Below are positions 1 through 64,000 of a DNA stretch of 64,000 nucleotides, one piece after another. The position numbers were made by a program, and so were the translations under genes. Below the pieces are notes generated by a model. It saw only the letters and a program-made list of their open reading frames with translations. It did no database searches and was not told where the DNA came from. The DNA is from Botrimarina mediterranea. GTDB lineage: Bacteria; Planctomycetota; Planctomycetia; Pirellulales; Lacipirellulaceae. The first letter of the stretch is position 1; every line of letters begins with the position of its first letter. The stretch covers positions 5,516,862-5,580,861 of the forward strand of contig NZ_CP036349.1 of the NCBI RefSeq assembly GCF_007753265.1, written 5' to 3'.

Positions 1-745
1 GGTAGCACCGCGCCTGCTTGGCCAGCGAGCCGCTCAGATAGTGATGCCGCGCAAACAGTCGCCAAGCCTCCAGTCGGCAGCGATGGACCTCCAGCTCGAT
101 CCGCGGTCGCCGAAGACGCCTCCGGGTTAGCTGACTCGTGGCCATATCCAGCACCCAATCGGGCTCCAACCACTCCGCCACGTCGTAGTGGCAAGTCACC
201 GCGACGAAGCGAGCCGGGATCACGCCACTGCGGACCTGCTTCGCAATCGCCGCCGAACAAACCCGCGCCACGTTGCGATCGACCACACTCGTGAATTCGT
301 CAAAGGCGATGACATCTGCAGGGGCGCCGGGTTCCTCACAACTCCTCGCCAGCGCCCGCGCCAGGTCGCAGCGGAACCGCTCGCCGCCACTCAGCACCCG
401 GTAAGGCTTCACCCAAGAAGGCGGCGAACCAAAGCCCACCGCCGTGAACAACTCGACGACCTTCCGCACCGGCGTCTCGCCGAACCCATCGATCACCGCC
501 AGCCCGTCGTCCCAAGCCGCCGCCTCGTCCAACGAATCCCCAAACGCGGCCCGGGCCACGGTGCTCTTACCACTCCCCGAGGGCCCCACGATCAAACCGA
601 TCGACCACGCCTCGTCACGAGCAGGCAGCTCCACCTCAAACCGCTGCGAGACGCGTTCCGCCAGCGGCAAGTCAAACATCCCCGCTGCCTGCTGCACCCG
701 AAACGACTCCGCCACGGGGCAGTCAACCTCGACAGTTAGATCCAC
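1..745 (-). CDS. ABC-type ATPase with GNAT-like C-terminal region (partial, 3' end beyond window)
   Basis: Reading the minus strand from a GTG at 745, preceded by AGGAAG about 5 nt upstream, gives an uninterrupted frame to the window edge (about 248 residues seen). Walker A is GPSGSGKS (residues 54-61), the ABC signature LSGGE is near 118-122, Walker B is DVIAFDE followed by a D-loop-like SVVD (144-156), and the H-loop His is in TCHYD (about 186). After the ATPase, the sequence HHYLSG near the edge resembles the start of the GNAT-like domain of ABC-ATPase/acetyltransferase fusions (COG2401 type). There is no membrane segment, so it is not a transporter subunit. It is the last visible gene of a minus-strand phage-like cluster. 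The ATPase call is firm; the GNAT part is inferred from a short stretch and the substrate is unknown. Confidence 0.8.
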   Translation of the reverse strand, partial: MDLTVEVDCPVAESFRVQQAAGMFDLPLAERVSQRFEVELPARDEAWSIGLIVGPSGSGKSTVARAAFGDSLDEAAAWDDGLAVIDGFGETPVRKVVELFTAVGFGSPPSWVKPYRVLSGGERFRCDLARALARSCEEPGAPADVIAFDEFTSVVDRNVARVCSAAIAKQVRSGVIPARFVAVTCHYDVAEWLEPDWVLDMATSQLTRRRLRRPRIELEVHRCRLEAWRLFARHHYLSGSLAKQARCY

Positions 746-915
746 GTTGGCTTCCTTTTTTGCACCACTAAGGAACAAAGGAACGAAGTAGGGAAAGAGC
801 CTGCGAATGACGCAAATGACCGCGGATTTCTTTCATTCGTGCTTATTCGCGTTATTCGCGGGCTTCTCTTTCTTCACCACCTTTGTTCCTTCGTTCCTTT
901 GTGGTTAACAAATCT
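746..915. repeat. Nested intergenic inverted repeat
   Basis: Outer arms at about 764-788 and 876-905 carry the same unit (accac then aaggaac/aaaggaacgaagg). Inner arms at about 803-835 and 838-863 carry cgaatgacgcaaatga / cgcgttattcgcgg type sequence. Both units recur elsewhere (outer unit at 2967-3001, inner type at 12983-13156). No gene is seen here. Confidence 0.6.
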
Positions 916-1467
916 TCAAAGCGTCAGAACACGGCAGCGAAACCCCGCCGCCCGCATCCGCTCATAAACCTCGCGCTGCTGCGCTTCGCCATCGACTTCG
1001 ACCACCACTTGGTAGCTCGGCGTGATCTCGACATCCGCCGGCGCCGGCAGCGCTTCTTCGCTCTCGATCTCGCGCGCCAACTTCGCCAGCATCTCGCCGA
1101 CCGCCTTGCTCTCGGTCTCGACGGCGCCCAACAGCGCGCCGAGCCGCGTGTCATCGACGCCGGCGAGCGACGCCAGCGGGTCGTGCGTCAACAGAACCTT
1201 CTCCGCCTCGGCGTCGTCGAGGTCGAGCACCAGCACCGGCACCATCATCGAAGGCGTTGTTTCCGCCCGCAGATGCCCGTCCACCAATTGCAGCGACCCG
1301 TCCGGCAACTCCCTAGCGAGCAACGCGCCGGCCATGCCGACCTCGTTGAGCAGCCCTCGCAGCACGTCGCGTTGAAAGCGCGAGTGTGTCCGCCAGTTCT
1401 TCGGGTGCGGCGCAAGATCGCCCGCGCGCACCCGTCGCAACTCTTTCACCCGGTCACGAATCTTCAT
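916..1467 (-). CDS. ParB/sulfiredoxin-fold (ParB N-terminal-like) protein
   Basis: 183 aa starting MKIRDRVKELRRV. The ATG at 1467 has AAGGAG 8 nt upstream and overlaps the preceding gene's stop in an ATGA junction, which decides this start over longer readings. The N-terminal third matches the ParB-like nuclease fold: LAPHPKNWR near residue 18, then VGMAGALLARELPDG and the VDGHLR motif near 62, like the GHxR-type motif of ParB/Srx proteins. There is no HTH and no CTP-binding extension typical of chromosomal ParB, so a plasmid-partition role is unlikely. Such stand-alone ParB-fold proteins are common in phage and mobile gene clusters. It lies between a small membrane protein and an ABC-ATPase in one minus-strand set. 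The exact activity is unknown. Confidence 0.75.
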   Translation of the reverse strand: MKIRDRVKELRRVRAGDLAPHPKNWRTHSRFQRDVLRGLLNEVGMAGALLARELPDGSLQLVDGHLRAETTPSMMVPVLVLDLDDAEAEKVLLTHDPLASLAGVDDTRLGALLGAVETESKAVGEMLAKLAREIESEEALPAPADVEITPSYQVVVEVDGEAQQREVYERMRAAGFRCRVLTL

Positions 1468-1706
1468 CGCATGCTCCTTCTTGCCAGATGACGCACGTCT
1501 TGCTGCAACAGCTCGACGTTGTGCTTGAGCCCCGCCAACTCCGCATCCACCGCCGCCAACCGCTCGCGATGCGTCTGCGAGATGTCGTAAAGCTTGTAAA
1601 GCGTCGCCCCACCGAGCGACAGAATCGCCAGCGCCAGCGAACAAAGCCCGCCCCAATCGGCGGGAGCGAGTCGCACGCGATCGGTTGTTTCGGCAACGCG
1701 AACCAT
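1464..1706 (-). CDS. Small membrane protein with C-terminal coiled coil
   Basis: 80 aa. Residues about 18-38 (WGGLCSLALAILSLGGATLY) form one transmembrane helix, and the rest (about 45-76) is a charged amphipathic coiled coil rich in Leu at heptad spacing. Its stop overlaps the next start by ATGA, so it is translationally coupled to the ParB-fold gene. This topology matches holin/spanin-like or structural accessory proteins of phage clusters, but no family is recognised. A shifted ORF on the same strand (1454-1696) is a shadow: only this frame gives a sensible membrane helix and coil. Confidence 0.6.
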   Translation of the reverse strand: MVRVAETTDRVRLAPADWGGLCSLALAILSLGGATLYKLYDISQTHRERLAAVDAELAGLKHNVELLQQDVRHLARRSMR

Positions 1707-1753
1707 GGCGTAGTCGTCAGGGGTCAGAGGTCAGCAATCAGGAAGAACCACGT

Positions 1754-1840
1754 CTGTAGGAGGCGTCTCCGACGCCGATTTCACGCACCATGCGGTTACG
1801 GGGTGGAGACCGAAATCGGCGTCGGAGACGCCTCCTACAG
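1754..1840. repeat. Palindromic repeat family A, copy 1
   Basis: 87 nt near-perfect palindrome. Arms begin ctgtaggaggcgtctcc and end with the complement; the loop contains gcaccatgcgg. It lies between two minus-strand genes, and the loop is in the reverse orientation relative to copies 5-8. Confidence 0.9.
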
Positions 1841-1872
1841 TTCTCGTTACCTTCGTGGCTCACTTCGTTGAA

Positions 1873-2718
1873 CTACGGCCCCGGCGCCGGCGGGATGATC
1901 GGCCCCACGGCCGCGCTGTTCGTCGCGCCCGCGCCGACGGTCGCCCCCATCGTCGCGTCGCTGCGCGTCGCCCCGTAGAAGCTCGCCAGGTTCGTCGGCC
2001 ACGGGCCGATGTCCGCCGGCAGCTCGGTCACCGGGATGCCCTCGGCGAGCAGCTCCAAGCGGTCTTCGGTGAACACCCGGTCCAAGCGCGGCACGGTGTC
2101 CACCATCTCGGTCGAGGTGAAGAACTTCGACGGGTCGTACGCCGCCAGGTCGGCGTCGCTGAGCAAGAAGCCCGGCGCCTGGGCCGCTTCGCGCGTCTTG
2201 CCGAACAGCTCGATCGCCATGTTCGTGTAGACGCGCCGCAGGTACTGACCGACCTGCCCCGCGAACGCCGTACTGATCTCCATCTCCTTGCGGTTCTCGG
2301 TGTGCTGCATCGCCTCGGCGAGCGACACCAGCACCATGCCGGCCCAGCGCCGCATGAACGGGTTCCGCACCTTGAAGAACGGCACCGGGTAAACGCGGAA
2401 CACCTCGCCCGCCGGGCGCGAGTGGAACGCCTCCATGTTGTCCTCGCCCGGCGACACGGCCCGCCCCGCCAAGATGCTCGCCGCCCGCACGTACAGCTTA
2501 TGGACGCGCTTGCACGTGTTGATCGAAGGCGGGATCCGCAGGTCGACGTCCTCGTGGTGCATCACGTGGAACAAGTTCCGCCCCACCAGCTCGACCCAGT
2601 CGAGAATCTGCGGGTTTAAACTCCCCACGTCATTCGACCAATTGGGGACCGCATAGCCGGCGTCGCCAAAGACGCCAACCTTGTACCAGAGAACCGCATC
2701 GGTGTTTGTAAGTGGCAT
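1873..2718 (-). CDS. Conserved hypothetical protein of the phage-like cluster
   Basis: 281 aa, not recognised. It starts MPLTNTDAVLWYKVGVFG, has no signal peptide and no transmembrane helix, and is mixed alpha/beta with many aromatic and charged residues. It ends in a low-complexity Gly/Ala/Pro tail (about 255-281, ending IIPPAPGP). No clear Shine-Dalgarno is visible, so the start is less sure than the frame. A soluble protein of this size between a membrane protease and a small membrane protein in a phage-like operon could be structural; that is inference from context only. Confidence 0.65.
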   Translation of the reverse strand: MPLTNTDAVLWYKVGVFGDAGYAVPNWSNDVGSLNPQILDWVELVGRNLFHVMHHEDVDLRIPPSINTCKRVHKLYVRAASILAGRAVSPGEDNMEAFHSRPAGEVFRVYPVPFFKVRNPFMRRWAGMVLVSLAEAMQHTENRKEMEISTAFAGQVGQYLRRVYTNMAIELFGKTREAAQAPGFLLSDADLAAYDPSKFFTSTEMVDTVPRLDRVFTEDRLELLAEGIPVTELPADIGPWPTNLASFYGATRSDATMGATVGAGATNSAAVGPIIPPAPGP

Positions 2719-2728
2719 GATGTAAGAA

Positions 2729-3005
2729 AGGGGTTAGGGGTTAAGGGGTTAGGGGCTGAGGGAGAACGGCGAGCCGTAAGCGTCAGCGCCCGGAGGGAAC
2801 CCGCGAATCAACTCGCTCTTGCGAGTGACAGGGAGCCGGAACCGTAAGGGACCGGAGTCGCAGCGCGTCCTCGCTTACCATCTGTGATCTCGCTTTCATT
2901 CCGTGTACCTGGGTCACTCCGGTCGCTGACGCTCCCGGCTCGCCAAAACTTCGCAATCAAACTTTTTCCTTCGTTCCTTCGTTCCTTCGTTCCTTCGTGG
3001 TGAAC
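2729..3005. repeat. Mixed intergenic repeats (families F, C and ggaacgaagg units)
   Basis: No gene. Holds a gggttaggggttaagggg tract (2729-2763); a family C pair with left arm 2768-2797 (ggcgagccgtaagcgtcagc) and right arm about 2916-2944 (ctccggtcgctgacgctccc); an inner variant at about 2836-2857; and a run of cttcgttc-type units at 2967-3001. Confidence 0.7.
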
Positions 3006-3018
3006 TTCCTGCCCACCA

Positions 3019-4227
3019 CTAACTCTTCCCATTCAGCTGCTGCCGAATGAGCGAATCCAAACTCGTCAACAGCTCCACCGAGCCCGGGAACTTCCGCGCG
3101 AGCTGCTCGCTCGCCCACTGGTGCGCCCGGGCGTAGTCGTCGCGTTCGTAGGAGACGTAGTGCGTCTCGGGGACGACCCGTTGCGGCGGGGGCGGCGAAT
3201 CGATCGCCACCTTTTGCGGTTCGCAGCGATCGGCCCGGGCGTCGCGCTTTGGTTGCCGCAACCAACGAAGCCCCGCCCACGCCGCCAACCCCAACGGCCC
3301 ACCGACCGCGACCGCCGCGAACAGCGACTCGACCCGGGCCGCGGTCCTCAGTCCGCCGGCGACACGCTCTCCGACCCCACCAACCGGCGGCGCCAAACGA
3401 GGCGCAGGCGAGCCGGGAGCGTCAGCGACCGGAGGGCGCGCCGGCAAACTCTCCAACCGCTTCAACCGCTCCTCCAACTGCGCCGCATAAGCTCGCAACT
3501 CCTTCCGCAGCGAATCCGTAGCGACCTCGGGTTCCGACTCGGGCTCTCGTCTCACCGGCGCGAGTTCGCGCTTTGGCAACCGCTCTAGAATCCGCCGTAG
3601 GGGCTCGCCCCCCATCGCGAACGTCTCGCCGTTGCTGGCGCCCCAGACGACCGCCACGAGCCGCCCGCCCGCGTCGAGCACCGGCCCGCCGCTGTCGCCC
3701 TGACGGACCGCGCCGCGGACCCGCACGCTCGGCGCCGACGCGCCGGCGGCGGTCGAGAACCCGAGCACCGGCCCGCGGACGCAACGCAACTGGCCCGTCG
3801 ATCCGAAGCCGCACGCCGACAGCCATCCCGTCGCTGTCCACTCCGCCGTCTCAACCGCACGACCGGCGACGCCTTGTGTCTCCAACAACACCAAGTCGTG
3901 CACCCGATCCATCGCGACGATCCGCGCCGCGAGCGACCGCCCGGCGAGCTGCACCTCGGTCTTCCCTTCACTCGTAAACAAGTGAGCGCAAGTCAGCACA
4001 TAACCATTGCCGTTCCGCGAAGCGACAAGCGTCCCCGACCCAATCGAGGCGCCCCCCCCTTCGTGGTGAACAATCCGCGCAATCGACTCGTGTGTCCGAG
4101 GCCCAGCCGCTTGCACAGGGCCGACCATTGCCGGTGGCCTCGCGACGTAGCAGCCGTTCGGCCCGCACTGCGCCGCCGCGGCGCCAACAAGCGCCAACCA
4201 CCAACCGAGTAGCAACGCGTGGTTCAT
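3019..4227 (-). CDS. Secreted or membrane-anchored trypsin-like serine protease
   Basis: 402 aa from the ATG at 4227, with GGGGAG about 10 nt upstream and 5 nt after the preceding stop; the longer in-frame reading lacks these. Signal peptide is residues 1-19. The chymotrypsin-fold protease domain spans about 45-220, with catalytic His82 (TCAHLF), Asp111 (VHDLVLL) and Ser179 (QGDSGGP). A short coiled coil follows (about 248-275), then a Pro-rich linker, a transmembrane helix near 315-335 and a cytoplasmic-type C-terminal tail. Such single-domain proteases act in protein quality control or virion/pilus maturation; which applies here is unknown. Part of the linker is encoded by a copy of intergenic repeat C (3407-3436). 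Confidence 0.85.
   Translation of the reverse strand: MNHALLLGWWLALVGAAAAQCGPNGCYVARPPAMVGPVQAAGPRTHESIARIVHHEGGGASIGSGTLVASRNGNGYVLTCAHLFTSEGKTEVQLAGRSLAARIVAMDRVHDLVLLETQGVAGRAVETAEWTATGWLSACGFGSTGQLRCVRGPVLGFSTAAGASAPSVRVRGAVRQGDSGGPVLDAGGRLVAVVWGASNGETFAMGGEPLRRILERLPKRELAPVRREPESEPEVATDSLRKELRAYAAQLEERLKRLESLPARPPVADAPGSPAPRLAPPVGGVGERVAGGLRTAARVESLFAAVAVGGPLGLAAWAGLRWLRQPKRDARADRCEPQKVAIDSPPPPQRVVPETHYVSYERDDYARAHQWASEQLARKFPGSVELLTSLDSLIRQQLNGKS
3407..3436. repeat. Family C repeat half-copy inside the protease gene
   Basis: 30 nt identical to the reverse complement of 10164-10193, an arm of an intergenic family C palindrome. Here it is translated in frame (PPVADAPGSP) in the linker between coiled coil and membrane helix of the protease. 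Confidence 0.85.
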
Positions 4228-4232
4228 CGCCC

Positions 4233-4808
4233 TCACTCCCCGGCAAACGTGAACTGGTACTGATAGAACGGGCTCCGCGCGAGGTCCGCCGGCTCGGTCA
4301 CGCGATCCGCCAAGTAGGGCGCCGGGTCGACGCCCCCCGCGAGCCGGTCCGCCATCGCGCACGCCTGGCTACAAAACGGGGGACGCCGACTCACGGACCG
4401 GTCCTCGACGTCCGCCGTCACGCACATCCGCGTGATCGGCAGGTGCAGCAGCGCCGCCTCGATCACGGCCGCGTAGCCGTAATCGCAGCCCGCGAGCAGC
4501 CGCATGTACCGCGTCGCGGCGGCCGCGTCGTACTCGGGCCAGCGGTTGCCCGGATTGGCGCGGAACAGGTCGATCCGTCCCGGGCAGCGCTCGACCTGGC
4601 TGGCGAGCGTCACCGCCCGGCCGCCGAACCACTCGCGGACCTCGACGCAGAACGGCTCGTCGCCCCACCACGCGACCTTCGCCGCGTGCGAGTGAACGCC
4701 GCGCCCCGCGATCGAGATCAATCCGCGCCGCCGGAAGAGCAAGAGATCGCCATCGCGAAGCTCCCCCTTCACGTCCGCCAATCGAACCTGTTTGCGTAGC
4801 GGTAGCAC
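4233..4808 (-). CDS. YiiX/LRAT-like permuted papain-fold amidase or peptidase
   Basis: 191 aa from a GTG at 4808 with GGGGAAGG about 6 nt upstream. A longer frame to 4892 exists but would translate a terminator hairpin, so the GTG is preferred. The fold signature is GDLLLF near residue 22, a His in VHSHAAKVAWW near 38-40, an acidic residue in CVEVREW, and a C-terminal Cys in PPFCSQACAMAD near 146. This His-then-Cys order is that of permuted NlpC/P60-like enzymes (YiiX/DUF830). Such enzymes hydrolyse peptidoglycan amides or acyl groups. It is the first gene of the minus-strand phage-like set, 5 nt ahead of the protease, so a lysis or envelope-crossing role is plausible but inferred. Confidence 0.75.
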   Translation of the reverse strand: MLPLRKQVRLADVKGELRDGDLLLFRRRGLISIAGRGVHSHAAKVAWWGDEPFCVEVREWFGGRAVTLASQVERCPGRIDLFRANPGNRWPEYDAAAATRYMRLLAGCDYGYAAVIEAALLHLPITRMCVTADVEDRSVSRRPPFCSQACAMADRLAGGVDPAPYLADRVTEPADLARSPFYQYQFTFAGE

Positions 4809-4854
4809 GATGGACCTTCCCCGTGAGTGAACGCGACCAAAGAGCGCGGCCCAA

Positions 4855-4916
4855 AAACGAAAAAAGCCCGTCGCGAAACCCTCCTGCGGCAAAGCAGAAA
4901 GGTCTCGCGACGGGCT
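4855..4916 (-). terminator. Intrinsic terminator-like hairpin upstream of the amidase gene
   Basis: Arms agcccgtcgcgaaacc (4865-4880) and ggtctcgcgacgggct (4901-4916) pair with one wobble. Read on the minus strand the stem is followed by a run of six T. It could terminate transcription from 5243-6430 or act as an insulator or attenuator just ahead of the start at 4808. Confidence 0.75.
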
Positions 4917-5044
4917 CTTCGTGACGCCGTCGCCGAGACACCAAGTGTCTCAGCAAGGCTCGTTAGGACGCCTCGTCTTGTGATGCGTGTATTTTAAGGC
5001 GCCGGGTGGCTATTTCCAAAAGAGAAATCGACAATCGACAAACT

Positions 5045-5132
5045 TATAGGAGGCGTCTCCAGACGCCGATGACGCGCACCATGCCGTTACGGTAGGGACA
5101 CCGCAATCGGGGTCTGGAGACCCCTCCTACAG
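5045..5132. repeat. Palindromic repeat family A, copy 2
   Basis: Arms ataggaggcgtctccagacg and the matching ggagacccctcctacag; loop gcgcaccatgccgtta in reverse orientation. The rest of 4917-5242 holds no gene. Confidence 0.9.
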
Positions 5133-5145
5133 CAAAGCTGGGAAG

Positions 5146-5240
5146 AAAAGGGGCTGAGGAGTTAAGGGGCTGAGGGGACGCGCAAGCGACCCCCAGTCCA
5201 TTCCCTTAGCCCCTCAAATCCTCAGCCCCTCAGCCCCTCC
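5146..5240. repeat. Family F inverted repeat (ggggctgagg type)
   Basis: Left arm aaaggggctgaggagttaag (5149 onward) and right arm ending ctcagcccctcagcccctcc (to 5240), about 35 nt apart. Same unit as 2729-2763, 6716-6748 and 23110-23155. Confidence 0.75.
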
Positions 5241-5242
5241 CG

Positions 5243-6430
5243 CTACCGCGACGCGCTCTGATACGGCCCGCCCTCGATCGCGCTGAACTTGCCCCACACC
5301 GGCAAGTGGTCCGAGATCTCGAGCACCTGCTCTTCCGACAACTGATACGTCGAGCGCAGGTCCATCACGCCGTGGTCGAGGTACTCGACCGTGTTCTGCC
5401 GCGGGATCAAGATGTTGTCATACAGCCGCGTGCCGCGGGTGTTGGTCGCTTCTCTCCGGATCAGCGGCGCGATGTTGGGGATCGTCCCCAGCAGCCCTAA
5501 GTCGCGCGGCGTGATCGAACGCTGCTCGGCGTCGGGCGTCCAACGCGACGCGGCCGGCACCGGCGTGTTCAAATCGCCCAGCAAGATCACGTCGTCCTCG
5601 ACCCCGCCATCGATCTGCGAACGCCGCACCTGATCGTAAACGTAGTACAACGCGTCGAGTTCTTCGGGGACCTCGTCCGGGTCGGTGTGGATGTTGATCA
5701 GCGTGAACGTGAACGGCGTGTAAGGCGGCACGATCCGTGTCTTGAACAGCGCCGCGAACGGCTCGCGATGCAACCGGTCTTCCGGATCGGGAACGACGGC
5801 GCAGAACCGTGGATGAACCTCGATCGTCGCCGTGTTGAAGATGAACGCGTACTGCTCCTTGCTGCTGGTCCGACCCAGCCGCGGGCTCACCCGCGAATCG
5901 TACCCGCCCGACGTGACGCCGACGTTCACGTAGTCGCGCAAGAACCGCGGGATGAAGTTGGTGTCTTGCGTGCGGATCTCTTGGATCGCGATCACGTCGA
6001 AACTCTTGACGATGTGCGCCAGCGCCCGCATCACGTAAGGCTTCTCGGCCTTGGCGTCGCCGAACACCTGGATGTTGAACGACGCGATGCGGATCGACGG
6101 CGGCTCTTGCACCACCGGTGGCGGCGCGAACTGCGCGGCGCCGCCCACCGGCGTGTAGTTGTAGCCACCCGCGTAGGGGTTTTGCTGAGGCGTCGTCGGC
6201 GCGGGCTGCGGCGCCGACTGTTGCTGCCCCGGCTGCTGAGCCAGCATCGGACCGACAGTGGTCCGGACAGATTGCACCGCTTGTTGGAGCTGCTGCGGGC
6301 CGACGTTCTGGAGCGCCGTCCAGCCGCCTCCCACGAGCGCGGCGAGCAGACCTAATGAGACGATGCGCTGCACGGCGCCCCTCCTGGGCATCGAGCGCTT
6401 CACGGACGCGACGCCAGCCGCTGCAGACAA
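5243..6430 (-). CDS. Secreted or anchored endonuclease/exonuclease/phosphatase-family protein
   Basis: Up to 395 aa. An N-terminal membrane segment or signal (SLGLLAALVGGGWTAL) is followed by a Gln/Pro-rich stretch and an EEP domain from about residue 110. Conserved active-site elements are ASFNIQ, VIAIQEI (metal Glu), NIHTDP (His), ILLGDLNTP and SDHLPVWGKF (general-base His). DNase I-like members of this superfamily cleave DNA or phosphodiesters; substrate cannot be read from sequence. The start is uncertain: TTG at 6430, GTG at 6403 or ATG at 6391, none with a clear Shine-Dalgarno. No operon partner. Confidence 0.85.
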   Translation of the reverse strand: MSAAAGVASVKRSMPRRGAVQRIVSLGLLAALVGGGWTALQNVGPQQLQQAVQSVRTTVGPMLAQQPGQQQSAPQPAPTTPQQNPYAGGYNYTPVGGAAQFAPPPVVQEPPSIRIASFNIQVFGDAKAEKPYVMRALAHIVKSFDVIAIQEIRTQDTNFIPRFLRDYVNVGVTSGGYDSRVSPRLGRTSSKEQYAFIFNTATIEVHPRFCAVVPDPEDRLHREPFAALFKTRIVPPYTPFTFTLINIHTDPDEVPEELDALYYVYDQVRRSQIDGGVEDDVILLGDLNTPVPAASRWTPDAEQRSITPRDLGLLGTIPNIAPLIRREATNTRGTRLYDNILIPRQNTVEYLDHGVMDLRSTYQLSEEQVLEISDHLPVWGKFSAIEGGPYQSASR

Positions 6431-6524
6431 CGGGCGCGCGTAACGGCGCCCCTCCGTGGGGGCCGCGGCGTAAGATTAGCTATCGTCGCCTCTTTCACCT
6501 ATGGCGAAATGAGGCTGCCCACCA

Positions 6525-6591
6525 CGTAGGGTGGGTCGAGACCCACCACGAAGCGGGTACCCGGCTGCGGTGGGTTTCAACCCACCCTACG
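6525..6591. repeat. Intergenic palindrome (gtagggtgggt type)
   Basis: Left arm cgtagggtgggtcgagaccc and right arm gtttcaacccaccctacg flank a short spacer. A single copy is seen in this window. Confidence 0.7.
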
Positions 6592-6628
6592 AACTATACT
6601 AGCGATGCTGGCGCCCGCGCCCTGACGG

Positions 6629-6715
6629 GAAATGACGAAGCACGAATGACGAACCTGCCGGTAGCGGCATAATCCTCCGACAGGTTCGTCATTCGGACTT
6701 AGTCATTCGTCATTT
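6629..6715. repeat. Palindromic repeat family D, copy 1
   Basis: Arms built from aatgacgaagcacgaatgac and its complement around a core aacctgccggtagcggca...tccgacaggtt. Nearly the same 87 nt sequence recurs at 19974-20059. Confidence 0.85.
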
Positions 6716-6754
6716 CCCTAAACCCTCAGCCCCTCAGCCCCTGACTCCTCTACA

Positions 6755-7966
6755 ATGGTCCGTCTCTCGCTCACCGCCGCCTGCGTCGCCGCGATCGCGG
6801 CCGCACAACCGGCGCCAGCGGACCAGGTGGAACTCGCCACCGGCAGCCGCCTCGACGCCCGCGTCGCCTCCGAGCCGGCCGAGTCCCGCTCGCACGTCGC
6901 GCTTGAGTCGGAGTACGGCCGCCTTGTGCTGGACCGCGACCGCGTCGCCCGCGCCGTCAACGAGACCCCCGCCGAGGCCGAGTACCGCCGCCGGTCGCCG
7001 AGCGTCTCGGACACGGCCGAAGCCCAGTTCGCGCTGGCCAATTGGTGCCGCGACAACGGCGTCGCCGAGGGCATGCGTCGCCACCTCGCGCGCGTCCTCG
7101 AGCTCGACCCCGAGCACGCCGAGGCCCGCATGCTGCTCGGCTACCAACAGATCGACGGCCAATGGATGACGCGCGACGACGTCCTCGCCGCCCGCGGCCT
7201 CGTGCGTTGGAAAGGCGAGTACCGCACTCCACAAGAGGTCGCGCTGCTCGAACAAGCCGAGCAGGCCGAAGCCGCGGCGCTCGCCTGGCGTAACCAACTC
7301 GCCCAGTGGCGCGAGAGTCTCGACGGCGCCGACCGCGACGCCGCGCGCCGCGCCGAGGAGTCGCTGCTCACGCTCTCAGACCCCGCCGCCACGGCCGAGC
7401 TGCTCAAGCTGCTCGCCGATGAAAAGACGCCCCAAGTGCGCCGCCTCCTCATGAAGTCGCTCGGCAGCCTCGGCACGCCCGACGCGCTCGCGACCCTCGC
7501 CAACCACGGCATCGCCGACGTCGATCCGGACGTCCGCGCCGAAGCCGTCGATCAACTGATCGCGTCGGGCCGGCCCGGCCTCGCCATCCCCTTCGTGAAG
7601 GCGCTCCGCGCGGACAACCCGTTCTATATCAACAACGCCGCGTGGGCGCTGGGCCGCCTGCAAGCGGCTTCGGCGATCGACCCGCTGATCGACGCCCTCG
7701 TCACGACGCACAAGCGGCAGGTCGGCAACGACTCCGGCGGCGACTCGTACTCGGTGGGCTTCAACCCCGCGACCGGCGGCGGCGGCACCTTCGGCTTCGG
7801 CGGCGGCGGCCCCAAGATCGTCGCGAAGAACTCCCGCAATCCCCAAGTGCTCGACACGCTCGTGCACCTCACCGGCGAGAACTTCCAGTACAGCAAAGAG
7901 AAGTGGCGTGCGTGGCTCGCCGACCAGCAAGTCGCCCAAGACATCGACCTCCGCCGCGACCTGTAA
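6755..7966 (+). CDS. Secreted HEAT-repeat protein
   Basis: 403 aa with a signal peptide (residues 1-22). A first part (about 24-150) has a TPR-like helical pair (AQFALANWCRDNGVAEGMRR, then VLELDPEHAEARMLLGY). Residues about 195-310 carry HEAT-type helical repeats (TAELLKLLADEKTPQVRRLL, PDVRAEAVDQLIASG, INNAAWALGRLQ). A Gly-rich segment (GGGGTFGFGGGG, about 348-360) precedes the C terminus (TGENFQYSKEKWRAWLADQQ). The function is unknown; such proteins are protein-binding scaffolds. It stands alone on the plus strand after a run of repeats. Confidence 0.8.
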   Translation: MVRLSLTAACVAAIAAAQPAPADQVELATGSRLDARVASEPAESRSHVALESEYGRLVLDRDRVARAVNETPAEAEYRRRSPSVSDTAEAQFALANWCRDNGVAEGMRRHLARVLELDPEHAEARMLLGYQQIDGQWMTRDDVLAARGLVRWKGEYRTPQEVALLEQAEQAEAAALAWRNQLAQWRESLDGADRDAARRAEESLLTLSDPAATAELLKLLADEKTPQVRRLLMKSLGSLGTPDALATLANHGIADVDPDVRAEAVDQLIASGRPGLAIPFVKALRADNPFYINNAAWALGRLQAASAIDPLIDALVTTHKRQVGNDSGGDSYSVGFNPATGGGGTFGFGGGGPKIVAKNSRNPQVLDTLVHLTGENFQYSKEKWRAWLADQQVAQDIDLRRDL

Positions 7967-7988
7967 AACCGCGGCGTACCTTCACGCC

Positions 7989-8028
7989 CTGTAGGAGGCG
8001 TCTCCAGACGCCGATGACGCCTCCTCCA
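7989..8028. repeat. Family A deletion derivative (copy 3)
   Basis: Has the left arm ctgtaggaggcgtctccaga and the distal end of the right arm (gacgcctcctcca) but the central loop is missing, leaving a 40 nt remnant. Confidence 0.8.
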
Positions 8029-8040
8029 ATCCAAATCATT

Positions 8041-8212
8041 ACAGAGCCACGGAAAGCACGGAGAAGAATGGAACGTGGATGAAGGGGATTATCGCGGATG
8101 AAATTGCTGTTTTGATCAGCGGCTGTTTGATCCGTGGCAATCCTTTCAATCCACGAAGGTCCATGTCCCATTCTTCGCCGTGTCCTCCGCGCCTCTGTGG
8201 TTAACTTCAAAA
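8041..8212. repeat. Family E long imperfect palindrome, copy 1
   Basis: Left arm acagagccacggaaagcacg and right arm ending cgcgcctctgtggtta, with an inner inverted pair around gatcagcggctgtttgatc. Same unit as 22229-22450 and 36936-37020. No gene in 7967-8228. Confidence 0.75.
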
Positions 8213-8228
8213 CATCAAGGTCAAGTTC

Positions 8229-8609
8229 ATGGACGACAACAACCAACCCACCGTCGCCGTCATCGGCGCGAGCGACGACCCGGAGAAGTTCAGCAACAAG
8301 TCGCAACGCGCCCACGCCGCGATCGGCTACGAGGTCTACCCCGTCAACCCGAAGGGGGGCGAGATCGAAGGCCGCACGGTCTACAAGTCGATCGACGAGG
8401 TCCCCGTCGGCCCGCTCGACCGCGTCACGATGTACGTCCGCCCCGAAGTTGGCGTCACGCTGCTCGAAGCGATCGCCAAGAAAGGCTGCGGCGAACTCTG
8501 GCTCAACCCCGGCACGGACTCCCCCGAGCTGATCGCGAAGGCGCAAGAGCTAGGCCTCGTCCCCGTCGTCGCCTGCAGTTTGGTCGATTGCCGAAAGCGC
8601 GGCGCGTAG
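8229..8609 (+). CDS. CoA-binding (CoA_binding_2 / YccU-like) protein
   Basis: 126 aa Rossmann-fold protein. Nucleotide-binding signature VAVIGASDDPEKFSN lies at residues 9-23, then YEVYPVNPKGGEIEG, VTMYVRP and a C-terminal active-site-like Cys in VVACSLVDCRK. It covers the whole length of the stand-alone CoA-binding domain family, related to the N-terminal domain of succinyl-CoA synthetase alpha. The physiological role of these small proteins is unsettled. No operon neighbours. Confidence 0.85.
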   Translation: MDDNNQPTVAVIGASDDPEKFSNKSQRAHAAIGYEVYPVNPKGGEIEGRTVYKSIDEVPVGPLDRVTMYVRPEVGVTLLEAIAKKGCGELWLNPGTDSPELIAKAQELGLVPVVACSLVDCRKRGA

Positions 8610-8732
8610 GGTCCGCTTGTAGCGGACCGCTCTCAACGACTGGACCGCTTATTGGTGCTTCACCCGCGGCTAGCGCCGACGGCTCACATCGGGTGCTCCG
8701 CAACATGAACCGTCGGCGCTAGCCGCGGGTAG
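8609..8732. repeat. Palindromes: tccgcttgtagcgga unit and family B copy 1
   Basis: A small palindrome (gggtccgcttgtagcggacc, about 8609-8630) follows the stop of the CoA-binding gene. A larger one at 8661-8730 has arms cacccgcggctagcgccgac and ccgtcggcgctagccgcggg. Confidence 0.8.
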
Positions 8733-8789
8733 CGCTGGGCAAAACTCACCCTTACCAACAAAGTCCCAGTCGAAGTCACCGCAAAAACC

Positions 8790-10034
8790 ATGGACCTCCA
8801 CGATTGCATCACGACTGGCACGCTCGAAGAGTTGCACGCTGCGCTGAACAACGGCGCCGATGTCAACGCAAGTGGGCGAAACGGCGTCACCCCGCTGATG
8901 GCGGCGATTGCCGCCAAGGACCTCGACAAGATGCGCTTGCTCTTAGAGCGCGGCGCCGACCCTGAGCTCACCGACGACTTCAACGGCGCCGCATTGAGAC
9001 ACGCCGTCGATGAAGACTTTGTGGACGGTGTGCGATTTCTTCTGGAGCTGGACGTCGATCGCGGTTACTCGCCAAAGCATCCCCTAAAGCCGATCAATTT
9101 CGAATCCGTCGTCGAGAAGATTCCCGCTACCCCCCTGCCGGACGAACTCAAGGGTTTGATTTCCGAAGAAGACTGGAAGGCTACGCAGAAGTCAGGGAGA
9201 GACCTCATGCTCGAGATGGGCAAGAATCCAACGGTGACTCCGGCGATCTCCGATGTTCAGAGTGTCGCCGTCCTGCAGTTGTTCCTTGCCGCCGGTGATA
9301 ACATTCGACTGGCGCCAAGGGAGGTGATGCGTTCTTACGTCGGGCTTGAGAATGGCGGCGACTTTCAAGCGTCTGCGAAGGACTACGAAGAAAACCGCTC
9401 GCCGCGTTTCGGAAGCGCCAACCCCGATCCGATGGACAATCCGTTCTGGGACGACATGATCAGGTTGGGAGGAAGCGCTTACTCGGCGCGTAAGCACTTC
9501 GACGACACCGACGCACTGGACAGCGCCGTTTGGTGTTACGAGCGATTTGGTACGTCGGTGACGCCCTTGCCCGATGGGCGTTTTGTTCAAGTCGGTGGAG
9601 AGCATGAGGATTTCTACGACCCGGATTTCTGCATCTACAACGATGTCGTCATCCACAACGGACAAGGCGGCTTCCAGATTCTCGGCTACCCGCGGGACGT
9701 CTTCCCGCCGACCGACTTCCACACCGCCACGTTGGTCGAAGATGCGATCTACATCATCGGATGCCTCGGCTACACCGACCAGCGTAAGGCTGGAACCACG
9801 CCGGTCTTCCGCCTCGCCGTTGATAGTTGGAAGATCGAACCCGTAACGACTTCAGGTGACAGCCCCAGTTGGCTCCACGATCATCGGGCAACTTACGACG
9901 CAAATCGAAAAGTGATTCGCGTCGAAGGGGGAAGCATCCTCGTCGAGGGAGAACCGGGCGAGACAGATATCGAGGTCAACAAGGATAGGCACGAGTTGGA
10001 CCTACAGACATTCACCTGGCGAAAACTCGACTAA
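8790..10034 (+). CDS. Ankyrin-repeat protein with kelch-like C-terminal region
   Basis: 414 aa, no signal peptide. Residues 1-90 hold two to three ankyrin repeats (GTLEELHAALNNGADVNASG, NGVTPLMAAIAAKD, MRLLLERGADPELTDD). Residues about 245-410 have kelch/beta-propeller character (PLPDGRFVQVGGEHEDFYDP, TATLVEDAIYIIGCLGYTD, TTPVFRLAVDSWKIEPV). The middle is unassigned. Codon use looks more AT-rich at third positions than in the neighbours, hinting at transfer, but I have not computed this. The ankyrin plus kelch combination suggests protein binding. It stands alone between family B repeats. Confidence 0.75.
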   Translation: MDLHDCITTGTLEELHAALNNGADVNASGRNGVTPLMAAIAAKDLDKMRLLLERGADPELTDDFNGAALRHAVDEDFVDGVRFLLELDVDRGYSPKHPLKPINFESVVEKIPATPLPDELKGLISEEDWKATQKSGRDLMLEMGKNPTVTPAISDVQSVAVLQLFLAAGDNIRLAPREVMRSYVGLENGGDFQASAKDYEENRSPRFGSANPDPMDNPFWDDMIRLGGSAYSARKHFDDTDALDSAVWCYERFGTSVTPLPDGRFVQVGGEHEDFYDPDFCIYNDVVIHNGQGGFQILGYPRDVFPPTDFHTATLVEDAIYIIGCLGYTDQRKAGTTPVFRLAVDSWKIEPVTTSGDSPSWLHDHRATYDANRKVIRVEGGSILVEGEPGETDIEVNKDRHELDLQTFTWRKLD

Positions 10035-10057
10035 ACTCGCTTCACCGTTCGCATGGA

Positions 10058-10262
10058 AATGAGCCGTCGGCGCTAGCCGCGGGTGACGCCACAGAACGCT
10101 CAACATCTCAATCAAGGGCGAGCCGCAAGCGTCAGCGACCGGAGTGACGCGGGTACCAGGGATCCCTCCGGTCGCTGACGCTCCCGGCTCGCCAACTTCG
10201 ATAAGCCGACGTGTCAAACCGGCTTCCCGCCGCTCTCCACGGTCCGCACAGCGGACCCTACG
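10058..10262. repeat. Repeat cluster: family B half-copy, family C palindrome, ggtccgc palindrome
   Basis: 10060-10085 is a half copy of family B (gagccgtcggcgctagccgc). 10121-10193 is a full family C palindrome (gagccgcaagcgtcagcgac ... ggtcgctgacgctcccggct). 10241-10261 is ggtccgcacagcggacccta, and it contains the stop codon (10258-10260) of the following minus-strand gene. Confidence 0.85.
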
Positions 10263-11610
10263 CAGCGGCGGCCGCGGGTTCCCACCGGCTCGGCGCCACC
10301 ACCGCGCCGGCGACCCGATCCTCCAGGTTCGGCCGGAACACCGTTAGCAGCAGCAGCGGCAGGTACCACGCCAGCGCCAAGCCGCCGCTGTGCGCGTGCC
10401 AGAACTGCACGCCGAGCATCAGCGCCGCCGAGCCGCTCAGCAGCGTCGCCAGGTTCTTCTGCACCGGCCAGATCGCGAAGCTCACGCTGAGGCCGATGAA
10501 GCCCAGCAGGATCGGCACGCGGTACCAGCCGTTCCAGAACGCCCACACGCCGCTCAGCTCTTCCATCGCCGGCAGACGGATGCCGAACATCTGTTGCAGC
10601 CGCGCGAAGAACATGGCGGCGTCGGTTGAGGTGAACACAAGCGTCGCCACGAGCACGCCGAGCGTCAGCAACACGCCGGTCGTGAACCGCCCCACGCCGC
10701 GCCGCCAGTAGAACGACGTCCATAAAGGCAATAGCGCGAAGGGGTAGTAGATCGCGCCGCAAGCGAGCCCCAGCAGCATCCCGGCCACGGCGGGCCGCCG
10801 ATAGAAGTAGGCCGTCCACACCAAGAGCGCCGCCGGCAGCGCGTGCGTCACGTTCCCCGTCCACAAGGCCGTGTAGGGGAGCATCAGGTACATCGTCGCC
10901 GCGGCGAGGCCCAGCTGCAGATTGCCGAAGTGGTCCTTGGCCATCATCAACACGCCGAGCACGACCATCACTTGGCAGAAGATCGCCATCAGCTGAGCGG
11001 CGAGCACGTTACGCGCGGCGTCGGCCTCTTCGACCTTCGCGGGGTCGGCGTCCGGCGCCGCTTCATCGACCAGCGCCCGCGTCGAGATGCGCGGCAACAT
11101 GAGCAGCAGCGTGAAGCCCGGCCCGTGGGTGCTGAGCGTGTTCTGCTCGACCTGCGACGCCTCGCGCTGGCTGAGGTGCTCGGCGCGCTGCACGGCCATC
11201 AGGTCCGACGGGTCGGGCTTGCCGGTGAGCACGTTCGCCGCCAAGAACGCCATCAACGACACGGCCAAGAAGCTGAGGCCCCCGCCGGTCATGTTCGGCT
11301 CCAACAGCGGCCGCCGCACCATCGACGCGTCGTAGAGCATCCGCACCAGCAAGAAGCCGTTCACCACGAGCAGCCACACGTAGCCGATGCGTTCGACGCC
11401 CAGTCCGGTAGCAGGATCGTCGGCTTGCCCGCGCAGCGCGTGCTCGATGCAGAGCAGGCCCGGCGCCAACAGGATGACCAACAAGAGGTCGAGGTTGCGC
11501 ATGCAGAAGACGCGGTTGAACTTGAAGAACAACGCGATCGTCAGCAGCGAAGAGAGATACGCCCACGACGTGGGGTTCACTCGCTCGTAATGGAAGAGCA
11601 GTTCGCTCAT
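10258..11610 (-). CDS. Polytopic membrane protein, glycosyltransferase-87-like topology
   Basis: 450 aa from the ATG at 11610 with AGGCGGA just upstream. About ten hydrophobic helices run the length (for example AYLSSLLTIALFF, LLLVILLAPGLLCIEHAL, VWLLVVNGFLLVRML, LLTLGVLVATLVF, ILLGFIGLSVSFAIW, LALAWYLPLLLLTVF). A large loop (about 130-200) includes QREASQVEQNTLSTHGPG. The layout resembles polyprenyl-phosphate-dependent GT87/DUF2029 enzymes, but I see no conserved catalytic Asp to confirm it. No operon neighbours; the stop codon lies in a repeat. Confidence 0.7.
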   Translation of the reverse strand: MSELLFHYERVNPTSWAYLSSLLTIALFFKFNRVFCMRNLDLLLVILLAPGLLCIEHALRGQADDPATGLGVERIGYVWLLVVNGFLLVRMLYDASMVRRPLLEPNMTGGGLSFLAVSLMAFLAANVLTGKPDPSDLMAVQRAEHLSQREASQVEQNTLSTHGPGFTLLLMLPRISTRALVDEAAPDADPAKVEEADAARNVLAAQLMAIFCQVMVVLGVLMMAKDHFGNLQLGLAAATMYLMLPYTALWTGNVTHALPAALLVWTAYFYRRPAVAGMLLGLACGAIYYPFALLPLWTSFYWRRGVGRFTTGVLLTLGVLVATLVFTSTDAAMFFARLQQMFGIRLPAMEELSGVWAFWNGWYRVPILLGFIGLSVSFAIWPVQKNLATLLSGSAALMLGVQFWHAHSGGLALAWYLPLLLLTVFRPNLEDRVAGAVVAPSRWEPAAAAA

Positions 11611-11715
11611 TTTCCGCCTGGAACAGGGCGCCGGATCATTCCGCATCGCGGCGCCATCGTGGGGCCGCCCAAACAGGCTAAGCAACCCGGCCCGCGTTGC
11701 AAGCCGTTTCCACAA

Positions 11716-12888
11716 TTAGCTTTGCGAATCAGACCCTACCCATCTTAACCCGTCGCGGGCCTCCTCGGCCCAGGGGCTTTCCGGGGCGATCTCCAAAAAC
11801 CGCCGCCAGTGCGGCGCCGCGGCCTCGTGATCGCCGTGCTTTTCGCAGATCCGCGCCAAGTGAAAATGGGCGTCGGCGTAGGCCTCGTGCTGGTCGAGCG
11901 CCCCCCGCACCGCGGCGACGGCGAGCTGGTGCTCGCCTAGATCGCTGAGCACACAGCCCAGATTGACCCGGGCCTCGAGGTGCTCGGGGTCCAACTCTAG
12001 CGCCGCGTAATAGCGCTCCCGCGCAGCGACCGACTGCCCCGCGGCGTACAACCAATCGGCGAGGACAAAGTGATCCTCGGCCGTCGGCGGCGACTCGAGC
12101 ATCGCCAGGCGCCAGGCGTCGATCGCCTCGTCAAGCGTCCCCTCGTCGTGCAGCCGCCAGGCGCGCTCGCGCTGGGTGGTGGGTTCGGCGTCGGCGAGCG
12201 AGTCCATCCGCAAGACGATTGTCGCGTCTTCGTCCGACACCTCGTCGAAGTCGAACCGCCGCTGCCCCGAGACGTCGCGTAGCGCCGCCTCGCCGCGCAC
12301 CAAGAGTTCACCACCCTCGATCACCAGCGGCAGCTCGGCGATCGCACGGTCGTACGCGGGGTGCGCCGCCGCGAGCCGATCGACCACCGAGTCGATCGCC
12401 GCCAGCGAACGCCCTTCACGCAGGAGGTCCGAGAGCAGCTGCGCGACGCGGGCCTCTTCGAAATCGAAGTACGCCAGCCGCTGCACCCAGCAGGCGGGCC
12501 GGATCACGCCGCGCCGCGCCCAACGCTGCACCGCCGCGAGCGGGGCGCCGACGAGGTCGGCGAGCATCGCCGGTGAATACAACCGCCGTACGGCCCCCTC
12601 ACACAGCAAGGGGTCCGCCTCGACGAGCCCCAGCTGGCGCCACAGCTCGGACTCGCTCCAACACTCGGCGCCGCTGGCGGCCGCTTCCTGCACGGCGCGC
12701 TCGCGGTCTGCCGTTGTGGCGGCTTCGCCAATCACCACGAGGTCGGGCGCCGCGTCATCGATGGCGCCGCCACGCCGCTCGACGGCGGCGGATGCTTCTC
12801 GCTTGGAGACGCCCACGAACCGCCCCACCAAACGCAGGCGGCGTCCCGACAGGACATCCAGCGGCGGAGCGGGCGTCTCGGCAGGCAA
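11716..12888 (-). CDS. BRCT - MerR-type HTH - TPR fusion protein
   Basis: 390 aa. Residues about 12-90 look like a BRCT domain (LSGRRLRLVGRFVGVSKREA, the GG turn RRGGAIDDAAPDLVVIG, and the closing CWSESELWRQLG). Residues about 103-165 are a MerR-type winged HTH (YSPAMLADLVGAPLAAVQRW, then the wing RGVIRP..YFDFEEARVAQ). Residues about 240-385 are TPRs (RAWRLHDEGTLDEAIDAWRL, ALELDPEHLEARVNLGCVLS, AYADAHFHLARICEKHGDHE). BRCT domains bind phosphopeptides or DNA ends, and MerR domains bind DNA. The combination suggests a DNA-bound scaffold; the function is not established here. Confidence 0.8.
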   Translation of the reverse strand: MPAETPAPPLDVLSGRRLRLVGRFVGVSKREASAAVERRGGAIDDAAPDLVVIGEAATTADRERAVQEAAASGAECWSESELWRQLGLVEADPLLCEGAVRRLYSPAMLADLVGAPLAAVQRWARRGVIRPACWVQRLAYFDFEEARVAQLLSDLLREGRSLAAIDSVVDRLAAAHPAYDRAIAELPLVIEGGELLVRGEAALRDVSGQRRFDFDEVSDEDATIVLRMDSLADAEPTTQRERAWRLHDEGTLDEAIDAWRLAMLESPPTAEDHFVLADWLYAAGQSVAARERYYAALELDPEHLEARVNLGCVLSDLGEHQLAVAAVRGALDQHEAYADAHFHLARICEKHGDHEAAAPHWRRFLEIAPESPWAEEARDGLRWVGSDSQS

Positions 12889-12982
12889 CGGAAACTCGGC
12901 GGGCGACTACAGGCGACGGGGAGAACAACCCGCGAGTCTTCCCGCTGGCGGCCCGTTCGTCAACGCTCGGTCCAAAGAGGGG

Positions 12983-13156
12983 AACCGCGAATCGACGCGA
13001 ATTCCCGCGAATAACACACATCTGTGGGAGGCGTCTCCAGACGCCGATTACGCTCACCACGCCGCATCCGCTAGCAGCGCGTGATCGGGGTCTGGAGACC
13101 CCTCCCACAACCAACTGCCTTCAGTTCATTCGCGCTGATTCGCGTGAATTCGCGGT
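12983..13156. repeat. Family A copy 4 nested inside an outer gcgaatt-type inverted repeat
   Basis: Family A copy 4 spans 13022-13110 (arms ctgtgggaggcgtctccaga / ggagacccctcccaca). It sits exactly between outer arms gaatcgacgcgaattcccgc (12983-13008) and gctgattcgcgtgaattcgc (13127-13154). No gene in 12889-13164. Confidence 0.85.
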
Positions 13157-13164
13157 TCCCAACC

Positions 13165-14331
13165 TCAACCGCAGGTCGGGCAGCCCACCTCTTCCACCGG
13201 CTTGCGCACCATCACCGTCCGCGGCACGCGGTACGTGTACGTCACCGGCTCCATCCGCGTCACGGTCCTCGGCACCTGAATCTCTTCGGTCTGATCCACC
13301 AGGCGGCAGACCTTGATCTCAACCGGTTCGATCCGCTTCTCGGCCACCATCCGGCACGTCGTCACGGGCACTTGGCGGACCTTTTGTTCGGTCACCATCC
13401 GGCAAACCTGCACGGGGACTTTTCGTTCGATGCGCTCGACCACCTGACGGGTCGTCTGCACCGGCACGCGGCGCGTCTGTTGTTCGCTGACCATCCGCAC
13501 CGTCTGCACTGGCACCTTGCGCGAATGCTGTTCGGCCACCATCCGCGTCACTTGCGTCGGCACTTGCTCGACGACCTGTTGCGGCATGAAGCTCGTAACG
13601 GGCGTCTGCACCACCACCGGGTTCGGCTTCCAGACCTGCTGCACTTGTTGCTGGGGCGGCGTCTCGTTCTGGACCCAGGCGAGGCCCGGACGCACCGTCT
13701 GCGCCATGCCCGTGACCGGATCGACCGTCGTCTGCCGCGACATCCACGTCAGCCGCGGCCACGAGCGCGAGCCCGGGGTGACGGTCACCTGGTTAACGAG
13801 CGCTCCCTGATCGACGACCTGCTGCTGCATCGTCGTCACGGGGCTCATCACCGTGCGTGTGACGGGCCGCATCACCGTCTCGCACACGGGGCGCTGGACG
13901 GTGAAGAACTCGGTACGCTCGCTCGTTTCCACAACGGGCCGCTGGACGGTGAAGCACTCATCACGGTACGAGGTCTCGACAACGTTGCGGACTTGGTCGT
14001 AGCTCTCGTCGCGGTACTGTGTCTCAAAGACCTGCCGCTGAACGCAGTAGCGTTCTTCGCGCATCGAGGTCTCGGTCACCGGGCGCATCACCGTGAAGTG
14101 ACGCTCCATCTGCTTGGTCTCGGTGACTGGCACCTGCCGCGTCACCTTACGCGTCTCGTAGACGGTCTCCGTGACGGGGCGGTAACAGGTCGCCTGCCGC
14201 TCTTCGTAAATGGTCTGGCACTCCAGGCGGTAAGCCTGCGTGCATGTTGCGCACGGGGAAACCTCTTGAGCGCTCGACACGCCGGGCGTCGTCGCGAAGA
14301 TCACGGCCAAAGTGATGCGGAGAAGGTTCAT
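13165..14331 (-). CDS. YTV-type repeat cell-surface protein
   Basis: 388 aa from the ATG at 14331 (AAGG close upstream); the alternative ATG at 14346 has no ribosome site. Signal peptide is residues 1-22 (cleavage near SSAQE). The mature protein is almost wholly made of short repeats of the form PVxETxxRxExxTVxRPVxET in the N-terminal half and RKVPVQTxRMVxEQxxR in the C-terminal half, separated by a Gln/Pro linker. Cys pairs occur at both ends (PCATC, GCPTC). This matches planctomycetal YTV repeat proteins (PF07639), thought to be cell-wall or envelope components. No operon partners. Confidence 0.85.
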   Translation of the reverse strand: MNLLRITLAVIFATTPGVSSAQEVSPCATCTQAYRLECQTIYEERQATCYRPVTETVYETRKVTRQVPVTETKQMERHFTVMRPVTETSMREERYCVQRQVFETQYRDESYDQVRNVVETSYRDECFTVQRPVVETSERTEFFTVQRPVCETVMRPVTRTVMSPVTTMQQQVVDQGALVNQVTVTPGSRSWPRLTWMSRQTTVDPVTGMAQTVRPGLAWVQNETPPQQQVQQVWKPNPVVVQTPVTSFMPQQVVEQVPTQVTRMVAEQHSRKVPVQTVRMVSEQQTRRVPVQTTRQVVERIERKVPVQVCRMVTEQKVRQVPVTTCRMVAEKRIEPVEIKVCRLVDQTEEIQVPRTVTRMEPVTYTYRVPRTVMVRKPVEEVGCPTCG

Positions 14332-14452
14332 CGCCTTATCGACCATCGTTGAGGCAAGCAGCGTTACGCCAAGAAGCCGGCCGCGCCCTGTGCGCGGACC
14401 ACCGGCCCTTAAGCTCTACGAGAGTCTGTGCCGCAACTCGCTGCGCGGCAAA

Positions 14453-14484
14453 TCAAAAACCCCCGTTAGAACCGCTAGCGGGGC
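14453..14484 (-). terminator. Terminator-like hairpin upstream of the YTV gene
   Basis: Stem ccccgttag / gctagcgggg with loop aacc; on the minus strand it is followed by TTTTTGATTT. There is no minus-strand gene nearby upstream, so it insulates against antisense transcription or ends an unseen small RNA. Confidence 0.6.
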
Positions 14485-14622
14485 GGATTTTCTCACGCCC
14501 CCGCGGGATTGAATCGCTCGGGCAAGCTGGGGGACGCAGCCGACAGCACAAGACACCTACGGCGCGCCGGCGTAAACTCGCCGCAATCGGAATAACCGTC
14601 AAGCTCAGCCATTCAACCCCGT

Positions 14623-14730
14623 GGCGAGCCGGCGATGCCCTTACACCTAAAGATGCGTCGTCGGTGGGAAGTGGGTACCAGCCGCACACCGGCGACGCAT
14701 CTTTAGGTAAAGGGCGTCGCCGGCTCGCCG
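14623..14730. repeat. Long hairpin repeat (ggcgagccggcgatgccc type)
   Basis: Left arm ggcgagccggcgatgccctt with cctaaagatgcgtcg, right arm cgacgcatctttaggtaaag with cgtcgccggctcgcc; together over 40 paired bases. The loop ggtgggaagtgggtaccag resembles loops at 23435-23455 and 54120-54132. Confidence 0.85.
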
Positions 14731-14746
14731 CCCTTCGTAAGTTCCC

Positions 14747-15472
14747 GTGCAACTCCACCACCACACCGCCGCGACGCCCGAGCTCAACCTCGCGCTCGAC
14801 GAGTCGCTCTTGCTTGGCGACGACAGCGACCACCTCCGCTTCTGGGAGCCCGGGCATCCCTTCGTCGTCCTCGGTCGTTCGTCGAGTTACGACGACGAAG
14901 TCGCTGTCGAGACTTGCGGCGAACTCCGCGTCCCGATCTTGAGGCGCGTGAGCGGCGGCGCGACGATCGTCACGGGACCCGGGTGTTTGATGTACGCCGT
15001 CGTGCTCGACCTGCGCGAGCGGCCCGCGCTGATGGACCTCACGGCGGCCCACCGCTACGTCCTCGGCAAGATGGTTGAAGCGATCAAACCGCTCGAACCC
15101 ACCGCCACAATCGCCGGCACCAGTGACCTCGCATTCACTTCGCAAGACGCCCTACGAAAGTTCTCTGGCAACAGCGTCCGCCGTGTCCGCGGTCGCCTGC
15201 TCTATCACGGCACGCTGCTCTACAACTTCGACCTGCCGCTGATCAGCAGGCTCCTCCAAACAGCGCCGCGCCAGCCCGAGTACCGCACCAGCCGCGACCA
15301 CGACGCCTTCGTCGCGAACCTCGAGGCGACGCGAGCCCAACTCATCGAAGCTATCGCCGCAGCGTGGCGTGCGACGCCATCGGACATCGCGCCATCGATA
15401 CACAAGCGGGCTGATGAACTCGTGGCTGAGAAGTACGCTCACTCCCGTTGGAACACTCACGGAAAACTTTGA
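14747..15472 (+). CDS. Lipoate-protein ligase A family protein
   Basis: 241 aa, GTG start. Family motifs are the N-terminal NLALDESLL, FWEPGHPFVVLGRSS (about 32-46), the lipoyl-binding loop RRVSGGATIVTGPGCLMY (about 66-83), an equivalent of the catalytic-Lys loop in DALRKFSGNSVRRVRGRLLY (about 132-152) and YHGTLLYNFDL. Lipoate ligases attach lipoate or octanoate to carrier domains of 2-oxoacid dehydrogenases or GcvH. Which carrier is served is not visible. No lipA or carrier gene is adjacent. Confidence 0.85.
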   Translation: MQLHHHTAATPELNLALDESLLLGDDSDHLRFWEPGHPFVVLGRSSSYDDEVAVETCGELRVPILRRVSGGATIVTGPGCLMYAVVLDLRERPALMDLTAAHRYVLGKMVEAIKPLEPTATIAGTSDLAFTSQDALRKFSGNSVRRVRGRLLYHGTLLYNFDLPLISRLLQTAPRQPEYRTSRDHDAFVANLEATRAQLIEAIAAAWRATPSDIAPSIHKRADELVAEKYAHSRWNTHGKL

Positions 15473-15490
15473 GCCAAGTCCTAATCGATT

Positions 15491-15577
15491 CTGTAGGAGG
15501 CGTCTCCGACGCCGATTAAGGTCTCTTAGCCGAAAACGGCATGGTGCGCGTAATCGGCGTCGGAGACGCCTCCTACA
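15491..15577. repeat. Palindromic repeat family A, copy 5
   Basis: Arms ctgtaggaggcgtctccgac / gtcggagacgcctcctaca; loop gtctcttagccgaaaacggc atggtgcgcg in forward orientation. Ends 13 nt before the Nudix start. Confidence 0.9.
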
Positions 15578-15590
15578 AAGCAAGAGACCT

Positions 15591-16169
15591 ATGCACCGCG
15601 ACCCCGTCATCCAACTCCTCACCGCCTACCGCGAAACCAACCCCGCTGAAGCGCAGGTCGCCGACCGTATCCTTGCCCTCGTCAACTCGCGCCCCGATTG
15701 CTTCGACCGCACTTGCCGCCCCGGGCACCTCACCGGCTCGGCGTGGGTCGTTTCGCCCGACGGCGAGCGGCATCTGCTGCTCCACCACCGCAAGCTCGAC
15801 AAGTGGCTCCAGCCCGGCGGCCACGCCGACGGCCAGACCGACCTCGCCGAGGTCGCCCTGCGCGAAGCGATCGAAGAGACCGGTTTGCAATCGCTTAAGG
15901 TCGTTGCAAATCACCGCGGCGTCGCCGTGCTCGACCTCGACGTTCACGACATCCCCGCCCGCTACGCGCCCGACGGCTCGCTGGTCGAAGACGGCCACGA
16001 GCACCACGACGTTCGCTTCCTGCTCCAAGCCAATGCCGATGAAAGCCTTTGCGTCAGCGACGAGTCGCACGACCTCCGCTGGTGCACGCCCGACGAAGTC
16101 GCCGCGCTGACCCAGGAATGGAGCGTGCTCCGCCTGCTGGAGAAGGCCCGCCGGCGACTAGATCGGTAG
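15591..16169 (+). CDS. Nudix hydrolase
   Basis: 192 aa. The Nudix box begins PGGHADGQTDLAEVAL (about 82-97) and continues REAIEETGL. The REUxEExGU catalytic core is intact, but the first conserved Glu of the G-x5-E part is Thr. An N-terminal helical extension (1-45) and a C-terminal HHDVRFLLQA strand complete the fold. Nudix enzymes cleave nucleoside-diphosphate-X bonds; the substrate is unknown. No operon partner: SulP begins 42 nt later with its own start region. Confidence 0.9.
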   Translation: MHRDPVIQLLTAYRETNPAEAQVADRILALVNSRPDCFDRTCRPGHLTGSAWVVSPDGERHLLLHHRKLDKWLQPGGHADGQTDLAEVALREAIEETGLQSLKVVANHRGVAVLDLDVHDIPARYAPDGSLVEDGHEHHDVRFLLQANADESLCVSDESHDLRWCTPDEVAALTQEWSVLRLLEKARRRLDR

Positions 16170-16211
16170 AGACGCGTTGCCTTTACCCCCCCGTGCAGCG
16201 ACACTAGCGCC

Positions 16212-17795
16212 ATGACGAATTCCGCTCAAACCCCCGCACTGTCGCCCTGGGGCAATCTGCTGGGCGCGCTGAGGACCGACTTCCCGGCCTCGATCATCGT
16301 CTTTCTGGTGGCGCTCCCCCTCTGCATGGGCATCGCCACCGCGTCGGGCGCGCCGCCCGTGTCGGGATTGATCACCGGCATTATTGGTGGGCTGTTGGTG
16401 GGCGCCATTTCCGGCTCGCCGCTCCAGGTGAGCGGCCCCGCCGCCGGCCTGTTCGTCGTCACGTCCGAGATCATCGCCGAGCTCGGGTTCGCGGCGCTGG
16501 GGATCGTTGTGGTCTGCGCCGGCGCCATCCAGATAGTGGCGGGAGTCGCGAAACTCGGCAGCTACTTCCGCGCCGTCTCGCCTGCCGTCATCCAAGGCAT
16601 GCTCAGCGGCATCGGCGTTCTGATCTTCGCCAGCCAATTCCACGTCATGGTCGACGACCACGACGCCGCTCGGCCCTGGCTCAATATCGGCTGGGAGAAG
16701 GGGATCGCCAACATCCTCACAATCCCCGAGTCGCTCTGGAAGGGACTCGTGCCGCTGGACAATTCGCCCCACCACCTCGCGGCTGCGGTCGGCGTCTCCT
16801 CCATACTCGTCTTGATGTTCTGGAAGTACGTCCCGATTAAGTCGCTGCGCATTATCCCCGGCGCCGTCGTCGCGGTGATCTTGGCGGCCGCTATCACTAA
16901 GACCATGGGCTGGAACATCGAACACGTCGATGTGCCAGCGAGCCTGCTCGACGGAATCTTGTTCCCAACGAGAGAAGTCCTCGGCGATCTTGAATGGCGC
17001 GCCGTTGCGCTCGCCGCGGTCACGGTCGCCCTCATCGCCAGCGCCGAGACGATGCTCTGCTGCGCCGCGGTCGATCAGATGCAGTCTCACACCCGCACCG
17101 ACTACAACCGCGAGCTGCTCGCCCAGGGAGTCGGCAACTTTGCCTGCGGCGTTGTCGGCTCACTGCCCATGACGGGTGTCATCGTCCGCAGCTCGGCCAA
17201 CGTCGACGCCGGTGGCCGTACCCGGCTCTCGGCGTGGCTCCACGGGCTTTGGCTCTTGATATTCGTCGCCCTGCTGCCGTGGGTGCTCGACATGATCCCG
17301 ATGTCGAGCCTTGCCGCGGTGCTAGTCTACACGGGCTGGAAACTCATCAACCCCAAGGCGGTCCTCAAACTCTGGCGTGTCAGCCGGCCCGAAGGGATTA
17401 TCGCCATCATAACCCTGCTGCTGGTGGTGGGCGTCGATCTATTAACGGGCGTCCTGGTGGGCATCGCTTGCACGGCGGCCTGGCTCCTGTGGACGTTTGC
17501 TAAGCTCGACGTCGATGTCGAAGAGATCCCCTCAGAAAGCCGAACTGTCCTCCGCCTTGAGGGCGCCGCGACGTTTCTGGGGGTGCCAAAGATCGCCGAC
17601 GCCCTCGACAAGATTACGCCCGACACCGAACTGCACGTCCCGCTAGACCGTTTGCGGTACATCGACCACTCATGCCTCGAGCTGCTCGTCAACTGGGAGA
17701 AGATGCACTCGGCTCAAGGTGGCGTGCTCGTCATTGACTGGGAGAGCCTTGCCGCGACTTTCCGCGACTCGAACAATAAGACTCACGAACAGTAA
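16212..17795 (+). CDS. SulP-family anion transporter (probable bicarbonate or sulfate) with STAS-like C terminus
   Basis: 527 aa. The SulP signature is present: ASIIVFLVALPLCMGIATAS near residue 28, IIGGLLVGAISGSPLQVSGP (57-76), a conserved ASAETMLC segment near 277 and NRELLAQGVGNFACGVVGS near 299-317. About twelve membrane helices reach to residue 430, then a cytosolic STAS-like domain (about 435-520, LEGAATFLGVPKIADALDK, RLRYIDHSCLELL). SulP members carry sulfate, bicarbonate or dicarboxylates. The adjacent beta-carbonic anhydrase, a pairing well known for SulP bicarbonate carriers, points to bicarbonate. Confidence 0.9.
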   Translation: MTNSAQTPALSPWGNLLGALRTDFPASIIVFLVALPLCMGIATASGAPPVSGLITGIIGGLLVGAISGSPLQVSGPAAGLFVVTSEIIAELGFAALGIVVVCAGAIQIVAGVAKLGSYFRAVSPAVIQGMLSGIGVLIFASQFHVMVDDHDAARPWLNIGWEKGIANILTIPESLWKGLVPLDNSPHHLAAAVGVSSILVLMFWKYVPIKSLRIIPGAVVAVILAAAITKTMGWNIEHVDVPASLLDGILFPTREVLGDLEWRAVALAAVTVALIASAETMLCCAAVDQMQSHTRTDYNRELLAQGVGNFACGVVGSLPMTGVIVRSSANVDAGGRTRLSAWLHGLWLLIFVALLPWVLDMIPMSSLAAVLVYTGWKLINPKAVLKLWRVSRPEGIIAIITLLLVVGVDLLTGVLVGIACTAAWLLWTFAKLDVDVEEIPSESRTVLRLEGAATFLGVPKIADALDKITPDTELHVPLDRLRYIDHSCLELLVNWEKMHSAQGGVLVIDWESLAATFRDSNNKTHEQ

Positions 17796-17911
17796 GGCTC
17801 ACGAGAGTCCCGGTCCCGTGATTAGAACTCCCTGCAACCAAACGTTACCCCGAGCCGCATAAGCCCAAGTCTCGTCCCGTCGTCTGGCTGGGGGGCCGAC
17901 TCAACCAAAAC

Positions 17912-18562
17912 GTGTCATCGCCGATGATTGATGATCTGCTGAATAACAACCGCGATTGGGCCCAGCGGGTGGTCGCCGACGACCCCTCCTTCTTCGCCGA
18001 CCTCGCCGAGCAACAGAAGCCCGACTACCTCTGGATCGGCTGCTCCGACAGCCGCGTCCCCGCCAACCAGATCGTCGGCCTCGACCCCGGCGCGGTGTTC
18101 GTCCACCGCAACATCGCCAACGTCGTCGTCCACACCGACGTCAATTGCTTGTCGGTCATCGAGTTTGCGGTCCGCGTCCTGCGGGTCAAGCACATCCTGG
18201 TGGTCGGCCACTACGGCTGCGGCGGCGTCGCGGCGGCGCTGGGCGACAAGCCCGTCGGACTGATCGACAACTGGCTCCGCCACATCCGTGACGTCCGACA
18301 AAAGTACGTCGACGAGCTGCTCGCGCTGCCGACGCAGAAGGACCGCGTCAACCGCCTCTGCGAGCTGAACGTCATGGAGCAGGTCAAGAACGTCTGCTAC
18401 ACGTCGATCGTGCAGCAGGCCTGGCGCGAAGGCCAGCCGCTCACGGTCCACGGCTGGATCTACGGCATCGCCGACGGCCTGATCCGCAACCTCGACGTCA
18501 GCGTCGACGGCCCGAACGACCTCGACCTAGCGTACAAGTTCGAAGACACGCCCGTGGCGTGA
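17912..18562 (+). CDS. can: Beta-class carbonic anhydrase
   Basis: 216 aa. Zinc ligands Cys44, His100 and Cys103 with the Asp46/Arg48 dyad are all present (WIGCSDSRVP; VVGHYGCGG). It interconverts carbon dioxide and bicarbonate. The GTG at 17912 is used here; ATG at 17924 (MIDDLLNNN) matches the usual N terminus of the family and is a credible alternative, neither having a clear Shine-Dalgarno. It follows the SulP gene by 116 nt on the same strand, so the pair likely supplies or exports bicarbonate together. Confidence 0.93.
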   Translation: MSSPMIDDLLNNNRDWAQRVVADDPSFFADLAEQQKPDYLWIGCSDSRVPANQIVGLDPGAVFVHRNIANVVVHTDVNCLSVIEFAVRVLRVKHILVVGHYGCGGVAAALGDKPVGLIDNWLRHIRDVRQKYVDELLALPTQKDRVNRLCELNVMEQVKNVCYTSIVQQAWREGQPLTVHGWIYGIADGLIRNLDVSVDGPNDLDLAYKFEDTPVA

Positions 18563-18593
18563 TCGCAGCGATTCACACCCGGGCGTCGCCCGC

Positions 18594-19397
18594 TCAGCCA
18601 AAGGCTGCCTCGAAGAGCCGCGGTACGACTTCGCACGCGGTCCCCTTGAGCCAAATGTCGGCGAGTTGCTGCTCGGGGTCGATGGAGATGATCTTGGCCC
18701 CGGCGAGACTTGCATCTTCGGGCAGCATTGCCGCCGGATAAACCACGCCCGATGTCCCGATCTGCAAGAGGCAATCGCAACCCTCGGCCGCACGCCGAGA
18801 GAGCGACCAAGCGGGCTGCGCCATCGCGTCGCCGAACAGCACCAGCGCCGGCTTGTAGACGCCGCGAAGCCCGATCCCCAAAATCGGACGCAACGCAAGC
18901 ACCGTCCGCAGCAGCGGCAGCCACCCGCGCTCGGCCTTTCGCAGTCGAGCGCAGATTCTCTGTAGCTGCGGCGTGGTGACTACGCCCCGAGGCTGGCGCT
19001 TGCCGCCACACCTTTCGTAGAGAGACCCGTGCAGCTCAAAGACCGTCGATGACCCGGCGCGCTGATGCAGCCGATCGATGTTCTGCGTCACCACGGTCAA
19101 TCGAACTCCCGACGCCTCGGCGGCGGCGATGGCTAGGTGGGCGGCGTTCGGCTGCGCCTCAGCGATTGGTTCGATCACGCACCGGACGAACTCTGCCAAC
19201 CGCTTTGGCTCTTCTCGGGCCGTACGAACTAGTCCTCGCCAAGTCCCGAATTGATCCATCGGAAACCGGCGCCAGAATCCCTCGTCATCACGGAAAGTAG
19301 GAATGCCGCTTTCCGCGGATACTCCTGCGCCGGTGAACACGACGACGTGCTCCGCACGCCGAAGCGCCTCGATCGCTCTCTCGAACTCCTCATTCAT
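18594..19397 (-). CDS. Sirtuin (SIR2-family NAD-dependent protein deacylase)
   Basis: 267 aa from the ATG at 19397. NAD-binding motif GAGVSAESGIPTFRD lies at 23-37, TQNIDRLHQRAG at 104-115, and catalytic His123 in ELHGS. The zinc-ribbon region has only Cys130 and Cys149 rather than two CxxC pairs, so the structural zinc site looks incomplete. The late motif GTSGVVYPAAMLP (about 214-226) is intact. The start codon overlaps the stop of the upstream DNA glycosylase gene by ATGA, so the two are co-translated. Substrate unknown. Confidence 0.88.
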   Translation of the reverse strand: MNEEFERAIEALRRAEHVVVFTGAGVSAESGIPTFRDDEGFWRRFPMDQFGTWRGLVRTAREEPKRLAEFVRCVIEPIAEAQPNAAHLAIAAAEASGVRLTVVTQNIDRLHQRAGSSTVFELHGSLYERCGGKRQPRGVVTTPQLQRICARLRKAERGWLPLLRTVLALRPILGIGLRGVYKPALVLFGDAMAQPAWSLSRRAAEGCDCLLQIGTSGVVYPAAMLPEDASLAGAKIISIDPEQQLADIWLKGTACEVVPRLFEAAFG

Positions 19398-19915
19398 GTC
19401 GCTCGTTCCCCGGAGCCAAGTCCCGCACGCCACGCCTCGAGCTTCGCCGCCAAGGACCTGCCCGCATGGGCGGGGCTCGTTGATGGCAACCGGACGAACG
19501 TTAGCCGCTCGCGCGTCGCGTCGTCGAGCGTCCGCAGCGCGTGCCGCTTGAACGCCGTCTCGGCTTTCTGCCCATTGAAGGCGACCAGCCGCACCGCTGA
19601 ATTGTCTTGGAAGAACTGTGCGAAGTCATTGGCCTCTTCCGAGTCGCGTTCGATCGCCGTGTCGAGACTCCCCACGCGCCGGCACGACTTGAGCACGTCC
19701 CACACCGCCACCCCCGCCGCCATCAGCCGCTCGCGCCGCTCTTCGTACGGCAGCTCGGGCCCGGCGCCGAACAGCTCCCCCATGATCGGCCAGAACGCGT
19801 TCCGCGGGTGGGCGTAGTACTCCCCCGCCGCCAAAGAAGCCGCCCCCGGCATCGACCCCAGCACCAACACCCGCGCGCGGGCGTCGGCAATCGGCGGGAA
19901 ACTGCGGGCAAGCAT
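19394..19915 (-). CDS. Hypoxanthine/uracil-DNA glycosylase (UDG superfamily, family 6-like)
   Basis: 173 aa from the ATG at 19915; longer readings run through repeat sequence and are rejected. The active-site motif VLVLGSMPGAASLAAGEYYA (about 15-34) with HPRNAFWPIMGELFG is that of DNA-deoxyinosine glycosylases, and the C-terminal motif LPSTSPAHAG (about 149-158) is the second UDG motif. It removes deaminated bases from DNA. It is translationally coupled to the sirtuin downstream, an unusual partner. Confidence 0.85.
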   Translation of the reverse strand: MLARSFPPIADARARVLVLGSMPGAASLAAGEYYAHPRNAFWPIMGELFGAGPELPYEERRERLMAAGVAVWDVLKSCRRVGSLDTAIERDSEEANDFAQFFQDNSAVRLVAFNGQKAETAFKRHALRTLDDATRERLTFVRLPSTSPAHAGRSLAAKLEAWRAGLGSGERAT

Positions 19916-19973
19916 GGGGTGATTAACCGCCAAGACGCGAAGAGCGCCAAGGGAACGACGAAGCACGGCGGTT

Positions 19974-20059
19974 AAATGACGAAGCACGAATGACGAACCT
20001 GCCGGTAGCGGCAGGAACTCTCCGACAGGTTCGTCATTCGTCATTCGGATTTCGTCATT
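19974..20059. repeat. Palindromic repeat family D, copy 2
   Basis: Same sequence as 6629-6715: aatgacgaagcacgaatgac, core aacctgccggtagcggcagg, and the complementary right arm tcgtcattcgtcattcgga. Confidence 0.85.
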
Positions 20060-20133
20060 GCCGCACCCGTTTCCCCCCACGCCAAAAACCCGATAAACTA
20101 CGTCCCTTACCCACTCGGTACGGAGACGCCCCT

Positions 20134-20583
20134 ATGAGCACGCTTCCCGCCTTCGGCACGACCAAGATCCGCCGCGAGGACCTCCCCAAGGGAGGCAACC
20201 TCTGCGAGTACTGCACGGCCAAGTGCTGCCACTACATCGCCGTGCCGTACGAGACGCCCACCGAGGCAGCCGACATGGAGTTCATCCGCTGGATCGTGCT
20301 CCACCACAACTCGACCTTCTTCCGGGAAGACGAGGACTGGTACCTGCTGGTCCACACGGTCTGCGAGAAGCTTGGCGACGACTATCGGTGCGGCGTCTAC
20401 GAGACGCGCCCGCAGATCTGCCGCGACTACACGTTCGACAACTGCGAGTACGACGAGGACTGGACCTACGACTTCTACCTCGAAACGCACGAGCAGGTCT
20501 GGGAGTTCACCGAAGCCAACTTCCAAGAGAAAGGCAAGAACATCCGCTCCCGCCGCCCGAACCCGCTGGCTGTCCTCGCCTAG
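20134..20583 (+). CDS. YkgJ-family cysteine-cluster protein
   Basis: 149 aa. Conserved Cys residues in a zinc/iron-chelate-binding pattern: LCEYCTAKCCHYIAVP (24-39), then a VC near 76, YRCGVYETRPQICRDYTFD (about 86-104) and NCEYDE. This is the YkgJ / Fe-S-oxidoreductase-like family. The exact metal and role are unknown. ATG at 20134 lies after repeat sequence and is the first sensible start. The hisS gene lies downstream beyond a large inverted repeat. Confidence 0.85.
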   Translation: MSTLPAFGTTKIRREDLPKGGNLCEYCTAKCCHYIAVPYETPTEAADMEFIRWIVLHHNSTFFREDEDWYLLVHTVCEKLGDDYRCGVYETRPQICRDYTFDNCEYDEDWTYDFYLETHEQVWEFTEANFQEKGKNIRSRRPNPLAVLA

Positions 20584-20617
20584 TCTCTTCTGAGCCGCGC
20601 TCGTTAGGGAGCGGAGT

Positions 20618-20886
20618 TTAGGAGAAGGAGATAGGGGGATGTTGGTGATAGGGGGGATCGCAGGCGCGCGGTGGCGATCCCTCTTGCTTCTATGCGAGAG
20701 AGTCGCAGTGAGTCTTGCGTTATTCATTGGGAGGTAAACTCGCCAGCCGCGTAGCGGCTGCCCGTTCATCCCTAACAAGCCCCACGATCAACTCCTCACG
20801 TCGCATCCCTCCGCTCCACAAAGCACAACAGCCCGCACGCTTGCGATCCCCCCTATCACCAACATCCCCCTTATCTCCTTTCCTAC
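20618..20886. repeat. Large inverted repeat with 48-nt arms
   Basis: Arms 20618-20665 (begins ttaggagaaggagataggg) and 20839-20886 (begins gcttgcgatcccccctatca) are nearly perfect complements, separated by about 173 nt with no gene. A further short pair (agccgcgtagcggct, about 20745-20760) is internal. The right arm ends 16 nt before the hisS start. Confidence 0.9.
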
Positions 20887-20902
20887 TTACGACGCCACCA
20901 AA

Positions 20903-22228
20903 GTGACGAAGCCCCAACGTATCGAGCCGCGTACCCTCAAGGGCTTTCGGGACTATCCCCCCGAGGTGATGATCCCGCGCGAGCGGCTCATGGAAACCGC
21001 CCGGAAGGTCTACCGCTCGTACGGCTACGCGCCGATCGATACGCCGGCTTTGGAGTACCTCGAGATCCTCACCGGCAAGGGCTCGGACGAGACCGACAAG
21101 CAGCTCTATCGCTTCAAGGACCACGGCGGCCGCGATGTCGGCCTGCGGTTTGACCTCACGGTGCCGCTGGCGCGCTTCGCCGCGCAGCACGCGCAGCAGC
21201 TCGGCCTGCCGTTCAAGCGCTACCACATCGCGCCGGTGTGGCGCGGCGAGAACACGCAGCGCGGCCGCTACCGCGAGTTCGTGCAGTGCGACTTCGACAC
21301 GGTCGGCACAACGGCGCTCGCGTCGGACATCGAGACCGTGCTGGTGATCCACGATCTGATGCGCGCAATCGGCTTCGAGCGGTTCACGATCCGCGTCAAT
21401 CACCGCGGCGTGCTCAACGGTTTGTTAGAGACGCTGGGCCTCGCCGAGTGTTCGACCGAGGTGCTCCGCGCGCTCGACAAGCTCACGAAGATGGGCGCCG
21501 ACAAGGTCCGCGCCGAACTCGCCGCGACCGCCGGCGCGAGCGACGAGCAGTCCGACAAGCTGCTGGCGTTCGCCGGCGTCACCGGCTCGGCCGAAGAGGT
21601 TCTGGCGATCGTCGGCCCGCTCGTGGCCGGCAGCGAGCGCGGCGAAGCGAGCGTGACGCGGCTTTACCAAGTGCTCGCCGGCTTCACCGCCGCCGGCGCC
21701 GAGGCCGACCGCCTCCGCATCGACCCGTCGATCGCCCGCGGCCTCGACTACTACACGGGCCTTGTGCTCGAAACCACGCTCGACGACCTGCCCGATATCG
21801 GCAGCGTCGCCAGCGGCGGTCGCTACGACGACCTCGCCGGCCTCTACACCAACCAGACGCTCCCCGGCATCGGCGCGTCGCTGGGCGTCGATCGCTTGCT
21901 CGCCGCGATGGAAGAGCTCGGCTTGGTGGGCGACGCCCGCACGCCCGCCGACGCGCTGGTGGTCTTCTTCGCTGAAGACCGCCTCGGCGACTACCTCAAA
22001 CTCGCCGCCAGCCTCCGCACGGCGGGCGTCGGCGCCGAGCTCTACCCCGATGCGAAGAAGCTCGGCGTCCAACTCAAGTACGCCGACAAGAAGGGCTTCC
22101 GCCTCGCCGTCATCGCCGGCCCCGACGAACTCGCCCGCGGCGAATGCCAAATCAAGTCCCTCGCCACGGGCGAAAGCACCACCGTCCCCCTCAACGAAGC
22201 CCCCGCGACGGCGCTTAAGCTTCTGTAA
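20903..22228 (+). CDS. hisS: Histidyl-tRNA synthetase
   Basis: 441 aa, GTG start. Class II motif 1 region, motif 2 (RYHIAPVWRGENTQRGRYRE, about 113-132), the histidine-binding motif ARGLDYYTG (about 278-286) and motif 3 (GIGASLGVDRLL, about 329-340) are all present, followed by the C-terminal anticodon-binding domain (about 350-435). Length is normal for the family. It charges tRNA-His. It stands alone, between two repeat clusters. Confidence 0.97.
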   Translation: MTKPQRIEPRTLKGFRDYPPEVMIPRERLMETARKVYRSYGYAPIDTPALEYLEILTGKGSDETDKQLYRFKDHGGRDVGLRFDLTVPLARFAAQHAQQLGLPFKRYHIAPVWRGENTQRGRYREFVQCDFDTVGTTALASDIETVLVIHDLMRAIGFERFTIRVNHRGVLNGLLETLGLAECSTEVLRALDKLTKMGADKVRAELAATAGASDEQSDKLLAFAGVTGSAEEVLAIVGPLVAGSERGEASVTRLYQVLAGFTAAGAEADRLRIDPSIARGLDYYTGLVLETTLDDLPDIGSVASGGRYDDLAGLYTNQTLPGIGASLGVDRLLAAMEELGLVGDARTPADALVVFFAEDRLGDYLKLAASLRTAGVGAELYPDAKKLGVQLKYADKKGFRLAVIAGPDELARGECQIKSLATGESTTVPLNEAPATALKLL

Positions 22229-22450
22229 ACCACCGAGGCACGGAGAACACGGAGGACGCACAGAGAAGATTAAAGGCGGAATCACGTTCCTTTGCGCCTT
22301 CGCGCCTTTGCGTGAGTCATCCCGTTCTGTCTCACGCAAAGGCGCGAAGCCGCCAAGCACTTTTCTTCCGATTTTTCTCCGCGTCTCTGCGTCCCCGCGC
22401 GAAACTTCTTTATTAAACTCAGTGAATCCTCCGTGCCTCTGTGGTGAACA
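22229..22450. repeat. Nested family E and H-type palindromes
   Basis: Outer arms ccaccgaggcacggagaaca (22230) and tcctccgtgcctctgtggtg (to 22446). Inner arms cgccttcgcgcctttgcgtg (22288-22310) and ctcacgcaaaggcgcgaagc (22331-22352). A fragment ccgcgtctctgcgtc lies at 22379-22395. The right outer arm supplies the sequence just before the next start codon. Confidence 0.8.
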
Positions 22451-22452
22451 AG

Positions 22453-23022
22453 ATGGCGAAAAGGCACAACCACTACGAAGCCGCCTTCGAGGACTACCTA
22501 CGCTCGCGGCAGATCGCTTACGTGGCGGTCGATGAGCGGCGGCGGGCCGTCGAGGCGATCGGCTCGCTGAAGAGCGTCGACTTCATCGTCTCCCCCGGTT
22601 CCGACATAAGGGGCGCTGGATCGTTGTCGGACGACGAGGGCCTGTTGCCGCCGGCGCGGTGGCTGGTCGATGTGAAGGGGCGCCGCTTCCCCTCGGGGAG
22701 CCAGTACTGGCGGAACTGGACAACCGAAGAAGAGCTGGCGTCGCTCGCCCGCTGGGGCGACCGTTTTGGGGCGGGCTTCCTGGGCGTGCTGGTGTTCGCC
22801 TTCGAGCTGGTCGGCGACCGTTCGCCCGTCCCGGCCCACGAGGTCCACTACTGGCGCGACCGGCCGTACGCCTTTGTGGCGATCCCCGCGGACGACTACC
22901 GCCGCATCTGCCGCCCGCTGTCGCCCAAGTGGGGCACCGTGGCCGCCCCCGCCGCCGAGTTCCGCCGCTTGGCCCGCCCCGTGGCGATGGCGCTGGGCGC
23001 GGAACTACCGGTCACGGCCTAA
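22453..23022 (+). CDS. HYExAFE-type conserved protein, possible PD-(D/E)xK fold
   Basis: 189 aa beginning MAKRHNHYEAAFEDYLRSRQ, with the HYExxFE signature of a conserved planctomycetal family (name recalled, not checked). Residues about 37-75 read SVDFIVSP ... WLVDVKGRRFP, resembling the D...(D/E)xK core of restriction-endonuclease-like folds, followed by an aromatic WRNWTTEEELASLARW. No signal or membrane segment. The ATG at 22453 lies just after the repeat arm. Nuclease activity is speculative. Confidence 0.7.
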   Translation: MAKRHNHYEAAFEDYLRSRQIAYVAVDERRRAVEAIGSLKSVDFIVSPGSDIRGAGSLSDDEGLLPPARWLVDVKGRRFPSGSQYWRNWTTEEELASLARWGDRFGAGFLGVLVFAFELVGDRSPVPAHEVHYWRDRPYAFVAIPADDYRRICRPLSPKWGTVAAPAAEFRRLARPVAMALGAELPVTA

Positions 23023-23029
23023 GTCTCGC

Positions 23030-23210
23030 GCAGAGACGCGGAGACGCAGAGGGCAGGTTTTGAACGACCAATGTCCAACCCCCCAATGACCAAGGGGGCG
23101 CCGCCGCACCAATTTTCCCCTCAGCCCCTCAGCCCCTGGCCCCTAACTCCTGGCCCCACTCATCGGTCATTGAGGCCTGGTCATTGAGGCTTCAACTAAC
23201 GAGTTCCCCC
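23030..23210. repeat. Repeat fragments (H-type, gaccaatg-type and family F)
   Basis: 23030-23055 is a single arm cgcgcagagacgcggagacg of the H element. 23066-23092 and 23162-23190 hold inverted aatgaccaa/ggtcattga units around cagcccctcagcccctggcc (family F). No gene. Confidence 0.65.
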
Positions 23211-23266
23211 CACCGTCCCCGGCGATTATCCTAGAGCGACTCCCCCTTCCTCAAAATGCCGCCGCT

Positions 23267-23386
23267 ATGCTCGCTCTCGTTGAATCTGTCTCTTGGGCCG
23301 TCATCCTGCTGAGCGTCGTGCTCGGCATGGTGGTGGCGTTGCGCCCCGCGAAGCGTGAAGAACGGGTCCAGAAGCCCCGCGGGTAG
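23267..23386 (+). CDS. Small single-pass membrane protein (39 aa)
   Basis: A 40-codon frame (ATG at 23267, TAG at 23384-23386) encodes MLALVESVSWAVILLSVVLG followed by MVVALRPAKREERVQKPRG. It has one hydrophobic helix (about 8-25) and a basic tail, a layout seen in real small membrane proteins. No strong Shine-Dalgarno is visible, so this is a candidate only. Confidence 0.45.
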   Translation: MLALVESVSWAVILLSVVLGMVVALRPAKREERVQKPRG

Positions 23387-23400
23387 CGCCAGACAAGCTC

Positions 23401-23478
23401 GAGGCGAGCCGGCGACGTTAGTCGTCGGTGTGAAGTTGGCGCCCACTTCCCACCCACGATTAACATCGTGGGCGCGCC
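23401..23478. repeat. Palindrome fragments (gcgagccggcgacg type)
   Basis: gaggcgagccggcgacgtta resembles an arm of 14623-14730, and ggcgcccacttcccacccac plus cgatgttaatcg-type complement (acgattaacatcgt) form a short hairpin before the aminotransferase stop. Confidence 0.5.
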
Positions 23479-23492
23479 ACAAACCGCAAGCA

Positions 23493-24683
23493 CTACGCCG
23501 CCCGGCGCACCGTCGCGAACGCCGCGTAGGCGCTCACCGCGTCGATCACCCGGCCCTGCTCTTCGTGAGTCAGCTCCGGGAAGATCGGCAGTGACAGGAC
23601 CTCGTCGGCGGCCCGCTCGGTGTTCGGCAGGTCGCCGCGCCGGTAGCCCAGATTCGCGAAGCACTTCTGCAGGTGCAGCGGGACCGGGTAGTAGATCGCC
23701 GAGCCGATCTTGCGCTCGGTGAGCCAGTGCTGCAGCGAGTCGCGCCGGCCCTCGGCGACGCGGACCGTGTACTGGTTCCAGACGCTCGGGCAGCCCTGCG
23801 CCTCGATCGGGGTCGTTAGCACCGCGCCGATCGCGCTATTGTCGAACGCCGCGTCGTAACGCGCGGCGTGCCGGGTGCGGGCCTCGGCGTAGCCGGCGAG
23901 CTTCGCGACCTTCACCCGCAACGCGGCGGCTTGGATCGTGTCGAGCCGGCTGTTGAGGCCGACGAAGTGGTGGTAGTAGCGCGGCTCTTGCCCGTGGTCA
24001 CAGAACACGCGCAGGCGGTCGGCAAGCTCGGGATCGTTCGTCGTGATCATGCCGCCGTCGCCCATCCCGCCGAGGTTCTTGGTGGGATAGAAACTGATGC
24101 AGCCCATGCGGCCCAGCGAGCCGATCGGGTGCCCCTGGTACGTGGCGCCGATCGCCTGGGCGGCGTCCTCGATGACGGTGAGGCCGTTGTCGGCGGCGAT
24201 CGCATTGATCGCGTCCATGTCGGCCGACTGGCCGAACAGGTGCACCGGGATGATCGCCTTGGTAGCCCGCGTCACTCGGCGGGCCACGTCGGCCGGGTCG
24301 AGGTTGAACGTGTCCGGGAGGATGTCGGCGAAGACCGGCGTCGCCCCGAGCCGCGACACGGCGCCGGCCGTGGCGAAGAACGTGAAGCTCGGCAGGATCA
24401 CCTCGTCGCCGGGGCCGATTTCCAGCGCCATCAACGCCACCAGCAGCGCGTCGCTCCCCGACGCACAGCCCACGGCGTGGTCCACGCCGCACATCTGGGC
24501 CACTTCGGCCTCGAGCTGCCGCACGGCCGGGCCTTTGAGGAACGCGCCCGAGTCGACCACCTCGGTGATCGCCGCGAGGATCTCGTCTCGCAGCGGCTGG
24601 TTCTGACGGTTGATGTCCAGCAGCGGCACCGGGGCGGGCTGCGGGGTGGCCTGGGGCTTCAGCGGGACGGTAGGCGTGGTCAT
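23493..24683 (-). CDS. DegT/DnrJ/EryC1/StrS-family sugar aminotransferase
   Basis: 396 aa PLP enzyme. Hallmarks are GCASGSDALLVALMAL (72-87), VIEDAAQAIGA (170-180, Asp that binds the PLP ring nitrogen), and the Schiff-base Lys202 in SFYPTKNLGGMGDGG, with the C-terminal YYPVPLHLQKCF (about 343-354). The family transaminates nucleotide-linked keto-sugars for glycans or lipopolysaccharide. An N-terminal Pro-rich leader (1-20) precedes the fold. No other sugar genes are adjacent, so the pathway cannot be named. Confidence 0.9.
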   Translation of the reverse strand: MTTPTVPLKPQATPQPAPVPLLDINRQNQPLRDEILAAITEVVDSGAFLKGPAVRQLEAEVAQMCGVDHAVGCASGSDALLVALMALEIGPGDEVILPSFTFFATAGAVSRLGATPVFADILPDTFNLDPADVARRVTRATKAIIPVHLFGQSADMDAINAIAADNGLTVIEDAAQAIGATYQGHPIGSLGRMGCISFYPTKNLGGMGDGGMITTNDPELADRLRVFCDHGQEPRYYHHFVGLNSRLDTIQAAALRVKVAKLAGYAEARTRHAARYDAAFDNSAIGAVLTTPIEAQGCPSVWNQYTVRVAEGRRDSLQHWLTERKIGSAIYYPVPLHLQKCFANLGYRRGDLPNTERAADEVLSLPIFPELTHEEQGRVIDAVSAYAAFATVRRAA

Positions 24684-24960
24684 GTCTTGCGATCTTCCCT
24701 GATCGGAACGTGATGTTCGCTTGTGGGGGACCCGCGGCGTCCTGCCGAGGGGGTAGGCAGCGTATCAAACGGCGGAGCGTAGGAGCCCAGGGCCGCTGGC
24801 GTCAACGGCGACCCGCCCCGTCGGTAAGACATAGCCGGCGCCGCCTTTTGCCATGCATCGGCCATCGCCGGCGGCAGCGCCCAGCCCAGCCCGAAAGACG
24901 CGGCGATTCGCCCCACCCATGCTGGCGCCGCTATCGCCTCCTTCTCCACGATTTCAAGAG
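24684..24960. other. Intergenic region without a supported gene
   Basis: High-GC stretch upstream of the aminotransferase. A minus-strand frame reads through it and overlaps the aminotransferase start, but its upstream part is repeat sequence and the rest is low-complexity, so no gene is called. Promoter elements are not evident. Confidence 0.5.
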
Positions 24961-25352
24961 AAAACTCACCACGACGGACATGAAGGACACAACGGCATGC
25001 TTGCCGGGGCGTCGTTACCCTTATAGCTATAGCGGACTTTATTTTGCCGTAGCGTCGCGCGCAGAGACGCGGAGACGCCGAGGGTAGGCAGCGAAGACTC
25101 ACGCCAAGCCGCCAAGGCGCAAAGACAAAGTCGTTGAGCAATGAGCGTAGCCGCAAACGATCGCAGAGCGACGCGTTCTTTGCGGCTTAGCGCCTTTGCG
25201 TGAGTCTTGAAGGCATCCAGCTCTGCGTCTCTGCGCGAGACTTCCCCACGTTGCTCCGTGGATCAGAGCGAGGCTAGAAACGTTACGGCCAAGTGAAGCA
25301 CGCTCTAATAGCAGTCCGTCGTGCTCGTCGTGTCCGTCGTGGTGAATTTTCC
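24961..25352. repeat. H element copy 1 inside ccacgacgg-type outer arms
   Basis: Core 25031-25308 carries gcgcagagacgcggagacgc, then actcacgccaagccgccaag, the complementary gcggcttagcgcctttgcgt and gcgtctctgcgcgagacttc, and ends gctagaaacg...gtgaagcacgctcta. Outer arms are aactcaccacgacggacatg (24963) and gtgtccgtcgtggtgaattt (to 25347). The closest relatives are 40066-40356 (same orientation) and 61866-62142 (reverse). Confidence 0.9.
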
Positions 25353-25382
25353 TTAGCACGAGTACCAACAAACCGCCGCTAT

Positions 25383-25420
25383 AAAAACAAAGCCGTCGCC
25401 GGCAAATGCCGGCGACGGCT
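25383..25420 (-). terminator. Intrinsic terminator after the PEP-CTERM gene
   Basis: Perfect 14-bp stem agccgtcgccggca / tgccggcgacggct. On the minus strand it is followed by TTGTTTTTAT, 30 nt after the stop at 25450. Confidence 0.9.
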
Positions 25421-25449
25421 CGTGAAAGTCAGTTCTCAGGGGGCAAGGC

Positions 25450-26148
25450 TCAGCCCAAGCGCGAACGCATCGTCACGGCACCGGCCGAGGCGAGGCTCAG
25501 CAGGGCGAGGATGGCCGTGCCCGGCTCGGGGATCGCATTGAAGTCATGCGTGCCGGGAGTGGTCAGCGCCACGTGACCAGCAGCGTCGAGCGTGTCCAGA
25601 GCCCCAACGCCCGCATGGAACCACTCGGTGATGTCGAACACGCCGCCGTTGCCTTCCAGGACATCGGCATTCCGGTAAGCATAGCTGTCGAGGTACTCCC
25701 ACGCCGTGCCCGAACCATCGACGTCGATTTCGCCATGGATATCGACAATCACCGAGCTGTCGTCGGCCGTGGTCAGGATGTAGCGGTCGTCGCCGTTGCT
25801 GAAGAACGCCCCGGTGTACAGGTCAGCGGCAAAGCCGTAGGTGCTCTCAAAAACCGCCTCGCCGCCGTTGGCCGACGACTGGATGACGAACGAGTCGCCG
25901 GCAGGGATCGTGACGCCGGTCAGGCTCACGTCGATGTCGAGGTCGGTCGCGGCATTCGACTGCAGGATGATGCCGCCGCCGGTGAACGTGAAATCGGTGG
26001 TCCCGGTGTTGGTGAGCTCAACAAACTTCGGGTTGCCGCCGGACAGGTCGCCGTCGACGACCTCCGAAATGATCAAGCCAGCGTTTGCGGCGCTAGCCAT
26101 GGATAGCGCCAGACCGGCGCAGAGGAAATTCAAGATGCGCATCGTCAT
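25450..26148 (-). CDS. PEP-CTERM protein with lamin-tail-like domain
   Basis: 232 aa from the ATG at 26148 (AGAAGG 3 nt upstream; ATG at 26142 is equally possible). Signal peptide MRILNFLCAGLALSMASAAN. The mature N terminus GLIISEVVDGDLSGGNPKFV with VELTNTGTTDF is typical of lamin-tail (LTD) beta-sandwich domains. The C terminus is a PEP-CTERM sorting signal: IPEPGTAILALLSLASAG (about 208-225) followed by a basic MRSRLG. PEP-CTERM proteins are processed by an exosortase and exported to the surface. The longer upstream frame is noncoding. Confidence 0.88.
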   Translation of the reverse strand: MTMRILNFLCAGLALSMASAANAGLIISEVVDGDLSGGNPKFVELTNTGTTDFTFTGGGIILQSNAATDLDIDVSLTGVTIPAGDSFVIQSSANGGEAVFESTYGFAADLYTGAFFSNGDDRYILTTADDSSVIVDIHGEIDVDGSGTAWEYLDSYAYRNADVLEGNGGVFDITEWFHAGVGALDTLDAAGHVALTTPGTHDFNAIPEPGTAILALLSLASAGAVTMRSRLG

Positions 26149-26360
26149 TAGCCTTCTCGGACGGGGTGGGACGACGGACACGGCCGCCGCGGGGTGGGGA
26201 AAATCCAGGTGGGACACAGCGTCCCCGGCCCAAGCCGGAGACCCCGAGTTCTTCTGACGGTACACAACCCACGGGCAAGAGCAAGGTTTTTTGCGCAGCG
26301 GGGGGGAAATCTTCATAATTGAGGGGGCCTAACCCCTGTGAAAACGGCCTACTTGCCAAC

Positions 26361-26402
26361 AAAAACGCCCCACGGCGCCCGATTCGCGGGCGCCGTGGGG
26401 CG
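26361..26402 (-). terminator. Strong hairpin terminator 3' of nrdJ
   Basis: Stem cgccccacggcgccc / gggcgccgtggggcg (15 bp), followed on the minus strand by TTTTTGTTGG. Lies between nrdJ and the PEP-CTERM gene. Confidence 0.85.
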
Positions 26403-26413
26403 GCAAAGGTTCA

Positions 26414-26556
26414 AACGCTGCCGGCGGGCGTCAATGCCCTAAGCGTCCTGCGACCGGCAGCGGTTGGCGGTTAGCCTTTAGCGGTTAGCTCCAAAGCGTC
26501 GGCTAAGCCGATGCCCTTTCGCTAATACCTAACTGCTAACAGCTAACGGCTTAACT
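26414..26556. repeat. Two palindromes, including cggttagc family G
   Basis: 26414-26464 pairs aacgctgccgg with ccggcagcggtt. 26462-26555 has arms ggttggcggttagcctttag and actgctaacagctaacggct around ggctaagccgatgccctttc. The right arm runs into the nrdJ stop codon. Confidence 0.75.
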
Positions 26557-29500
26557 ACATCCCATCGATGCGCCACAGTTGTGGCACAAGTAGCAATTGC
26601 CATTGCGGACCGTGATCGAACCGCAGTTGTCGCACGCCGGGGCGTCCACTTGGAAACCCGCGAACTGCTCGTTGCGCGAGCCTTCGGCGATGACGACGCC
26701 GGCCCGCTCTAGCAGCGAAGGGGTGTAGGCCGGCTTCGGCTGAACCTTCGTCGCATGGCCGTTGGCCGTGTGACCGTTGGAGTTGAGGCTGTTCGCCGCC
26801 ACGGCGGTGGCTCCTTGCCCCTCCGTCACCCCGTCAGCCTTCTTGGCGACGGGCTCGCTAAAAGACGGTCCTGTCTCGCCGGGTTCATCCGATGGTGGAG
26901 ACCCCGACCCTCCCGCGGGCGCCGCGGCGCCCGCGTCGATCGGCTGGCCCAGCGACGCCTCCTTGTAGCCGGGCAGGAACGTGATCCCCAGCCAGCGGAA
27001 GATGTAATCGATCAGGCTCTTGGCGATGCGGATGTCCGGGTTCTTGGTGTGACCCTGCGGCTCGAACCGCATGTGGCTGAACTTGCGGACGTAGTCCTCC
27101 AGCGGCACGCCGTACTGGAGGCTCATCGACACGCTGGTGCCGAAGGCGTCCATCAAGCCGCCGATGGTGCTCCCTTCCTTGGCCATCGTGATGAACAGCT
27201 CGCCGGGGCGGCCGTCCTCGAACATGCCGACGGTGATGTAACCCTCGTGACCCGCGACGCTGAACTTGTGTGTCAACGACTTGCGGGTGTCGGGCAGACG
27301 CTCACGCCGCGGCTTCGCCACGAGAGCCTCTTCGGCCTTCTTGTCGCCGCCCTGCTTCTTGGTGTTAAGCGGCTGGCTGTCCTTCGAGCCGTCGCGATAG
27401 ATAGCCAGGGCCTTCAGGCCGAGCTTCCAGCCGTCGTAGTACGCCTGAGCGATCTCCTCGGGCGTGGTGTCCCGCGGCATGTTGACCGTCTTCGAAATGG
27501 CCCCCGACAAGAAGGGCTGCGCGGCCGCCATCATCGTGATGTGCGCCCGCCACGCGATGCTGCGTGTGCCGCCGGCCGGCGTGAACGCACAGTCGAACAC
27601 CGGCAGGTGCTCTGGCTTGAGGTCCGCGGCGCCCTCGATCGTGTCTTCGCGGTCGATGTGCGCGAGGATCGATTCAATCTCCGGCCGGCTGTAACCGAGC
27701 TTCTCCAGCGCCCGCGGCACCGTGTTGTTGACGATCTTCAGCATGCCGCCACCGGCGAGCTGCTTGTACTTCACCAGGGCGATGTCCGGCTCGATGCCGG
27801 TGGTGTCGCAGTCCATCATGAAGCTGATGGTGCCGGTCGGCGCCAGGACGGTCGCCTGGGCGTTGCGGAAGCCGTGGGCCTCTCCCGCGACGACGACGCG
27901 GTCCCAGACCTGCTGGGCAGCCCGACGCAACGCCGCGGGGCACTCCTCGCCGATCTGCAGAACCGCGTCGCGGTGCATCTGCATCACGCGGTTCATCGGC
28001 TCGCGGTTCTCAGCGTAGCCGTCGAACGTGCCGACCGCCTCGGCCAGCTCGGCGCTGGTGAGGTTGGCGGTGCCGTGCATGATCGCCGTGATCGCGCCGC
28101 ACACGCCGCGGCCCTCTTCGGAGTCGTACGGCAGGCCGCTCGACATGAGGAGGCTGCCGAGGTTCGCGTAGCCCAGACCCAGCGGGCGGTACTTGTGGCT
28201 ATTGGCCGCGATCTTGTCGGTCGGGTAGCTGGCGTGGTCGACCAGGATCTCTTGGGCGATGAAGTAGATGCGGCTGGCGGCGGCGTAACGCTCGTGGTCG
28301 AACGTCCCGGCGACATCGTTCTCGTCGTCCTGCTTGCGGACGAACTTCATCAGGTTGACGCTCGCCAGGTTGCACGCCGTGTCGTCGAGGAACATGTACT
28401 CGCTGCACGGGTTCGACGCGTTGATGCGGCCGCTGTTGGGGCACGTGTGCCAGCGGTTGATCGTCGTGTCGTACTGCACGCCCGGGTCGCCGCAGTGCCA
28501 GGCGCACTCGCTCATGCGGTCCATCACTTCGCGGGCCTTGAAGGTCGGCCCTTCGACGGTGTTGTCGGTGACCCAGCGGGTCTTCCACTCGCCGTCCTTC
28601 TCGTAGGCCGCCATGAAGTCGTCCGTCAGGCGGACCGACAGGTTGGCGTTCTGGAACATGACGGAGCTGTACGCTTCGCCATTGAAGTTCGACTCGTACT
28701 TGCCGCTGGCGATCAGCGTCTGGGCCTTCTGCTCCTCACGCCACTTGCACTCGATGAACTCCATCACGTCCGGGTGCCAGACCTTGATCGACTGCATCTT
28801 GGCGGCGCGACGGGTCTTGCCGCCCGACTTCACCACCGCGGCGATCTGGTCGTAGACCCGCATGAACGACAGCGGGCCCGACGGGATGCCGCCGCCCGAC
28901 AGCTTCTCGCGCTTGCTGCGGAGCGTCGAAAGGTCGGTGCCGGTGCCCGAGCCGAACTTGAACAGCATGGCCTCGCTCGTGGCGAGACGCATGATGTCTT
29001 CCATGTTGTCGCCAACCGATTGGATGAAGCACGCCGAGCCCTGCGGGTACTCGTACGGGTTCTCCGGCTGCACGACGTTCTGCGTCTGCGGGTCCCAGCG
29101 CCAGTTGCACTGCGCGCCGGTGACGCCGTACTGGTGGTACAGGCCGACGTTGAACCAGACGGGCGAGTTGAACGCCCCGTGCTGGTGGAGGCACAACCAC
29201 GTGAGGTCGCGGTAGAAGCGCTCGCCGTCTTCATTGCTGGCGAAGTAGCCGTCCGCCAGACCCCAGTCGGTGATCGTGCGGCTCACCCGGTGGATGAGCT
29301 GGCGGACGCTGTACTCACGCTGAGGCGTGCCGACCTCGCCGTAGAAGTACTTGCTGCAGATGACGTTGGTGGCCAGCTGGCTCCAGAACGACGGCACCTC
29401 GCAGTTGGTCTGCTCGAAGAGGACCTTGCCGTTCTCGTCCTTGATGCTGGACGAACGGATCTCCCAGTTGACGGTGTCGAACGGGTCGGCCACGTCGGTC

Positions 29501-29631
29501 GGACAGAAGGCCGCGTCGATCTTCAGCCGCCCGTGGAAAGTCTTCTGGGGCTGCTGGCCGTCCCACGGCTGGTTGGCCAATTGGGAACCGGATTGGGTCT
29601 GTTGCGAAAAGCCGGCGTCGACGGTCGCCAT
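26551..29631 (-). CDS. nrdJ: Vitamin B12-dependent (class II) ribonucleotide reductase
   Basis: 1026 aa from the ATG at 29631, preceded by a perfect AGGAGGT, which rules out the longer frame to 29664. It reduces ribonucleotides to deoxyribonucleotides using adenosylcobalamin. Seen motifs are NSPVWFN (about 155), a GSGTGTDLSTLRS substrate-binding loop (about 228), NPCSEY (about 407) and PTGTISFMMDCDTTGIEPD. The C-terminal zinc-finger-like tail is CDNCGSITVRNGNCYLCHNC. A low-complexity linker (about 910-985) precedes that tail. Length matches planctomycetal NrdJ. Likely NrdR-controlled (see 29803-29912). Confidence 0.96.
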   Translation of the reverse strand: MATVDAGFSQQTQSGSQLANQPWDGQQPQKTFHGRLKIDAAFCPTDVADPFDTVNWEIRSSSIKDENGKVLFEQTNCEVPSFWSQLATNVICSKYFYGEVGTPQREYSVRQLIHRVSRTITDWGLADGYFASNEDGERFYRDLTWLCLHQHGAFNSPVWFNVGLYHQYGVTGAQCNWRWDPQTQNVVQPENPYEYPQGSACFIQSVGDNMEDIMRLATSEAMLFKFGSGTGTDLSTLRSKREKLSGGGIPSGPLSFMRVYDQIAAVVKSGGKTRRAAKMQSIKVWHPDVMEFIECKWREEQKAQTLIASGKYESNFNGEAYSSVMFQNANLSVRLTDDFMAAYEKDGEWKTRWVTDNTVEGPTFKAREVMDRMSECAWHCGDPGVQYDTTINRWHTCPNSGRINASNPCSEYMFLDDTACNLASVNLMKFVRKQDDENDVAGTFDHERYAAASRIYFIAQEILVDHASYPTDKIAANSHKYRPLGLGYANLGSLLMSSGLPYDSEEGRGVCGAITAIMHGTANLTSAELAEAVGTFDGYAENREPMNRVMQMHRDAVLQIGEECPAALRRAAQQVWDRVVVAGEAHGFRNAQATVLAPTGTISFMMDCDTTGIEPDIALVKYKQLAGGGMLKIVNNTVPRALEKLGYSRPEIESILAHIDREDTIEGAADLKPEHLPVFDCAFTPAGGTRSIAWRAHITMMAAAQPFLSGAISKTVNMPRDTTPEEIAQAYYDGWKLGLKALAIYRDGSKDSQPLNTKKQGGDKKAEEALVAKPRRERLPDTRKSLTHKFSVAGHEGYITVGMFEDGRPGELFITMAKEGSTIGGLMDAFGTSVSMSLQYGVPLEDYVRKFSHMRFEPQGHTKNPDIRIAKSLIDYIFRWLGITFLPGYKEASLGQPIDAGAAAPAGGSGSPPSDEPGETGPSFSEPVAKKADGVTEGQGATAVAANSLNSNGHTANGHATKVQPKPAYTPSLLERAGVVIAEGSRNEQFAGFQVDAPACDNCGSITVRNGNCYLCHNCGASMGCS

Positions 29632-30322
29632 GCTACCTCCTGTGTAGGCTGGAGAGGGGGGCATCCATTCCTAGCAGAAACAATGTACATATGTCCACTG
29701 CTTCTTTAACCCCTTGGGTCGGCGTGCCATGCCGAGGGGCTGAACCTGAATTCAGTCAGTCGTGTTGCTTCGCGTCTTGGTGGTCGCTCCGCGGAGCCGA
29801 CGCCACCATATATGGCCCCTATCGGAGCCAACTCCCGGTATTCGAGAGCAAAAGCCGCTCGCTTACCCCAATATATTGTGTCCGATGCCCGAAAGGCCAC
29901 AACATTTGGGGCGACAGGGGCCAAATCCTACGCGCCCGCTGCCCGCCGTCAATCCAAATCCTTGTATTCCGTAAGTTGCTAGCACACAACAGGTTGTGGC
30001 CGATGGCGAAGATCGCATGAAGGCGGAATGAAGCCACGAAACGTAGCGCAAAGCCTTACCCAAAAAAGACTTGCGTACGATAGACACTCCGTCTTCTTAA
30101 TAATCGGCGGCTCGGCGCATTTTTGAGGCCCCGAGGGACCGACTCGATAAACGGGGGGGGCGGCGCAGGCGCGCCGGGCGGAGATCGACCTTCGCACATA
30201 GCCCCCGTTCCAAGACCGGGGCTTAATTGAGCCAGGTAGCTGACTGAATCTAGTACGAAACCGCCATCGACGGGCGACCCCCCTCCAGCGAGGATCGCGG
30301 CTCGTCCACGGAGCCCTCGGTC
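29632..30322. other. Long noncoding leader/intergenic region between nrdJ and a lipoprotein gene
   Basis: No supportable gene in 691 nt. It holds three NrdR-like boxes, a hairpin at 29712-29742 (ccccttgggtcggc / gccgagggg) and an AT-richer patch around 30050-30130. The transcript starting here would have a 5' leader over 150 nt. No cobalamin-riboswitch B12-box was recognised. Confidence 0.5.
29803..29912 (-). promoter_or_regulatory. Candidate NrdR-box array upstream of nrdJ
   Basis: Three 16-mers resemble the NrdR consensus acaCwAtATaTwGtgt: CCACCATATATGGCCC (29803-29818), CCCCAATATATTGTGT (29866-29881, best match) and CCACAACATTTGGGGC (29897-29912). The last two centres are 31 bp apart, three helical turns, the usual tandem spacing. 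The first is 63 bp away, six turns. NrdR represses ribonucleotide reductase genes when dATP is high. Confidence 0.7.
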
Positions 30323-31126
30323 GTGCGTTCGCTAGCCCTCTTACTCTCCGCGACCGCCGCATCGCTCGGGTGCTCGGGGTCGCGTTGGGCAAGAAGCGAT
30401 CCTCACTACGCTGAGAAGTACCCCGTCCATACCGATAACCCGGTCCGCGTTGTCAAGCAGGCCGTCGACGCCCGCCACGTTGAGGGAAGCGGCGGCTGGT
30501 ACGCCTCGGCGCATGGGTCCGATGACCCGGCAGCCGGCGAGGGCCGATTGGGGGTCTTCCGCTATCCCGAAGGCTACGGCGGGACCGTCGAGACCCGCGG
30601 CGGCCTCATCGGTGTCCTAGCCGAAGGAGGCGGTGTCGGTGGCGGTTTCGAACTGGGAGCCCGTGTGCAAACGCCGACACGCCTGGCGCCGTTCGCTGGC
30701 GTCAGCGGGTTTGTGGCCGTCGATGAAGGGGCGTTGCAGGACGAGTACCAGTGGAACGACCCGAACAGCGATCCGGTGATCATCGAAACGGGATTCGCCG
30801 CCGGAATTGCCCCCGAGGTGGGCGTGCACTATTGGCTGAATGCCGACTGGCGTTTGACGGGCTCGGTGTCGCACACGCTCGCTGACTTCGAGGGGCCGGG
30901 AAGCGCCAACTACACGGCCGTGGGGGTCTCGCTCGCCCACGTCACCTCCCTCGGCGCCAATCGAACTTCTCGGCCGCATGCGGCCCCGTGTGCCGACACG
31001 GTGATCGATGTCAGCGTCGAGGCGCCACCGCTCCCCCAATCACCCCTGACGTCTTCCTTCGACAACAACCCTCCCCGGACAAACCCCTACGCCGAGCTGC
31101 TGGCGCCCGGCAACGCGAACCCCTAG
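30323..31126 (+). CDS. Predicted lipoprotein of unknown function
   Basis: 267 aa, GTG start. The N terminus MRSLALLLSATAASLGCSGS has a lipobox with Cys17. The body is Gly-rich with alternating aromatic/hydrophobic strands (GGLIGVLAEGGGVGGGFELG, APFAGVSGFVAVDEG, GIAPEVGVHYWLNADWRLTG, NYTAVGVSLAHVTSLG), suggesting an outer-membrane beta-barrel-like or beta-rich surface protein. The C-terminal 50 residues are Pro-rich. The family is not recognised. The methyltransferase gene follows 24 nt later, so the two may be co-transcribed. Confidence 0.65.
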   Translation: MRSLALLLSATAASLGCSGSRWARSDPHYAEKYPVHTDNPVRVVKQAVDARHVEGSGGWYASAHGSDDPAAGEGRLGVFRYPEGYGGTVETRGGLIGVLAEGGGVGGGFELGARVQTPTRLAPFAGVSGFVAVDEGALQDEYQWNDPNSDPVIIETGFAAGIAPEVGVHYWLNADWRLTGSVSHTLADFEGPGSANYTAVGVSLAHVTSLGANRTSRPHAAPCADTVIDVSVEAPPLPQSPLTSSFDNNPPRTNPYAELLAPGNANP

Positions 31127-31150
31127 CTCTTTCGGGCGGTCCCTCCCCGC

Positions 31151-31897
31151 ATGAGCACGACCACCTACCGCTGGAACGCCCGGCAGTTTGCCGCCAGCTA
31201 CGACGCCGCCGGGCCCGTCATCCACCCCTACTACGACGAGGTCCAAGCGGCCGTCGTCGCAGCGGTACCCTTTGGGGCCTCTGGCGCGGTAAAGATCATC
31301 GACCTGGGCGGCGGCTCCGGCCGGCTCGCCGAGCGGCTGCTGACGGCCTTCCCCGCGGCGACGGTCACGGTGGTCGATCCCTCGGGACCCTTCCTAGAGC
31401 TCGCCAGAGAGCGTTTGGCGCGTTTTGGCGACCGGGCGGGGTTTGTATCGTCTCGGGCGCAAGAGAGCGTCTGGAGGCGTCTGGTGGGCCCTGTGGACGC
31501 CATTGTGAGCACCTCCGCGCTGCACCACCTCGACGCGGAGGAGAAGAACGCCGTGTTCGCCGCCTGCTGCGATTCTCTCGAGCCCGGCGGCCTGTTCGTC
31601 AACGGCGACGAGTACCGCCCGCCATCCGACGCCACTTACTTGGCTTACCTCCAGGAGTGGGGTGACCACATGCGGTCGGCCGTCGCGGCGGGCCTGACGC
31701 CGCCGTCGTTCGCCGAGGTCGTCGATCGCTGGGCCGAGCGCAACCTCGACGACTTCGGTGGCGAGCGCCAGAGCGGCGACGACTGCCACGAGACCGTCGA
31801 GGAGCAAACCGCCCGGCTCTACGGCGCCGGCTTCAAGCGGGTCGAGACCCGCTGGCGCGAACGCCTCTGGGGAGTCCTCGTGGCGACGAAAGCGTAG
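31151..31897 (+). CDS. Class I SAM-dependent methyltransferase
   Basis: 248 aa. SAM-binding motif I is VKIIDLGGGSGRLAERLL (about 47-64), motif II VTVVDPS (about 72-78), then VDAIVSTSALHHLDAEEKNA (about 114-133) and LEPGGLFVNGDEY. The pattern is that of small-molecule methyltransferases (Methyltransf_25/11 type). The substrate is unknown. It follows a lipoprotein gene closely and is followed by a family A repeat. Confidence 0.85.
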   Translation: MSTTTYRWNARQFAASYDAAGPVIHPYYDEVQAAVVAAVPFGASGAVKIIDLGGGSGRLAERLLTAFPAATVTVVDPSGPFLELARERLARFGDRAGFVSSRAQESVWRRLVGPVDAIVSTSALHHLDAEEKNAVFAACCDSLEPGGLFVNGDEYRPPSDATYLAYLQEWGDHMRSAVAAGLTPPSFAEVVDRWAERNLDDFGGERQSGDDCHETVEEQTARLYGAGFKRVETRWRERLWGVLVATKA

Positions 31898-31910
31898 GTG
31901 AAGGCTTTTA

Positions 31911-31999
31911 TGTGGGAGGGGTCTCCAGACCCCGATTACGGTCTCCTGGCCGAATACGGCATGGTGCGTGTCATCGGGGTCTAGAGACCCCTCCTACAG
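31911..31999. repeat. Palindromic repeat family A, copy 6
   Basis: Arms tgtgggaggggtctccagac / ctagagacccctcctacag; loop cctggccgaatacggcatgg in forward orientation. Confidence 0.9.
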
Positions 32000-32094
32000 C
32001 AGGGGCGTTGCCCCTATCAATGCTTGACTTGAGACCCCGGGTCCGCTCCCCTCAAGGGTTCGCATTGCCCCCGCCTCAAGCACCCGGCCCCGCT

Positions 32095-33483
32095 ATGCCG
32101 CGACTTGTCTCGCCTGTTTTGGTCTCGCTGGTTCTCATCGCCGCTTGCTGCTCGCCGCTGATGGCGAGCGACTGGCTCCGCTTCCGCGGCCCCAACGGTT
32201 CGGGCGTCTCGGCCGACGCGGCGCCGCCGATCGAGTGGAGCAACGATAAGAACGTCGCTTGGAAGATCGACCTCCCCGGCCCCGGCTCATCGTGCCCGAT
32301 CGTGGTCGGCGGCAAGGTGATCCTCACCTGCTGGACAGGCTACGGCCTCAGCACCGAGGACCCCGGCGACCAAGCCAACCTCAAGCGGATGGTCCTCTGC
32401 TACGACCGCGAAACCGGCGAAGAACTATGGACCGCTGAGGCCGACGCCAAGCTCCCCGAGGACAAGTACGAGGGGATGTTCGCCCAGCACGGTTACGCTT
32501 CGCACACCCCCACCAGCGATGGCGAGAACGTTTATGTCTACTTCGGCCGCACCGGCGCGCTCGCTTACAACCTCGACGGCGAGAAGCTGTGGCAGACCGA
32601 CTGCGGCGACGGATTTGGCATGAGCGATTGGGGCTCGGCCGCGAGCCCCGTGGTGGTCGATGACGTGCTTGTCTGCGCCGCGACGGCCGAGAGCAGCGCG
32701 CTGATTGGCCTCGACAAGAAGACCGGCGAAGAACTTTGGCGTTACGGTGAGGACGGCTGGAACGGCTGCTGGGGGACGCCGATCGTTGTCGAAGTCGATG
32801 GCCGCAAGGAGCTGGTTTACTCGGCGCCCGAGAAGCTGATCGCGCTCGACCCGGCCACCGGCAAGCTGCTGTGGCACTGTGTGGGTTCTGAATCGAACAG
32901 CATCACGGCGAGCGTCGTCGCGAACGACGGCATCGTGTACTTCATCGGCAACCGCGGCGCATCGCTCGCCGTGAAGGCGGGCGGCGAGGGCGACGTCACG
33001 GACACGCACATCGTCTGGCGCGAGAACCTGCAAGGGAGCATCCCGTCGCCGATCTACCACGAGGGCCGGCTCTACGGCGTCGGCCGCGGCGGCATGCTCT
33101 GCTTCGACGCCGCCAATGGCGATCGCGTTTACCAAGCCCGCCTCAACATGCCCGGCGCCCCCGCGGATCCGCCCGCTGGAGAAGCCAACAACGATGGCGA
33201 ACGTCGGCGCGGCGGCCGAGGTGGTCGTGGCGGCGCGGGCTTCCGCAACATGTCCTATGCGTCGCCCGTCATCGCCGGCGACTACCTCTACCAGATCGGC
33301 CGCGGCGGCGACGGCCACGTGGTGAAGCTCGGCGACGAGTTCAACGAGGTCGCCACCAACGTGCTCACCGACGGCGGCGACTTCAGCGCGACGCCCGCGA
33401 TCGTCGATGGCACGATGTACCTGCGTTCGAACAAGCACCTCTACTGCATCCGCGCGGCGGGCGAGAGTGTCGCGGCGCGGTGA
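32095..33483 (+). CDS. Secreted PQQ-like beta-propeller protein
   Basis: 462 aa from the ATG at 32095; the longer frame starts inside the repeat. Signal peptide is about 1-24. The mature part starts DWLRFRGPNGSGVSADAAPP, the usual start of planctomycetal outer-membrane-assembly/PQQ-type propellers. Repeated blades follow (GEELWTAEAD, LDGEKLWQTDCGDGFG, LDPATGKLLWHCVGSESNSI, AANGDRVYQARLNMPG). A Gly/Arg-rich insert (ERRRGGRGGRGGAG, about 363-376) interrupts one blade. PQQ binding itself is not proven; such proteins often act as scaffolds or dehydrogenases. Confidence 0.88.
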   Translation: MPRLVSPVLVSLVLIAACCSPLMASDWLRFRGPNGSGVSADAAPPIEWSNDKNVAWKIDLPGPGSSCPIVVGGKVILTCWTGYGLSTEDPGDQANLKRMVLCYDRETGEELWTAEADAKLPEDKYEGMFAQHGYASHTPTSDGENVYVYFGRTGALAYNLDGEKLWQTDCGDGFGMSDWGSAASPVVVDDVLVCAATAESSALIGLDKKTGEELWRYGEDGWNGCWGTPIVVEVDGRKELVYSAPEKLIALDPATGKLLWHCVGSESNSITASVVANDGIVYFIGNRGASLAVKAGGEGDVTDTHIVWRENLQGSIPSPIYHEGRLYGVGRGGMLCFDAANGDRVYQARLNMPGAPADPPAGEANNDGERRRGGRGGRGGAGFRNMSYASPVIAGDYLYQIGRGGDGHVVKLGDEFNEVATNVLTDGGDFSATPAIVDGTMYLRSNKHLYCIRAAGESVAAR

Positions 33484-33946
33484 GCGAGAGAGAGGTTGAG
33501 TCCGCAATTAGCCGAACCAATCGCGAACTAGACGCACCTGCGGCGCGAGTACAAATCACTGCCGTTGATTGCATGCCTGTTTGCCGATCGGCAGACATCG
33601 AACGCTGAGGGTCGTGTGGTCGACCACAGCGATGCACTAACGAAATCTGACGGACGGCGCGCAATTCGCGGCGGCGCCTCATCAAAGATCACGTGTCGCC
33701 GAAGTTCGAAGCATTCGAGCTAGCCGGCGCCAAGGGTTGGTGCTGGAACCTTCACCGAAGGCGCTGAAAAGCAACATGCGACTCGGTCCGGTTGCAACAA
33801 ATCATCATACCGGAGGGCCCGCCGGTACTTTGGCGCCGCCAAACCAAGCGCCCCCGCATGCTTTACGGTTCCCCGCGCCCAATCTGGCGCACGAGTTGCC
33901 CAGCCCGTTGGCTCCGTCCTCCAAAGCCTCAGCCAACGTCCAGTAC
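33484..33946. other. Intergenic region without a supported gene
   Basis: 463 nt of mixed composition between the propeller gene and the acetyltransferase. In-frame sequence upstream of the acetyltransferase start exists but lacks a ribosome site and looks noncoding. No repeat family or terminator is evident. Confidence 0.45.
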
Positions 33947-35053
33947 ATGACTGTCGATATTAACGAAGTCAACGATGTTGCGGACCTCGACCACTATGGG
34001 CGGGTGTGGGAGCAAGCCCTCGCGGTGACGCCCGCCGCCAACTTCTTCCAGTCGCTCGATTGGCTCCGGCTCTCATGGCCGTGCTTCCCTCGTTGGCAAC
34101 GACTGCGAGCGCTGGTCAGTTCCTCGGGTGATCCGTGGGTCGTCCCCTTCTGCGTCCGCGAAGAGCGCTTCAAGGTCGGCCCGCTGCGTTTGTTGACGTT
34201 CCCACTGAACGACTGGGCAGGAGAGTTCGCCCCGCTCGGCAGCGACCCAGCAACGGCGCTGAGACGCGGGCTCGAACATGCGTTCGCTACTCCGCGTGAC
34301 TGGGACCTGATCGACCTGCGATGGACCGACGAAGACTTTCTGCCCGCCGCCGTCGAGGCCTTCAGGGCGGTCGGCGTCCGTCCGCAAGTCGAGGTGCGGA
34401 TGGAGCGTCCGGTGGTCGCCTTCACGCCCGATGAACCCTACGAAGACCAATTGAGTAAGAAGCTGCGACAAAACCTGCGGCGTTCCCGGAAGCAGCTCGA
34501 AGCGATGGGGAGATTCACGGTCGAACACTTCCGACCCGCGGCAGGGGACGACCCGCGGATGGACTTCTTCGAGGCTTGCAGCCGGGTCGGCAAAGAGTCC
34601 TGGCAACACCAGGAGAAGGCGGGCTTCACGAGCGACCCCGTGAGAGCGCAGATGCATGGCATCCACCTGGCGGCGGCCGCGCTCGGCCAACTGACTCTGA
34701 CTACGGTACGGCTCGATGGCCTACCAATTGCGTTCGTCTACGGCTTCCATCATCAAGGCCGCACGATCGCTTTCCGCAACGGGTACGACCCTCAGCACGC
34801 CAAGACCGGCGTCGGGGCCCTCGCCCTCCACGAGTGGCTGCTGCACTGCGAAGCAAGCGGCGACCGGCTTATCGATCTCGGCCCCGGGACATACGAGTAC
34901 AAACTCCGCGCCGCCAACGCCATGCGAAAGACCTACAGCGTCGCCCATCACTCTCGCTACGCCGTCCGCTCGCAGTTGATGAGAGCCTGGCGGTCGATCG
35001 AACCAGCGTTCCGTGGCCGCGAAGCGTTTGAGAAACGCCGGCTTGTTCAGTGA
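33947..35053 (+). CDS. GNAT-type (CelD/BcsL-like) acetyltransferase
   Basis: 368 aa from the ATG at 33947 (start weakly supported; an upstream in-frame ATG at 33776 is possible). The fold has two GNAT-like halves. The N-terminal half contains FFQSLDWLRLSWPCF (about 29-43) and FPLNDWAGEFAPLG (about 81-94). The conserved C-terminal half (about 160-345) has KKLRQNLRRSRKQLEAMG, FYGFHHQGRTIAFRNGYDP-type strands and LIDLGPGTYEYKLRAA near 308-323. CelD/BcsL relatives acetylate exopolysaccharides. No polysaccharide genes are adjacent, so the substrate is unknown. Confidence 0.8.
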   Translation: MTVDINEVNDVADLDHYGRVWEQALAVTPAANFFQSLDWLRLSWPCFPRWQRLRALVSSSGDPWVVPFCVREERFKVGPLRLLTFPLNDWAGEFAPLGSDPATALRRGLEHAFATPRDWDLIDLRWTDEDFLPAAVEAFRAVGVRPQVEVRMERPVVAFTPDEPYEDQLSKKLRQNLRRSRKQLEAMGRFTVEHFRPAAGDDPRMDFFEACSRVGKESWQHQEKAGFTSDPVRAQMHGIHLAAAALGQLTLTTVRLDGLPIAFVYGFHHQGRTIAFRNGYDPQHAKTGVGALALHEWLLHCEASGDRLIDLGPGTYEYKLRAANAMRKTYSVAHHSRYAVRSQLMRAWRSIEPAFRGREAFEKRRLVQ

Positions 35054-35090
35054 ACCAATGACTAGCACCGCTTCCAACCGTATGTGCGTA

Positions 35091-35129
35091 ACAAAAAAAG
35101 CCCCGACTGGATTCCCAGTCGAGGCTCGT
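35091..35129 (-). terminator. Intrinsic terminator of rplU
   Basis: Stem agccccgactgg / ccagtcgaggct (12 bp, one wobble) followed on the minus strand by a run of seven T. Lies 45 nt after the rplU stop. Confidence 0.9.
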
Positions 35130-35173
35130 GTTCCCTAAACGCTGTTGTCTCGATTCAACCGTCGCGGCGCGTT

Positions 35174-35488
35174 TCAGCCCGCGATCGCGTCGATCTTCAC
35201 CTTCGTGAACATCTTGCGGTGGCCGGTGTGGCGGCGGCTGTTCTTGCGGCGGCGGATCTTCACGACGTCGATCTTGACGCCCTGACCCGTGCCGAGGACC
35301 GAGGCCGTGACGCTCGCGCCCGCGACGGTCGGCGTGCCGACCTTGAGGCCCTCGCCGGCGCCGACGGCGACGACCTTGTCGAGCGTCAGCACGTCGCCGG
35401 GCTTGACGTCTTCGCGGTAGTCCAGGGCCAGCTCCTGACCCTCTTGGACTTTGTACTGGCGGCCGCCGTCAACAATGATCGCGTACAT
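35174..35488 (-). CDS. rplU: 50S ribosomal protein L21
   Basis: 104 aa, full length. Family signature MYAIIVDGGRQYKVQEGQEL at the N terminus and KIRRRKNSRRHTGHRKMFTK (about 77-96). It binds 23S rRNA in the large subunit. Unlike the common rplU-rpmA pair, no rpmA follows: a terminator comes directly after. The next plus-strand gene is unrelated. Confidence 0.97.
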   Translation of the reverse strand: MYAIIVDGGRQYKVQEGQELALDYREDVKPGDVLTLDKVVAVGAGEGLKVGTPTVAGASVTASVLGTGQGVKIDVVKIRRRKNSRRHTGHRKMFTKVKIDAIAG

Positions 35489-35877
35489 GGCTTTGCTCTA
35501 AATCTCGGGTCGCCGATAAGTGAGGGCCGCCCCGGCGTCGGCGGATAGTGTGTAGCGAGCCCCACAGGATACCGGCAGCCCCCGGGGCTGTCGAGACCCT
35601 CTCCACCCGGTCCGGCGGCGGTCCTTGGACGCGCCGGCATCGCCGAACTGTCGGTTCTTGCGACGCGTCTGTCGCGTCCTGCGACCTCAAAAAGTCCGTG
35701 ATTTTAGCGGGCACGTGTCTTTTCGGGTTTTCCGCCCCGATCGCTTGCCAGCCCTGGGGGCGCCCGCTAAGTCAGGGGCTCGCCGCCCGAGGCGCCGGCA
35801 GTCCCCGAAGAAGGGGCGTCGGAGGGAAGGCGGCGCGGAACACGACAAGTTTTTCCCGACAGAGAGAGGAGACGGGC
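35489..35877. other. Intergenic region without a supported gene
   Basis: 389 nt holding the rplU promoter (minus) and the DUF1559 gene leader (plus). No clear repeat; a Pro/Arg-type frame through it is noncoding. The final AGGAG (35867-35871) serves the DUF1559 start. Confidence 0.5.
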
Positions 35878-36918
35878 ATGAAGAACCGCTGCCCCGCCCC
35901 AACAAGCCGACCGGCGTTCACGCTGGTCGAACTGCTGGTCGTCATCGCCATCATCGGCATCCTGGTGGCCCTGCTGCTGCCGGCGGTCCAAGCCGCGCGC
36001 GAAGCCGCCCGCCGCAACCAGTGCAAGAACAACCTCAAGCAGCTCGCCCTGGCGACGCTCAACTACGAGAGCGCCCAACGCAAGCTCCCCCCCAGCGCCA
36101 ACGTCGATGTCAGCACCAGCGCGACCACCGTCAACAACGGTTCGTGGGGCGTCCATGGCCGGCTGCTGGACTACATCGAAGAAGGGAGCCTCAGCCAACT
36201 AGTCGATCTCGAGTTGGGGTGGGACCTTCAGCCCAACAACGGACAGGCGTTCAGCAACCTGCAGATCTCGGTCTTTCAGTGCCCCAGCGACGCCCGCGCC
36301 GCGGAGGTCCGTGACCCCGGCAGCAATCGGCCGCTGCTTTACGCCACCAACTACGGCTTCAACATGGGCGAGTGGTTCGTCTACGACCCCACCACCAACA
36401 AGGGCGGCCGCGGCATGTTCTATCCAAACAGCCACCTGCCGTTGGCGAAGGTCATCGACGGCACGTCGAAGACGCTGCTCGCCGCCGAGGTGAAGGCTTG
36501 GAACCCGTACACCCGCAACGGCGGTTCGCCGAGCGAGACGCCCCCGGCGACCGTTGACGACGCGGCGACCATTGTCGCCTCGGGCCCGGACTACAAAGAG
36601 ACCGGCCACACCGAGTGGCCCGATGGCCGCGTCCACCACACGGGTTTCACTACTGCGATGACGCCCAACACGTTCGTCCCCTACACGAACCCGAACGGCC
36701 TGGAAGTCGACGCCGACTACAACTCCTGGCAAGAAGGCAAGAACGGCGCCGGCGGCGAGCCGACCTACGCCATCATCACCTCGCGCAGCCACCACGCCGG
36801 CCAAGTGCAGGTGGCGATGGTCGATGGCTCGGTGCAAGCCGTGACCGACGGTGTCGAGCTCGCCGTCTGGCGCGCCATGTCCACCCGCGACGGCGAAGAG
36901 GTCGTGACCCTGCCGTAG
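35878..36918 (+). CDS. DUF1559 protein with prepilin-type N terminus
   Basis: 346 aa; ATG at 35878 with AGGAG 6-7 nt upstream. The N terminus is a class III/prepilin signal (FTLVELLVVIAIIGILVALL, residues about 13-32) followed by LPAVQAAREAARRNQCKNNL, a hallmark of planctomycetal DUF1559 proteins. The body has disordered and beta regions and ends with a conserved HxxGxxVAMVDGSVQ-like motif (SHHAGQVQVAMVDGSVQAV, about 304-322). These proteins are type II/IV-like pseudopilins of unknown function. No pilus genes are adjacent. Confidence 0.93.
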   Translation: MKNRCPAPTSRPAFTLVELLVVIAIIGILVALLLPAVQAAREAARRNQCKNNLKQLALATLNYESAQRKLPPSANVDVSTSATTVNNGSWGVHGRLLDYIEEGSLSQLVDLELGWDLQPNNGQAFSNLQISVFQCPSDARAAEVRDPGSNRPLLYATNYGFNMGEWFVYDPTTNKGGRGMFYPNSHLPLAKVIDGTSKTLLAAEVKAWNPYTRNGGSPSETPPATVDDAATIVASGPDYKETGHTEWPDGRVHHTGFTTAMTPNTFVPYTNPNGLEVDADYNSWQEGKNGAGGEPTYAIITSRSHHAGQVQVAMVDGSVQAVTDGVELAVWRAMSTRDGEEVVTLP

Positions 36919-36935
36919 TCGTAACTCAATAAATT

Positions 36936-37020
36936 AACCACGGAGCCACGGAGAGCACGGAGGCAAACACAGAGGAAAAGCACAGTGCGTTCCTCCGTGC
37001 CCTCCGTGGCTCCGTGGTTT
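36936..37020. repeat. Family E palindrome, copy 3
   Basis: Arms aaccacggagccacggagag (36937) and ccctccgtggctccgtggtt (to 37018), nearly perfect; a good hairpin just after the DUF1559 stop. Confidence 0.9.
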
Positions 37021-37028
37021 CTATAAAG

Positions 37029-37117
37029 CTGTGGGAAGGGTCTCCAGACCCCGATTACGGTCTCATAGCCGAATAGCGCATGGTGCGCGTAATGGCGTCT
37101 GGAGACGCCTCCCACAG
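37029..37117. repeat. Palindromic repeat family A, copy 7
   Basis: Arms ctgtgggaagggtctccaga / ggagacgcctcccacag; loop ctcatagccgaatagcgcat in forward orientation, immediately next to family E copy 3. Confidence 0.9.
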
Positions 37118-37120
37118 GAA

Positions 37121-38083
37121 TCAAGCCAGCAGCTCTTCGAGCTTGTCGAACGAACCTGTCCAGCCTTGCGTCATGCCGCCGCGTTCGGCGACGAACGCCG
37201 CTGCCTCTTCGGGCGAGTAGACGCCGCAGGGCTCCCAGACGACTTTGACGCGCGTCGCGTCGGGGCCTTCGCTCGTGAACGTCACCATCGTCAGCATCGT
37301 CTCGGGCCAGACGGGCGCCATCTGGTGCCGTGTCAGGTTCTCGTCGGCGTCGGTGAACGATTGCGTGTAGACCAGCAGGCTCGGCTTCTCGATCTCGCGG
37401 TACTCAATGCGGCCGTGCAGCTCTTCGCCGGCGCCGTTATACATCCGGTAGAATGCGCTGCCGCCGACGCGGATGTCGGACCGCAAGAAATCCATCTGGA
37501 AGCCCGTCGGCGGGAGCCACCGCGCGACGTGCTCGGGCTGGGTCCACATGTCGAACACCGTTTCGATCGGCGCGTCGAAGCTGCGGTTGATGACGAAGCG
37601 TTCTTTGCCGGTGGACTGTTTATCGAGGTACTCGGCGAAGCGGTCCCACGTCGAGTCGCCGCCGGCCTTCTTGATGAACTTGCGACTCTCCGCCGCCATC
37701 TCGGCCGTGGCGAACGCCATCGTCATGTCCATCGTCGTCTTACCGTCGGTCTCGCTGAACGAGACCGTGACGCGGAACAGCGGCGGCCGGTCGGCCGAGG
37801 CGCCGTGGTCGTAGACAAGCTTCCCAGGCTTCTCCTTGCTCGGCTCGACGACCTCGTGGTAGTGCGTGATGTTCTCCCAGTCCGTGCCGTCGGGCCCGTG
37901 CATCGTGTAGACCCACGTCCCTCCGACACGCAGGTCCTTACTGTGCGTCGTCAGCGTGAAGCCGCGCGGCCCCCACCACTGCGCGACCTGCTCGACGTCG
38001 GTCCACGCGTCCCAAACGACGGCGACCGGCGCGTCGAAGACTCGCGTGAGATAGAGCTCATTCGGCTTACTTCTGGCGACCAT
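37121..38083 (-). CDS. Tandem AHSA1/SRPBCC-domain protein
   Basis: 320 aa with two START-like AHSA1 domains in one chain: first about 8-150 (LTRVFDAPVAVVWDAWTDVE, QVAQWWGPRGFTLT), second about 160-318 (INRSFDAPIETVFDMWTQPE, HVARWLPPTGFQMD). Each is normally a separate protein. The domain binds hydrophobic ligands; the activity is unknown. It overlaps the upstream ArsR gene by 17 nt, so it is co-translated and very probably controlled by it. Confidence 0.9.
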   Translation of the reverse strand: MVARSKPNELYLTRVFDAPVAVVWDAWTDVEQVAQWWGPRGFTLTTHSKDLRVGGTWVYTMHGPDGTDWENITHYHEVVEPSKEKPGKLVYDHGASADRPPLFRVTVSFSETDGKTTMDMTMAFATAEMAAESRKFIKKAGGDSTWDRFAEYLDKQSTGKERFVINRSFDAPIETVFDMWTQPEHVARWLPPTGFQMDFLRSDIRVGGSAFYRMYNGAGEELHGRIEYREIEKPSLLVYTQSFTDADENLTRHQMAPVWPETMLTMVTFTSEGPDATRVKVVWEPCGVYSPEEAAAFVAERGGMTQGWTGSFDKLEELLA

Positions 38084-38579
38084 CTTTCTTGCCTCGCTTC
38101 GCGGCCTTCGGGGTTGTGGCTTTGGGTTTTGGCGTTGTTTGCGGCTTAGCCGTGGTTTTCACCTTGGCCGCCACCCGCTTCGCTCGCTTCTTCGACGCCG
38201 CTTGCTTCTTGAGAGGCGGTTCTTTCTTCGGACTTCTCTTCACGGCCGTTTGCTTCGCGGCAACCGTCTTCAAGTACTCATCGAGCCGATCGAAGGTCTC
38301 CTCCCACATCGCGCGGTAGGGTTCGACCCAGTCGGCGATGTCGCGCAAGCCCTCGACATTCAACTCGCAAGGCCGCCGCTGCGCCTCACGCGTTTTCGTT
38401 ACCAATCCCGCGCGCTCGAGCACCTGCACGTGCTTGGTGACGGCCGGCAGGCTCATCGAGTCGAGGAACGGCTCCGCCAGCTCCGACACGCCGACGCGTC
38501 CCTCGGCGAGCCGGGCGAGCATGGCGCGGCGCGTCGGGTCGGCGAGGGCGGCGAAGGCGAGGCTGAGCTGGTCGGCCAT
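38067..38579 (-). CDS. ArsR-family regulator with Lys-rich histone H1-like tail
   Basis: 170 aa. Residues 1-95 are a complete winged HTH of the SdpR/ArsR type (LAFAALADPTRRAMLARLAE, LSLPAVTKHVQVLERAGLVT, REAQRRPCELN). The last ~65 residues (about 105-170) are Lys/Ala/Pro-rich with SPKK and TPKAAKRGKK repeats like eukaryotic H1 or bacterial HU/AlgP tails, giving extra DNA contacts. It most likely represses its own operon through the operator at 38602-38617. No metal-binding Cys motif is present, so it is not a metal sensor. Confidence 0.88.
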   Translation of the reverse strand: MADQLSLAFAALADPTRRAMLARLAEGRVGVSELAEPFLDSMSLPAVTKHVQVLERAGLVTKTREAQRRPCELNVEGLRDIADWVEPYRAMWEETFDRLDEYLKTVAAKQTAVKRSPKKEPPLKKQAASKKRAKRVAAKVKTTAKPQTTPKPKATTPKAAKRGKKDGRQK

Positions 38580-38601
38580 CCGAAAGACACCAGACGGTTA
38601 A

Positions 38602-38617
38602 TTAACTCAATGGTTAA
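38602..38617 (-). promoter_or_regulatory. ArsR-type operator
   Basis: TTAACTCAATGGTTAA is an inverted repeat TTAAC-N6-GTTAA, 23 nt upstream of the ArsR start. It fits the palindromes bound by ArsR/SdpR regulators of AHSA1 operons and implies autorepression. Confidence 0.75.
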
Positions 38618-38687
38618 TAACACGAACGCGCTAGCGCCGTCAACCAAGATTCTGAGCATGACCTTCGACCCAACCATCCCTACAGCC

Positions 38688-38757
38688 TTAGCCGCGGGCG
38701 GAAGCCAGCGGAGGAAGCAGGCGCCCACCGCACCGCGGGCTTCCGCCCCCGGCTGAG
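38688..38757. repeat. Palindrome, ccgcgggcggaagcc type
   Basis: Left arm ttagccgcgggcggaagcc and right arm gggcttccgcccccggctga flank a cagcggaggaagcaggcgcc spacer. Related in style to family B. Confidence 0.75.
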
Positions 38758-38849
38758 CCCGAAATCGGCGCGTCCCGCTTCCACTGCCGCCAAAGGCGCC
38801 TACAGTTGGGGCGTGCTTAGCGACGACTTACTTGCTTCCGCGGACGCTC

Positions 38850-39998
38850 ATGATCGATAAGTTGCTCCTCTGGTCGGCGCCGGCGACGCTGGGGTTGCTC
38901 GTGCTGGTGACCCTCCTGCCGCTCGTTCCTGCCGGCGCCTGGTGGGTGCGGGTCTGGGACTTCCCCCGTCTGCAGATCGTGTTCCTGCTGCTCTTGCCGT
39001 TGGGGCTCACGGTAGGGCACGCGCTGCGGAATCCTTTCCACTCGCAGCACGCCGCGATGCTGGTCGTGATCGCCGCGGTCGCCGCTTGGCAGTTGACCCA
39101 CGTCGCGCCCTTCACGCCGCTGTGGCGCCACGAGGTCCCCGACGCCACCGATGACGCCGCCACGACGTTCAAGCTGCTGACCGCCAACATCGATTACAAG
39201 AACCGCCGGTACGACGACGTCTTGGCGATGTTCCTCGAGGAAGACCCCGACCTGCTGCTGGTCGTCGAAGTCGATAAGAAGTGGGCCACAGCGCTGACGC
39301 CGCTCGACGAGCGTTACCCGCACCGCGCCGGCGTGGTTCGCGACAAGGGGTTGGGGATCGTGCTCTGGTCGCGTCTCCCGCTGAACGACCCAGAAGTCCG
39401 CCATTTGGTGAGCGACGAACGCGCGTCGATCTTCGCGACCGTTGAACTCTCCGACGGCGCGCCGCTCCGCTTCGTCGGCATCCACCCCACCCCCCCCGGC
39501 CTCCGCGAAAGCCACGCCGAGCGGAAGCACGCCGAGGAAGATGGCGATGACGACGATGACCGGCACGACAGCCGCGTCCGCGACGCCGAGCTGGTGCTCG
39601 TCGCCCGTGAGGCCCGGCGGGATCACGAGCCGCGTTGGATCGTCACCGGCGACTTCAACGACGTCGCCTGGTCGCACACGACGCGGCTCTTCCAAGACCT
39701 CAGCGCCCTCAAGGACCCGCGGCGTGGGCGGGCCCTGATGAACACGTACCCCATCAAGTGGCCCCCGTGCCGATTTCCGATCGACCACGTCTTCGTGTCG
39801 GACGGCCTACACCTGGCGTCAATGAACCGGGTGATGACGCCGGGCTCCGATCACTTCGCGATCCAGGCGACGTTCGCGCTGGCGGAGCGGGACCACACCG
39901 CGCCCGACGCGTCGGCCGAGGACCACGAAGAGGCCGAGGAACTCGTCGACGAGGGGAAGGAGGACGCCGCGGAGCGCGAGTCGGTGGCGCCCGAATAA
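38850..39998 (+). CDS. Membrane-anchored endonuclease/exonuclease/phosphatase-family protein
   Basis: 382 aa from the ATG at 38850. Three or four N-terminal membrane helices (about 3-95, e.g. LLLWSAPATLGLLVLVTLLP) precede an EEP domain: LLTANIDYKN (about 108), LLVVEVDKKW (metal Glu), FVGIHPTPPG, WIVTGDFNDVAW, and the terminal GSDHFAIQATF (general base His). An acidic, disordered insert (EEDGDDDDDRHDSR, about 232-245) and an acidic tail follow. This resembles AvaK/YafD-like secreted phosphodiesterases. Substrate unknown. Confidence 0.88.
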   Translation: MIDKLLLWSAPATLGLLVLVTLLPLVPAGAWWVRVWDFPRLQIVFLLLLPLGLTVGHALRNPFHSQHAAMLVVIAAVAAWQLTHVAPFTPLWRHEVPDATDDAATTFKLLTANIDYKNRRYDDVLAMFLEEDPDLLLVVEVDKKWATALTPLDERYPHRAGVVRDKGLGIVLWSRLPLNDPEVRHLVSDERASIFATVELSDGAPLRFVGIHPTPPGLRESHAERKHAEEDGDDDDDRHDSRVRDAELVLVAREARRDHEPRWIVTGDFNDVAWSHTTRLFQDLSALKDPRRGRALMNTYPIKWPPCRFPIDHVFVSDGLHLASMNRVMTPGSDHFAIQATFALAERDHTAPDASAEDHEEAEELVDEGKEDAAERESVAPE

Positions 39999-40021
39999 GG
40001 GCAAGTCTTGATGAGAATGGT

Positions 40022-40356
40022 CATCAAAGATTTCACCACGACGGTCACGACGGCCTGATTGCATACAGCGATCTTCACTTTGCCATAGCCTCTCGCGCAG
40101 AGACGCGGAGACGCAGAGCGTGGGTAGCGAAGACTCACGCAAAGCCGCCAAGGCGCAAAGACAAGTATCTCAGAATAAAAGAGCGCAAGCCCAAGCAATC
40201 GTGAAAGAGCGCGTCCTTTGCGGCTTAGCGCCTTTGCGTGAGACTTAAGAACATCCAACTCTGCGCCTCCGCGTCTCTGCGCGAGACTTCTCCACTTTGC
40301 TCCATAAGTCAGCGCGACGCTAGAAACGCAACGACTAAGCGAAGCCCATTCTAGCT
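40022..40356. repeat. H element copy 2 (with a ccacgacgg-type left flank)
   Basis: Core 40066-40356 mirrors copy 1: gcgcagagacgcggagacgc, actcacgcaaagccgccaag, gcggcttagcgcctttgcgt, gcctccgcgtctctgcgcga, then gctagaaacgcaacgactaa. It is adjacent to tttcaccacgacggtcacga (40030-40050). It runs up to and over the stop codon of the following methyltransferase gene. No gene in 39999-40350. Confidence 0.88.
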
Positions 40357-41055
40357 TGAGCGCGTAAAGCTCCAGCCGTGGATCAGTAGCGTCTGTAAGA
40401 TCGGCGTCGGCGATTCAAAGCCTGCGGAGCAAACGAGCTCCACGACTTCCGCCGGCGGCAGCAGCGGCACCTTCTTCTCAAATTCGGTGAGCATCTGGTC
40501 GACCTGTTCGACCGGCGTGTCGCACAGCAGCCACATGCGGCGCCAGACCGCCATCAGCCGCGCGTGCCTGGGCGTCCCGACGCCCGACGCCAGGTCGGCG
40601 TTCACGAGCGTCGCGCCCGGTTGGAGCCGTCGCGCGACCTCCGCGAAGAACTCGCTTCGCTCGGGCCGCTCGAGGAAGTGCGATACTAGCAAACACGTCG
40701 CCGCGTCGTAGGGCTCGCCCTCGGGTAGCGATTCGAGAAAACCCTCGTGGAACTCGCAGCGATCGGCGAAGCCTTCGCGGTCGGCGCGCTGACGGCACAG
40801 CGTGAGCATCGCCGGCGCCGGTTCGACGGCCGTGAATCGCCGGCGTGGGAAGGCCGCCGCCAGGTAAGCGATCTCCAGGCCCGTCCCCGCGCCGACGCAG
40901 AGCACCCGCGCGTCATCAGACAGCTCGCCCAGCGCGAGCCGGGTCACGAGGTGCATCGCATCGCGCATCGCCGAGGCCTTCGCGAAGCGGTCGTCGTAAG
41001 ACGCCGCCTGCTTCTCACCAAACGCGGCGAGCGTCTTGTCGCGGTCCGAGGGCAT
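40351..41055 (-). CDS. Class I SAM-dependent methyltransferase
   Basis: 234 aa from the ATG at 41055. Motif I is ARVLCVGAGTGLEIAYLAAA (about 48-67), then FTAVEPAPAMLTLCRQRAD, and YDAATCLLVSHFLERPERSEFF near 117-138. The C-terminal helix ends LLIHGWSF. Like the other methyltransferase here, the target is unknown. It follows the GH29 gene with an 8 nt gap, suggesting a two-gene operon. Confidence 0.85.
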   Translation of the reverse strand: MPSDRDKTLAAFGEKQAASYDDRFAKASAMRDAMHLVTRLALGELSDDARVLCVGAGTGLEIAYLAAAFPRRRFTAVEPAPAMLTLCRQRADREGFADRCEFHEGFLESLPEGEPYDAATCLLVSHFLERPERSEFFAEVARRLQPGATLVNADLASGVGTPRHARLMAVWRRMWLLCDTPVEQVDQMLTEFEKKVPLLPPAEVVELVCSAGFESPTPILQTLLIHGWSFTRSS

Positions 41056-41063
41056 TCGTGAAC

Positions 41064-42737
41064 TCACTCCATGGGGGTTAGGCGGAAGACGACGGGGTGG
41101 TCCGCGGCGAGGCCCGCAATGGCGGGCGTGATCTCGACGCCGCTGTCGGTCGTCGCCCACGCCACCTCGCCGTGGCCGAGCTGCTCGACCTTGGCGATCT
41201 CCCCTTCGAAGTGCCCGGCGTTCTTGGTCAGCGACTGGAACGTCACCCTGCCCTCCGGCCGCGCCATCACGAACGCGTAGACGACGCCGTCGCGTTGCGT
41301 GTAGCGGATGTCGTCGGCGGTGAAGGGCTTGCCCTTCCCTTCATTGAATCCCTGTGCGGTGAGCGGCGGGGCGTCCTCGAGCTGCGGGCCCTCGCCGCAG
41401 ACCTTCCACGGGCGCGTGGCGATGATCGCCTCACGATTGGTCGCCATCCAGCCGGCGATCTCTTCGACGATCGCGCGTTCGCGTTCATCGATCGTGCCGT
41501 CGCCGCGCACGGGCACATTGAGCAGCAGTGAGCCGTTCTTGCTCACCACGTCGATGAGCGTCCGCACCACCGTCGCCGCCGACTTGTAGCCTTTGCGATC
41601 GTAGACGCCGCGGTCGTAGTGCCAGCCGCCGATGCAGGTGTCCGTTTGCCACGGCTCGGGCTCGATGCGGCTGCTCTGCCCGCGCTCGATGTCCCAAACC
41701 ATGCAGCGCCGCTGCTGCGCGTCGAGGATCTTGCCGAACAGCACCGCGTCGGTCTTGGCGCCGTCTCCGGTCGCCCGACGGTTGTAATGATGGGCGGCGA
41801 TTTTGAGGCCCGCGTCACTCACCGGCCATAGCGGCAGCGCCGTGTCGTCGAAGTAGACGAGGTCGGGGTCGGCTTGGTTGATGAGGTCGATCGTGCGGTC
41901 GTAGAACGCTTGGCAATACGCCTGGTCCGGTGGTGTGATCCCGTTGCTCCAGTTCCAACGCGCGTGAATCGAACCAGAGTTCATGAAGTCCTTGGCGGGC
42001 TCGTGACGCTGGGCGTAGAGCAGCTGCGGGTCGAGTCCTTCCCACCACTTCCCCTTGCCGTCGGCCTTCGTCAGTCGGCCGTCGTACGGCACGCCCGCGC
42101 GGTCGCCTTCACGGTCCGCCCCCTGCGCAGGCTCGTACCACGACCAGGCATGCGCCGCGTGAACGCTCACGCCGAACCGCAGCCCCTCGGCCCGCGCGGC
42201 CTCGGCCCACCCGCCGACCAAATCCTTCTTCGGTCCGACGCGGACGCTGTTCCACTCGTGATGCTTACTGTCCCAGAGGTCGAGGTTGTCGTGATGGTTG
42301 GCCATCGCGAAGAAGTACTCCGCGCCGGCCCGCTTGTAGAGACGCACCAGGTCGCTCGGGTCCCACCGCTCGGCTTGCCAGGCGTGGATCACGTCTTTGA
42401 AGCCGTGCTCGCTCGGATGGCCGTACTGACGCAGGTGGTCGTCGTATTGCCAGTGGCCCGGGATATACATGTGCCGCGCATACCAGTCCCCGCGCTCGGG
42501 CTCGCACTGCGGGCCCCAGTGGGCCCAGATGCCAAACTTGGCGTCCCTAAACCACTCGGGAACCTCGTACGCCTCGAGCGATTGCCAAGACGGCGCGAAC
42601 GGCCCGCGCGCCATCGGCTCCGCCTCGGTCGAAACGATGACCGTCGGCTCGAGTGTGCTGGGGATCGAGTCGGCTGCGCCGGCGCTCAGCGAGAAGAACG
42701 CCAGCACAACGACAGCGAAGAGATTGCGTTTCATCAC
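41064..42737 (-). CDS. Secreted alpha-L-fucosidase, GH29
   Basis: 557 aa; signal peptide 1-21. GH29 hallmarks are WFRDAKFGIWAHWGPQCEPE (about 62-81), the PGHWQYDDHLRQYGHPSEHG block, YFFAMANHHDNLDLWDSKHH (about 141-160) and the nucleophile Asp297 in DLVYFDDTA. A C-terminal beta domain completes it (about 460-557). It releases fucose from glycans and is likely used on algal or host polysaccharides. Start at 42737 has AGGTAAGG just upstream. Confidence 0.95.
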   Translation of the reverse strand: MMKRNLFAVVVLAFFSLSAGAADSIPSTLEPTVIVSTEAEPMARGPFAPSWQSLEAYEVPEWFRDAKFGIWAHWGPQCEPERGDWYARHMYIPGHWQYDDHLRQYGHPSEHGFKDVIHAWQAERWDPSDLVRLYKRAGAEYFFAMANHHDNLDLWDSKHHEWNSVRVGPKKDLVGGWAEAARAEGLRFGVSVHAAHAWSWYEPAQGADREGDRAGVPYDGRLTKADGKGKWWEGLDPQLLYAQRHEPAKDFMNSGSIHARWNWSNGITPPDQAYCQAFYDRTIDLINQADPDLVYFDDTALPLWPVSDAGLKIAAHHYNRRATGDGAKTDAVLFGKILDAQQRRCMVWDIERGQSSRIEPEPWQTDTCIGGWHYDRGVYDRKGYKSAATVVRTLIDVVSKNGSLLLNVPVRGDGTIDERERAIVEEIAGWMATNREAIIATRPWKVCGEGPQLEDAPPLTAQGFNEGKGKPFTADDIRYTQRDGVVYAFVMARPEGRVTFQSLTKNAGHFEGEIAKVEQLGHGEVAWATTDSGVEITPAIAGLAADHPVVFRLTPME

Positions 42738-42774
42738 CTTACCTCTATAGGAGGCTGCTTCTTTACTTGTCTCT

Positions 42775-42863
42775 TGTGGGAGGCGTCTCCAGACGCCGAT
42801 AACGGTCTCCTGACCGTCTACGGCATGGTGCGCGTTATCGACGTCTGGAGACGCCTCCCACAG
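42775..42863. repeat. Palindromic repeat family A, copy 8
   Basis: Arms ttgtgggaggcgtctccaga / ggagacgcctcccacag; loop tctcctgaccgtctacggca in forward orientation. Confidence 0.9.
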
Positions 42864-42910
42864 AGAGGGCGCTTCGCTTTCCGAGTTGGAAGTCAGAGCT
42901 TTTCAAGCAA

Positions 42911-44611
42911 TCAGCCGTCGATACGCACCTCGCGGCCCGTGTCGTCTTCGCAAGCGAAGTGGACGTGCTCGGGCGAGACGCCCTCCTTGCCGAGGATCAC
43001 GACTTGGCAAGCGCCATCGTCCTCGAGCTTCGCCAGCTCACGACGCTTGCGGTTGTTGAGGTACGTAGCGACCGCCTCTTCGACGGTCACCGTCACCCGG
43101 GCGACGCGTTCGTTATGGGCGATCCGCATCATCCGCCGCAGCACATCGATCGCCATCGACTCGGCCGACTTCACGAGGCCCGTCCCCGCACAAGCCGGGC
43201 ACTCGCGGTAGACGCTGCGCTTGAGGCTTGGCCGGATGCGCTGCCGCGTCATCTCGATGAGGCCGAAGGGGCTCGTGCGTAGCACCTTGGTGCGGGCGCG
43301 GTCACGCTTCATCGCGTCCTTGAGCGTCCGCTCGACGGTGCGGCGGTAGCGCTCGCGGCGCATGTCGATGAAGTCGTTGACGATCACGCCACCCAAGTCG
43401 CGCAGTCGTAGTTGCCGGGCGATCTCCTTGGCGGCGATCTGGTTGAGCGCGAAGGCCGACTCCTCGGCGCCGCCGCCGGAGCGGAAGCTGCCACTGTTGA
43501 CGTCGATGGCGACGAGGGCCTCGGTCTGATCGATCACGAGCGAGCCGCCGCCCTTGAGCGGGACATGCCGATCGTTGATCCGCGAGATCTCCTCGTCGAT
43601 CTTGTGCTTGGAGAAGAGCGGCTCATTGCCCATGTAGTACTGCAAACGGTCGACGTAGCGTGGCATCACGACCTTGAGGAAGTCTCGCGCGCGCTCGAAC
43701 GCCTCGGGTTCGTCGATGTGAATCGCGTCGATGTCGCCGGAGAAAATGTCGCGGATCGTGCGGATCACGATGTCGGACTCTTTGTAGATGTCGCCGGGGC
43801 CTTCCTGCGTATTGATCCGCTTGACGATCATCTTCCACAGGCGGAGCAAGTACGCGAGGTCGCGCGACAGGTCGCGCTTCGTGCGGTCGGTGCCGGCCGT
43901 GCGGACAATAAAGCCCAGGCCCTTGGGCGGGTTCAGCTCGCGGAGGATCGCGCGGAGCCGCTTGCGGGCGTCCTCGTCCTCGATCTTGCGCGACACGCCG
44001 ATGCGTCCCAGCGCCGGCATCAACACGAGGTAACGACCGGGGATGCTGATGTAGGTCGAGAGCGTCGGGCCCTTGGTGCCAATGCCTTCCTTGATGACCT
44101 GGACGATCACCTCATCGCCGCGGCGGAAAATCTCTTCGATCGGCGGCTTCACGCGCGGCCGCGCGCCGGTGGGGCGGCGGCGCTGCGAGCGGGCCTTCGT
44201 CTTCGTGGTGGCGCCCCCTTCGCCTTCGTCCTCGGCCGATTCCTCGTCGTTGGCCTCGTCGTCACCGTCGGCGTCTTCGTCCGACTCGAACTCCGCGCCG
44301 TAAGCGTCGCCGCGCGCGCCGGGCTGCGAGCCGTCACGCTCGATCGGCATGTCCGGGTCGTAGCCGCCCTGGCGGAAGTACTGGGCCTCGACGTCGCTGA
44401 TGTGCAGGAAGCCGTTGCGGCCGACGCCGAAATCGACGAACGCCGCCTGGATGCTCGGCTCAAGGTTGACGATCCGGCCCTTGTAGATGTTGCCGACGTA
44501 ATTGTCTTGGCTGGCGCGCTCGGTGTAGAGCTCTTCGAGCACGCCATGCTCAACGACCGCAATCCGGCACTCTTCCGGTTGCGAGACGTTGATCAGCATC
44601 TCTGTCTTCAT
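42911..44611 (-). CDS. rne/rng-like: Ribonuclease E/G family protein
   Basis: 566 aa. The S1 RNA-binding domain (about 37-195) is split by an acidic, low-complexity insert (about 85-150, SDEDADGDDEANDEESAEDE). Catalytic metal-binding Asp370 (VAIDVNSGS) and Asp413 (VNDFIDM) are present, as is the Zn-link CPACAG (471-476). It initiates decay and maturation of RNA. The short C terminus lacks a long degradosome scaffold, so it is RNase G-like. A family B palindrome precedes the start. Confidence 0.94.
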   Translation of the reverse strand: MKTEMLINVSQPEECRIAVVEHGVLEELYTERASQDNYVGNIYKGRIVNLEPSIQAAFVDFGVGRNGFLHISDVEAQYFRQGGYDPDMPIERDGSQPGARGDAYGAEFESDEDADGDDEANDEESAEDEGEGGATTKTKARSQRRRPTGARPRVKPPIEEIFRRGDEVIVQVIKEGIGTKGPTLSTYISIPGRYLVLMPALGRIGVSRKIEDEDARKRLRAILRELNPPKGLGFIVRTAGTDRTKRDLSRDLAYLLRLWKMIVKRINTQEGPGDIYKESDIVIRTIRDIFSGDIDAIHIDEPEAFERARDFLKVVMPRYVDRLQYYMGNEPLFSKHKIDEEISRINDRHVPLKGGGSLVIDQTEALVAIDVNSGSFRSGGGAEESAFALNQIAAKEIARQLRLRDLGGVIVNDFIDMRRERYRRTVERTLKDAMKRDRARTKVLRTSPFGLIEMTRQRIRPSLKRSVYRECPACAGTGLVKSAESMAIDVLRRMMRIAHNERVARVTVTVEEAVATYLNNRKRRELAKLEDDGACQVVILGKEGVSPEHVHFACEDDTGREVRIDG

Positions 44612-44673
44612 AGGTTGTCTTGGGGTTGTGTGGTGTGTGGCCGCGATGATCGCGGCGTGTGTGATGTCCCGTT

Positions 44674-44787
44674 GAGCCGTCGGCGCTAGCCGCGGGTGGC
44701 GGCGCCGCCGGTTAACTCGTGGGGGATTGAATGGGATGTGGTGTGTTGTTTGGTGGCGCTAGCGCGCGGCTAGCGCCGACGGCTCAT
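44674..44787. repeat. Family B palindrome, copy 3
   Basis: Arms gagccgtcggcgctagccgc (44674) and gcggctagcgccgacggctc (to 44787), with a 70 nt AT-richer spacer (gttaactcgtgggggattga). Confidence 0.85.
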
Positions 44788-44798
44788 TCGGTTGGCAA

Positions 44799-46541
44799 TC
44801 AAACAGGTTGGTCTGGCAAGAGCTTCGACAGCTCTTCCCGGAGGTAAGTCTTGATGTCGCGGGCGCTCTCCAAGGAGAGGACGCGCGCGGCGACATTCTT
44901 GCAATGATCGATCGTGGTGCTGCGGACGACTCGTTTTACTTCCGGCGCCGCCGAGGGCGTCACGCTGAGGGAACGCAGGCCAAGCCCCAGCAGCAGCATG
45001 GTGTAGAGCGGCGCGCCGCTCATCTGGCCGCAGAGGCTGATCGGTTTGCCGCCGGCGCCCGCGGCGTCGACGGCCATCTTCACGAGGCGGATCACGGACG
45101 GGTCGGCGCTGGTGTACAACGAGGCGACGTCCTTGTTGCTGCGGTCGACGGCCAGCGTGTATTGCACTAGGTCGTTGGTGCCGATGCTGAAGAAGTCCAC
45201 CTCGTGAACGAAGTGGTCCATCATCACCACCGCGGCGGGGACCTCGACCATCATGCCGACCTTGATGTGGCGGTCGAACTCGACGCCCTCTTCCTCAAGG
45301 TCCTCCATCGCGTCGGCGAGCACCATCCGCGCGCGGCGTAGCTCGATGACGTTGCTCACCAGCGGGAACATCACCCGCACGTCGCCAACGGCGCTCGCGC
45401 GGAGGATGGCCCGCAGTTGCATGCGGAAGATGTCCACGTGCTTCAGCGCCAGGCGGATGCTCCGCAGCCCGAGGAACGGGTTGCGCTCGTCGTCCGGCGC
45501 GGGGAAGAGCGGCAGCTTGTCGGCGCCGAGGTCGAGCGTGCGCATCACGACCGGCCGCCCCTCCATCGCCTCGGCGACTTCGCGGTAGGCGGCGTAGTGC
45601 TGCTCCTCGGTCGGGATCGAATCGCCGGTGAGGAACAGGAACTCCGTCCGATACAGGCCGATGCCATCGACGCCGCGCTGCATGCAGAGTTTCGTTTCGG
45701 CGGGGAACTCGATGTTCCCCAACAGCTGGATGCGCTCGCCGTCGAGCGTCTCGCACGGCTTGTCCGAGAGCTCGTCGAGCTTCGCGGCGAGGGTCTTCTG
45801 CTCGGCGACCTCGTGACGGTAGCGGGCGACCGTCTCCTCGTCGGGACGAAGAATGACGAGGCCCTCGTCGCCGTCGATAATGACGGTCTCACCGCCCGAC
45901 ACGTCCGACAAGAACGCGCCGGTGCCGACCACCGCCGGGATGCCGAGCCCCTCGGCGACGATCGCGGTATGGCTCCCCGGGCCGCCGGTTTCGGTGGCGA
46001 AGCCGCGGATGAACTCCGGCTTCATCGCCGCCGTTTCGCTAGGAGTCAGGTTGCGCGCGAGGACGAGAACCTCGGAGGACACCTGCGCCAGCTCTTCACG
46101 TTTCTCGCCGAGCAGGCGGCGGAGGAGCCGCTTCTCGATGTCGAAGATGTCGTTCGCCCGCTCCGCCATGTAGGCGCCTTCGAGCGACTGGAAGACCTTC
46201 GCGTAACGCCGCAGCACGCGGCTGACTGAATATTCGGCCGAGTAGTGGCGGTCGCGGATTAGCTCCTCAAGCTCGCCGCGGAGCTTGCGGTCGTTCACCA
46301 TCTGGGCGTGGGCGGAGAAGATCGACCCGTAGTCGTCGCCGAGCCGCTCGGAGATGCGTCGGCGGCTCTCGTTGATCTCGGCGGTGGTCTCGTCGATCGC
46401 CTTGGCGAGCCGCAGGATCTCACGCTCGATGGCGTCGCGCGGCAAGAACCGCCGGGGGATGCGGAATCCCTCGTTGTCGACAACCAGCGCTTCGCCGATG
46501 GCGACGCCTGGCGATACGGCGATGCCTTGCAGCCGAATCAT
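44799..46541 (-). CDS. ptsI: Phosphoenolpyruvate-protein phosphotransferase (enzyme I)
   Basis: 580 aa from the ATG at 46541 (GGGAG upstream); the longer frame is noncoding. It has the full EI layout: N-terminal HPr-binding/phospho-His domain with His191 in GGPGSHTAIVAEG, and a C-terminal PEP-binding TIM barrel with Cys504 in ISLCGQMSG. It uses PEP to phosphorylate HPr. With ptsH and ptsN it makes a permease-free PTS-Ntr-type chain. It lies about 300 nt from ptsH. Confidence 0.95.
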   Translation of the reverse strand: MIRLQGIAVSPGVAIGEALVVDNEGFRIPRRFLPRDAIEREILRLAKAIDETTAEINESRRRISERLGDDYGSIFSAHAQMVNDRKLRGELEELIRDRHYSAEYSVSRVLRRYAKVFQSLEGAYMAERANDIFDIEKRLLRRLLGEKREELAQVSSEVLVLARNLTPSETAAMKPEFIRGFATETGGPGSHTAIVAEGLGIPAVVGTGAFLSDVSGGETVIIDGDEGLVILRPDEETVARYRHEVAEQKTLAAKLDELSDKPCETLDGERIQLLGNIEFPAETKLCMQRGVDGIGLYRTEFLFLTGDSIPTEEQHYAAYREVAEAMEGRPVVMRTLDLGADKLPLFPAPDDERNPFLGLRSIRLALKHVDIFRMQLRAILRASAVGDVRVMFPLVSNVIELRRARMVLADAMEDLEEEGVEFDRHIKVGMMVEVPAAVVMMDHFVHEVDFFSIGTNDLVQYTLAVDRSNKDVASLYTSADPSVIRLVKMAVDAAGAGGKPISLCGQMSGAPLYTMLLLGLGLRSLSVTPSAAPEVKRVVRSTTIDHCKNVAARVLSLESARDIKTYLREELSKLLPDQPV

Positions 46542-46838
46542 CGCTGCTCCCGGTCGGCGCCGATCGGGCGGCCCCGCGGCCGCTCCGCCGGTGACTGCGG
46601 GGACAAACGCTCGGAGGCGTCGTCCGCGCCGCAATCGGGGGCGCATAGGCTGCGGGTCGGCGGCTCGCGTCGCGACCGGTAGGCCGCCGAGACGGTCTGT
46701 TCACTACGCGGTTTAGGGAGCCTAAACCGTCTAGAAAACAGAGCCGAGTGGGCGTTTGGCCTTGGCTCGCGACGCTCGTCGGCGCCGGTGTCTTGGTGGT
46801 GTTGCAACCCGGCCTTTCGCGGCGAGCCCTCAGCGGCG
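46542..46838. other. Gap between ptsH and ptsI with a small hairpin
   Basis: 297 nt without a supported gene. A perfect hairpin cggtttagg-gag-cctaaaccg lies at 46709-46729; it may be an operator or a processing site rather than a terminator, as no T run follows. Confidence 0.5.
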
Positions 46839-47156
46839 TCACTTCGCCGGCGGCTCGCCGCCCGGGCTGGGCGGGGTCTCAAACTTGTTCTTGAAAAGCG
46901 TCGCTAGCGTCTCTGCGGCTGCCTCGGCGTCGGGGCCCTCCGCCCGGAGGTCGAGCTCCGATCCTTCCTCGGCAGCCAAAGTGATCAGGTCGAAGATGCT
47001 TTTGGCGTCGACCCGATGGTCTCCTTGCATCAGCGTGATCGTCGCGTCGAACCGCATCGCGGTACGGGCGACGGTCTCCGCCGGTCGCATGTGCAAACCG
47101 TTGGGTTCGCGGACGACGACGCGCCGCGTGGCAACGGGTTGCTCCTCTTGTGGCAT
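46839..47156 (-). CDS. ptsH: Phosphocarrier protein HPr
   Basis: 105 aa. Active-site His22 in NGLHMRPAE; the regulatory-site helix has Ser53 in AKSIFDLITLAAEEG, the position phosphorylated by HPr kinase in some phyla. It carries phosphate from EI to EIIA. The N terminus is about ten residues longer than E. coli HPr. Between ptsN and ptsI in a PTS-Ntr set. Confidence 0.93.
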   Translation of the reverse strand: MPQEEQPVATRRVVVREPNGLHMRPAETVARTAMRFDATITLMQGDHRVDAKSIFDLITLAAEEGSELDLRAEGPDAEAAAETLATLFKNKFETPPSPGGEPPAK

Positions 47157-47219
47157 GGTCTCTCACAGTCGGCGCCGGTGACGCCGGGAGGGCAGCGCGG
47201 CCTCACGCGCCGAACCGCC

Positions 47220-47696
47220 CTAGGCTCCAAACTGGTTGTTGTCGGCTTCTTCCAGCAGCTGCCAGATGTCGTCCGCTGTCTTGCTCTGACGCAGGAAGCG
47301 GCAGAACTGATCGTCACGCAGCCGCCGCGACACGTTCTCCAGCGCCCGCAGGTGGTCGCCGGGGCGGTCGGGGGGAGACACAAGCAGAAACAGCAGGTGG
47401 ACCGGGTCCCCGTCGAGGCTGGCGAACTCGACGCCCGCCTCGCTCACCGCCACGGCGCCGCAGAGCTTTTCGACGCTGGGGTGCTTGGTGTGGGGCACGG
47501 CGACGCCGCGGCCGATGCCGGTGCTGCCCAGTTCTTCGCGGTCGAGCACTTTTTGCACGATCCCGTCGAACTGGTCCGCGGCGATCTCGCCCGCGTCGAG
47601 GAGCGCTTTGACCATCTCACGGATGGCGCCCTCTTTGTCCGTCGCCTCGAGCTGAGGGCGGATCGCTTTCTTGCTGATGAAGTCGGCAAAGTCCAT
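47220..47696 (-). CDS. ptsN: PTS EIIA (EIIA-Ntr-like, PtsN)
   Basis: 158 aa. Phospho-acceptor His69 in IGRGVAVPHTKHP; flanking family elements are EELGSTGIGRG and a LFLLVSPPDRPGDHLRAL core. It is fructose/Ntr-type EIIA without B or C domain, so a regulatory role is expected (nitrogen/potassium/stress sensing in other phyla). It lies directly after hpf, as in the classical hpf-ptsN arrangement. Confidence 0.93.
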   Translation of the reverse strand: MDFADFISKKAIRPQLEATDKEGAIREMVKALLDAGEIAADQFDGIVQKVLDREELGSTGIGRGVAVPHTKHPSVEKLCGAVAVSEAGVEFASLDGDPVHLLFLLVSPPDRPGDHLRALENVSRRLRDDQFCRFLRQSKTADDIWQLLEEADNNQFGA

Positions 47697-47800
47697 CGTT
47701 CAAAGCCTGCTGGTTCAGCGCCGGCCGCAGGGAGTAGCGGCTATGGGTCACGGCGTCGGAGTTGCCGTGGGCGCCCTGTGGTTCTACGAACTCGTCGTTA

Positions 47801-48166
47801 TCAGTTTTCCACGTCGTCGTCGGTATCGGCGCCTGCGGCCTCGGGGGCCAGTCGCTTGACCTCGGGGTCGCGGTGGTTCTCGATGATGCGCTCTTTGTAC
47901 TTGCGGACCTGCTGATCGACCTTGTGAATCGCCGCCTCGACCGAGGTCATCAGGTTCATCGACTGGTCGTGCGCCACGAAGTCGTGCTTGTGCTCGGCCG
48001 AGACCAGCACATCCACCCGTGGCTTGTTCGAATCCTGCAAGTCGATGACCACCTCGATCGACATCAACCGATCGAAATGCCGCAAGAGCTTCTCAGCTTT
48101 CGCCTTAACGCGATCGTGAGACTCGTCGCTGAGGTGCCCGTGGCGGGCCGTAACTTGAATCTGCAC
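47801..48166 (-). CDS. hpf: Ribosome hibernation-promoting factor (short HPF/RaiA)
   Basis: 121 aa. Family signature is MQIQVTARHGHLSDESHDRV, then KLLRHFDRLMSIEVVIDLQD and DFVAHDQSMNLMTSVEAAIH. It binds the 30S subunit decoding centre in stationary phase. It is the first gene of the hpf-ptsN-ptsH-ptsI set, in the order known from proteobacterial rpoN loci. rpoN itself is not in this window. The acidic C-terminal tail is loosely conserved. Confidence 0.93.
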   Translation of the reverse strand: MQIQVTARHGHLSDESHDRVKAKAEKLLRHFDRLMSIEVVIDLQDSNKPRVDVLVSAEHKHDFVAHDQSMNLMTSVEAAIHKVDQQVRKYKERIIENHRDPEVKRLAPEAAGADTDDDVEN

Positions 48167-48378
48167 CGTTGCATGCTCCTCGGGCGACGTGGCCGCCTAG
48201 CCGGTCTCGCGCCCCCTTTCGCAGCGGAGCGGCCGCTAGCGGGACTCGGACCCGTTCGTCTGTGGTCGTTCACGGCCCGCCGTCGGCAGGCTGTAGCACC
48301 GAAGTGTAACGCCCGGGCCCGGGCTGCGGAACCTAGGCAGACGGCGGGACCCGACGGTTTCCCACACCCCGAGGGATT

Positions 48379-50712
48379 CTATCGGGGTAACAGGGCCAAT
48401 TCGCCGTCCCGGATGTCCCGTTCAAGCCGGCGGAGGAAAGTCCGCCGGTCCCGACGATCGGCCACGGCGATGTCCTTGGCGGCCTGCCGGTGGTCGATCA
48501 ACTCGAAAAGCGCTAGCGATCCCAGGACCCGGGTCGCCAGGTCCTCTGAGTCGAGCATAGGCAGCAGCTTGCCGGGGACGACGCCCGCTTGGACCGACGC
48601 GGCGTCGTCGCCGACCTGGTCGGGGGTGAAGCCCTGGACCACCTCGAACAGGGCCCCGCCGCCGGTTGCGCCGTACTTCTCGACGAACGCCTGCCGGACC
48701 ACTTCGGCCCCCCGGGTGCTGCGTGAAGCCACCTGCCGCAGCGCGTCGAGGTGCCGCTGCCACTCGTCCGCTTGGGCCTTGTCCTCGAACGACGCGACGA
48801 GCGCGTCGGGTTGCATCAGCGCCGCCGCGCACCGGCCGGCGAGTGACACGACGTCGCGGGTCTCGCGCGAGGTCGTCGGGTCCGCCATCGCCAGGAGCTG
48901 GGGCAGCACGACCCCCTCCACCTGCCCCGCGACATAGGGCGAGGACTCGAGGTCGGCGTCGGACACCGCGACGGACGTCACCCATTCGGGGTCTCGGAAG
49001 CCCTCCGGCGCGCCCGACAAACTGCCGCTGACATAAAACAACGGCGCCGGCCGCGCGCTGGTCCGTTCGCTGGTCGGCGTCTTCCACGTCGCGTCGCCAC
49101 TGAGGGTGTGAGCGATCGCCACCATCGGCGCCGCGTCCTCCAGCATCGGCCGGCCCGGCTCGTAGAAACGATCCGCCGCAATCGCGACGCTCGCGCCGGG
49201 GCTAAGCTCCAGCGTGTAGTCGATCGAGTCGATCCGCACCGCGATCTCGACAGGCTCCTCGGCGTTCGGGGAGCCACTCATAACGACACGGCCATAGCGC
49301 AGCTCAATGCCGGGCTGCTCGGGATCGATGACCGCTTCGGTTTGATCAACCAACTCGACGAGGACACCCTGGCTGAGCTCGAAGGCGCCGCGGTAGGCCG
49401 GCATACTGATCACGTGCCCCTTCTGCGGGGCCTCCATAAACATGCCGTTTAACAACCGGCGCCACGCGCCGCCTTCGGCCTCGACGACAACGAAGCCGTC
49501 CGGGTCGAGTCGGCTGAGAGGCCCGGTCTGCGGGGCGTCGGGCGGCGGGGGGTCGCCGTAGAACGTCAGCACGGCTGGTGGCTCGGCGTCTTCGCCAGCC
49601 TTGTCCGATCCAGCCGTGTCTGACTCAGCCGCATCGGGATCGGCGGGGGCGGGGGCGGCGTCCATCGCGTCGGATTCCGCCGAGGCGTTCGCTGCCGACG
49701 GGTCCGTTGGCGTGGGCGGCGGTGTGTTGGACGTTGGCTCGGCCGGGACTTCCGTTGAGCCGCCCGGCGCGGCAGTCGTCTCCGCGCCTTTGTTCACCGC
49801 TGGTTCGGTTACTGGATCAGGCCCGGCCGGCGCGTCCTCGCCCGACGGTTCAACGGTTGCACTGTCGCTTGGCTCGGGGGTGCTTGCCACGCCGCCGCTC
49901 GCTTCCAGCTCTTCAAGGTCGTCGCCGTTGCGGGTGGCTTGCCCCGCGGTTTCGTCATCACCCGCTTGGTCGTCACCGGTTTCTTCATCAGCACTATCGC
50001 CGGTGGTTGTGGCGCCGGTGTCTTCGGTGTTGCTGTCCTCGGTGTCGGCGGTCGGGTTCTCGGTTTGGGTTTTCGCGACGGGTGTTGGTTCGTTGTTGAG
50101 CACCAGGAACGCCGTCAGCGACAACAACACGAGCGCGGCGACCGCCGGGATCCACGGGACAAAGTCTGACCAGAAGCCGCCCGACTCCTCGGCTTCGGCG
50201 GACCGTCGCCGACGCGTCCTGACACGGCGGGCCGGTTGCGGCTCGACCGTCTCCGCCGCCGGGGCGGCGGGTTCCGCGCTCACCGATCGCGGCGTATTCT
50301 CGGCCCGCGCCTTTAAGGCCGCCGCCAGGTCCGTTTCGAGCCGGTGCAACCGACCGCGGGTGTCGGGGTCGATCTCGGCCGGCTCGGACAAGAACATCGC
50401 CAGCACGTGGTGGCAAGACGCCACCTCGGCGAGCATCGCGTCTGACTCCAGGCACACCCGCTCGAACTCCGCGACGCCCTCCTCGGGGAGCGTCCGGTCG
50501 AGGTACTCGGCCACGGTGTTTGGGTCGTCGATCGAGCCGCTGCCGCCCGGCTCGGGGGCGCCGAGTTTCAGCCGTCGCGTGACGTCGCGGGTGCGGTGGA
50601 CCCACTCGCTGGCGTGCTCGCTGGCCTCGATCTGCCGCTGCAACTCGGCCCGCGCGGGGGGGTCGAGCACGTTATCGAGATAGGAAAGCAGCGTGCGGAG
50701 GGTAAGTCGCAT
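48379..50712 (-). CDS. Large membrane protein with anti-sigma-like N terminus and FecR-like periplasmic part
   Basis: 777 aa. Residues 1-110 contain two helical anti-sigma-domain-like units (LLSYLDNVLDPPARAELQRQ; VAEYLDRTLPEEGVAEFERV), without a HxxxCxxC zinc motif. One transmembrane helix is at about 188-209 (FVPWIPAVAALVLLSLTAFL), then a 150-residue acidic Pro/Thr/Glu linker (about 215-390), and a beta-rich FecR-like region (about 395-540: GVLVELVDQTEAVIDPEQPG, AVRIDSIDYTLELSPGASVA). It probably senses an envelope signal. No sigma gene is adjacent, so a partner is unknown. Confidence 0.7.
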   Translation of the reverse strand: MRLTLRTLLSYLDNVLDPPARAELQRQIEASEHASEWVHRTRDVTRRLKLGAPEPGGSGSIDDPNTVAEYLDRTLPEEGVAEFERVCLESDAMLAEVASCHHVLAMFLSEPAEIDPDTRGRLHRLETDLAAALKARAENTPRSVSAEPAAPAAETVEPQPARRVRTRRRRSAEAEESGGFWSDFVPWIPAVAALVLLSLTAFLVLNNEPTPVAKTQTENPTADTEDSNTEDTGATTTGDSADEETGDDQAGDDETAGQATRNGDDLEELEASGGVASTPEPSDSATVEPSGEDAPAGPDPVTEPAVNKGAETTAAPGGSTEVPAEPTSNTPPPTPTDPSAANASAESDAMDAAPAPADPDAAESDTAGSDKAGEDAEPPAVLTFYGDPPPPDAPQTGPLSRLDPDGFVVVEAEGGAWRRLLNGMFMEAPQKGHVISMPAYRGAFELSQGVLVELVDQTEAVIDPEQPGIELRYGRVVMSGSPNAEEPVEIAVRIDSIDYTLELSPGASVAIAADRFYEPGRPMLEDAAPMVAIAHTLSGDATWKTPTSERTSARPAPLFYVSGSLSGAPEGFRDPEWVTSVAVSDADLESSPYVAGQVEGVVLPQLLAMADPTTSRETRDVVSLAGRCAAALMQPDALVASFEDKAQADEWQRHLDALRQVASRSTRGAEVVRQAFVEKYGATGGGALFEVVQGFTPDQVGDDAASVQAGVVPGKLLPMLDSEDLATRVLGSLALFELIDHRQAAKDIAVADRRDRRTFLRRLERDIRDGELALLPR

Positions 50713-51066
50713 GGGAAACGCTCAATAGTAGATTGGACTGGCGAGCCGCGGCTCGCCAAAGCTCGCTTTGCGGAACTGTCTACTAGTGTTAGTGACAATC
50801 CCCGCGCCGATCCGTGCGAGAATCTTGGAAGATTCTTGCGAATCACTTCCTGGCGGCTGTCGGCGAGGTTTTCCCGAGCGGCGCAACCGGCCCGCGACCT
50901 TGCCGCCCTTGCCGTTCGCGCCGGCGCGTCGCGACGTGGTTCGCCGAATCGTGTGCGGAATTCTTTGGCGCTTCGGAGCGGAGCGATAGAATCGCGGTCA
51001 TGGACCGACGCGCTGCGTAGCGCGATCACTTAACAAGTTTTGGTCTCGTAGCCCCGCCGACGGCCG
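50713..51066. other. Intergenic region without a supported gene
   Basis: 354 nt between divergent genes, so both promoters must be here. A short palindrome ggcgagccgcggctcgcc lies at 50739-50756. No ORF or RNA gene is recognised. Confidence 0.5.
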
Positions 51067-51597
51067 ATGTTCGTGCTCACCCCCCTCACCCGCCACCGGA
51101 TGCAGCTCGACGGCGCCTCGCGCGAGGCGGAGGGGTACCTCGAGCTCGGTATGGCGTCGCAGGCCCTTGGGTCGCTGCAGCGCCGCGGCAAGCTGGTGCA
51201 TTCCGACGCCCACGCCTGCTACCTACTGGGCGAGTCGCTGCGCGAACTCGAGCGGCACCGCGAGGCGATCTATCCGCTGCGGCGGAGTGTCGAGCTCGAC
51301 CCGACGCCGACCGAGTCGTGGCTCGCGCTGGGCTGGTGCTACAAGCGGTCGGGCCAACTCGACCAAGCCGTCTGGTCCCTCGAGCAAGCCCTCGGCCGCA
51401 CGCCCGGCGACGCCCTGCTCAATTACAACCTGGCCTGCTACTACAGCCTCGCCGGGCGCAAGCTCGAAGCGCTGCAACGGCTCAAGCGCGCCTTCGACCT
51501 CGACCGCGCGTTCCGCTCGATGGTCGCCAGTGAACCCGATTTCGCGCCGATGCAAAGCGACCCCGGGTTCCGCATGCTACTCGCCGCCACGGCGTAA
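51067..51597 (+). CDS. TPR-repeat protein
   Basis: 176 aa, no signal. At least four TPRs from residue 18: AEGYLELGMASQALGSLQRR, ACYLLGESLRELERHREAIY, SWLALGWCYKRSGQLDQAVW and ALLNYNLACYYSLAGRKLEA. A closing segment MVASEPDFAPMQSDPGFRML resembles the terminal motif of small planctomycetal TPR proteins. Protein-protein binding is expected; partner unknown. An ATG at 51100 (M12) is an alternative start. Confidence 0.8.
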   Translation: MFVLTPLTRHRMQLDGASREAEGYLELGMASQALGSLQRRGKLVHSDAHACYLLGESLRELERHREAIYPLRRSVELDPTPTESWLALGWCYKRSGQLDQAVWSLEQALGRTPGDALLNYNLACYYSLAGRKLEALQRLKRAFDLDRAFRSMVASEPDFAPMQSDPGFRMLLAATA

Positions 51598-51601
51598 GCA
51601 A

Positions 51602-51690
51602 TTGTGGGAGGGGTCTCAAGACCCCGATTACGCGCACCATGCCGTGTTCGGCTAGGAGACCGTAATCGGCGTCTGGAGACGCCTCCTACA
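51602..51690. repeat. Palindromic repeat family A, copy 9
   Basis: Arms ttgtgggaggggtctcaaga / gtctggagacgcctcctaca; loop gcgcaccatgccgtgttcgg in reverse orientation. Confidence 0.9.
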
Positions 51691-51696
51691 AAGCCC

Positions 51697-51745
51697 AAAA
51701 AAGCGACGAGGCCCGCCGATGCTTTCGCATCAGCGGGCCTCGCCT
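51697..51745 (-). terminator. Intrinsic terminator of the BBP7 gene
   Basis: Arms cgaggcccgccgatgc / gcatcagcgggcctcg (16 bp, one wobble) with loop tttc; followed on the minus strand by a run of six T. It lies 120 nt after the stop codon. Confidence 0.9.
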
Positions 51746-51868
51746 ACAAAGGGGGGACGGTTGGCTGAAAGTCCGCCCCGTGGGCACGGGGGCGGCGATC
51801 AGCGGAGCCTGCGAACCCTTTGCCTAACTCGACTTAGGCGGCTCAGCAGGCTCGAAACTTGGTCAGGC

Positions 51869-53788
51869 TCAGAACTTGTACTCCACGCCGGTCTGCAGGC
51901 CGTGAAGGATGAGCGAGTTGTTCGTGTCGATGTGGCTGGCGTACTCCGAGTTGGCCCAGTTGGTGTTCTGGAACTCCTCGACGCCCAGGGCCACTCCGCC
52001 GATGCCGATGAACCGGTACGCGGCCGTCACGCGGCAGTTGCAGGTCACTTGGTAACCGACGCCGGCACGCAGTTCGCCGACGTAGGCCAGCGAGGTCTCG
52101 CTGCCGTTCACTTCGGCGAGCATGCCGTCTTCGGCGAAGGTCACCATCGACCCGCCACCGCCGTAGACCCGCTTGTAAACCGACGCGTTGTTGCCGTAGA
52201 TGCCGAAGTTGGTGTCGGCGAAGAAGTTCCAGCGGCACCCGCACAGCCAGTTCATGCTGCCGCCGAGCTGGAAGCCGACCAGTTCGTTATCGGCTTGGTA
52301 GGTCGAGAACAACATGTTGTTGTCGCTCTCAAGCATCGGCATGTAGCGATCCGGCTCGGGCATCGGCATCGTGTTGGGCATACCGGTGCCATCGACGGTC
52401 GTGAACTGCCAGTCGAGGCCGAAGTCGTCGTCGATCCGCATGTAGCGAACGCCGCAGACGCCATTGATGAAGAACCGACGCGGCGGGCGGCACGGGGCAC
52501 ATCCGCCGTAGCCGGCGTACCCGCTCATGCCGCACGGGTCGCAGCCCGTGTCGCAAGCCGACGGGGCACAGGCGCCCATGCCACAGCCGCCGACCGCGGT
52601 GGGCGTGCCGAACCGCCAGAAGTTCAGCTCCAGGTTCTGAGCAGTGAACCGCTGACGCACCCGGATGCCGAGGACCCGCGTATCGTGAGAGTAAATATCT
52701 CCGTCGGCAGGCGCCCCTTCGTCTTCATAGATCTGGCGGTTCGTGTAGTTCATGCCCGCACCGTCGCGATCGACGTTGAGGTCGTCGTACGGGAGCATCG
52801 TGTAGAGACGTTGGGCGTACCCGTTCGCTACGACGCCGGGGATGGTGAGGTAAGCGTCGCTGGCGTCGTTATCGATCCCCCAGTAACCGACTTCCCAAGC
52901 GTAGGGCTGCATGCAGTTACACGGGTCGCAACCGAACGTGCTGCCGAAGCGAACTTCGGCGCCCCACATGCCCGAGTCGCCTGCGTCGGCCGTGAACAGC
53001 GTCGGCATGCCGGGCATCGGGTAATAGTCCGTGCCAGGCATGTAAGCGTTCTGGTCGTCCTCAAGATAGGCGACGGCCCGCTTCGAGCTGTCACCCGCAC
53101 GGTCGAGGTACAGGCCATAGATGCCCGCGAACCACTGGCGACGCGGCGCCGAGGGATACGCACAACCGCCGACGTCACAAGCCGGGGCGCCAACGTCGCA
53201 CGATTGAGCGCCGTAGTTGTAGCCATCCGTGTAGCCGACGCCGCAGTTGCCCGTGGCGCAGTCGCCCGTTGCGACATCGCCCGCGGCCGGCGCGGCGTAA
53301 GAAGACGTTGGGTAAGACGCCGACGGAATCGATCCGTCATGCGGCGCGTAGCCTTGCGTGGGTTGGGCGTAGCCCTCGTTGTACATCGTCGGCGCGGACG
53401 CTTCAGCGGCTGCCGGCGTCGGCTGCGCCGGGGGCGTCACTGTCTCGGCGGGTGCGGGCAGCTCGGTAGGCTGCTGGGCGACGCGGGGATACCCGTGGGT
53501 CGGCGGCGCATACACCTGTGAACTCGCGACCTGCGGGGCGTAGGCCTGCGGGGCGTAGGCCTGCGGGGCGTAGGCCTGCGAGTAACCCGGCGCCGCCGCC
53601 TGCTGCGGCTGGTACTGGAATTGGTGCTGCGGATAGACCTGCGCCTGCAGAGGCGCCTGTGCCTGTTGCGCTACGGGCGGCTGATAGTTGTTGACGGACA
53701 CAAACTGCGCCATGGCGGGCGTCGCCGAGCCAGCGGCAAGCGCCAACCCAGCAGTGAAGCCGCACGTCGCTTTAACGAGTCGTTTCAT
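51869..53788 (-). CDS. BBP7-family outer-membrane beta-barrel-like protein
   Basis: 639 aa from the ATG at 53788 (AGGAG 9 nt upstream). Signal peptide is 1-27 (MKRLVKATCGFTAGLALAAG). The N-terminal 190 residues are Ala/Pro/Gln/Tyr-rich, including four tandem copies of AYAPQ. The C-terminal 430 residues (about 210-639) have paired Cys and conserved aromatic strands (RQWFAGIYGLYLDRAG, NLELNFWRFG, FINGVCGVRYMRIDDDFGLD, CRVTAAYRFIGIGGVALG), ending GLQTGVEYKF, a typical outer-membrane terminal strand with Phe. It matches the planctomycetal BBP7 family. Role structural or porin-like, unknown. Confidence 0.88.
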   Translation of the reverse strand: MKRLVKATCGFTAGLALAAGSATPAMAQFVSVNNYQPPVAQQAQAPLQAQVYPQHQFQYQPQQAAAPGYSQAYAPQAYAPQAYAPQVASSQVYAPPTHGYPRVAQQPTELPAPAETVTPPAQPTPAAAEASAPTMYNEGYAQPTQGYAPHDGSIPSASYPTSSYAAPAAGDVATGDCATGNCGVGYTDGYNYGAQSCDVGAPACDVGGCAYPSAPRRQWFAGIYGLYLDRAGDSSKRAVAYLEDDQNAYMPGTDYYPMPGMPTLFTADAGDSGMWGAEVRFGSTFGCDPCNCMQPYAWEVGYWGIDNDASDAYLTIPGVVANGYAQRLYTMLPYDDLNVDRDGAGMNYTNRQIYEDEGAPADGDIYSHDTRVLGIRVRQRFTAQNLELNFWRFGTPTAVGGCGMGACAPSACDTGCDPCGMSGYAGYGGCAPCRPPRRFFINGVCGVRYMRIDDDFGLDWQFTTVDGTGMPNTMPMPEPDRYMPMLESDNNMLFSTYQADNELVGFQLGGSMNWLCGCRWNFFADTNFGIYGNNASVYKRVYGGGGSMVTFAEDGMLAEVNGSETSLAYVGELRAGVGYQVTCNCRVTAAYRFIGIGGVALGVEEFQNTNWANSEYASHIDTNNSLILHGLQTGVEYKF

Positions 53789-54094
53789 CCGTGACACTCC
53801 TGTCGCTCCGTCCGCCGGGAGCTCGGCTGCGTGGGCCACTAGCGACCAGCCGCCGAGGGGGTTCGATGCGTCGGCTCCGCCGATCGCGAGCGAGTCCATC
53901 GCCCGGAACCTTCCGTTCCGCTGGAATGATCGGGCGTCCGCACACGCAGGATCGTGCGAATCCCACCAGTCGAAGGCGCCGCGCGAGAGGACCGACCGCC
54001 CGCACCGCTACAGGCGGCGAGGTGGCCGCAATGGGGAGAGGTTGCCTGCGCGGCAAAGCTTGCCAAGCATTCCACCCCAACATCACCGAACCGT

Positions 54095-54170
54095 CTGAGC
54101 CGTGGGCGCGAGCCCTCGGTGGGAAGTGGGTACACGGGTTCCCACCGAGGGCTCGCGCCCACGGCTCAGA
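54095..54170. repeat. Palindrome, cgcgagccctcggtggga type, copy 1
   Basis: Arms ctgagccgtgggcgcgagcc (54095) and cgagggctcgcgcccacggc (to 54168) form a near-perfect hairpin of about 30 bp; loop gaagtgggtacacgggtt. A related copy is at 58165-58237. Confidence 0.88.
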
Positions 54171-54191
54171 CGCTCTCTAGTTCAACGCTTC

Positions 54192-55337
54192 TTACTTCAA
54201 CTGCACCGCGAAGCCACTCAACCTTCGGATCGCTCCGCCCGCTTCCAGTCGCGACAGCCCTGCTAGCACCTGATCGATTGGTAGCCCCGTCTCATCGATA
54301 AGCTGATCGATAGTCGTCGCGTCGCGGCCCACTCTGTCGAGCAGCGTCTTGGTAGGCTCGTCCCATTCGATGGCGGGAAGCGTCTTCTGCTTCGGCGGCG
54401 CGCTCGCGACGCGGGATGGTGATGGCGCCGCTGGCGGCATCGATAGCTGCGCCATCGCTTCGAGCTCTTCGAGCACGTCCTCGACCGCAGTGACGAGTTT
54501 TGCGCCTTCTTGAATCAAACGGTGGCAACCCATTGATTGCGGGCTATCGACCTGCCCCGGCAGCGCAAAGGCGTCGCGTCCTTGCTCGGCGGCGTGGCGC
54601 GCGGTGATCAGGGCGCCGGAGCGCTCGGCCGCTTCGACGACCAGCACGCCCAGCGACAAGCCGCTGATGATCCGGTTGCGTTGGGGGAACGATCCACTCA
54701 GCGGCGGCATCGGCGGCGCGGCCTCGGCCACCAGCGCGCCGCAGCCCGCCACCGCGTCGGCGAGCCGGCCGTGCTCGGGCGGATAGATCTTCATCAGCCC
54801 GCCGGCCAGCGCCGCGATCGTCCGACCACCCGCGTCGAGCGCCGCGCGGTGGGCGACGCCATCGACGCCGCGCGCCAGACCGCTCACGACCGTCACGCCC
54901 GCCGCGGCGAGGTCGCGCGCGAACCGCTCCGTCTGGCGCAGCCCGTAGCGTGTCGCCAGCCGTGTGCCGACGATCGCCACGGCGCGCTGATCCCGCGGTT
55001 CGATCGAACCGCGGCAGTAGAGCACCGGCGGCGGGTCGGGGATCTCGCGCAGCCCGGGCGGGTACTCTTCGTCGCCGAGCGTGAGGACACGGATGCCGTG
55101 CGCGGCGGCCTCGTCGAGCATCCGCGCGGCGTCATCGACCGACGGCGCTTTGAGGATCGCCTCGGCGAGCTTGGCCCCCACGCCGCGCACCGCTTGGAGG
55201 TCGGACGACGGCGCGGCGAGCACGCCGTCCGCCGAGCCGAGCGCTTCGATGAGCCGGCTGCGAAGCATCGGCCCCACGCCCCGGACACACGTCAGCCGCA
55301 CCTCGGCAAGGACTTCGTCGATCGTCGGGCGCGGCAT
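54192..55337 (-). CDS. dprA: DNA-processing protein DprA
   Basis: 381 aa. The Rossmann-like DprA/Smf core (about 80-290) contains AIVGTRLATRYGLRQTERFA, VVSGLARGVDGVAHRAALDA and GSFPQRNRIISGLSLGVLVV, with a helix-hairpin-helix region before it (about 10-65, RGVGPMLRSRLIEALGS) and a winged-helix C-terminal domain (about 325-381). It loads RecA on incoming single-stranded DNA in natural transformation. Length and domains are normal. No competence genes are adjacent. Confidence 0.96.
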   Translation of the reverse strand: MPRPTIDEVLAEVRLTCVRGVGPMLRSRLIEALGSADGVLAAPSSDLQAVRGVGAKLAEAILKAPSVDDAARMLDEAAAHGIRVLTLGDEEYPPGLREIPDPPPVLYCRGSIEPRDQRAVAIVGTRLATRYGLRQTERFARDLAAAGVTVVSGLARGVDGVAHRAALDAGGRTIAALAGGLMKIYPPEHGRLADAVAGCGALVAEAAPPMPPLSGSFPQRNRIISGLSLGVLVVEAAERSGALITARHAAEQGRDAFALPGQVDSPQSMGCHRLIQEGAKLVTAVEDVLEELEAMAQLSMPPAAPSPSRVASAPPKQKTLPAIEWDEPTKTLLDRVGRDATTIDQLIDETGLPIDQVLAGLSRLEAGGAIRRLSGFAVQLK

Positions 55338-55402
55338 GGCGGGGTGTTCGGTCAGCGGTGAAAGACCGCTCGACAGTAAACACCCGGCGAAGCGGATGCC
55401 AG

Positions 55403-55571
55403 TTGTAGGGTCCGCTGCGCGGACCGTGGAGTTGAATTTGCCCTGATTGTCACTCCGCTTTCTGACGGACGTGGCTCAAGAAAATCAACCCGTTTGAGCC
55501 GCGCCCGTCGGGAAGCGGAGTTAAACGCCCTGCCTACCGTCAACCACGGTCCGCACAGCGGAACCTATTAG
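55403..55571. repeat. Nested inverted repeat around a tccgc core
   Basis: Outer arms gttgtagggtccgctgcgcg (55403) and aaccacggtccgcacagcgg (to 55561), inner arms actccgctttctgacggacg (55451) and cgtcgggaagcggagtt (to 55522). The outer right arm contains the stop codon of the LuxR-type gene (55568-55570). No gene between. Confidence 0.8.
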
Positions 55572-56281
55572 CAGCCGTCTTGTTGCTGCGCTAGGCAGAT
55601 GAAGCTGATGAGTTGGGCGAGGCTTTTGGCTTTCATCTTTTTCATAATCTTCGAGCGCCGCAGCTCGACCGTCCGTAGGCCGATCGACAACCGTAGCGCG
55701 ATCTGTTTGTTGGGCATGCCGGTGAGCATCGCTTCGAGCACGTCGTTCTCGGCGGCGGTCAGCGTCGCGGCGGCGCGGCGGTGACGGACGACGGCGCGGC
55801 GATGGTCGCGGCAGCGGATCGCCGGATCAACGATCTCCTTGAGGTGCTGCGACAACCGTTCGGTCGGTCCGGGAAGGACCAACAGACCGCGGGCGCCGTG
55901 GTTGACGATCGACATGGTCAGATCGAACGACGCGTCGGTGATCGCCGCCGTGATGATCGAGTCGGGCGCCGCAACCAACCCGCGTTGGAGGCACCGTTGC
56001 GACAGCAGCCGCTCCGCCGAGCCGACAAACATCACCACGTCGGCGGGCTCGATCGAGGCGTCGCTCTCACGGCGCGACAGCTGATCAAGCCACAACTCGG
56101 GCGAACCGAACGTCCGGACATCCGCTTGGATTAAACGCGCCGCGGTCACGACAAGCGTCGTGTCGGCGCCGCTACAACTGATGACATCGAGGAGGGGCTT
56201 CGTGACGCGCTCGGAGTGCGAATTGTCCGCGTCCTCGTCGAAGCCGGCTGGGGACGTTGGGGCCATACTTTGTGGTTGCAA
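55568..56281 (-). CDS. FixJ/LuxR-type regulator with degenerate receiver domain
   Basis: 237 aa. Residues about 30-160 have receiver-domain topology, but the acidic pocket reads SGAD, the phospho-acceptor position (expected Asp after the third strand, ADVVMFVGS) is not Asp, and the conserved Lys is lost (LVLPGPTERL). The C-terminal LuxR HTH is intact: LTAAENDVLEAMLTGMPNKQ with IALRLSIGLRTVELRRSKIM (about 172-212). So it likely binds DNA without phosphorylation control. An ATG at 56266 (M6) is an alternative start. Confidence 0.8.
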   Translation of the reverse strand: MQPQSMAPTSPAGFDEDADNSHSERVTKPLLDVISCSGADTTLVVTAARLIQADVRTFGSPELWLDQLSRRESDASIEPADVVMFVGSAERLLSQRCLQRGLVAAPDSIITAAITDASFDLTMSIVNHGARGLLVLPGPTERLSQHLKEIVDPAIRCRDHRRAVVRHRRAAATLTAAENDVLEAMLTGMPNKQIALRLSIGLRTVELRRSKIMKKMKAKSLAQLISFICLAQQQDGC

Positions 56282-56650
56282 TTAACAGCTCGTTCAGCTC
56301 CGGAGAGAGCCTTTCGGTTGTGACATTCACTTCGGGAAACCCGCAAAATGCGAAAGGTCACGAAGAATGAACTCTGGCTCCAAACTTCGCGAGTGAAATG
56401 CTGGGGAATCCGGCCAACCCTGCCTAAAACCGCAGGTATTGAACAATGTCTGTAGGGTGAAACGTCTCAAAACGACCACCCGCACGCGGCATTTTCTGCG
56501 GATTGCCACAAGCCGCTAGCACGGCAGGCTTAAGAAGACATCAAGGCCTTGAATGTGCGGTTTTTAAGGCCGCAATGCCGATTTCGATGGATTCGCCGGC
56601 AGCGAACAGGCGAGTCTCCCGGACGCCCTCGACGGTCCGGCGAACGAACT
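56282..56650. other. Intergenic region without a supported gene
   Basis: 369 nt between two minus-strand genes, slightly AT-richer than its surroundings. Small hairpin-like pieces only. It probably holds the promoter of the regulator at 55568-56281. Confidence 0.4.
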
Positions 56651-57748
56651 TTAGGACGTTCGCATCGACGCCAGCACCAAGTCGTCGCCGGGGCTGGCGA
56701 CGGTTTCAACCTCGCCGATGCGCGTCGGCAACACGAAACGGACTTCGCCGTCCTTTACCTTTTTGTCACGCCACATCAGGGCGGAAAGTTCACCGAGATC
56801 GATGCCTTCGGGGATCGCCGTCGGCAACTCGAATCGCTCCAAGAGTTTCACTTGGCGATCGGTCGCCTCGGCGTCGATCCGGCCCATGCTCTGCGCGAGC
56901 CGCGAGGCGCATGCCATGCCGATCGCCACGGCTTCGCCGTGCAGAAGTTCGCTGTAGCCTGTCGCCGCTTCGAGGGCGTGGCCGAACGTGTGGCCGTAGT
57001 TGAGCTTGGCCCGCAGGCCGGTCTCTTCGCGCTCGTCGGCCTCGACCACGTCGGCCTTGAGGCGGCAGCTCCGCTGGATGATCGTGCGCAGGGCGGCCGG
57101 GTCGCGATCCATGATCGCGTCGGCATTGGCTTCGAGGTACGCGAAGAACTCGGCGTCGAGGATCACGCCGTACTTCACCACCTCGGCGAGGCCCGCGCAG
57201 AACTCTTCTTCGGGGAGGGTTTTAAGGACGGCCGTGTCGATCAGCACGCCGTCGGGTTGCCAGAAGGCGCCGACCATGTTCTTGGCGCCCTCGAGGTTGA
57301 CGCCCGTCTTGCCGCCCACCGAGCTATCGACCTGCGCGAGCAGCGTCGTCGGTACTTGGAAGAACCGCAACCCGCGGGCGAAGGTCGCCGCGACGAAGCC
57401 GGCGATGTCGCCCACGACACCGCCGCCGACGGCGATGACGACGGTCTGCCGGTCGCAGCCTTCGTCGAGCATCGTCTGCCAGAGGTCGGCCACGACGTCG
57501 GTCGACTTGCTCGGCTCGCCGGCCTCGACGACGAGCACGTGCGACTCGACGCCGGCGTCGACGAAGCGGTCCGCCAGGGCGTCGCCGTAGAGCTCGTCGA
57601 CGTTGGCGTCGGTGATGACCACCACGTGCCGCGCGCCGCCGCGCGAGGTGACGAACTCGACCGCCTGGTCCAACAGACCCTCACCGATCTGGATGTCGTA
57701 ACTCCGTTCGGCGAGGGAGACGCGGACGGTAGCGGCTTCGTTGCTCAT
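56651..57748 (-). CDS. aroB: 3-dehydroquinate synthase
   Basis: 365 aa. Family signatures are the NAD-binding GGGVVGDIAGFVAATFARGL (about 109-128), PTTLLAQVDSSVGGKTGVNL (about 133-152), KTLPEEEFCAGLAEVVKYGV and LNYGHTFGHALEAATGYSEL (about 249-268) with metal-ligand His residues. It makes dehydroquinate in the shikimate pathway. Length normal. A small unknown ORF precedes it with a 13 nt gap, so the two may be one operon. Confidence 0.97.
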   Translation of the reverse strand: MSNEAATVRVSLAERSYDIQIGEGLLDQAVEFVTSRGGARHVVVITDANVDELYGDALADRFVDAGVESHVLVVEAGEPSKSTDVVADLWQTMLDEGCDRQTVVIAVGGGVVGDIAGFVAATFARGLRFFQVPTTLLAQVDSSVGGKTGVNLEGAKNMVGAFWQPDGVLIDTAVLKTLPEEEFCAGLAEVVKYGVILDAEFFAYLEANADAIMDRDPAALRTIIQRSCRLKADVVEADEREETGLRAKLNYGHTFGHALEAATGYSELLHGEAVAIGMACASRLAQSMGRIDAEATDRQVKLLERFELPTAIPEGIDLGELSALMWRDKKVKDGEVRFVLPTRIGEVETVASPGDDLVLASMRTS

Positions 57749-57761
57749 AGCTAGGAATCTA

Positions 57762-58016
57762 TCAAACGCCGCTCGAAATGCGCGCTTGCAAGCGATCGAG
57801 ATCGGCGGTTTGGACGGTTATCTGGCGGCAGAAGCCGGTGTGGACTCGGACGTAATGCAATTCTGCCGCTTCGGACGCCTCGGCGTGAAGCAGCCTCTCG
57901 AAGCGCTGGCGCAGGGCTGGTTCCCAATCGACCACGGCGGCCCGAACTTCGGGCGACCAGAGTGTCTCCTGCTCGACCACTAACGCCTCGCGGTAGGGGT
58001 CGAAGGGCTCGGACAT
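57762..58016 (-). CDS. Small hypothetical protein upstream of aroB
   Basis: 84 aa, not recognised. It starts MSEPFDPYREALVVEQETLW; a helical, acidic protein (RFERLLHAEASEAAELHYVR) with no signal or membrane segment. Codon structure and tight spacing to aroB support a real gene. Function unknown. Confidence 0.6.
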   Translation of the reverse strand: MSEPFDPYREALVVEQETLWSPEVRAAVVDWEPALRQRFERLLHAEASEAAELHYVRVHTGFCRQITVQTADLDRLQARISSGV

Positions 58017-58164
58017 CTCAGCGGGCGGGACAGCGGACGGGTCTGGCGGCGCCGCTAGCTTCGCGGGCCGCGGAGTCGCTAGAGACGGAAGCTCGGAATA
58101 CAGGCCGACTATACCGCACCGGACCCGCTCTGGAGAATGCCCGAGCTAGACCGGCGGTTCGCGT

Positions 58165-58237
58165 CTGAGCCGGGGCGCGAGCCCTCGGTGGGTGGCGGGT
58201 TCCCGGGTTCCACCGAGGGCTCGCGCCCCCGGCTCAG
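58165..58237. repeat. Palindrome, cgcgagccctcggtggg type, copy 2
   Basis: Arms ctgagccggggcgcgagccc and gggctcgcgcccccggctca; same family as 54095-54170. The rest of 58017-58543 shows no gene. Confidence 0.85.
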
Positions 58238-58543
58238 ATGTGAGTTGATAAGGGGCGCAAACGCGGGTTTCTGTGGAGGGGCCTGGGAGGCCCTGGGGGC
58301 CACTTTACGGCGTTGCGGCGCGGGGTGGACGTTCTAGTCGACCAAGGGAGCGAAAGCGGTTGTACGCCCCCTTTAATCGCATCTGAACGGGTGTGCATGA
58401 CCCGGGTGGCGGGCGATGTGGGAAAGCTCGGCGAAAACGGCCCGATCGGGGCCGGATTGGTCTGGGGTCGAGGGGACCGTGTCCGCTACGCTCGCCGCCC
58501 GCTCCCCACGACCCCCCGCTCCCCGCTCCCCTCGCATACCGCC

Positions 58544-59359
58544 ATGCACACGCTCGCCGTCATCAATCAGAAGGGAGGCGTTGGCAAGACGACCACGGCC
58601 GTCAACCTGGCGGCGTCGCTCGCCCGGGCCGGGCAACGCGTCGGGCTGATCGACCTCGATCCCCAGGCCCACGCCTCGCTGCACCTCGGCGCCGACCCCA
58701 AGCGGCCGTCGGCGACCACCTACGACCTGCTGACCGGCGACGCCACGCTCGACGAGGTCTGGTTCGACACGGCCGAGGGCGTGCGGGTGGCGCCGGCCCA
58801 TATCGACCTCGCCGCGGCGGAGATGGAGCTGGCGAGCGTCGTCGGCCGGGAGATGATCCTCCGCGACAAGCTCGTCGGCGCCGAGGCCCAGTTCGACTAC
58901 GTCCTGGTGGACTGCCCACCGTCGCTGGGCGTGCTAACGCTCAACGCGTTGTCGGCGGTCGAGGACGTCTTCCTGCCGCTCCAGCCGCACTTCCTGGCCC
59001 TGCACGGCCTCAGCAAGCTGATGACCACCGTCGGCCTCGTGGCGGACCGGCTCAACCCGCGGCTGAAGATGGCGGGCGTCGTGCTCTGTATGTATGAGTC
59101 GGGCGTCCGGCTCTCGGCCGAGGTCGCCGCCGACGTCGAGGCCTACTTCGGGCAGCTCCGCCAGCGCGGCGGCCCCTGGCGGCACGTCCGGCTGTACGAC
59201 AGCCGCGTCCGCCGCAATATCCGCCTCGCCGAGGCCCCCAGCCACGGTCAGTCGATCTTCCAGTATGACGCCAAGAGCCGCGGCGCCGAGGACTACAGCG
59301 CCCTGGCGGGCGAGGTTCTGGCGTACTACGCGGGGCGGGAGTTGCTCGCAGCGGCGTGA
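58544..59359 (+). CDS. ParA/Soj-type ATPase
   Basis: 271 aa from the ATG at 58544; the upstream in-frame extension is noncoding. The deviant Walker A KGGVGKTT (10-17), the partner motif VDCPPSLGVLTLNALSAVED and a C-terminal LAEAPSHGQSIFQYD are all typical of chromosomal ParA. It partitions chromosomes or positions cargo on the nucleoid. No parB, parS or gidAB neighbours, so it is an orphan here; the ParB-fold protein at 916-1467 is not a likely partner. Confidence 0.93.
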   Translation: MHTLAVINQKGGVGKTTTAVNLAASLARAGQRVGLIDLDPQAHASLHLGADPKRPSATTYDLLTGDATLDEVWFDTAEGVRVAPAHIDLAAAEMELASVVGREMILRDKLVGAEAQFDYVLVDCPPSLGVLTLNALSAVEDVFLPLQPHFLALHGLSKLMTTVGLVADRLNPRLKMAGVVLCMYESGVRLSAEVAADVEAYFGQLRQRGGPWRHVRLYDSRVRRNIRLAEAPSHGQSIFQYDAKSRGAEDYSALAGEVLAYYAGRELLAAA

Positions 59360-59380
59360 GTACTTGGCGATGACTCAATC

Positions 59381-59420
59381 CGCAATTAGCCACCGGTCAA
59401 TGACCGGGGGCTAATTGAGG
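59381..59420. terminator. Hairpin after the ParA gene (possible terminator)
   Basis: Arms caattagccaccggtca (59382 on) and accgggggctaattg (to 59417) pair around atg; no long T run follows, so termination is uncertain. Confidence 0.45.
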
Positions 59421-59629
59421 GGGCGAAGCGCCGGCGGGGCCGCCGGCTATCTCATTGCGTTTCCCGTCCAGTTTGTGACGCAATTCACAAACCCTTTTCT
59501 CTCCGGGATTTAGAGCGCCAGCGGGAACCTTTCGAGGCGCCCGGTCGTCTTACTTTCGCTGTCGCAGAATCGCGCAATCGTCTCATTTTGAGAACGCTGA
59601 TGTGGCAGTCGCGACTTCAGAAATTGCAA

Positions 59630-59648
59630 TTTTGACAGTCCGTCAAAA
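59630..59648. promoter_or_regulatory. Perfect inverted repeat, possible activator site
   Basis: TTTTGAC-agtcc-GTCAAAA, 19 nt, 113 nt upstream of the sigma-54 promoter, a typical distance for an enhancer-binding protein site. Confidence 0.55.
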
Positions 59649-59761
59649 ATGCTGGCGCCACCCCGATCGGTGAACAAAACAGCGCCTACCCGACGTAAAA
59701 CGCTTTCCAAGAATGCCTTAGGAAAAACGAACCCCTAGCAGGCAACGACGCCAGACCGATC

Positions 59762-59777
59762 TGGCACGAGCGTTGCA
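59762..59777 (+). promoter_or_regulatory. Sigma-54 promoter of the ECF sigma gene
   Basis: TGGCACG-agcg-TTGCA matches the -24/-12 consensus TGGCACR-N4-TTGCW fully, with GG and GC in the invariant places. It lies 206 nt upstream of the start at 59968; the predicted start site is near 59789. Confidence 0.8.
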
Positions 59778-59967
59778 ATTACTAGGAGCTGTGCCGAGCC
59801 ACGCCCCCCGCAAGGAGGTGGGGCAAACGCCCGGCGCCACGCGTCCAACGCCCCAAGGAACATTACGAGTACGCTCGTTAGGGGCCGCGGGATCACTATA
59901 AGAGACGCCGGGGAAGCAAGGACTCGTTCCCTCTAGCCGTCGAACTCTGAGAAGAGGAGTTCGTAGG

Positions 59968-60624
59968 ATGACCAAGCAAGCCACGGAAGATCGGACCATC
60001 AACCTCGCCGCCCTGCGGGAGACGGCCCTGGAGCAGCTCACCGACGAGCAACTCCTGGCCCTCCACCAAGAGGGTGACGAAGACCGTCCCTACCTCGCCA
60101 CGCTGATCCAGCGTTACGAGCGGGAGCTCTATAGCTTCCTCCGCCGTTATCTGGGCGACGCCGCCCTGGCCGAAGACGCCTTCCAGGCCACGTTCCTCCA
60201 GGTCCACCGCAAGGGGCACCTGTTCGACTCGGGCCGGAAGTTCCGTCCCTGGCTGTACACGGTCGCTACGAACCGGGCGATCGACCTGCAACGCCGGAAC
60301 AAGCGTCACCAAGCGGTCAGCCTGAACCGCTCGGCCCGCGCCGAAAACTCCGACAGCGGCTCGCTGATCGACCTGTTGCCCTCGGGCGAAACGGGTCCCG
60401 GCGAACGCTTCGAGTCGGCCGAGCGTACAGAGTGGGTGAGGCGAGCCGTCGCCAGCCTGCCGGAGCCTCTCCAGCAGGTGGTGTCGCTCGTCTACTTCCG
60501 CGGCATGAAGTACCGCGAGGCGGCCGACGAACTCCAGGTGCCGGTTGGCACCGTGAAGAGTCGGTTGCACTCGGCGGTCGGCAGCCTCGGCCAGCAGTGG
60601 CGTGAAGCCCACCCGGCGACCTGA
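59968..60624 (+). CDS. ECF-type RNA polymerase sigma factor
   Basis: 218 aa; ATG with GAGGAG about 10 nt upstream. Region 2 (about 48-112): YERELYSFLRRYLGDAALAE, FRPWLYTVATNRAIDLQRRN. Region 4 (about 158-210): LPEPLQQVVSLVYFRGMKYR, VPVGTVKSRLHSAVGSL. A long N-terminal extension (1-45) and a Ser-rich linker (120-150) separate them. It directs transcription of a regulon, probably envelope or stress linked. It is followed by its probable anti-sigma and preceded by a sigma-54 promoter. Confidence 0.94.
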   Translation: MTKQATEDRTINLAALRETALEQLTDEQLLALHQEGDEDRPYLATLIQRYERELYSFLRRYLGDAALAEDAFQATFLQVHRKGHLFDSGRKFRPWLYTVATNRAIDLQRRNKRHQAVSLNRSARAENSDSGSLIDLLPSGETGPGERFESAERTEWVRRAVASLPEPLQQVVSLVYFRGMKYREAADELQVPVGTVKSRLHSAVGSLGQQWREAHPAT

Positions 60625-60817
60625 GACACCGTCCCTCTCCCACCCACCGGAGCGGGCCGCTCGGCGACGGGCGGCTCGCTTCGCGTTTTTAGGGGCCGTC
60701 CGGTCCCGAGGCTGCTGGCCCGTGGCGGCGCGGGTGAAGTAAGCTTGGGGATCGGTTCACGGACCGGCGGGGCGATTCGGCCCACCGGCATTCCTGCGTC
60801 GCGGGCGGCGGTTTTCG

Positions 60818-61819
60818 ATGTGCGACGAAGACGAACAACTAGTCCGATACTACTTCGGCGAACTTTCGGACGCCGAGAAGGCCGCGTTTGAGCAGCGCCT
60901 TGTTGATGAGCCGGACCTTGCCGAGCGGCTCGAGACTTTCAGCCGGTGTGTCGACGCCCATCAGGGCGCCGAATGCTGCGAAGAATCGGAGCCGGAGAAA
61001 GTCCCCGTCCCTCGACGCCTCGCTGACCGCACGGCCCACGCCATCCTGGCCGGCCACTTAGAGCGCGCCGGCGAGTGCGTCGGCCGCAAGCGGTACAACC
61101 TCGTCGAGGTCGTCGCGATTGGCGTCGCGGCGACGTTCCTGGGCGGACTGATCCTGCCGGCGATCGAAGCGAGCCGCGAGTCGTCTCGTCGCGACCAATG
61201 CGCGTTCAACCTTGCGACTCTGGGTCAAGGCCTGCAGAGCTATTCGCAAGACCACGGCCACATCCCGCAGATCGGTCTTACCCAAAACGCCGGCCTCTTT
61301 ACGTTGATGCTCGCCGAGGGGCGGTACTTCGACCGAGAAGAGCTTCAAAGGTCGCTCGTCTGCCCCTCTTCGAATCTCAGTCAGATGATCGCTGACGGTG
61401 AGTTGAAGGTTATCATCCCGACGCGCGAACATCTTGAAGCGGCCAACGCCGAGCAACTCCTCGAACTGCAACGGCTCATGGCGGGGAGTTACGCCTACCG
61501 CATCGGTTACTTCCAGGGACGCAGTTTCATTCCCTTCGGCGGCAAAGGCGGCTGCCGTTCGGCGATCCTAGCGGACACGCCTACCCTGGCGAGTGGGACC
61601 GAGGTTGTCAGCCGCCATCACGGCAAGTGCGGCCAGAACGTCCTCTTCGGCGACGGGCACGTCGCTTTTGTCTCGAGTTGTTGGGCGCCCGACGACGTCG
61701 ACCACCTCTACCTCAACGACGACAACCAGCTCGCCGCCGGCCACGACGAATACGACATCGTGCTGCTCCCCGGCGACGTAACGCCCCTGGGCGTGCAGCT
61801 CTTCGAGCTCGGCGAGTAA
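60818..61819 (+). CDS. Probable membrane anti-sigma with DUF1559-like periplasmic domain
   Basis: 333 aa. Residues 1-50 are an anti-sigma-type helical domain (LVRYYFGELSDAEKAAFEQR, VDEPDLAERLETFSRC) without the usual zinc HxxxCxxC. The membrane helix at about 93-117 (NLVEVVAIGVAATFLGGLIL) is followed by PAIEASRESSRRDQCAFNLA, which mirrors the prepilin/DUF1559 start of the gene at 35878 but at an internal position. The C-terminal part carries a degenerate DUF1559 closing motif (KCGQNVLFGDGHVAFVSS, about 269-286). It most likely holds the adjacent ECF sigma at the membrane until an extracellular signal is sensed. Confidence 0.75.
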   Translation: MCDEDEQLVRYYFGELSDAEKAAFEQRLVDEPDLAERLETFSRCVDAHQGAECCEESEPEKVPVPRRLADRTAHAILAGHLERAGECVGRKRYNLVEVVAIGVAATFLGGLILPAIEASRESSRRDQCAFNLATLGQGLQSYSQDHGHIPQIGLTQNAGLFTLMLAEGRYFDREELQRSLVCPSSNLSQMIADGELKVIIPTREHLEAANAEQLLELQRLMAGSYAYRIGYFQGRSFIPFGGKGGCRSAILADTPTLASGTEVVSRHHGKCGQNVLFGDGHVAFVSSCWAPDDVDHLYLNDDNQLAAGHDEYDIVLLPGDVTPLGVQLFELGE

Positions 61820-61865
61820 GTCGCGCCGACGCAATGTCGCCGCCGCCGTCAAGGTTCTGAGAGCC

Positions 61866-62142
61866 CTAGAGCGTGCTTCACTTGGTCGTAGCGCTTCTAG
61901 CCTCGCTCTGATCCACGGAGCAACTTGGGAAGTCTCGCGCAGAGACGCAGAGTTGGATACCTTCAAGACTCACGCAATGGCGTAAGCCGCAATGAACGCG
62001 TTGCTGTGTGATCGTTTGCGGCTGCGTCATTCTCAAGGACTTTGTCTTTGCGCCTTGGCGGCTTTGCGTGAGTCTTCGCTGCCGACCCTCTGCGTCTCCG
62101 CGTCTCTGCGCGAGACGCTGCGGCAAAGTGAACGACGCTGTA
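61866..62142. repeat. H element copy 3 (reverse orientation)
   Basis: Begins gagcgtgcttcacttggtcg, the complement of the end of copy 1 (25261-25308), then gcgcagagacgcagag, actcacgcaatggcgtaagc, ggcggctttgcgtgagtctt and gcgtctccgcgtctctgcgc. No gene in 61820-62350. Confidence 0.88.
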
Positions 62143-62350
62143 AGCGATGCGTTTCGCAGCGTCGCCTAAAGTCCCGGCGTGTTGTCATTTCGCAACACGG
62201 GCCGCCGCCACGTTTCCCGTGGCGCCGACGCACAAACCCTAGAAACACCGGGCATTTCACGCCGCGTTGCGTTCAGGCCATGCATGAGGCCCGGCGTTTG
62301 CCATTGGGTGGGGACCGACTGATCCGTCCCTTGCTCGCACCCCTTTGGCG

Positions 62351-63184
62351 ATGCACGCTCGTCAACTTGTCGAAATCGCCGGCCTGCTCAGCCTCCGCAG
62401 CGGTCCGCTGTTGCGGTCGGGGGCGCCGCTCTGCTCGGACACGCTCTCGGAGTACTGGATCGCTTCGCGCTGCCGCCTCGATTGCTGGGGCCGCACGCTC
62501 CGCGCCCTCGGCCACAGCCGCACGGCGCCCCCCGCCGACGAAGCGGGCGACCTGCTGGTGCGGCTCGTCGAAGAGGTCACGCTCTCCGAAACACTCACCC
62601 GCATCGTCGCCGCGATCTGCGCCGCCGACGATCAGCACCGCCGCGGCGAGGAGGCCGGGCCGATCGGGCAAAACACGCTCGACGGGCAACGCGAAGCGGC
62701 CAGCCGCTTGCGGGCGCTGGTGTTCGCTTGGTGGCCCGCCGACTCGCCGCGCTCCCGGCACGCCCGCTCGCTCAGCAAACAAGCCGAGCGCTGGACCGAC
62801 GTGCTACTGGCGTACGTCGCCGCGTCGGCCGACGTCGAGCGTTTCGCCCACGACGCGACACGCCTGCGCGAGTCCCTTTACGACATCCAGACGCACGGCG
62901 GCGAATCGAGCCAAGCCGCCAGCCAACTCCTCTCGCTCGGCCTCCGAGAGAGTTTCACGACCGCCCGCCAGCCGCCGCTCAACGAAGACCTCAACCGCCG
63001 CATCGGCGGCGCGGCGATGGCCCTCTTCGGCGCCGCCGGCTACGACGGCCACGGCCTCCCCCGCTCGGCCTGGATGCTCCGCGCCGAGCGCACTGCCGAC
63101 GACGCCGCAACGCTCGTCAGCCGCCTGTTCGAAGACAACGCGATCCCCAAGGGGATGCGATTGCCCCAACGCTGGCGGATTTGA
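62351..63184 (+). CDS. Conserved hypothetical helical protein
   Basis: 277 aa from the ATG at 62351. Wholly helical, Arg/Ala/Leu-rich, no signal or membrane segment: AAICAADDQHRRGEEAGPIG, LRALVFAWWPADSPRSRHAR, AAMALFGAAGYDGHGLPRSA. Conserved Trp and Arg positions suggest a planctomycetal family, but none is named here. No operon neighbours. Confidence 0.6.
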   Translation: MHARQLVEIAGLLSLRSGPLLRSGAPLCSDTLSEYWIASRCRLDCWGRTLRALGHSRTAPPADEAGDLLVRLVEEVTLSETLTRIVAAICAADDQHRRGEEAGPIGQNTLDGQREAASRLRALVFAWWPADSPRSRHARSLSKQAERWTDVLLAYVAASADVERFAHDATRLRESLYDIQTHGGESSQAASQLLSLGLRESFTTARQPPLNEDLNRRIGGAAMALFGAAGYDGHGLPRSAWMLRAERTADDAATLVSRLFEDNAIPKGMRLPQRWRI

Positions 63185-63215
63185 ACGTGCTAACGAATGG
63201 TCCCTGCATGCGTTG

Positions 63216-63599
63216 CTAGTCGGACGTTTGGTTTGACCCCAAGTATACAAACCATTCATCGGCGTTCTCGCCAAAGTCTTCGCCAGTGAATGACCTCAGC
63301 GCAGCGACCATCGCGTCGATCGTTTCCTGCCGCTGCGATTGGAGTACGTTCTCACTCGCTTCGCTACCGCGGTAACCCTCGCGGGGTTGGTAGTACGTTT
63401 GAACGTACTTAATCATCTCCGCAGTGCGAATGGCTTCACTCGCAGTCGAAGCACGACCGTACTCTGCTTCCCACAGCGAAAGCTCTTGAATCACCGCTCG
63501 TTGATGTGCCTGAACGGCCAACCTCGGAACGAAAACGACTGTCACAACGGCAAAAATAGCCAGAAGAGCTAGGCCAAGGATCAATAGTTTTCGGGCCAT
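63216..63599 (-). CDS. Small membrane-anchored protein of unknown function
   Basis: 127 aa. An N-terminal transmembrane helix (LLILGLALLAIFAVVTVVFV, about 5-24) is followed by a soluble helical part with a Tyr/Gln-rich segment (IKYVQTYYQPREGYRGSEAS). Not recognised. It precedes, on the same strand and with a 35 nt gap toward the edge, a peptide ABC ATPase, but no link is clear. Confidence 0.6.
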   Translation of the reverse strand: MARKLLILGLALLAIFAVVTVVFVPRLAVQAHQRAVIQELSLWEAEYGRASTASEAIRTAEMIKYVQTYYQPREGYRGSEASENVLQSQRQETIDAMVAALRSFTGEDFGENADEWFVYLGSNQTSD

Positions 63600-63634
63600 G
63601 CGTATCTCGTCAAGACAAGTGCAGGGCGATTGAG

Positions 63635-64000
63635 TTAAGCCCGCGCCGCCCGCCTCTTCTCGCGCTCTTCGCTGCGCTGGCAGATTTGCTCGATGTCGTC
63701 GTCGGGCGTCGCGCTGATCAGCTTGCGGGTGTACTCCTCGCGCGGATTGGCGTAGATGTTCTCGGACGGGCCGAACTCGACGATCTTGCCGCCGTTCATC
63801 ACCGCCATCATGTCGGCCATGAACTTCACGACCGACAGGTCGTGGCTGATGAAGATGTAGGTGAGGCCGCGGCTCTCTTGCAGTCGCTTCAGCAGGTTCA
63901 GCACCTGGGCCTGCACCGACACGTCGAGCGCCGAAACCGATTCGTCGCAGACGAGGAACTCGGGCTCCACCGCCAGCGCCCGCGCGATGCAGATGCGTTG
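63635..64000 (-). CDS. Oligopeptide/dipeptide ABC transporter ATPase, C-terminal part (start beyond window)
   Basis: About 121 residues from the right edge. The first residues are the end of the signature region ([10 protein letters not shown]), then Walker [21 protein letters not shown], the H-loop His in [12 protein letters not shown] and the oligopeptide-type tail [20 protein letters not shown]. This matches OppF/DppF-type peptide transporter ATPases. The N terminus with Walker A is outside the window. Confidence 0.92.

Follow-up and report, generated by a model that had tools for sequence, protein, structure and literature searches.

The locus described here raises a question of signal and sensor: how is an ECF sigma factor controlled when the gene behind it encodes a protein that resembles an anti-sigma factor at its N terminus and a pseudopilin over the rest of its length? 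It lies in a window of 64,000 nt (the whole stretch of DNA that was analysed) from the 5.87-Mb genome of a Botrimarina (Planctomycetota, Pirellulales, Lacipirellulaceae). We think it probable that the pair forms an ECF sigma/membrane anti-sigma switch, started from sigma-54, with a pilin-fold protein as the sensor and an anti-sigma factor that is left uncleaved. Behind this reading stand observations from sequence and models: the sigma-54 promoter is conserved, the leader is structured, an ECF gene is present, and in the next product a predicted anti-sigma fold is followed by a predicted type IV pilin fold. The two genes are:

59968..60624, + strand: ECF sigma factor, 218 aa (Pfam sigma-70 regions 2 and 4; orthologue alignment A2).
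60818..61819, + strand: predicted pilin-like anti-sigma factor, 333 aa (Pfam DUF1559; AlphaFold pLDDT 87; alignments A1 and A3).

The first product matched Sigma70_r2 (5.1e-19) and Sigma70_r4_2 (3.9e-13), as anticipated by a preliminary description of the locus that had placed an ECF sigma gene behind the promoter. It has only sigma regions 2 and 4 within about 200 aa, as in group 4 (ECF) sigma-70 factors, and its model is helical (pLDDT 81.7). Alignment A2 holds the sigma factors of 28 of 30 loci, L025 (no sigma in the stretch) and L034 (cut) being excluded; A1 holds the 333-aa protein from 28 of the 30, excluding L017 and L033 for uncertain starts; A3 has 45 rows, the window's and those of 44 named loci out of 80.

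The preliminary description had suggested seeking the same pair across planctomycetes, and it does recur. The named loci are the best 80 of at least 545 confirmed candidates found with A2 as query. In 71 of these best 80, the fusion partner (A1 profile) lay directly behind the sigma gene, on the same strand and within 800 nt. Three of the remaining nine (L059, L078, L090) run out of contig, and six with 4 kb of downstream sequence had no adjacent partner (L049, L080, L088, L108, L112, L113). The anti-sigma gene of Adhaeretor mobilis (L025) is ~8.5 kb from its L049 sigma locus by contig coordinates. When the 333-aa protein was used as query, 35 of 59 genomes, its own included, had a match spanning residues ≤7 to ≥316; in the tally of 59/59 for this query, other DUF1559 proteins with short matches to the helix are counted too. 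Farther afield, 136 of 294 genomes drawn from the phylum matched the sigma profile at E ≤ 1e-30. Among the best 29 loci of that draw besides the window's (L126–L154), the A3 profile matched an ORF in 28, at E-values of 3.5e-88 to 3.2e-6 (small database, filters off; weakest in L144 and L149), although the N-terminal part alone was often weak; L129 had no such ORF. Since the pair occurs both within Pirellulales and elsewhere in the phylum, it is probably old.

The larger part of the 333-aa protein is its pilin-like portion:

61094..61255, + strand: pilin-like helix, residues 93–146 (hhalign to DUF1559 paralogues; E97 at the Glu5 position, R92 at the Gly(-1) position).
61256..61816, + strand: pilin-like globular body, residues 147–333 (pilin matches on model residues 90–313).

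The AlphaFold model, built with 45 sequences, has four N-terminal helices, a long helix at residues 95–146 and an alpha/beta body, which is expected to lie outside the inner membrane. A likeness of helix and body to DUF1559 proteins had been proposed, and several comparisons agree with it. The Pfam model for DUF1559 (PF07596) scored 36.6 bits against a cut-off of 23.3, with a best stretch of only 40 residues (118–157), and the TIGR04294 H-X9-DG model was marginal (19.2 bits, cut-off 19). Against seven of the genome's DUF1559 proteins, hhalign gave 98.5% over 63 columns; Gly(-1) fell opposite R92, Phe(+1) opposite Y93 and Glu5 opposite E97. The prepilin-like segment thus sits internally, behind an N-terminal domain, just as the preliminary description had it. 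Model residues 90–313, compared by VIA-align with candidates from Foldseek, matched PilA4 (Z 5.9, rmsd 3.3, 120 aligned), the TcpA pilus (Z 4.5, rmsd 3.8, 140 aligned), the 1ay2 pilin (Z 3.7, rmsd 3.8, 114 aligned) and others, with pilin rows at Z 3.0–5.9; these values are modest, and a Z below 8 can reflect common arrangement alone. Foldseek itself returned no PDB match to the 333-aa model at E ≤ 0.001. A predicted structure unlike DUF1559 had been named as evidence that would speak against the idea; the model, with its long helix and strands, shows a type IV pilin fold.

Prepilin peptidase requires Gly(-1), and Glu5 in pilins matters for assembly. At +5, Asp or Glu was found in 28/28 rows of A1 and 44/45 of A3, with Asp in most relatives and Glu (E97) kept in the window. 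At -1, Gly was found in none of the 28 rows of A1 and in 8 of 45 in A3; the window has Arg (R92), so that the Gly(-1)/Glu(+5) pattern of a processed type IV prepilin is incomplete here and cleavage is not expected. The seven ordinary DUF1559 rows have Gly at -1 in five cases and Ala in two, and the Ala cases weaken the step from Arg(-1) to an uncleaved protein. Together with the eight A3 rows that have Gly, they make loss of prepilin cleavage in the 333-aa protein likely from these alignments, short of proven. The source genome has a prepilin peptidase match (1.2e-16) and 88 DUF1559 matches.

These residues bear on the most serious alternative: that sigma and neighbour are a true ECF/anti-sigma couple in which the pilin part serves only to anchor the protein, or to sense a ligand by binding it, and has nothing to do with pilus or pseudopilus assembly. 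C182, D253 and H268, unchanged in all 28 rows of A1, might together make a site for binding or for structure, and neither a regulon nor a partner was found that points to pili. The near-universal acidic residue at the Glu5 position argues the other way. We give this alternative a real chance, though less than an even one.

Upstream of the ECF gene, the preliminary description had claimed a consensus -24/-12 promoter and an inverted repeat:

59762..59777, + strand: sigma-54 -24/-12 promoter TGGCACGAGCGTTGCA, matching 11/11 consensus positions.
59625..59638, + strand: conserved upstream element TGCAATTTTGACAG, candidate activator binding site, 137 nt 5' of the -24 box.
59630..59648, no strand: inverted repeat TTTTGAC-AGTCC-GTCAAAA with perfect 7-nt arms, overlapping the TGCAATTTTGACAG element.
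59672..59698, + strand: distal conserved box GAAC-N18-CGTAA, ECF-promoter-like, recurring in relatives.

The promoter claim withstood comparison with relatives. The site has GG at -24, GC at -12 and the fixed spacing between them; it lies 206 nt from the ATG of the sigma gene, and from the usual spacing its transcript is expected to start near 59788. We scored 94 distinct upstream regions, having excluded regions shorter than 400 nt, duplicates and stretches with N. Sites matching at least 9 of 11 positions were present in 54 of them (at least 10 in 34, all 11 in 13), against 6/94 on the reverse strand (at least 10 in none) and 174 of 4700 block shuffles. Among the relatives the site is 153–419 nt 5' of the start (median 237). 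Of the 26 regions that we grouped as Lacipirellulaceae-type, 24 reach 9/11 and the remaining two reach 8; the 40 regions without a site come chiefly from more distant loci. On the sequences compared, the site is confined to part of the Pirellulales, and the sigma/pilin-like pair is more widespread. The source genome encodes RpoN (5.3e-63) and enhancer-binding proteins, with 19 activator-domain matches, 16 of them at E ≤ 1.4e-39.

The inverted repeat was present with perfect arms as described, but is not the widely conserved element. Of three same-genus relatives, L010 and L011 have the first arm intact and the second largely so, and L017 has neither arm; the repeat was not seen in more distant relatives in the upstream alignment, and on this comparison is confined to the genus. 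As an activator site we rejected it in favour of the overlapping, more widely conserved element. The family pattern of that element, TG[CT]A[AG]-N3-TG[GA]CAG, was found in 22 of 60 distinct site-bearing loci, in these always 126–140 nt from the -24 box, and is the best candidate for an activator site. The distal box, with a spacer of 17 or 18 nt, was likewise found in 22 of 60 distinct loci, ~90 nt 5' of the sigma-54 site. TGCAANNNTGGCAG has just one further strict copy in the genome, ~1.4 kb from a prepilin peptidase match; it was taken as chance, and no sigma-54-like site was seen next to it. Among neighbouring genes, dprA was noted upstream in 6 of the best 80 named loci, with no general link established.

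Closer to the gene lies another box, with the GAAC-N16/17-CGTA shape of an ECF promoter:

59942..59965, + strand: proximal ECF-type box GAAC-N16-CGTA, overlapping the last hairpin of the leader (below) and ending 2 nt 5' of the ATG.

Of 101 distinct regions, 69 had a box of this kind no more than 75 nt from the start codon, with a spacer of 16 or 17 nt (15 and 18 were permitted in the search and none needed); a control segment gave 7/104 and mononucleotide shuffles 28/10600. Regions shorter than 120 nt and duplicates were excluded. The distance from the end of the box to the ATG is 6–7 nt in 37 of these 69 regions, which would suit a leaderless transcript, and 2–4 nt in 19, the window among them. 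At the window's distance of 2 nt, transcription from the box would be likely to begin within the coding sequence, which makes the role of the box uncertain here. Across the family, its occurrence both with and without a sigma-54 site suggests self-regulation of the ECF gene through this candidate box. No regulon emerged when the source genome was searched with CGAACYNT-N13/14-CGTA. There were 15 matches against 5 for a backward control; 11 were covered by an ORF of at least 120 aa, one of these being the window's own box, which is covered by an antisense ORF. Among the other four was a csrA upstream region, which we did not count as an ECF target because the box there lies within a sigma-54-like site.

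The sigma-54 site itself might be fortuitous or vestigial, with the operon driven solely by the ECF factor or by a housekeeping sigma. The 40 regions lacking the site would fit this, as would the GAAC/CGTA boxes in such regions. We judge it improbable in view of the excess over the reverse strand, the retention in Lacipirellulaceae-type regions and the conserved element upstream at narrow distance, all of which favour a working sigma-54 promoter.

Between promoter and start codon, Lacipirellulaceae-type loci have in common a leader, modelled over 128 positions:

59847..59975, + strand: structured RNA leader (covariation; matched by covariance model R1 at 1.0e-20, the window sequence being one of the model's training rows).

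Alignment A5 comprises 24 of 26 leaders; L024 and L031, which carry an insertion, were excluded. The 24 pairs of the structure formed in 96.2% of cells, against 41–50% for slid controls, eight pairs were changed on both sides, and the covariation score was reached by 0 of 500 shuffles; the structure was derived from the alignment on which it was scored, and related sequences can exceed shuffles. Only covariation gave a signal, as single-sequence folding of 59840–59985 gave none (z -0.04). Two Rfam matches in 59300–61000, both within the sigma gene and antisense to it, were far below gathering scores and were put down to chance. With the covariance model, 31 of 36 family genomes, training rows included, gave a single copy each, and 23 other genomes gave one marginal match (E 0.0098), which argues that the leader belongs to the sigma operon. 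The ribosome-binding sequence GAGGAG (59954–59959) sits in its last hairpin.

Leaders bound by CsrA have A-N-GGA in hairpin loops, with one such site at the ribosome-binding sequence. The leaders hold 2.6 A-N-GGA motifs each versus 0.7 in shuffles, though one of the 24 (L011) lacks it in the second loop. Five csrA matches were found in the source genome and csrA genes in 59 of 59 genomes, so widespread that their presence is weak evidence. Motif enrichment, a ribosome site in a hairpin and the presence of csrA liken this leader to CsrA/Rsm-regulated mRNA leaders and make CsrA-type control a possibility.

The remaining part of the 333-aa protein is the one that would hold the sigma factor:

60818..61066, + strand: predicted class I anti-sigma domain, residues 1–83, four helices (VIA-align on residues 1–59).

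Here too the preliminary description, which proposed an anti-sigma-type N terminus, was supported. The model of residues 1–59 aligned to RslA (Z 6.4, rmsd 3.5, 58 aligned), AlgU-MucA (Z 6.0, rmsd 2.3, 51 aligned; a second entry at 5.8, 2.7 and 52) and RseA (Z 5.2, rmsd 3.4, 49 aligned), values likewise modest and below 8. The five entries shown above Z 5 by VIA-align comprise these four anti-sigma structures and one pilin. The predicted helical fold and the adjacency to an ECF gene are those of class I anti-sigma factors.

At the sequence level, anti-sigma models fell far below their curated cut-offs (NF052375, 21.4 bits against 100; PRK13920, 18 bits against 225). This, with the modest Z values, would suit a divergent DUF1559 pseudopilin that merely has an N-terminal extension and is no anti-sigma factor. 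We consider that quite improbable, since the best alignments of residues 1–59 were to RslA, MucA and RseA, and the sigma gene is adjacent in 71 of the best 80 loci. A zinc signature in distant relatives also speaks against it. Class I anti-sigma factors have zinc and non-zinc members, and HX3CX2C is the zinc anti-sigma signature, according to PMC7406223. By inspection the motif is absent from the window's 333-aa protein, and it occurs near the N terminus, at the same position, in three of the 29 more distant loci (L143, L147, L154), which supports an anti-sigma reading of the window's N terminus as a form without zinc ligands. A positive partner that recruits the sigma factor to the membrane or activates it would be compatible with sequence and model, yet is very improbable given that the fold matches are to ECF sigma inhibitors.

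The switch that we favour would work as follows. An enhancer-binding protein, acting through sigma-54 RNA polymerase, would start transcription of the pair, and the leader, with its ribosome-binding site folded into a hairpin, would limit translation. The anti-sigma domain would hold the sigma factor at the inner membrane, with the pilin helix as anchor; prepilin peptidase should spare this helix, as Gly(-1) is missing. Outside the membrane, the body would monitor the envelope; its likeliest object is the large set of DUF1559 pseudopilins, through their pool or their state of assembly. Sigma, once released, would feed back on its own promoter box and act on a regulon. More specifically, the uncleaved protein may join or compete for the pseudopilus machinery, so that DUF1559 assembly state or supply sets ECF sigma activity while sigma-54 and the leader set its amount; this last proposal is tentative, and we hold it with more doubt than belief. 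The layout from sigma-54 to ECF with a pseudopilin-like neighbour, as first proposed for the locus, is supported computationally by the conserved site, the presence of rpoN and activators, and the modelling of both folds.

Parts of this arrangement are familiar. Like RseA, MucA and RslA, the 333-aa protein has an N-terminal helical fold, one membrane helix and a gene behind that of an ECF sigma factor; unlike in those, the fold predicted for membrane helix and sensor together is that of a type IV pilin resembling DUF1559. Class I anti-sigma factors are known to carry fused sensor domains, which vary from group to group (PMC7406223). An expanded prepilin/SBP_bac_10 family with a prepilin motif has also been described (PMC8567305). 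The planctomycete pseudopilin-like proteins (DUF1559/SBP_bac_10) share with ours a homologous helix, the segment that follows and the pilin fold, but ours has an anti-sigma-like domain in place of the prepilin leader and Arg in place of Gly(-1), and most of its relatives have Asp instead of Glu5. HrpL of Pseudomonas syringae is an ECF sigma factor transcribed from a sigma-54 promoter, in a hierarchy where an activator site lies upstream and the ECF factor feeds back (PMC5263251). The hierarchy proposed here is alike, with candidates for both the activator site and the feedback. HrpL, however, controls type III secretion, whereas our locus places a conserved pilin-fold protein next to the sigma factor and has both a structured leader and a candidate promoter for autoregulation.

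In the accessible portions of PMC12316311, PMC2754498, PMC8103513 and PMC8546353, no anti-sigma/pilin fusion is described. More generally, a DUF1559-type pilin-fold sensor on an anti-sigma factor was not found in the open-access literature available to us; ECF classification work may list it. The ECF-type box near the start codon, the covarying leader and the element ~130 nt 5' of the sigma-54 site are new here.

Judged on sequence comparison and structure prediction, the locus represents a real, conserved and unusual ECF/anti-sigma variant with a predicted pilin fold as its membrane sensor. It would add a pilin-type sensor to ECF signalling and, if true, would mean that a pilin is used as a transcription sensor. 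The layered control proposed (sigma-54, leader RNA, ECF box, membrane anti-sigma factor) makes clear testable predictions. Planctomycetes carry dozens of DUF1559 pseudopilin-like proteins, the 88 matches in this genome being a case in point, and their function is largely unknown; a conserved regulator of the same fold would offer a way to learn what the cell monitors in these proteins.

Two features accompany the sigma-54 site of the sigma operon in the window:

59672–59698, distal box, GAAC-N17/18-CGTAA
59847–59975, covarying RNA leader of the ECF sigma gene, containing A-N-GGA motifs

The distal box motif was found ∼90 nt 5' of the sigma-54 site at 22 of the 60 distinct loci that bear such a site. 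Of 36 Lacipirellulaceae genomes, 31 carry the leader, each of them once, by a covariance-model count that includes the training rows; an Rfam search of 59300–61000 gave no plus-strand match to it. The leader could place the ECF sigma under CsrA-type control.

Six of the 80 named loci, the best from the sigma-profile scan, have a gene resembling dprA (DNA uptake/recombination) 5' of the sigma operon: L041, L049, L055, L057, L062 and L101. Pfam confirmed this gene at L055, L057 and L062. The query for this count was the window copy (54192–55337), which is 4.6 kb from the sigma operon and on the opposite strand. In Adhaeretor mobilis (G020; L025 and L049) the sigma and anti-sigma genes are non-adjacent, ∼8.5 kb apart. 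Downstream of the operon, 61930–62125 contains CGCAGAGACGCAGAG-like text twice in opposing orientations, resembling a dispersed repeat.

A sigma-54-like GGCA[CTA]-N5-[GTA]TGC sequence was present upstream of a csrA paralogue in 18 of 20 fetched genomes (L173–L192), against 2 of 20 on the reverse strand. Sigma-54 control may be common to csrA and the ECF operon.
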